Below, one piece after another: positions 1-20,106 of a stretch of DNA of 20,106 nucleotides. Under the pieces are notes generated by a model. That model did no database searches, was not told the DNA's origin, and saw only the letters and a list, made by a program, of their open reading frames with translations. The position numbers and the translations under genes are program-made. Every line of letters starts with the position of its first letter. Position 1 is the stretch's first letter. This DNA comes from an uncultured Pirellulaceae bacterium (GTDB lineage: Bacteria > Planctomycetota > Planctomycetia > Pirellulales > Pirellulaceae), in contig CAKQWG010000048.1 in assembly GCA_934278005.1 (NCBI GenBank), forward strand, positions 1 through 20,106, written 5' to 3'.

Positions 1-192
1 CCATTATTGAGTGGACACTACGTAGGCTCGTAACGAGCGCAGCGCTGTTACGGCCCTGGGTGCGTCAGGCCATTATTGAGTGGACACTACGTAGGCTCGT
101 AACGAGCGCAGCGCTGTTACGGCCCTGGGTGCGTCAGGCCATTATTCAGTGGACTTTACGTAGGCCCGTAACAAGCGCAGCGGCGTTACGGC
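1..192. repeat. 69-bp tandem repeat, nearly three copies, with hairpin core
   Basis: Copies start at 1, 70 and 139. The first two are identical over 69 bp; the third has several substitutions and loses similarity after about 192. Each of the first two contains an inverted repeat with outer arms CGTAAC/GTTACG and inner arms AGCG/CGCT around a 3-nt loop, with one bulged G (29-52 in copy 1). The third keeps only the outer arms (167-190). As 69 is a multiple of three, an open frame runs through it, but I see no protein character. The array may continue left of the window. It is probably a REP-like intergenic element. Confidence 0.9.
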
Positions 193-336
193 TCCCGCAA
201 GCTGCGCCCCGATACGCACCCAACTCCCCTGACGCCCCCACCCCGCAACCTAACGCCAGCTGAATCGTCACCTCGGTCCCCAACAGCAGTCCCCCAAGCT
301 TCCCCCGATCGCTCCCCAGTCGAGAAAAGGAACAGT

Positions 337-1593
337 GTGTTCGGATTTTTCATTGCACTCCCGATTTCACTGCGGATGGCCATCGTAGCCGTGCTAGCGC
401 TGGCGGCCGCCCGCTTCATCAACTGGGCGATCTGCAACTGGGCCTATTTTTATCGCCCTTACGGCCCCTGGGCAGCGTCACCGGCGGGATACCCAGCTCG
501 CACGGCCCGCGATCGAATCCCCATCCTGGGCTGGCTCAGTTTGCGGCGCGAGTCCGCGGCGGTCGGCAAGTGGTTCTGGCTGCGGCCGCTGCTTATCGAG
601 CTGCTTTTTCCGCTGGCGATGATGTGGTACTACCACTTCTATGTCACCGGAGGAGCCTTGCCACTAGGTCAGGCGGCCAAAGTGGCTGTGGGAGATTTGC
701 ATTGGCAATTCCTGGCGCACTCCATTCTTTTCGTGCTGATGATGATCGCCACTTTCATCGACTTTGACGAACAGTCGATACCGGATTATGTGACCATTCC
801 CGGGACGCTGATGGGATTGGTCGGTGCCGCCCTAGCCCCGGTGTGGTTACCATTTCATCAAGCTCCACTAGACGTTGTGGAGTTGCATGCCAACATTCCT
901 GCGGACTGGCCGACGTTTTTAAACGGTCCGTGGGGACTGGCGATTGGCTTAACGATAGTCAGCGTGTGGGGCTTTGCCCTGCTGGATCGCCGCTGGATTG
1001 GTCGCCGCGGCGTGCTCAACGGGGTGCGCTATTTCTTTGCACGCATGTTCCGCCATCGCTGGCTCTGGAGAACCGTCCTGCTAGTCACTCTGCTGCTGGC
1101 CGTCGGCGTCAGTTTGGCTTGGGGTTCGGCCCGCATGAACCCGGGCCGCTGGACCTACTTGCTCAGCAGCCTAATGGGACTGGCCTTCGCTGGTGGAGTC
1201 ACGTGGGGAGTGCGCCTGGCCGCTTCGTGGGGCTTGCAGGTCGAAGCGCTCGGCTTTGGCGACGTGACTCTGATGGCTATGATCGGGACCTATGTCGGCT
1301 GGCAGCCAAGCATGTTGATTTTTTTCTTAGCGCCGCTGGTGTCGCTCGTATTTGTATTAGTGCGGTGGTTGATTACGGGCGACGCAGCCACCCCATACGG
1401 GCCTTACTTGTGCGCATCGACCGTGTTGGTATTGATCTATTGGGATCGTCTGTGGACGCACTGGGCGGCGGACATGTTCGCCCTCGGCCCGGCCTTGATC
1501 GTCGGCATCGTAGTGAGTTGCATTGTATTGATGGGAGCTATGTTGTGGATTTGGCGATTGATCAAACAGGCCTTGGGAATCGCTGGTCACTAG
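337..1593 (+). CDS. Prepilin peptidase, A24 family (type IV pilin leader peptidase-like)
   Basis: An integral membrane aspartyl protease that would cleave the leader of type IV prepilin-like proteins at the cytoplasmic face of the inner membrane. The two A24 aspartate motifs are visible: FIDFDEQSIPD (residues 140-150) and GFGD with the Asp near residue 309. Both sit among many hydrophobic segments. Residues 61-71 (IPILGWLSLRR) match the N-terminal domain of PilD-type enzymes, but the usual paired zinc cysteines are absent, so the methyltransferase half may be inactive or differently built. At 418 residues it is longer than the usual 250-290; much of the excess lies between the two aspartate motifs. 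The start is GTG, chosen because AAAAGG lies 6 nt upstream. The next gene overlaps its 3' end. A likely substrate is the DUF1559 protein encoded at 3652-4674. Confidence 0.88.
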   Translation: MFGFFIALPISLRMAIVAVLALAAARFINWAICNWAYFYRPYGPWAASPAGYPARTARDRIPILGWLSLRRESAAVGKWFWLRPLLIELLFPLAMMWYYHFYVTGGALPLGQAAKVAVGDLHWQFLAHSILFVLMMIATFIDFDEQSIPDYVTIPGTLMGLVGAALAPVWLPFHQAPLDVVELHANIPADWPTFLNGPWGLAIGLTIVSVWGFALLDRRWIGRRGVLNGVRYFFARMFRHRWLWRTVLLVTLLLAVGVSLAWGSARMNPGRWTYLLSSLMGLAFAGGVTWGVRLAASWGLQVEALGFGDVTLMAMIGTYVGWQPSMLIFFLAPLVSLVFVLVRWLITGDAATPYGPYLCASTVLVLIYWDRLWTHWAADMFALGPALIVGIVVSCIVLMGAMLWIWRLIKQALGIAGH

Positions 1594-2168
1594 ACGGTGG
1601 CCTGCCCGGCTGGGGTATCGCCCCGGTGACCGATATTGCCAGTGCTGAGGGGCTGCTGCGCGCCCATGGCGCCGGACGCATCGTGACTCGCAACGGCCGC
1701 CTGCAAGCCATCTATGGGCGGTGGTGGCCCTACAGCGCGAATCTGCTGCAAGTTCATTGCGATATGTCCTTTCGCCACCTGCCGGACGACCGCTGCGAGC
1801 TGTACTACCACGAGCCCAGGTCGGCCGCTGGGTTTATAACCCTATCCTACGTCAGGACTGGGCCTCGCACGTCGCTTGCAACCCTCTACGCCGCCACGCT
1901 GGTGCTCGACGAGATCGCGAGGATCAAGCACTCCAACGCGATTGTGTGCCACGTCACCAATCGCCGCATCAGCGACCGCCTACTGAACCGCTGGGGCTGG
2001 CAAGCCCACTGCCAGCACTGGCGGGGTCGCCACTTCATCAAACGCTTGTACGGCCAGTACCCAGCCATCCCAGCTCAGTGGCGACAGCGTTTGAGCCTGG
2101 CCGAAGCAGCCCCTCCCGCGGCCTCGCCTGCCTTCTCTCACTCAGCATCACAGTGTGACTCGGCATAG
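1545..2168 (+). CDS. Hypothetical protein, possible GNAT-fold acyltransferase
   Basis: About 207 residues, no firm family. The frame is open far upstream (from 843), but that part lies inside the prepilin peptidase gene in another frame and does not look like protein. I chose GTG 1545 because GGGAG (1533-1537) sits 7 nt before it; TTG 1551 is the alternative. The gene then overlaps the peptidase gene by 49 nt, implying translational coupling. The C-terminal half reads like a GNAT fold: a hydrophobic helix ending DEIARIK, a strand AIVCHVTNRRISDRLLNRWG (from about residue 132, with NRRIS at 139) and a following strand ending FIKRLYG. This resembles the motif where GNAT enzymes carry an Asn and a 'GW/GF' turn. 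The last 25 residues are Ala/Pro/Ser rich. The coding status is likely; the fold is inferred. Confidence 0.65.
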   Translation: MDLAIDQTGLGNRWSLDGGLPGWGIAPVTDIASAEGLLRAHGAGRIVTRNGRLQAIYGRWWPYSANLLQVHCDMSFRHLPDDRCELYYHEPRSAAGFITLSYVRTGPRTSLATLYAATLVLDEIARIKHSNAIVCHVTNRRISDRLLNRWGWQAHCQHWRGRHFIKRLYGQYPAIPAQWRQRLSLAEAAPPAASPAFSHSASQCDSA

Positions 2169-2240
2169 CAGACGCGTGCGATGGACCGCAAATTTTCAGC
2201 CAAAATCGCTTGCTTAGTTCCGGCGCTAACCTATCTTTGA

Positions 2241-2265
2241 ACGGGCCACGCTAGCCGTGGCTCGT
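2241..2265. repeat. Perfectly folding 10-bp hairpin (REP-like)
   Basis: Arms ACGGGCCACG (2241-2250) and CGTGGCTCGT (2256-2265) pair over 10 bp with one G-T wobble around the loop CTAGC. It lies between the GNAT-like gene and the HNH gene. No T-run follows on the plus strand, so it is not a typical intrinsic terminator. The core resembles short palindromic elements common in planctomycete intergenic DNA (recollection, not a search). Confidence 0.7.
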
Positions 2266-2320
2266 GCTGGGATGAGGGACGCTTAGGCGGATCGCACATC
2301 CGTTGAATTCGTCATAAATA

Positions 2321-2830
2321 ATGGTTGGGGACATGCCGATCAAGCCGCTGTGCCGTCTGATGTTTGTTCAAGGTGGGATGTGCTTCTTTTGCAACAATCC
2401 GTTGCCCAGGTCAGAGGCCAGCGTTGAGCACTTAGTACCCATCTCGCGAAACGGAAGCAACAGCGACGACAATTGCGTAGCGTGCTGCAAGTCGATCAAT
2501 CGACTGCTGGGCAGTATGTCGCTTAAAGAGAAGCTCCGCGTCGTGCTTTTACAAAAGGGCGACTTCATCTGCCCTATGCAGCTGGAGTCTCTACCGGTGG
2601 ATGCGTCTGCCGCCATGCAGGCTGACCACTATAGCCTTGTGCTGGAACATCTCACGAAGAACATCAAGTCAAGGCCGCAGAAACTCCAAACGCTCAAGAA
2701 CTCAATCCGGGCCAAGTGTAACGGGGCCGAGAGTTCGCTCACGGAAAACCAGCTGGAGAGTTTGATCCAACAGCTTAAAGCAAATCGCAAAATCACTATC
2801 GTGGCCAACAGAGTGTTCTACTGGATATAG
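2321..2830 (+). CDS. HNH endonuclease family protein
   Basis: A 169-residue protein with a complete HNH nuclease core near the N-terminus. Two CxxC pairs bind a structural zinc (C21/C24 and C52/C55). The EHLVP segment gives the catalytic His (H37), and N51 and N60 lie in the second half of the beta-beta-alpha-metal fold. The C-terminal 100 residues are helical and charged and end in a hydrophobic strand (KITIVANRVFYWI) that I cannot place; it may recognise DNA. The family cuts DNA in restriction, homing and phage-defence contexts; no methylase or partner gene is adjacent. ATG 2321 has no clear ribosome binding site. ATG 2333, with GGGG just upstream, is an alternative. It could be a solitary transferred gene. 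Confidence 0.85.
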   Translation: MVGDMPIKPLCRLMFVQGGMCFFCNNPLPRSEASVEHLVPISRNGSNSDDNCVACCKSINRLLGSMSLKEKLRVVLLQKGDFICPMQLESLPVDASAAMQADHYSLVLEHLTKNIKSRPQKLQTLKNSIRAKCNGAESSLTENQLESLIQQLKANRKITIVANRVFYWI

Positions 2831-2928
2831 CTGACCTAAACGCTATACCTGTTCGAAAAGAAGGCGCAAAGGCAACTTGCCGCTCCTGCCAGATTTCTAG
2901 ACGGTGGACTTTACAGCAGGGACGTGGC

Positions 2929-3087
2929 ATGCTGAAGGACAGTGAATTGAAAGAGTTGAGCGAAGCGGACTGGTCTCACGGCGACCTGGCCGCTGAACTC
3001 AAACCTCTCGCCCATGAATGGTGCACTTCAAAAATTCGAGTCCATCCATGGGCTTTGTCAAAGACGAGTTTTCCCGAACCGCGCTAG
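2929..3087 (+). CDS. Possible small protein, 52 aa
   Basis: An ATG ORF with a good AGGGA Shine-Dalgarno 6 nt upstream. The product begins MLKDSELKELSEADWSHGD, is acidic then basic, and has no membrane segment or recognised domain. It lies 98 nt after the HNH gene on the same strand, so it could be a partner, or the remaining head of a decayed gene. Only the ribosome binding site and the protein-like N-terminal 30 residues support it. Confidence 0.35.
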   Translation: MLKDSELKELSEADWSHGDLAAELKPLAHEWCTSKIRVHPWALSKTSFPEPR

Positions 3088-3128
3088 AGTCAGAGTCTAG
3101 TCAAGAGAACCGTTGTTGTTACCGACCT

Positions 3129-3557
3129 CTAATTTCCGAGCTCGCCAGTCAAATTGAAGTCAATTACATTCTCCTTGCCGGCTTCGACCTCCGCAGTCAG
3201 GCCGCTGGTCGTCGCATTAGAGTATTTGTTCGGGACAACTGGCGGCGGTAACGGATTCCGCTCTTCAGGCAGTCGATCGCCCATGTCTTCAAGGGCAACT
3301 ACAGTCACTTGGTATGAGCCGGGCGTTGCGCCATCTCCCGGCTTTTCGGTCATCAGAGAATAACTGCCGTCAGGCCCAATCTCCCCATACGCGGTAGGTT
3401 TATCAGCCGAGATAAAGCTAATAGTCCCTGTGGTGACAGGTTTGTCGTTGTAAGTAACTTTGCCGGTCACAGTTGTCAAGTTAGAGCTGTTGCAGCCGAC
3501 CAAACATATCGCCGTAGCTAGCACAAGCATCGATCGACGAAACACGGAACGATTCAT
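3129..3557 (-). CDS. Small lipoprotein with carboxypeptidase-regulatory/transthyretin-like fold
   Basis: 142 residues from ATG 3557, chosen because GGGAG lies about 6 nt upstream and a lipoprotein signal follows directly: basic n-region, hydrophobic core and lipobox LVGC with the lipid-modified Cys at residue 22. The mature part has the beta-sandwich signature VTGKVTYNDKPVTTGTISF, then GEIGPDGSYSL and PGSYQVTVVA, typical of the small planctomycete lipoproteins encoded next to DUF1559 genes. It probably sits in the envelope. It follows the DUF1559 gene by 94 nt on the same strand, with a strong hairpin in the gap, so it is probably a lower-expressed second cistron. Its exact role is unknown. 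Confidence 0.85.
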   Translation of the reverse strand: MNRSVFRRSMLVLATAICLVGCNSSNLTTVTGKVTYNDKPVTTGTISFISADKPTAYGEIGPDGSYSLMTEKPGDGATPGSYQVTVVALEDMGDRLPEERNPLPPPVVPNKYSNATTSGLTAEVEAGKENVIDFNLTGELGN

Positions 3558-3590
3558 AGGCACTCCCAAAAGGCAAAAATTAAACAGAAA

Positions 3591-3618
3591 ATCCCCGGTG
3601 GCAATTGCCACAGGGGAT
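3591..3618 (-). terminator. Strong hairpin between DUF1559 gene and lipoprotein gene
   Basis: A 28-nt near-palindrome: outer arms ATCCCC/GGGGAT, then a mismatched pair, then GTGGCAATTGCCAC, which is itself palindromic. On the minus strand the sequence after the second arm is T-rich (TTTTCTGTTTAATTTTTG). It therefore looks like an intrinsic terminator or a 3'-end stabilising stem placed inside the two-gene unit. It could set the ratio of the abundant pseudopilin to the lipoprotein. Confidence 0.6.
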
Positions 3619-3651
3619 GAAAATGGAACTCGGCAATTCACCAAGGGTAAA

Positions 3652-4674
3652 CTATTGAGGTAGTGAGGCAACCCTACCATCAGATGCAGTGGCTAAATCC
3701 TGCAGCAGCAACAGAGGCATCGACTGCGACAAGAACTGCACGCTGCCGTCGCACATCGCGAACATGGCCCCACCCGTGTGATTGCTGGTGTAAGGAGTTT
3801 GATTGGTAACGAAACTGCCCGTGTAATTGATGGGATGGTTCACAATCTTATGATCGATGGACAACCAGCCGTTGGTGGCAGTCGGGATGTAGGCGTAGTA
3901 TCCCCAAGTCCAGGGTTGAATCCCGCCCCAATTGCGCGATCGCAAAGCCCGACCGATGGCAGACGAGGTTTCTCCCAGCAAAATGGTGTTGCTCGAACCA
4001 TCGCTGATGGTTCCGAAGGTCGTTTTGCTGCCCGGGTACATGACTCCCGACTTGCTCCAATGACGCTGTGAATTCGACCCTTGCTCCAGAGCAACAGTCG
4101 TGGCGCCAGAGTTAGCTCGATAGTGCAAAGCACCTTGCCCGGGAACTTGACCGAGATAGGAGTGACTAGCTTCGTACGTATCAGGGCTCTGGGTCCCCAA
4201 TTCGGAGCTGGGGCAGGTAAATGTACTGATGGGGTTCGAGTAGATAGCTGCCTTACCGTTGTGCGGTGCACCCAAACTTCGGTACGGCTGTACATATTCC
4301 AGCGCTGTCAGAGCAGGGCCGCTGCCCTTTGGCCACGTGGTATCGACGCCAGCGATGGAAGCGTCGATTTGGTCGCGCAGGTTTCCCTGTTCGAAGAAAG
4401 GGAAAATGTGTCCCGGCCAACCGATGAGGTAACCGCCCTTCTTATCTTGTCCACCCGTAGGGAACATGCGGAACGTATCGTGATGATTATGAAACGCTAG
4501 CCCCAACTGCTTGAGGTTGTTTGAACACTGCATCCGCCTAGCAGCTTCTCGGGCTGCCTGCACCGCAGGCAACAACAACCCCACTAAAATGCCGATAATG
4601 GCAATCACCACCAGCAGCTCAACCAACGTGAATCCGCGCAGTGAACGCCCACTGCTGTTTGGATAAAAACTCAT
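3652..4674 (-). CDS. DUF1559 domain protein with prepilin N-terminus
   Basis: 340 residues from ATG 4674, preceded by GGAG at 6 nt spacing; the open frame further upstream is not used. The N-terminus is a classic type IV prepilin leader: [20 protein letters not shown], with predicted cleavage after G14, followed by a long hydrophobic helix and the [25 protein letters not shown] block seen in planctomycete DUF1559 proteins. The C-terminus has the H-x9-DG motif (H299, D309-G310). Such proteins are thought to be exported pseudopilin-like surface or envelope proteins and occur in many copies per planctomycete genome. The prepilin peptidase at 337-1593 is the natural processing enzyme, though most genomes carry many such substrates. 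A lipoprotein gene follows. Confidence 0.93.
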
Positions 4675-4701
4675 ACCTGTCTCCGGAAAAGAACATGAAG
4701 A

Positions 4702-4731
4702 TTGACAAGAAGTCACAACGCTAGGTATCCG
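4702..4731 (+). promoter_or_regulatory. Possible sigma-70-type promoter
   Basis: A perfect -35 TTGACA (4702-4707) is followed after 18 bp by TATCCG (4726-4731), a weak -10. It would start transcription near 4738, ahead of the small ORF at 4762. It overlaps the upstream region of the divergent DUF1559 gene. The -10 is poor. Confidence 0.25.
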
Positions 4732-4761
4732 CCGTACAGTGATACGCGCGTCATTGAGTGC

Positions 4762-4905
4762 ATGACGTTGAACGATAAGGAACGGCAAGATGCCGAGGAT
4801 AATATTAACAAACTGCGAGTCGAGTGGCAACTTAAGAACTACTTGAAAGCCGAACGGGGAGAAAACGCCCCATTTGACACCCCTCAGAATAGGAAGCCGC
4901 AATGA
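4762..4905 (+). CDS. Possible small charged protein, 47 aa
   Basis: Begins [20 protein letters not shown]. The product is highly charged and probably helical, has no Cys or membrane segment, and ends in a Pro/Asn-rich tail. It does not look like a shadow frame because no gene lies opposite: the DUF1559 gene starts at 4674. A TTGACA-like promoter lies upstream, but the Shine-Dalgarno is weak (only GAG). The frame is open back to 4702. No family is recognised. Confidence 0.35.
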
Positions 4906-5566
4906 ATTCCGCTGACGGACGACTCAACAATAACTTCCTGAGCTCGTTGGTTCATTGGGGTGGAGCTTGGGAACAACGGTTAGAAAACGACTGGTAAGAG
5001 AAAGGGGTTTTCCCGGGCTCGCAGCATCGTCCCATTCCCATTCCCATTCCCATTCCGCATCTACGTTAGGTTTGAGTTATGCAGGCCGCGTCACGTGGGG
5101 GCCAGGTTCGCGATCAAACGCCCACGCGTACGTCCGCAGCGAGCAGTGACGTAACAGCGCCGGCAGGCTAAATAATCAAACGCCGAACCGCAGGAGACTG
5201 CCGCACTTGAGGCTACCATGCGTAAGGCGCGGCACGATGGAGCACCACCCCGTCAACCCGCCGTTAGTCGCGGCCTGCGCAGGTGAAGGCACTTCACAGC
5301 ACTCCACTTGTCTGCTGGAAAGGCTTTGGTCCTTCATTGCAACTAGGGATGTTGTTGTTAAGCAAGCCCTAAGGCATTCGGCGCAGAGAACTGAACGCGC
5401 AGGAGGCGTTGGGCAAGCCTTTAAGATCAAGCCCAAGCGTGAAACTGCAAGTGTGTAACTGATTGCCAACAAGAAGCTGCGTATCGGGAGTACGAGCGAG
5501 ACGATGCAAACCAGCCAGAACAACCGGCTGCACCCCAAAACGGCGTTTCACCCTTGTTATCCTTAG
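4906..5566. other. 661-bp stretch without a convincing gene
   Basis: Open frames here on both strands (for example 5207-5458 plus, 5176-5538 minus) overlap each other, lack clear ribosome binding sites and give low-complexity or Cys/Ser-rich products. The stretch contains a CCCATT hexamer array (5031-5056). An 11-nt match to the hairpin arm of the 69-bp repeat (CGTAACAGCGC) lies near 5150-5161. The minus strand 3' end of tRNA-Leu borders it on the right. Confidence 0.6.
5031..5056. repeat. Hexamer microsatellite (CCCATT)4
   Basis: Four exact CCCATT units followed by CC. A simple sequence repeat in noncoding DNA; in the plus frame it would encode alternating Ser-His, in an ORF I regard as spurious. 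Confidence 0.9.
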
Positions 5567-5650
5567 TAGCTGAGGCGGGGGTCGAACCCGCACGAGCTTT
5601 ACGCTCACAGGATTTTAAGTCCTGTGTGTCTGCCATTCCACCACTCAGCC
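5567..5650 (-). tRNA. tRNA-Leu (anticodon UAA)
   Basis: A complete cloverleaf can be drawn on the minus strand. The acceptor GGCTGAG pairs with CTCAGCT (one G-U) and the discriminator is A. The D-arm region is TGGTGGAATGGCAGACAC. The anticodon stem ACAGGA/TCCTGT encloses the loop CTTAAAA with anticodon TAA. A long variable arm with GAGC/GCTC identifies a class II tRNA, and the T arm is GCGGG-TTCGACC-CCCGC. CCA is not encoded (CTA follows). Total 84 nt. It decodes UUA and probably UUG. Confidence 0.96.
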
Positions 5651-5791
5651 GTAGTTTTTTTTGCTGCTGCCGCAGCGCGTCAGTCGTCCGCCTCAGGACA
5701 ACCACTCGCCAACAGTCAACATAGTATCCAAGCCTGCCGAGCTAGTCCAGACGTTAAACACGGTCTCATACCTGCTCCCAGCTAGAATAAT

Positions 5792-6238
5792 TCAATCTGG
5801 CTCGGGTGCGGTAAGACTCCACGGCACGCATCCGGAAAATTCCATTTGAATGCACGATTCCCTGACGAAGTGCTGGTCTACAAGCGCTAGCCTATCGTGA
5901 AACGCAACGGTAAAGGAATCAAAGACCAATTCGCCTGTGCCGGCGCCAGTCCCGCCTACGATCTCACCAACCAGATGAAACCAGCCGCCGTACAGATGAC
6001 TGCCAACCGATTCTCGAGCCAGATGGTACACCTCTGCAGGAAAATCTAAATCTATGCCGAGCTCGACAGCCAGGTTGCGGAATCCAACTGGCAGCAAGTC
6101 CGGCGAGCAAGCGAACCAGTTTGTGCATGGCATGCATTCACAGCGCACGGGCGGGGCAGTTCGAATAGCCTGGTAGATCGCTCGCGTCGCCAGAGCGTCG
6201 TAGCAGATCGATAAGCCAAGAAGCGGCCGCTTCCTCAT
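5792..6238 (-). CDS. Conserved hypothetical protein with CxCxxC motif
   Basis: 148 residues with a short metal-binding-like cluster C33-x-C35-x2-C38 in PVRCECMPCTNWF. Then come LPVGFRNLAVELGIDLDFPA, EVYHLARE and SHLYGGWFHLVGEIVGG, a pattern I associate with a small uncharacterised bacterial family in which a CxCxxC(x)N head is followed by 'ELGID..KPAEVYH' and 'LYGGWFH'. The Cys cluster suggests zinc or another metal; no catalytic motif is visible. It starts 6 nt after the stop of the small membrane protein gene, so the two are probably co-transcribed. The last 40 residues look less typical. Confidence 0.72.
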   Translation of the reverse strand: MRKRPLLGLSICYDALATRAIYQAIRTAPPVRCECMPCTNWFACSPDLLPVGFRNLAVELGIDLDFPAEVYHLARESVGSHLYGGWFHLVGEIVGGTGAGTGELVFDSFTVAFHDRLALVDQHFVRESCIQMEFSGCVPWSLTAPEPD

Positions 6239-6244
6239 TGAAGT

Positions 6245-6421
6245 TTATCCATCAACCGCCGTCGCCGGTGCAACTATGTGCCATACGGCAACGGTCGCGA
6301 TCGGAACGAGGATTAATCGACCGATGAACCATGCAACTTGATCGTTCGGTAGGTCAGAAAAGTACCCCCATACGACGGCGATCAACAGTCCAATCACAAA
6401 CGCCGGAATATAATTTTTCAT
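6245..6421 (-). CDS. Small two-helix membrane protein
   Basis: 58 residues from ATG 6421 (MKNYIPAFVIGLLIAVVWGY). Two hydrophobic segments are separated by a short polar loop (SDLPNDQVAW), giving a hairpin in the inner membrane. The frame stays open to 6469, allowing a 74-residue version. GGAG lies 11 nt before ATG 6421, a long spacing, so the start is uncertain. It is immediately upstream of the CxCxxC gene and likely in the same operon. Function unknown. Confidence 0.6.
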   Translation of the reverse strand: MKNYIPAFVIGLLIAVVWGYFSDLPNDQVAWFIGRLILVPIATVAVWHIVAPATAVDG

Positions 6422-6520
6422 CTCGGCAAAAACTCCGTCATTTAAGACTGCCCATCGCACAGGCCGCATGTCTCGTCAGCCAACTTGGCTGCCGGGCGGC
6501 TCAGAAACCGCTGTCGAATT

Positions 6521-6550
6521 AGTCTAGCACGGAGCCCGCCGGCAGTGCAA
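6521..6550 (-). promoter_or_regulatory. Candidate sigma-70-type promoter for the membrane protein/CxCxxC pair
   Basis: On the minus strand TTGCAC (6550-6545) is separated by 18 bp from TAGACT (6526-6521). Transcription would begin near 6513, about 90 nt before ATG 6421. It lies in the gap after fdhA and correctly oriented. Based on pattern only. Confidence 0.35.
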
Positions 6551-6603
6551 GCTACGCACCCTTTCAGAGTTCCATCCGGGCCAACTTCACACCTGCAGAA
6601 AAC

Positions 6604-7788
6604 TTAGGTCAGCAGTCCATTGGGGTCGATGACAAATTTTTTCGACGAACCGGCACTGAACTGTGCGTATGCCTCGGGGGCTTGGTCAATCGTGATGACT
6701 TCGATATTCATCACCGCAGACAGATCGATGCGATTCCACAGGATGGCTTGCATCAATTCGCGGCTGTAATTGCGAACGGGAGCCAGGCCAGTGGTCAAGG
6801 TCAACGACTTGTTCCACGCCGCGCCAAAGGTAAAGTCCAGCATGCCGCTCTGAGCGCGCGGATGCGGACTGCCGGGGTCTCTGCCTACATAGATTCCGAG
6901 TACGCCGATGCTGCCACCTGCGCGAACGACCTGAATCATTGAATTGAGTGCGGCCTCGGGATGCTCTTGGTCGCTGTGTTCGCCCAGTCCATGAGCTTCA
7001 TAGCCCACGGCATCCACGCCGCAGTCGACTTCAGGCACACCCAGGATCGCGTCGATTTGATCGACCAGTGGAGTGCCGCTGGCAAGGTCTGCGACTTCGT
7101 AGCCCGCCGCTTTCATGACCTGCAGTCGCTCGCTATTCTGATCGCCGATGATGACGCAAGCAGCTCCCAGCAAGCGAGCGGCAGCGGCCGCACATCGCCC
7201 GACCGGTCCAGCTCCGGCCACGTAGACCGTGGATCCGGGTTTGACTTTGGCACTCACGCAGCCGTGGTATCCCGTGGGCAGCACATCGGACAGCAACGCC
7301 AAGTCCAACATCCGCTGCATGGCTTGCTCGCGATCGGGAAACTTGAGCAGAGCGAAGTCGGCGTAAGGCACCAAGCAGTACTGCGCCTGACCACCCTGCC
7401 ATCCGCCAAGGTTGAATCCGTAAGCACCCAGCGGCCCCTTGTCGTTGACCCGCTGGCAAATCTCCGGATGCTGCGTGGTGCAATTGCGGCAGCGGCCGCA
7501 GCAGACATTGAATGGGACGGACACAACGTCACCAACGGCCAACAGCTCAACGTCTCGGCCAACTTCGACGATCTCGCCAGTGATCTCGTGGCCCAGCACC
7601 ATCCCGCGGGGCACCTTGAATCTACCATGGTAAATGTGCTGGTCGCTGCCGCAGATATTTGTGGCGATAACCTTCACAATAACGGCGTGCTCCAGTGTCT
7701 TGCCGCGAAACTCGCGCCTGGGTACTGGCAGATCTACGACTGCTAAATTCCTCGTACCGGCGTAGGTGACGCTAAGATTCGTAGACAC
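6604..7788 (-). CDS. fdhA: Glutathione-independent formaldehyde dehydrogenase, zinc MDR family
   Basis: 394 residues, close in length and sequence to Pseudomonas putida formaldehyde dehydrogenase, which oxidises formaldehyde to formate with NAD+ without glutathione. Visible: TNICGSDQH (catalytic zinc Cys), GHEITGE, the structural zinc cluster CCGRCRNC plus a fourth Cys (HPEIC), the ADH signature VPFNV, a Rossmann loop VAGAGPVGR, GDQNSERL at the adenosine ribose, and the C-terminal SSKKFVIDP. The long insertion typical of FdhA is present around EVDCGVDAVGYEAHG. The start is GTG at 7788; the Shine-Dalgarno is weak (GAAAG). It is a single transcription unit by spacing. It likely detoxifies formaldehyde in the cytoplasm, but related enzymes use other aldehydes or alcohols. 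Confidence 0.9.
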   Translation of the reverse strand: MSTNLSVTYAGTRNLAVVDLPVPRREFRGKTLEHAVIVKVIATNICGSDQHIYHGRFKVPRGMVLGHEITGEIVEVGRDVELLAVGDVVSVPFNVCCGRCRNCTTQHPEICQRVNDKGPLGAYGFNLGGWQGGQAQYCLVPYADFALLKFPDREQAMQRMLDLALLSDVLPTGYHGCVSAKVKPGSTVYVAGAGPVGRCAAAAARLLGAACVIIGDQNSERLQVMKAAGYEVADLASGTPLVDQIDAILGVPEVDCGVDAVGYEAHGLGEHSDQEHPEAALNSMIQVVRAGGSIGVLGIYVGRDPGSPHPRAQSGMLDFTFGAAWNKSLTLTTGLAPVRNYSRELMQAILWNRIDLSAVMNIEVITIDQAPEAYAQFSAGSSKKFVIDPNGLLT

Positions 7789-7824
7789 GTATGAATACTT
7801 TCAATTGTTGATGAACTGTGTGGT

Positions 7825-7846
7825 GCTACTGGCTACTGGCTACTGG
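7825..7846. repeat. Heptamer direct repeat (GCTACTG)3
   Basis: Three exact GCTACTG units upstream of fdhA (minus strand), in the 242-bp gap between fdhA and yggS. A short simple repeat; no function is evident. The rest of that gap shows nothing I can name. Confidence 0.8.
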
Positions 7847-8030
7847 ACTGATATGGCAAGTTCTGAAATCGAAGAACACTCGCTAACCTCCTCGCCAAAA
7901 AATCGGTGGAACATTCCATATCGACCATGGCCGCGATGCCAGTGAACCCCCTGCCGGAGATTTGAGCTAAATGGTCGAAAGACAATTTCCCGTTAGCGAA
8001 TCCAAGCCAACACAGCTGGCAAACACCACG

Positions 8031-8855
8031 CTACAAAATGCCCTGCCATAAACTTGAGCCAATTCGGACTAGCGTCGCCCCAGCGGCGATTGCTTCTCGA
8101 AAATCGCCGCTCATGCCCATCGAAAGCTCCCTAAGCGTTAGCCCTGGAAACTCTTGCTGCAATTCATCTCGCAGTTCGCTAACGCGCTGGAATTCGCGCC
8201 GTGCACGGTCGGCTGTCGCATCCAGGCTGGACATCGCCATCAGACCGCAAAATTCGATTCCCGGCAGCTCGTCAGCCAACTCTAGCACGCGGCGAGTATC
8301 GTCGATCGACATACCGGTCTTGCTGCTATCCGACGTTACATTGACCTCCAGCAACAACCGGCAGCGGAGCTGCTGTGCAACGGCTTCCCGGCTGATTGCC
8401 TGAGCCAATCGCAAGCTATCGAGCGAATGCAGCAAGCTGATTATCGGCAGCGTGCGTTTTAACTTATTGCGTTGCAAGTGGCCGATCAGATGCCACTGCA
8501 GAGCATGTGCTGCCTGCGGCAATGAAGCGCTATGCGCAGAATCGCTGGGGGCCGCGTCCGATGGACTCCTCACGTCGCTTGAGCTATGGTGAACATCAAC
8601 GGGCTGAGCCCGTGATTGTTGATCGCAGTAATCGGCTTTCTCCCACAGCCCCTGCGGTCGGTTTTCAGCTAAAACATGGCAGCCAGCCTGAGCGAGCTGC
8701 CAAGCAAACTCGGGAGCCACGTATTTAGTAACACCCACCACCTGCACTTGGTCGGTGACGCGCCCGGCCGCATGGCAAGCCTGGGCGACTTCTGCCGAAA
8801 CACGAAGCCAATTCTCGCGGAGGATTGACGCGGTTTTTTGGGACGCAGGCTGCAT
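8031..8855 (-). CDS. yggS: PLP homeostasis protein, YggS/PROSC family
   Basis: A cytosolic pyridoxal-phosphate-binding TIM-barrel protein that buffers PLP and affects amino-acid metabolism. The PLP lysine is K44 in VVGVTKYV. Family motifs follow: LAENRPQ, WHLIGHLQRNK, LHSLDSLRLA, LLEVNVTSDSSKTGM, GLMAMSSL, LSMGMSGDFREAI and VRIGSSLW. The protein is 274 residues against the usual about 230. The excess is a hydrophilic Ser/Asp/Ala-rich insertion (about residues 81-117) between the WEKAD helix and WHLIGHLQ, whose start is encoded by a 29-bp palindrome (8595-8623). The PLP site is unaffected. ATG 8855 begins 2 nt after the upstream gene's stop, so the two are co-transcribed. Confidence 0.93.
   Translation of the reverse strand: MQPASQKTASILRENWLRVSAEVAQACHAAGRVTDQVQVVGVTKYVAPEFAWQLAQAGCHVLAENRPQGLWEKADYCDQQSRAQPVDVHHSSSDVRSPSDAAPSDSAHSASLPQAAHALQWHLIGHLQRNKLKRTLPIISLLHSLDSLRLAQAISREAVAQQLRCRLLLEVNVTSDSSKTGMSIDDTRRVLELADELPGIEFCGLMAMSSLDATADRARREFQRVSELRDELQQEFPGLTLRELSMGMSGDFREAIAAGATLVRIGSSLWQGIL
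8595..8623. repeat. Palindromic element embedded in yggS
   Basis: Outer arms ATCAAC/GTTGAT enclose ACGGGCT-GA-GCCCGT, with a short unpaired stretch (GATT) on one side. It is read in frame as DQQSRAQPVD (residues 78-87) at the N-terminal edge of the YggS insertion. It resembles a REP-like element captured by a gene. Confidence 0.6.
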
Positions 8856-8857
8856 GG

Positions 8858-10795
8858 CTAGACGCCCGCCTCCACTTCTAAGAGCGGCTCAAGATTACCG
8901 TCATCGGCATCGAATCGCCCGGCGAAGAACTCCGACAAAGTGTGCATCCCGATTGCCGTTCTACGCAGCGGCTTCTCTAGCGAGCGATACAGCACCCATT
9001 GTTTTTTACCGATCTGGACCCGAAAAGCTACTGCTTCATCGGCGCCGACAATCCGCAGATCCTGCCCAACGGTCAGGTGCCGCCACGTGACAGGTTTCCT
9101 GGCGTGCGAACCGCGCAGGCTGATCAAGGTGGCGGCGTAGAGGCGTTGACCTTGGGCCTGTTGTTCAGAGATCAACGCCTCCTGTTCGGCCTGCAGCCGG
9201 CCGGCGGTTGCTTGCCTTCGCCATTCGGGCAGATGCAGAGGGAGTGTCAAGTACCGTGCACCATCGCCGGTCGCGATGAATCCTTCGGTTGTCTTTTCAG
9301 CTGGCTCAAATAGTGCATCGCCAGCTAGTGGCATGTGGGAGCTGATCGTCCAGGTCCCCGACTGGTCGCACAGCATTGCATCGGCCAGCAGCAACATACG
9401 ATCTTGTCGGAATAGGAGAGCTTGGCGTTGCACACGCGCGTGTTGACCGAATTTGGCTTCTAGCTCTAAGTAGTCGACATCATCATCGCTGAACCAACAC
9501 ACCTCGCTCCATTCATCCAACTGAAGTTGCGGTTGTCCGTCCAGGTCGACTTGAGCGGTCCACTGGCCGGCGAGCACCGGCGCGCCGTTTTTGCCGAGGG
9601 CCTCGATGCAAATCTCGCTGTCTGAGAAATCAAGTGCGAAGCGGATACCCTTGCTGCGCCAATCGCTCTGCATGACCACGCAGGCAGCATCGCTGCAGTA
9701 ATCGGTCAGCGGCGGAGTCTTTGAGGCGGCCTTATCCCGGCTAGGCTTGCCCTTCTTACTAGCGTCCGGCAGTAGGCCCGACAGGCGCATGGCGTTGCGC
9801 AGCGTTTTGGGGCTGCGAGTTTGATTTACGAGGGCTTGCCACATCGCTTGTGGACGCGGAGCGTTGTATCCAGCCGCCAGAAGCTGCGTCCCGTCGGGAC
9901 GTGCCCAGCGACATGCGTGCTTGAGCAATTCACTCAGTGCCTGCTGCTGCGGTGGATACCATTTGCGCAGTCCCAGCGAATCGGCCAATACGCGGCAGCG
10001 GATGACGCTCGCAAGCGCGGCTCGCAGGTATGTAGCACCGTGAGCCAACCACGGCGCGGGAGTCTCCAGACTGCGCTCCAGGTACTCTGCCGAGTGGTCC
10101 ATAGCTTCGCTGGCCGTGTTGAGCACGCTGCGCTGAGATCCGGACGTAGCGACCCCGATCAACAAGGGCAATTCGCACTGCAACACCAGATGGCAGATAA
10201 CGGACTCTTCCAGATCGGGAGCGTAGGTAATGATGCGTTCTACCAATGACTGGACCCATTCGGGCAGCCACTCGTTGCCAATCCGGCGGGCGTGCTCGGG
10301 CAGATGCCAAGCTAGCGCCGAGATCCCCAGCGCGGATTTGGGAAACGCATCGGCGGTTTGCAGCCAACCGAACGCTATGGACTCTAGCGGCTGGTCCATC
10401 AACCCGACAACCTCCGACAGTTGGGCAGTTCGCTCTTGCTCGGAATGGGCGGCATTCTCACAGACGATGGCAGCGAGTTTCTTAGCCGATAAACCTGCAC
10501 GCACCAACACCTCAGCCTGCTCCTGAATCAGCGTCGACCACAGGAAGGTGTTTTCAAGGCTGACAGACCGCGGCCAGTTCAACTGCGACAACTGGTGATC
10601 GTAGGCGGCCGTCCACACATCGAGCGGTTGTGCCATGGCAGCGGTGACTTGTTTGCTCATTGTTTTCATTCTTGCCGGAAGTCTTTTACGGCTCGCTTTA
10701 CCACTCAGCGGCCTACTAGAAGAGTCCGAGACAGCCGAGTCTGAACGGGTGGTTGCGGCTACATGACGAGGGTTTATCCAATCCATAGTGGGCAC
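8858..10795 (-). CDS. Conserved hypothetical, heparinase II/III-like architecture
   Basis: Up to 645 residues. Residues 60-330 are helical, ending near RPDGTQLLAAG (299 on); a Lys-rich linker (about 345-358) then leads into a beta-rich half (residues 370-610), for example ACVVMQSDW, IRFALDFSDSEICIEAL and RMLLLADAML. Helical toroid then beta-sandwich is the layout of heparinase II/III polysaccharide lyase-like proteins, and PDG plus the 'D' in the late strand fit loosely. The catalytic residues of lyases cannot be confirmed, so it may be a non-enzymatic relative. There is no signal peptide, odd for a lyase. The first 42 residues are Ser/Arg-rich and low complexity; starts at GTG 10795, ATG 10786, ATG 10669 (M43) or ATG 10660 (M46) are all possible and none has a strong ribosome binding site. 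yggS follows after 2 nt. Confidence 0.7.
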   Translation of the reverse strand: MPTMDWINPRHVAATTRSDSAVSDSSSRPLSGKASRKRLPARMKTMSKQVTAAMAQPLDVWTAAYDHQLSQLNWPRSVSLENTFLWSTLIQEQAEVLVRAGLSAKKLAAIVCENAAHSEQERTAQLSEVVGLMDQPLESIAFGWLQTADAFPKSALGISALAWHLPEHARRIGNEWLPEWVQSLVERIITYAPDLEESVICHLVLQCELPLLIGVATSGSQRSVLNTASEAMDHSAEYLERSLETPAPWLAHGATYLRAALASVIRCRVLADSLGLRKWYPPQQQALSELLKHACRWARPDGTQLLAAGYNAPRPQAMWQALVNQTRSPKTLRNAMRLSGLLPDASKKGKPSRDKAASKTPPLTDYCSDAACVVMQSDWRSKGIRFALDFSDSEICIEALGKNGAPVLAGQWTAQVDLDGQPQLQLDEWSEVCWFSDDDVDYLELEAKFGQHARVQRQALLFRQDRMLLLADAMLCDQSGTWTISSHMPLAGDALFEPAEKTTEGFIATGDGARYLTLPLHLPEWRRQATAGRLQAEQEALISEQQAQGQRLYAATLISLRGSHARKPVTWRHLTVGQDLRIVGADEAVAFRVQIGKKQWVLYRSLEKPLRRTAIGMHTLSEFFAGRFDADDGNLEPLLEVEAGV

Positions 10796-10891
10796 TCGTT
10801 TCTATTTTTTATTGGCTCGCCCCAAGTCAGGGCGACGATTGGCGACGATTGACGATTATGGATGAGGCAATTTTCCAGATCGGATAATTGG

Positions 10892-10897
10892 TATACT
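10892..10897 (+). promoter_or_regulatory. Possible -10 element upstream of the ydjY-like gene
   Basis: TATACT in an AT-rich stretch of the 261-bp gap (10796-11056) between two divergent genes, with a loose TTTTCC 15 bp upstream. Transcription would give a leader of about 155 nt. The gap also has short direct repeats (GGCGACGATT twice, then GACGATT) at about 10840-10857. Weak evidence. Confidence 0.25.
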
Positions 10898-11056
10898 ATG
10901 CCCTTGGCAGCATGGACCTGCAGTTGTCTTGTGAAAATTAATTTGTACCTCATTGTGCTTGCCCATTGCGGCTTGTCAAAGACACTCTGCCCACTTTGCG
11001 TTGCTAACCATTAAATAAGTTTGTCGCCAAAGAATTCTGTCGCAAGAAGCTGATCC

Positions 11057-11899
11057 ATGAAGCCGTCGATCCAATACATCGCATTTATGTTGCTATTGAC
11101 CACCAGCCTGGGTAGTTCTCCTGCCTTGCAAGCTCAGTGGCAAGGGCGCGAAAAGATACTGGAAGAACGAAACAAGTTGTTTGGCGACCCGCCAGCAATG
11201 GTACGACTCGATCCGCACGACTATGTATGGGTCGACCGCGCCAAGAAGCGAATTGTAGTCGATGGCTATATTGCTATGCGCGAGGGTGCGCTAGAGATGT
11301 TGGCTTGTCCCGTTGGCACTAAAGAGCACGAATCGATCATAGCTACCTTTTGCAAGGCTCAGACAGTCCACGCGGGCCTATTGGCGGTGGGAGCCGAAAC
11401 GGGCAAGCCCGTGCAGTGGCAACCGACCTATGAGCCCCCCAGCGGCAGCGAAATCCAGATCAACGTCTTATGGCACACAGCCGACGGTGCCCAAACGCAT
11501 ACGGATGTGCGCAAGTGGTTGCGTGTGATGGGCACGAAAGACGAAATCCTGGAACCCAATTTTGTGTTCGCGGGCAGCTCTTTTTGGGAGGACCCAGACA
11601 CCGGCCAGAGTCATTACCAAGCCGAGAGTGGCGACTTGATTTGCGTTTCGAACTTCAGTACCGCGACGCTGGACGTACCGCTCAAAAGCACGCATGCCAA
11701 CACGGGTTTGATGTTCGTTGCGTTCACAGAGCGCATCCCGGCCAAGCACACTCCGGTGCGTTTGGTGCTGCAAGTTGTCGCGCAGCCAAAAGGTAACAAA
11801 ACGCCAAGCGCCGAGCCTGACCGACCGGCGGCAGAGCGCAGTCCGCCCAGCCAGCCGGCTACAGCCCAGCCTGAGCCCGCTGCAGACGCGGCTAAGTGA
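11057..11899 (+). CDS. Exported YdjY-domain protein
   Basis: 280 residues. An N-terminal signal peptide (KPSIQYIAFMLLLTTSLGSS, with probable cleavage after PALQA near residue 26) sends it to the periplasm. The middle 200 residues match my memory of the planctomycete YdjY-like family: KKRIVVDGYIAMREGALEML ACPVGTKEHES, then VHAGLLAVGAETG and PNFVFAGSSFW. The family is uncharacterised. The C-terminal 40 residues are Pro/Ala/Ser/Glu rich and probably disordered. It stands alone, convergent with the FHA gene at 11954. The Shine-Dalgarno is weak (AAGAAG, 7 nt upstream). Confidence 0.78.
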   Translation: MKPSIQYIAFMLLLTTSLGSSPALQAQWQGREKILEERNKLFGDPPAMVRLDPHDYVWVDRAKKRIVVDGYIAMREGALEMLACPVGTKEHESIIATFCKAQTVHAGLLAVGAETGKPVQWQPTYEPPSGSEIQINVLWHTADGAQTHTDVRKWLRVMGTKDEILEPNFVFAGSSFWEDPDTGQSHYQAESGDLICVSNFSTATLDVPLKSTHANTGLMFVAFTERIPAKHTPVRLVLQVVAQPKGNKTPSAEPDRPAAERSPPSQPATAQPEPAADAAK

Positions 11900-11953
11900 T
11901 AGCCAAGTAACTGCTCGGACGGAGACTCAGCCGCAGCAGTGCTGGCCATCGCG

Positions 11954-12871
11954 CTAGGGCTCGTGCCACGTCGCGCGGTCGGAGGTGTGCCGCCTGAGCT
12001 CACCCACCGGCATGTGGTGCTTGCCAAACCTAATCGACTCAACGTTCTGCACCTGGATGGGCAGCCGTGGTGGAAGATGCACGATGCGCCCGTCATGATT
12101 AAATGCACTGGTGCCGTTGGTAGAATCCAGGTCTTCTAGCGTGAGGCTGTCAGTTTTACCAACCAGTCGTGCATGGAACGAAGACACGGTATGGTCGTTG
12201 ATGCGAATTTCGCACTGGTCGCTACGTCCAATGAAAACCACGCGTTGTTGACGCTCCGCCTCTGGAAAGAACTGGCTTGGCACCATCAGTCGTTTATCGC
12301 GCCCGAGAATGATCAAATCGCGCGGCGTGATATGTGCAGGCTTTGTCAAGCGGACAAAATTCACATAGGTCCCATTGGTCGACTTGAGATCGCGCAGAAT
12401 CACTTTATCGCCGCGACGCATCACCGAGCAGTGCACGCCCGAGATCGTCGGCAGGTCTATCACGACATCGCAGTGCATGTCTGATCCGACAATTAGAGTC
12501 TCTTCGTCGAGCTGCTCTGCGATTGTGCTGCGGCGACCACCGCGATCTGCGCTTCGCGATTGATTGTTCTGTAGTTCAGTTCGCAGTTGTGTGTCGTACA
12601 CCGCACGCCTCTCGGGCCGCAACAAGCAGATTTTGGCGGCCTCGATCTCATTTAGCAAATCTTGACCGCGTTGTTCATGTTGATTGATCCCCAACCGTTT
12701 GACGTGTGCACGCTGCCGGTCAGCCGCATTGCGAATAACTTCGGCATTCTGTTCGAACAGGCGCACGCCCAGCAGCCGATAGTGCGACGGAGGCTGTTCC
12801 TCAGGTGGAATGCCTAACCACAAGTGGTACGCATCGTAGTCGTCCATAGCTTCAGTTCCGGATTCAAACAT
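11954..12871 (-). CDS. J-like domain plus two FHA domains
   Basis: 305 residues. Residues 10-98 start [20 protein letters not shown] and continue YRLLGV, with helices ending [16 protein letters not shown]; this is the planctomycete J-domain-like module lacking the catalytic HPD tripeptide. FHA1 (about 125-198) has G129-S130, S144, H147 and STNGT at 164-168. FHA2 (about 210-285) has GRS at 215-217, S230/S231, H233 and STNGT at 250-254. Both keep the residues that bind phosphothreonine, so it should read phosphorylated partners. ATG 12871 overlaps the end of the Hsp70 gene by 8 nt (ATGTTTGA), so translation is coupled; ATG 12847 is a second option. The pairing suggests a chaperone adaptor that directs the neighbouring Hsp70 to phosphoproteins (inference). 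Confidence 0.88.
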
Positions 12872-14819
12872 CTAGCACCGTCTGTAGTTCTCGCGCTTCG
12901 GTCAAAAAGTCGCTCGCTTGTGCGGCCACCAACCCGGCGGCCACAGATTCGCGCCCCAATACGATCCAGGCGTGATCGAGCAATCGCATGGAGTGTTCCC
13001 AGGCCATTTTCAATTGAGCCAATTGCCCGTCGATTTCCACGCGTTCCTGCAATCGTTGCGTGCGTTGATGTTGCTTTTCCAATCGCTGAATCAACTGTCT
13101 TAGCGTATCGATCTCCTGCTGCGTGCGCTCGATCAAGCGGTGCGTTTGAACGGCGCCCGCCGGCGGCTCCATCTGCCCGCAATGCCGGCCGATAAAGCTA
13201 TACAGCTCGTCTAAGCGACTAATGACTGCGTCTTTATCGGTATGATCCGCCAAGCGAATTGGGCTGGGCCGCTGCACTACGGGCGTTGCTGCGTCGTCGC
13301 TGTGCGGATCAGCCGTTGGACTCAGTCTGGCGGTCCAGACGTCCAATGATTCGAGCGTCGAATAACCATCGCGACGGATCTCAACATAGGCGGCTGTATT
13401 GTCACGCGCAAGTTTAGCGGTTACCGAAATAGTCCCGTTGGCCGCGTAGTTACAAATGACTTTGATCCCCGATCCCTTCGGAAGCGGTGTATCGATTCTA
13501 ACTAAACATTCGCCCAACAACGTACAAAAATCGGGGTTTTCGCTCTCGCCTTCCAGCAGCGGCACTCGCGCGTTGCGCTGACCGTCGCGAGAAGTCACAA
13601 AGCTGTAGACTCGCGACGCGGGCAACTGGGTATTGCGAGGGATAAGAATTTTATTGACTCTTGTCTTGGTAGCCGCGTCGGTGCCGCGAACGCCTAAGCT
13701 ATGCGCATTGACGTTGACGACGTTAAATCGGGCCGATGCATCCAGGAAATCATCCTGCAAAGTGGCCGCGTAGAGCGCCGCGCCATGAGCGATCAATTCA
13801 TCGGGGTTTCCGGCCAAGCGGGGGACTAAACCTGACAACGCTCGCGCTTTATCGGCGACAATCGGAATGCGACTAGAGCCGCCGACCAACAGAAATTGAT
13901 CGATCTCGTGCCATTCACAGCCCGCGGTACGAATTACGTCATGCGTAGTGGCCAGTGCGCGGTCGACCAGCGGTTCGATCGCATCTTCGAACTCCGCGCG
14001 TCGCAGTTCGAACTGGACGTGCAGTCCCTCGGCTTGGAAGTCAACCTGCACGCTCGCACGGGCAGACAGAGCGTGTTTCAATTCCCGAGAGAGTTTCCAC
14101 AGGTGCTGCATCTGCAAACTATCGCGTCGCGGATCGACTCCAAACTGTGCGATACAACGGTCGGCGATGAGACCGATGATCCGTTGATCAAAATCGCGAC
14201 CGCCCAGATGGATGTCGCCATCGGTTCCCAAAGCGCGAAAGGTGCGGTCAACAAATTCCAGCAGGGTGACATCGAACGTACCGCCCCCCAAATCGAAGAC
14301 CAGCAACCGCCGCGCGCGATCCCCCGGTTTCGAGTCGACCATCATCTCGTGGCCCAGCGCGATTGCCGCCGCCGTAGGCTCATTGATGATGTCGAGCACC
14401 TCGAGTCCGGCCAGCTGTGCGGCCTGCTGCGTAGCGGTTCGCTTGCGTTCGTCGAAGTACGCCGGCACAGTCACGACGGCCGAGCGGACGTCGCCGTAAT
14501 TCGATCGCACACTGCTCAGCAGGTGGCGCATCAGAAACGCGGTCAACACTTCGGGAGGGACTTGCGTGCCGTGGATTTCGCGGCTGTAGTAGGCTTTACC
14601 GATGTCGCGTTTGAAGGCTTCGGCTAGCCCTGCCGGATCGGCCAAGCCCAGCTCGAGGGCATTTTCGCCAAACACGATATGCGGGCCAAAATAGATCGCG
14701 CTGGGAATCAAATGCTTTCCGGCTCGACCGCTGACCCCGCGCGGCTGTCCGCGACCATCCACGACCGACGCCAAACAGGTTGTCGTCCCCAAGTCCAAAC
14801 CTAGGCCAGCGTGTTGCAT
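12864..14819 (-). CDS. Hsp70 family protein, divergent DnaK paralogue
   Basis: About 651 residues. The nucleotide-binding domain (1-355) has all ATPase signatures: [11 protein letters not shown] (phosphate 1), [40 protein letters not shown] (phosphate 2) and [13 protein letters not shown] (adenosine). The beta substrate-binding domain (about 372-480) keeps [22 protein letters not shown] and [11 protein letters not shown]. The interdomain linker is not the usual DVLLLD, and the C-terminal helical lid is replaced by a poorly conserved stretch plus a coiled coil (560-625). No grpE or canonical dnaJ adjoins it, so it is a specialised rather than housekeeping chaperone. TTG 14822 precedes ATG 14819 in frame; I prefer ATG, though neither has a good Shine-Dalgarno. 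Confidence 0.92.
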
Positions 14820-14870
14820 CAATCAATATTTCAGTTGAAGGTTGGTGTTACAGTTTCACGAAAGTCCGCC

Positions 14871-14996
14871 GCGCGCAATCAGCCGCAGGGCGTTAGCCCC
14901 GGTTGGCCCGCGCGCAATCAGCCGCAGGGCGTAAGCCCCGGTTGGCCCGCGCGCAATCAGCCGCAGGGCGTTAGCCCCGGTTGGCACGCGCGCAAT
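14871..14996. repeat. 39-bp tandem repeat, three copies plus a stub
   Basis: Units start at 14871, 14910 and 14949; a 9-nt stub starts at 14988. The unit contains AATCAGCCGCAGGGCGTTAG followed by CCCCGGTTGG and a GGGC-GTTA-GCCC hairpin. Copy 2 differs by one base (GTAAG for GTTAG). It lies 52 nt upstream of the Hsp70 start and would be in its leader if transcription starts near 15150-15200. The length, a multiple of three, keeps frames open on both strands, which explains spurious ORFs there. Confidence 0.95.
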
Positions 14997-15277
14997 TTCA
15001 TTTGATTCTAATCCAACCCCATCAGCCACCCACCCTGATACAACATTCCACTTACCAGTGGTCGACAACTGCAACATAACAGCCGGACACCGAACTGAAC
15101 CAATCCTGATCGACGCCGACGACGTCCAAATCCGAAAAAACACCGACGATTGCAGAATAACGATTTAGTCGTATAAACGGATATTTAAAACGGAAAGGCA
15201 ACCGGGGCTAACGCCCTGCGGCTGATTGCGTACGCGACAGTCCGGGGTGAATGCAGGCGGGATGTTGGGGTGGGCGG
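14997..15277. other. Rest of the gap upstream of the Hsp70 gene
   Basis: The 455-bp gap (14823-15277) has no gene. Besides the repeats it contains an AT-rich island at about 15150-15195 with TATAC-like elements on the minus strand; that is the best place for a promoter of the Hsp70/FHA pair, but no clean -35/-10 pair is visible. Confidence 0.5.
15199..15230. repeat. Inverted solitary copy of the 39-bp repeat core
   Basis: 32 bases that are the exact reverse complement of part of copies 1 and 3 of the array at 14871-14987. With the array it forms an inverted repeat whose loop is about 210 bp. Confidence 0.95.
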
Positions 15278-16252
15278 TCAATTGAACAACAGGTACACCA
15301 CGGCCAGGGCTAGGATAGCGGCTATGAGAGCGACGGCGCTGTTGAGAAGTAATTTGTTTCGGCTAAGCCGGTTTGCGAGGGTACCCCAACCGGGGCTAAC
15401 GCCCTGCGGCTGATTAGGATGATCGGGGCTGGTTTCCAGCAAATCAGCTTCCAAGCGAGCGGACTCGACTTGGGCAGCGGCGAGCTGGGCAGCCGCCTGG
15501 CTAAGCGCCGGATCAGCCAAGGCAGCACGCGGCTGGTGTTGCGTTTCACCGATGGCGTCCCAGGCCTGTTGCTCTTTAGGTGCACGCTGCGACGGCACTT
15601 GGGGCGGTCCCTCATCGGCATCGTGGAGAGCTGATTGCAAGCTGCCACCGGAAGGGCTGTCGTCGGAAGGGCCGCCGTCAGAAGCGGTGCCGCCGGAAGC
15701 CGCTGAGGCAGCGGTGTCGTCGGAAGCCGCTGAGGAAGAGGTGCTCGAGTGCGACGGAAGATAGCGATCGACCAGTTCGCGAATGGCTGATCCGCCACTT
15801 TGCATCGTGAACTGGATATCGGGACCTCGTGAAGATAGCCGCAGGATGTCCCCTGAGCGCAGCGGAAATTTATCTTTGAGCTGATGCTGATTGACAAAAG
15901 CCGAATCGCCGGAGACGCGCACCACGTACCATCCCTCGGTGCCACGCCGCAGCAGTAGCTTACTGGCTGCCTGTGGATACTGCTCACTGGAGAAGCGCAG
16001 CAGACAGTCATGGTGGAAGCCGAGCATGACTTCATGCTCATCGGTTCCAATCAATTCGCCAGCGCGTGGTCCGTCGGCGATAGTTAATACGATGCCGTTG
16101 GCGGGCCGATCGTTCGCCAGGGGAACGAGCGTTGGCGGAGCGGTATCGGAGAACGCCAGCGGCGGCACTTGCGGAGGCTGATCGTAAGATGAGTTGTATT
16201 GGGAAACCGTAGCGAGCTTGCTGGCACCAATTCTGCGAAGCGGTTTGGGCAT
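15278..16252 (-). CDS. Tail-anchored degenerate-FHA protein with embedded repeat peptide
   Basis: 324 residues from ATG 16252 (GAGGA lies 11 nt upstream; TTG 16261 is the alternative). Residues about 52-150 have the FHA strand pattern (VLTIADGPRAGELI, VMLGFHHDCLLRF, KLLLRRGTEGWYVVRV, DSAFVN, LRSGDILRL), but the Gly-Arg and Ser-x-x-His phosphate-binding residues are missing. A Ser/Asp/Gly/Ala-rich, probably disordered stretch (165-205) and an Ala/Glu coiled segment (245-275) follow. The repeat-encoded peptide NQPQGVSPGW (residues 280-289) comes next, then a single C-terminal helix (NSAVALIAAILALAVVYLLF). It should be anchored in the inner membrane with its FHA in the cytoplasm. Same direction as the Hsp70/FHA genes; divergent from the sigma-54 regulator. 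Confidence 0.78.
   Translation of the reverse strand: MPKPLRRIGASKLATVSQYNSSYDQPPQVPPLAFSDTAPPTLVPLANDRPANGIVLTIADGPRAGELIGTDEHEVMLGFHHDCLLRFSSEQYPQAASKLLLRRGTEGWYVVRVSGDSAFVNQHQLKDKFPLRSGDILRLSSRGPDIQFTMQSGGSAIRELVDRYLPSHSSTSSSAASDDTAASAASGGTASDGGPSDDSPSGGSLQSALHDADEGPPQVPSQRAPKEQQAWDAIGETQHQPRAALADPALSQAAAQLAAAQVESARLEADLLETSPDHPNQPQGVSPGWGTLANRLSRNKLLLNSAVALIAAILALAVVYLLFN
15386..15415. repeat. Intragenic copy of the 39-bp repeat core
   Basis: 30 bases identical (reverse complement) to the core of the array at 14871. They lie within the tail-anchored FHA gene, read in frame as NQPQGVSPGW just before the membrane helix, in the same orientation as the 15199 copy. Confidence 0.95.
16222..16237 (+). 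promoter_or_regulatory. Candidate sigma-54 (-24/-12) promoter
   Basis: TGGCACC-AATT-CTGCG matches the sigma-54 consensus TGGCACG-N4-TTGCW at the TGGCAC block and the TGC of the -12 element, with the essential 10-bp GG-to-GC spacing. Oriented toward the sigma-54 activator gene at 16422, it would start transcription near 16248. It lies inside the first codons of the divergent FHA gene, so chance is possible. Confidence 0.35.
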
Positions 16253-16421
16253 TGCAGCCAATTTCCTCAGGCACTCATGAACGAAACAACTCTCCGCCCA
16301 TCATACTCGGAGCGCAGAGCCGCAAGCAGAGGTTTGCCTGCCGTTTGGCGGATAAAACAGGCATGGTGTCGCGAGGGCTGGCCGCTGTCGCGGCTTTGTA
16401 CGATGAACTACACTGAGAAGC

Positions 16422-18317
16422 ATGACGCCAATGCCTCAATTCAGTTCCGGTTGTTCGCTTGCCAGCGAGCTCTTAGCAGCCATTGCGCGCAGCAAGACCA
16501 TCGACGAATTCCGCGAACAGGCGCTGGCTGCCGTGGGCGATCAGTTTGGTCAAGCTCGCGTGGCTTGGGTGCACCAACAAGGTGCGCACTGGGAAGTGGC
16601 TGGTTCGGCTGGTTCGCTGACGCACCTGCCCATCGAACTAGCCGCCACGGCCGGTGAACACATGAGCGTGCTCAGCGCTGAGGGCTGGCTGGCCGTGCCC
16701 GTGGCTGGACGCTTGCAACCCCCTGAAGTGCTACTGCTGAGTCCGGCCAATGTGGTCGACGCCGACGAAGCGGAGGCCATGGGACACATCCTCCGCAGCG
16801 GCATTGTCATCGCTCAGGATCATTCCGAATTGCAATCCCGCGTCGAGCAGTTGCAGACGCTGCTGCAGCTGGCGGCCGATTGGCAGCACAGCCACGATCT
16901 GAGCGAACTGTTAAACAATATGGCGCTCGCGGCCGCGCGGGTGCTGCACGGCGATCGGGCGAGCATCTTTCTGTGGGATAAAGCGGCCGGACAATTGGTG
17001 GGCCATCCAGCCATGGGCGTGGAAGGGGCGGCGCTGCGCATTCGCGATGATCAGGGTATCGCAGGACAAGTTCTCAAAAGTGGACAAGCAGAGCGCTGGG
17101 ACGCGACGGGCGACCCCGATGCGATCAATGCCAAAGTCGGCCGCCAGTTAGGCTACGTGACGCGCTCGTTGGTGGCCGTGCCGCTGCTCGATCGTCGCCA
17201 TCGGCCGTTGGGGGTGTTCGAAGTTCTCAACCACCGCTCGGGGCAGTTCTCTGCCGATGACGAGCGATTTCTAGCGGAGTTAGCCCGGCATGCGGCGGCA
17301 GCCGTGGAGAACACCCAGCACATCGCCTCGCTGATCAAGAGTCGCGATCGACTGGTGCAAAGCGTTTCGGAATCGCTGCAGCTGATCGGTAACTGCCCTC
17401 AAATCCGCGCCCTGCGCGATACGCTTGCCCGCGTGGCACCTACCGAGTTAGCGGTGCTGATCCTCGGCGAAAATGGCACGGGCAAAGAGGTAATCGCTCG
17501 CAGCTTGCACCTGCAGAGCAACCGCCGCGACCAGCCCTTTGTGGCGGTCAACTGCGCCGCTATTGCGGAAACCTTGCTCGAGAGCGAACTGTTCGGTCAT
17601 GAGAAGGGGGCATTTACCGACGCCGTCAGCCAGCGGGCGGGGAAGTTTGAACTGGCTTCCGGCGGAACCCTGCTGCTGGATGAGATCGGCGAGATGAGCA
17701 CCGCTGGGCAGGCCAAGCTACTGCGCGTGTTGGAGGACAAAGTGGTGGTGCGCGTGGGGGGGAGCCAACCCATTCAAACCGACGTCCGCGTCATTGCGGC
17801 CACCAATCAGGACTTAGTCAAGCTGGTGCGCGAAAAGCGGTTCCGCGAGGACCTCTATTTTCGTTTGAACGTGGTGACTTTGCAATTGCCGCCGATGCGC
17901 GAGCGCGGCGAAGATGTGATCGTGCTAGCGGAGCATTTCTTGCAGCAGTTTGGGCATCAGATCGGGCGTCCTCCGCCGACGCTCTCGGCCGCCGCGCGAC
18001 GACGCCTGCTGGCTCACCCCTGGCCCGGCAACGTCCGTGAGCTGCGAAACCTGATGGAACGCGTAGCCTACTTAACTAGCGGATCGGTCGTCGACGAATC
18101 CGACTTGGCCTTCGTGCTGTCGCCGCTGTCGGCCGGCGACATCGCCCAGGTGCCCGCCAACTTAGCGCTTTCCGATGCCACGGCCCAGTTTCAGCGGCAA
18201 TACATCGCCCGTCACGTAGAGTCGTCCTCGGGCAATCTCGCAGCGGCCGCCAAGCAGCTGGGGCTGCACCGCTCTAACCTTTACCGCAAAATGCAGCAAC
18301 TGGGCATGAGCGAGTAG
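16422..18317 (+). CDS. Sigma-54-dependent transcriptional activator with GAF sensor
   Basis: 631 residues, a bacterial enhancer-binding protein. The N-terminal 130 residues look like a degenerate GAF-like sensor. A clear GAF domain (about 145-305: RVLHGDRASIFLWD, RSLVAVPLLDRRHRPLGVFE) follows. The AAA+ domain has Walker A GENGTGKE (349-356), the sigma-54 contact loop GAFTDA (396-401) and Walker B LLLDE (D420, E421); the later NVRELRN and DLYFRLNVV are typical. A Fis-type HTH ends the protein (AAAAKQLGLHRSNLYRKMQQ). There is no response-regulator receiver domain, so it responds to a bound small molecule or protein rather than phosphorylation. ATG 16422 follows GAGAAG; ATG 16431 is an alternative. 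The downstream protease gene is a plausible target, unproven. Confidence 0.95.
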   Translation: MTPMPQFSSGCSLASELLAAIARSKTIDEFREQALAAVGDQFGQARVAWVHQQGAHWEVAGSAGSLTHLPIELAATAGEHMSVLSAEGWLAVPVAGRLQPPEVLLLSPANVVDADEAEAMGHILRSGIVIAQDHSELQSRVEQLQTLLQLAADWQHSHDLSELLNNMALAAARVLHGDRASIFLWDKAAGQLVGHPAMGVEGAALRIRDDQGIAGQVLKSGQAERWDATGDPDAINAKVGRQLGYVTRSLVAVPLLDRRHRPLGVFEVLNHRSGQFSADDERFLAELARHAAAAVENTQHIASLIKSRDRLVQSVSESLQLIGNCPQIRALRDTLARVAPTELAVLILGENGTGKEVIARSLHLQSNRRDQPFVAVNCAAIAETLLESELFGHEKGAFTDAVSQRAGKFELASGGTLLLDEIGEMSTAGQAKLLRVLEDKVVVRVGGSQPIQTDVRVIAATNQDLVKLVREKRFREDLYFRLNVVTLQLPPMRERGEDVIVLAEHFLQQFGHQIGRPPPTLSAAARRRLLAHPWPGNVRELRNLMERVAYLTSGSVVDESDLAFVLSPLSAGDIAQVPANLALSDATAQFQRQYIARHVESSSGNLAAAAKQLGLHRSNLYRKMQQLGMSE

Positions 18318-18335
18318 GTCAAAATGACCTATAAT
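18315..18335 (+). promoter_or_regulatory. Palindrome overlapping a TATAAT box (candidate operator/promoter)
   Basis: A perfect inverted repeat TAGGTCA-AAA-TGACCTA (18315-18331) begins at the activator's stop codon and overlaps a perfect TATAAT (18330-18335). It is followed by about 110 nt of leader before the protease start. No -35 matches at 17 bp, so a regulator bound at the palindrome may replace it. There is no T-run, so it is not a terminator. Confidence 0.45.
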
Positions 18336-18446
18336 TGATGGACTAAGGCCGCTTGGAGTCTGAGCTTACGTTATGGCTTCGGCCGCGCGTGAGCACCGGT
18401 GGCTGCGTGGCATTATCGCAGAAATTTAGGGAGTAGATCGATTAGT

Positions 18447-19958
18447 ATGAAACGGAACTCATATCCAGCCGGGCAACTTCCTAGTGGTTTCCCGTTGCTG
18501 TTTGACTCATGGCGGGCCCGCCTCGCACGCTGCCAGCTGAGGGCCTGCGTCGCAGTCTTGAGCGCGGCCTGCTGCCTGCCGGTTGTTGTAGTAGCTCAGG
18601 AGGCTGTGCTTCAGCCAGATACCGTGATTCAGCCAGCTACCGTGATTCAGCCAGCTACCGTTGCTGAGGCTGCGGCTCAGCAGCAGGCCCCTGTTTCCGC
18701 TCAAGCGGTGACTTCTTCCCAAGAACCGACTTCCTCTCAAGCGGCGACCGATGAGCCTGCGCCGGCGGAGCAGCTAGAATCGCCTGCCGTAGAATCGCCT
18801 GCGCTAGAATCGCCTAGTGAGCCGGCTGGCAACGAATCGAGCGGCAAGCAGCCTGCCGCGCCGCCACACACGGCGATTGAAAAGTCGCCCGATGCGGCAG
18901 CTGAAAAGTTATCTGAAAAGTCCGCTGATGCGGACGATGAGGCGCAGGCGGCACAGCCTGCAGCTAATAAGCCCGGTTTGGGGCCTGCGCTGGCTCTGTC
19001 GCGAGCTTTCCGCGAATCGGCGCAAAAAGCGCTTCCCACCGTGGTGACCGTTTTCTGCCGCACCAAAGACGCCAGCGCCGCCAATCCAGTGCTGGGCATT
19101 ATCGGTGGAGAGCGGGCGCAGAAGTTCGACAGCGTTGGTTCGGGAGTGATCATCAGCGACGATGGCCTGATCCTCACCAATCACCACGTTGTGGCCAACG
19201 CCGAAGTTATCGAGGTGCGTCTTCAGGACGGACGACAGTTTCGCGCGGAGAATCCCAAGTCGGACCCTCAAAGCGACGTAGCTATCGTCAAGATCAACGT
19301 TCGCGGACAGCTGCCTGCGGCCGAGATCGGGAGTTCGGATGACCTCCACGTGGGCGATTGGGTGATAGCTATCGGCAGCCCCTTCATGATTGAATCCTCG
19401 GTCAGTGCGGGGATCATCAGCGGTACCGGCCGCTACCAGACACTCTCACGCGACGTCAAGGGACAGTTCTTGCAAACCGACGCAGCTATCAACCCAGGTA
19501 ACTCCGGCGGTCCCCTACTGGACTTGGATGGACGTGTAGTCGGCATTAACACGGCCATTTCTTCGCGCACCGGGGGTTTTGAAGGAATTGGGTTTGCCAT
19601 CCCGATCGATCGCGCCATGTGGATCAAGAGCGAGTTGATGCAGTACGGCACCGTCCGCCGCGGCTATGCTGGTCTGCGGGCCTCGAGCGTCCCGTATGAG
19701 CTCGCCCGCAAGCTAGATCTTCCGGAGAATTCGGGAACGATGGTCAACAGCGTGGTATTTGATCGCCCGGCCGCCAAGGCCGGACTGCTGCCAGGAGACG
19801 TGATTGTCAGCCTAGCCGGTGCCCGCGTGCAGTCCAACGCCAGTTTCGCTGAGCTGGTGCAGCAGTCGCCCATCGGGCAACCCCTACCCATCACCATCAT
19901 TCGAAATGGCGAGCGCGTCGAGCTGCAGTTAGAACTAGTGGCCGATCCCCGCAATTGA
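18447..19958 (+). CDS. HtrA/Deg-type serine protease with one PDZ domain
   Basis: 503 residues from ATG 18447. An upstream GTG (18399) keeps the frame open, but the sequence from M18447 has a basic n-region and a hydrophobic core (ACVAVLSAACCLPVVVVAQE) suited to a signal peptide, though with a long n-region; GGGAG lies 13 nt before the start. A Pro/Ala/Glu/Ser-rich linker of about 120 residues with short tandem repeats follows. The trypsin-like domain has a catalytic triad H247 (TNHHVV), D277 (DPQSDVAIVKI) and S353 (NPGNSGGPL). A single PDZ domain (about 405-500) holds the GLLPGDVIVSLAG loop. It likely degrades or processes damaged envelope proteins in the periplasm. Family normal length is 350-480; the long linker is unusual. 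It is downstream of the sigma-54 activator by 129 nt. Confidence 0.95.
   Translation: MKRNSYPAGQLPSGFPLLFDSWRARLARCQLRACVAVLSAACCLPVVVVAQEAVLQPDTVIQPATVIQPATVAEAAAQQQAPVSAQAVTSSQEPTSSQAATDEPAPAEQLESPAVESPALESPSEPAGNESSGKQPAAPPHTAIEKSPDAAAEKLSEKSADADDEAQAAQPAANKPGLGPALALSRAFRESAQKALPTVVTVFCRTKDASAANPVLGIIGGERAQKFDSVGSGVIISDDGLILTNHHVVANAEVIEVRLQDGRQFRAENPKSDPQSDVAIVKINVRGQLPAAEIGSSDDLHVGDWVIAIGSPFMIESSVSAGIISGTGRYQTLSRDVKGQFLQTDAAINPGNSGGPLLDLDGRVVGINTAISSRTGGFEGIGFAIPIDRAMWIKSELMQYGTVRRGYAGLRASSVPYELARKLDLPENSGTMVNSVVFDRPAAKAGLLPGDVIVSLAGARVQSNASFAELVQQSPIGQPLPITIIRNGERVELQLELVADPRN
18611..18672 (+). repeat. 18-bp tandem repeat inside the protease linker
   Basis: An 18-bp unit encoding QPATVI is repeated from about 18613, followed by a partial copy. 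A second set of 15-bp units encoding LESPA/VESPA lies at about 18774-18814. Both sit in the low-complexity linker and probably arose by replication slippage. Confidence 0.8.
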
Positions 19959-19968
19959 TTTCTAGAGC

Positions 19969-20106
19969 TCATGGATAAGGTACGTAATTGATGACGGGAT
20001 TCAGAAGCTGCGTCGGGTTAGGCTCGTTAGGTGGCCCATGCAGCGGACCGCAGCGGGTAGAGGAGCCAGCCGCTGGGCAGACAGATACCAGTCGCCCAGG
20101 TACCAG
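19969..20106 (-). CDS. Possible 3' end of a gene running in from the right edge
   Basis: On the minus strand two frames are open to the window edge. One ends at the stop 19969-19971 (tail GPPNEPNPTQLLNPVINYVP). The other ends at 20001-20003 (GDWYLSAQRLAPLPAAVRCM). I cannot tell which, if either, is coding. It would be convergent with the protease gene. Confidence 0.2.
   Translation of the reverse strand: MVPGRLVSVCPAAGSSTRCGPLHGPPNEPNPTQLLNPVINYVPYP

Follow-up and report, generated by a model that had tools for sequence, protein, structure and literature searches.

The window, a stretch of 20,106 nucleotides from an uncultured Pirellulaceae bacterium, carries a run of minus-strand genes in which an Hsp70 gene is followed by a gene for a protein with a J-like domain and two FHA domains, and is preceded by a gene for a degenerate FHA domain joined to a membrane segment (Table 1).

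Table 1. Features of the Hsp70 locus (positions within the window)
Feature	Position	Strand	Detail or basis
J-like-FHA-FHA protein	11954..12871	minus	305 aa (297 aa from ATG 12847)
FHA2, about residues 204-285; Arg216, Ser230, His233, Asn252 kept	12017..12262	minus	Pfam, alignment, fold search
FHA1, about residues 117-190; Ser130 replaces phosphate-binding Arg	12302..12523	minus	Pfam, alignment, fold search
J-like domain without HPD	12572..12847	minus	profile matches, predicted helices
Val57-Lys58-Arg59, at the place of DnaJ His33-Pro34-Asp35	12695..12703	minus	alignment
Hsp70 of a planctomycete subfamily without Arg167	12864..14822	minus	652 aa if started at TTG 14822, 651 aa if started at ATG 14819
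Hsp70 C-terminal helices, residues 529-650 (651 aa form), behind a poorly ordered tether	12870..13235	minus	structure model
Linker residues F-N-V-V-N replacing V-L-L-L-D	13713..13727	minus	alignment
Asp144 (numbered on the 652 aa form), aligned with DnaK Arg167	14391..14393	minus	alignment
Degenerate FHA with C-terminal membrane segment; pseudokinase domain absent	15278..16261	minus	alignment, hydropathy

Genes and proteins of the locus

The Hsp70 and J-like-FHA genes named in an initial annotation of the sequence are both present on the minus strand. The Hsp70 model (PF00012) matches at 302.3 bits against a gathering cut-off of 20.6, which places the protein in the Hsp70 superfamily, and the FHA model (PF00498) matches the partner in two stretches at 101.7 bits against 20.7, which identifies it as an FHA-domain protein. 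The 8-nt overlap described between the genes depends on the start codon of the second: it requires the first ATG (12871), but ATG 12847, which fits the 297 aa of a database copy of the protein (P0001), leaves a 16-nt gap. One relative (L001) has the same 8-nt arrangement and another (L002) a 55-nt gap.

Canonical DnaK or HscA identity for the Hsp70 is ruled out by the NCBIfam cut-offs. Its scores are 295.5 and 288.7 bits on two DnaK models with cut-offs of 648 and 822.55, and 274.8 bits on the HscA model with a cut-off of 708.55; a canonical copy, L207, reaches 967.8 and 919.6 bits on the DnaK models. The non-standard linker noted initially is upheld by alignment, since Hsp70s with Arg at position 167 (R-type) mostly carry V-L-L-L-D-V-T-P-L-S-L-G or something near it. 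Past the core, the structure model has a short helix (492-499), a helix-free gap at 500-528 with pLDDT below 50 at 504-514, and then four helices between residues 529 and 650. Because of this gap, and because structural alignments end near residue 502 among the matches listed, the modelled lid is read as diverged or replaced, with a helical bundle on a loose tether. Where the initial description had a coiled-coil tail replacing the lid, the model shows a loosely tethered four-helix stretch.

Two profile matches, DnaJ (1bqz, E 0.0014) and DNAJC3 (2y4t, E 0.0028), and predicted helices that match the J fold (mean pLDDT 88.9) favour a J-like fold for the N-terminal part of the partner, as also proposed at the outset. 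For the window protein the Pfam DnaJ model (PF00226) gives 12.5 bits, under its cut-off of 27.8; 16 of 32 members match it with an E no worse than 1. A fold search with this part returned no J-domain protein among the 50 matches listed, all of which were FHA or FHA-bearing proteins. The absence of HPD is general: no HPD motif occurs in the first 110 residues of any of the 86 J-like sequences aligned (alignment A3, window included), and J-type HPD is found in 14 of the 16 PF00226 loci of the same genomes. At the place which we take, in DnaJ numbering, to be that of H33, P34 and D35, the aligned sequences follow the pattern V-[KR]-x, with Val57 in 86/86 and Lys or Arg58 in 85/86.

Phosphothreonine binding by FHA domains uses an Arg, a Ser, a His and an Asn of the binding site. 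At the level of this sequence motif FHA2 has all four residues and FHA1 lacks the Arg, so that the claim of two FHA domains with intact phosphothreonine residues is right for FHA2 and wrong for FHA1. This difference extends to the relatives, in which the phosphate-binding Arg is present in 76 of the 86 FHA2 sequences, the window's included, and in only three of the 86 FHA1 sequences.

In L001 and L002, the gene directly upstream of the Hsp70 encodes a larger protein (580 and 622 aa), with a kinase-like domain ahead of the degenerate FHA and the membrane segment (membrane segments were called by a simple hydropathy scan). Since the HRD Asp is Asn in 22/22 of the rows of alignment A5 (23 rows) that have a kinase region, this domain looks like a pseudokinase; the DFG Asp is kept in 22/22. 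The kinase domain is deleted in the window protein, which has no counterpart of residues 18-248 of L001, and the gene has the look of a relict pseudokinase-FHA-membrane gene. The idea that kinases are encoded with the pair therefore fails for this module. The upstream FHA domain is labelled FHA* because none of the 23 rows has Arg at the binding place, where Phe, Tyr, Leu or Gln is found.

The gap between the upstream gene and the Hsp70 is about 455 nt and contains a 39-bp tandem repeat of 3.3 copies (14869-14996), to which the opposite strand adds a fourth copy (15197-15232). Beside the module, as in L001, lie a divergent sigma-54 activator with a GAF domain (16422-18317) and a putative serine-protease-like gene, so called by reading (18399-19958). 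Elsewhere the window holds a tRNA-Leu (TAA) at 5566-5650 on the minus strand and a 69-bp tandem repeat of 2.8 copies at 1-192.

Linkage of the Hsp70 and J-like genes

By its relatives the window is planctomycete-like: wherever a homologue has an organism name it is a planctomycete, and so are most of the named relative loci, among which there are also Peribacteraceae and Nealsonbacteria records. Adjacency was counted for Hsp70s in loci picked by Hsp70 searches, with the subfamily defined by a profile score above 400 bits and a neighbour as a gene within 1.3 kb. The count covers 185 Hsp70s from 202 ORFs, after 11 duplicates and six ORFs without the NEP motif were left out (five of these six are subfamily by score, and 0/6 have a J-like neighbour). 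Loci from one genome search were taken down to E 2e-94 plus six lower, and those from another at 62 of 69 places; the genome searches scored the best candidates in each genome, up to eight, eight and three.

A J-like gene neighbours 47 of 153 subfamily Hsp70s and one of 32 lower-scoring Hsp70s (Fisher P 6e-4). The one exception, L255, carries Gly in place of Arg167; the profile splits it, and it was fetched for holding both genes. Since it is the sole low-scoring case, Hsp70s bearing Arg167 have a J-like neighbour in 0/31. In a sample of 149 genomes of the phylum, a J-like match (E 1e-12) is present in 12 and an Hsp70 match of at least 468 bits in 16, with the best eight candidates or fewer scored per genome, the cut set after the list was viewed, and Ser or Gly at 167 in some of the 16. 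Both are present in ten genomes and adjacent in all ten (hypergeometric P 4.5e-10). Adjacency in a single genome, which the initial annotation held would tell against it, is not what is found: the pairing recurs across the phylum and is absent from the 31 Arg167 controls. The Hsp70-J-like pairing is real and conserved.

The pairing is one arrangement among several. No J-like gene lies within 1.3 kb of 106 of the 153 subfamily Hsp70s, many of which are tandem Hsp70 pairs; at L131, L136, L138, L139 and other loci, a subfamily gene of about 520-570 aa is paired in tandem with a longer one, and neither has a J-like neighbour. J-like domains occur in these genomes in ORFs of many sizes. An improved pattern found 17 HPD-type J ORFs (a weak first pattern had found two), and these lie within 1.3 kb of one of 153 subfamily Hsp70s and 0/32 of the others. 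The one case is most likely at L168, the sole locus chosen by Hsp70 that is listed with such an ORF. A search of the literature outside most subscription journals gave, among the matches listed, no description of an Hsp70/J-like-FHA pair.

A quick tree built from 107 Hsp70 rows, among which there is no named HscC, places the window Hsp70 with L001, L002, L123, L125, L126, L058, L124, L127 and L128 (SH-aLRT 98, starred). The degenerate FHA-membrane gene lies upstream on the same strand in 10/10 of this clade, and overlaps the Hsp70 gene by 1 nt in L124, L125 and L126. Matches to the degenerate FHA (E below 1e-12) fall at 13 distinct loci, 12 of which adjoin an Hsp70, and the remaining ORF (L022) reaches a contig end. 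The J-FHA-FHA gene is within 1.3 kb of the Hsp70 in five of the ten clade members (the window, L001, L002, L125 and L126). Among the others, L127 has an FHA-FHA gene in which no J was detected, L058 a divergent J-like gene, and L123 a J-FHA match about 26 kb off in its genome; L124 and L128, the latter a contig of 4850 bases, showed neither a J-like nor an intact FHA neighbour. The FHA-membrane protein of L124 (6153-7817) has a trypsin-like peptidase match just below cut-off (27.3 against 27.6 bits).

The Hsp70-J contact

The accessible text of PMC8215388 places DnaJ H33 against the DnaK linker residue L391, and D35 against R167 and Q378; the HPD contacts on Hsp70 listed there and in the accessible text of PMC13012618 include Arg167, Gln378 and Leu391. 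The latter source calls HPD universally conserved, and describes the non-functional DnaK R167A as suppressed by DnaJ D35N, so this residue pair can co-change.

In the window Hsp70 the DnaK J-contact residues Arg167, Gln378 and Asp393 are Asp, Tyr and Asn. With grouping by profile score, 31/32 low scorers and 0/153 high scorers have Arg at position 167. When rows are grouped instead by residue 167, Gln378 is kept in 33/33 R-type and 3/149 D/E-type Hsp70s, the latter having mostly Tyr or His, and Asp393 in 33/33 and 31/149, respectively; linker L390 and L391 are likewise changed in the D/E type. Position E217, likewise a J contact, fails to tell the groups apart (the 33 R-type rows have 19 Glu and 11 Arg), which rules out a charge inversion over the entire interface. 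This and the Asp481 place, where 30/33 R-type rows also have Asn, count against a rewritten contact. Of six charge shifts listed in the residue-grouped comparison only that at position 144 is a full reversal, and there it is circular, because the grouping used that residue; the score grouping is the non-circular version.

By count, the J-like side covaries strongly with the Hsp70 side. Among 56 adjacent pairs, 55 of which have both residues, Asp or Glu at 167 goes with Lys or Arg at the J-like Pro34 place in 44 of 49 and with another residue in five, whilst Ser, Gly or Ala at 167 goes with Gln or His in 6/6 (Lys/Arg in 44/49 against 0/6, Fisher 1.6e-5, with some rows, such as L097 and L112, being partial copies). 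On the tree, the 58 rows with both traits give two to three independent contrasts on starred branches, a number that is not significant and cannot reach significance. The usual Hsp70-J contact looks rewritten on the Hsp70 and on the J-like side alike.

Interpretation and comparison with known systems

These comparisons give good support, at the level of sequence, to an Hsp70-J-like pair that is conserved and rewired, and from it we infer a mechanism. The J-like domain would dock at the J-domain place on the Hsp70 through a rewritten contact, with V-[KR]-x for HPD set against Asp or Glu for Arg167, and with Gln378 and the linker also changed. The degenerate FHA-membrane protein may hold the Hsp70 at the membrane, and the J-like-FHA-FHA protein may couple it, via FHA2, to phosphothreonine-bearing partners or clients, which the Hsp70 would bind and release with ATP under putative ATPase control. 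The gene linkage, the residue changes on both sides and the FHA2 residues are seen directly. The reading of the module as a second Hsp70-J system of planctomycetes beside canonical DnaK-DnaJ, with rebuilt docking and with phosphothreonine and membrane ties, is given a probability of about 0.5. A broader version is more tentative and falls somewhat short of even odds: that the system is orthogonal, with the HPD contact rewritten on both sides and opposite charge at 167, and with a J-like domain spread over many proteins that ties the Hsp70 to Ser/Thr phosphorylation and the membrane.

The initial annotation had envisaged a chaperone machine whose clients are chosen by phosphorylation. It is the phosphorylation link within this idea that gains support, from the FHA2 residues, from the apparent pseudokinase-FHA-membrane protein upstream in relatives and from two Ser/Thr kinase-Hsp70 fusions, L141 7640-10303 (HRD and DFG present) and L145 7236-10034 (HRD present, DFG not found by pattern). 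At L240 and L244 the Hsp70-J-like pair is flanked by FHA genes; overall, such genes lie within 1.3 kb of 10/153 subfamily and 0/32 other Hsp70s, a difference that is not significant (P 0.21). A 2559 aa protein in L048 (8378-16054) combines kinase, J-like, FGE-sulfatase and 3-keto-disaccharide hydrolase domains.

The J-like domain could instead be a plain tether or inhibitor, like Pam16, that leaves the HPD pocket unused and keeps the FHA domains near the Hsp70, perhaps whilst pairing with an HPD-bearing J protein. Loss of HPD fits such a role, as do the places of DnaJ Y25-K26-R27, mostly A-A-D in the J-like rows, and a predicted helix II (H43-60) that extends across the HPD position, an effect that P34A has in the simulations described in the accessible text of PMC13012618. 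However, a tether need not cause change in the Hsp70, which is altered at Arg167, Gln378 and the linker, and an HPD-type J gene is close to only one of 153 subfamily Hsp70s, though such a protein could act from elsewhere in the genome. This explanation seems unlikely. The initial view of the domain as tethering rather than stimulating ATPase was, we think, too cautious, since changes at the very Hsp70 positions that HPD touches suggest a contact rewritten and not merely lost.

Less likely again is an Hsp70 that is no folding chaperone, acting as an ATP-driven scaffold or switch in kinase-FHA signalling, for example in control of a membrane pseudokinase. The replaced lid suggested by the model, the kinase-Hsp70 fusions and the gene directly upstream in L001 and L002 are all consistent with this. 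That the genes are merely neighbours with no shared function is very improbable: the 106 subfamily Hsp70s without a nearby J-like gene and the varied ORFs that contain J-like domains would fit chance proximity, but none of the 31 Arg167-bearing Hsp70s has such a neighbour, and the FHA-membrane gene is upstream throughout the window's clade.

The HPD motif and the Arg167 pocket that receives it pass for universal features of Hsp70 systems, and the lineage described here appears to have changed both. If the reading as a second Hsp70-J system is right, the pair is a natural test of which contacts J control of Hsp70 needs, and could supply an Hsp70-J pair without cross-talk to DnaK-DnaJ. The FHA and kinase links would mean phosphorylation-steered chaperone action in bacteria.

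Compared with DnaK-DnaJ, the canonical bacterial system, HPD, Arg167, Gln378 and the VLLLD linker are changed, the lid appears replaced and the NCBIfam DnaK cut-offs are missed. A parallel is Pam16 in the import motor of mitochondria, a J-like subunit that lacks HPD and works beside an Hsp70; unlike the window protein, it has no FHA domains and pairs with Pam18, and mitochondrial Hsp70 keeps the canonical pocket. In E. coli, HscC has Arg167 and DjlC has HPD. As a specialised Hsp70 with its own J partners, the tail-anchored DjlB and DjlC, and a suggested action at the membrane, HscC resembles the present system, but there, by the accessible text of PMC8215388, it is the J protein that carries the membrane anchor, whereas here the membrane segment is on a separate protein with a degenerate FHA. 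The GTPase-centred conflict systems of PMC7159879, found in bacteria including planctomycetes, similarly encode an Hsp70 near J-bearing proteins; as described in the accessible text, they centre on GTPases and include HSP70, GrpE and FNIII-DnaJ fusions, a make-up that would distinguish them from the present module.
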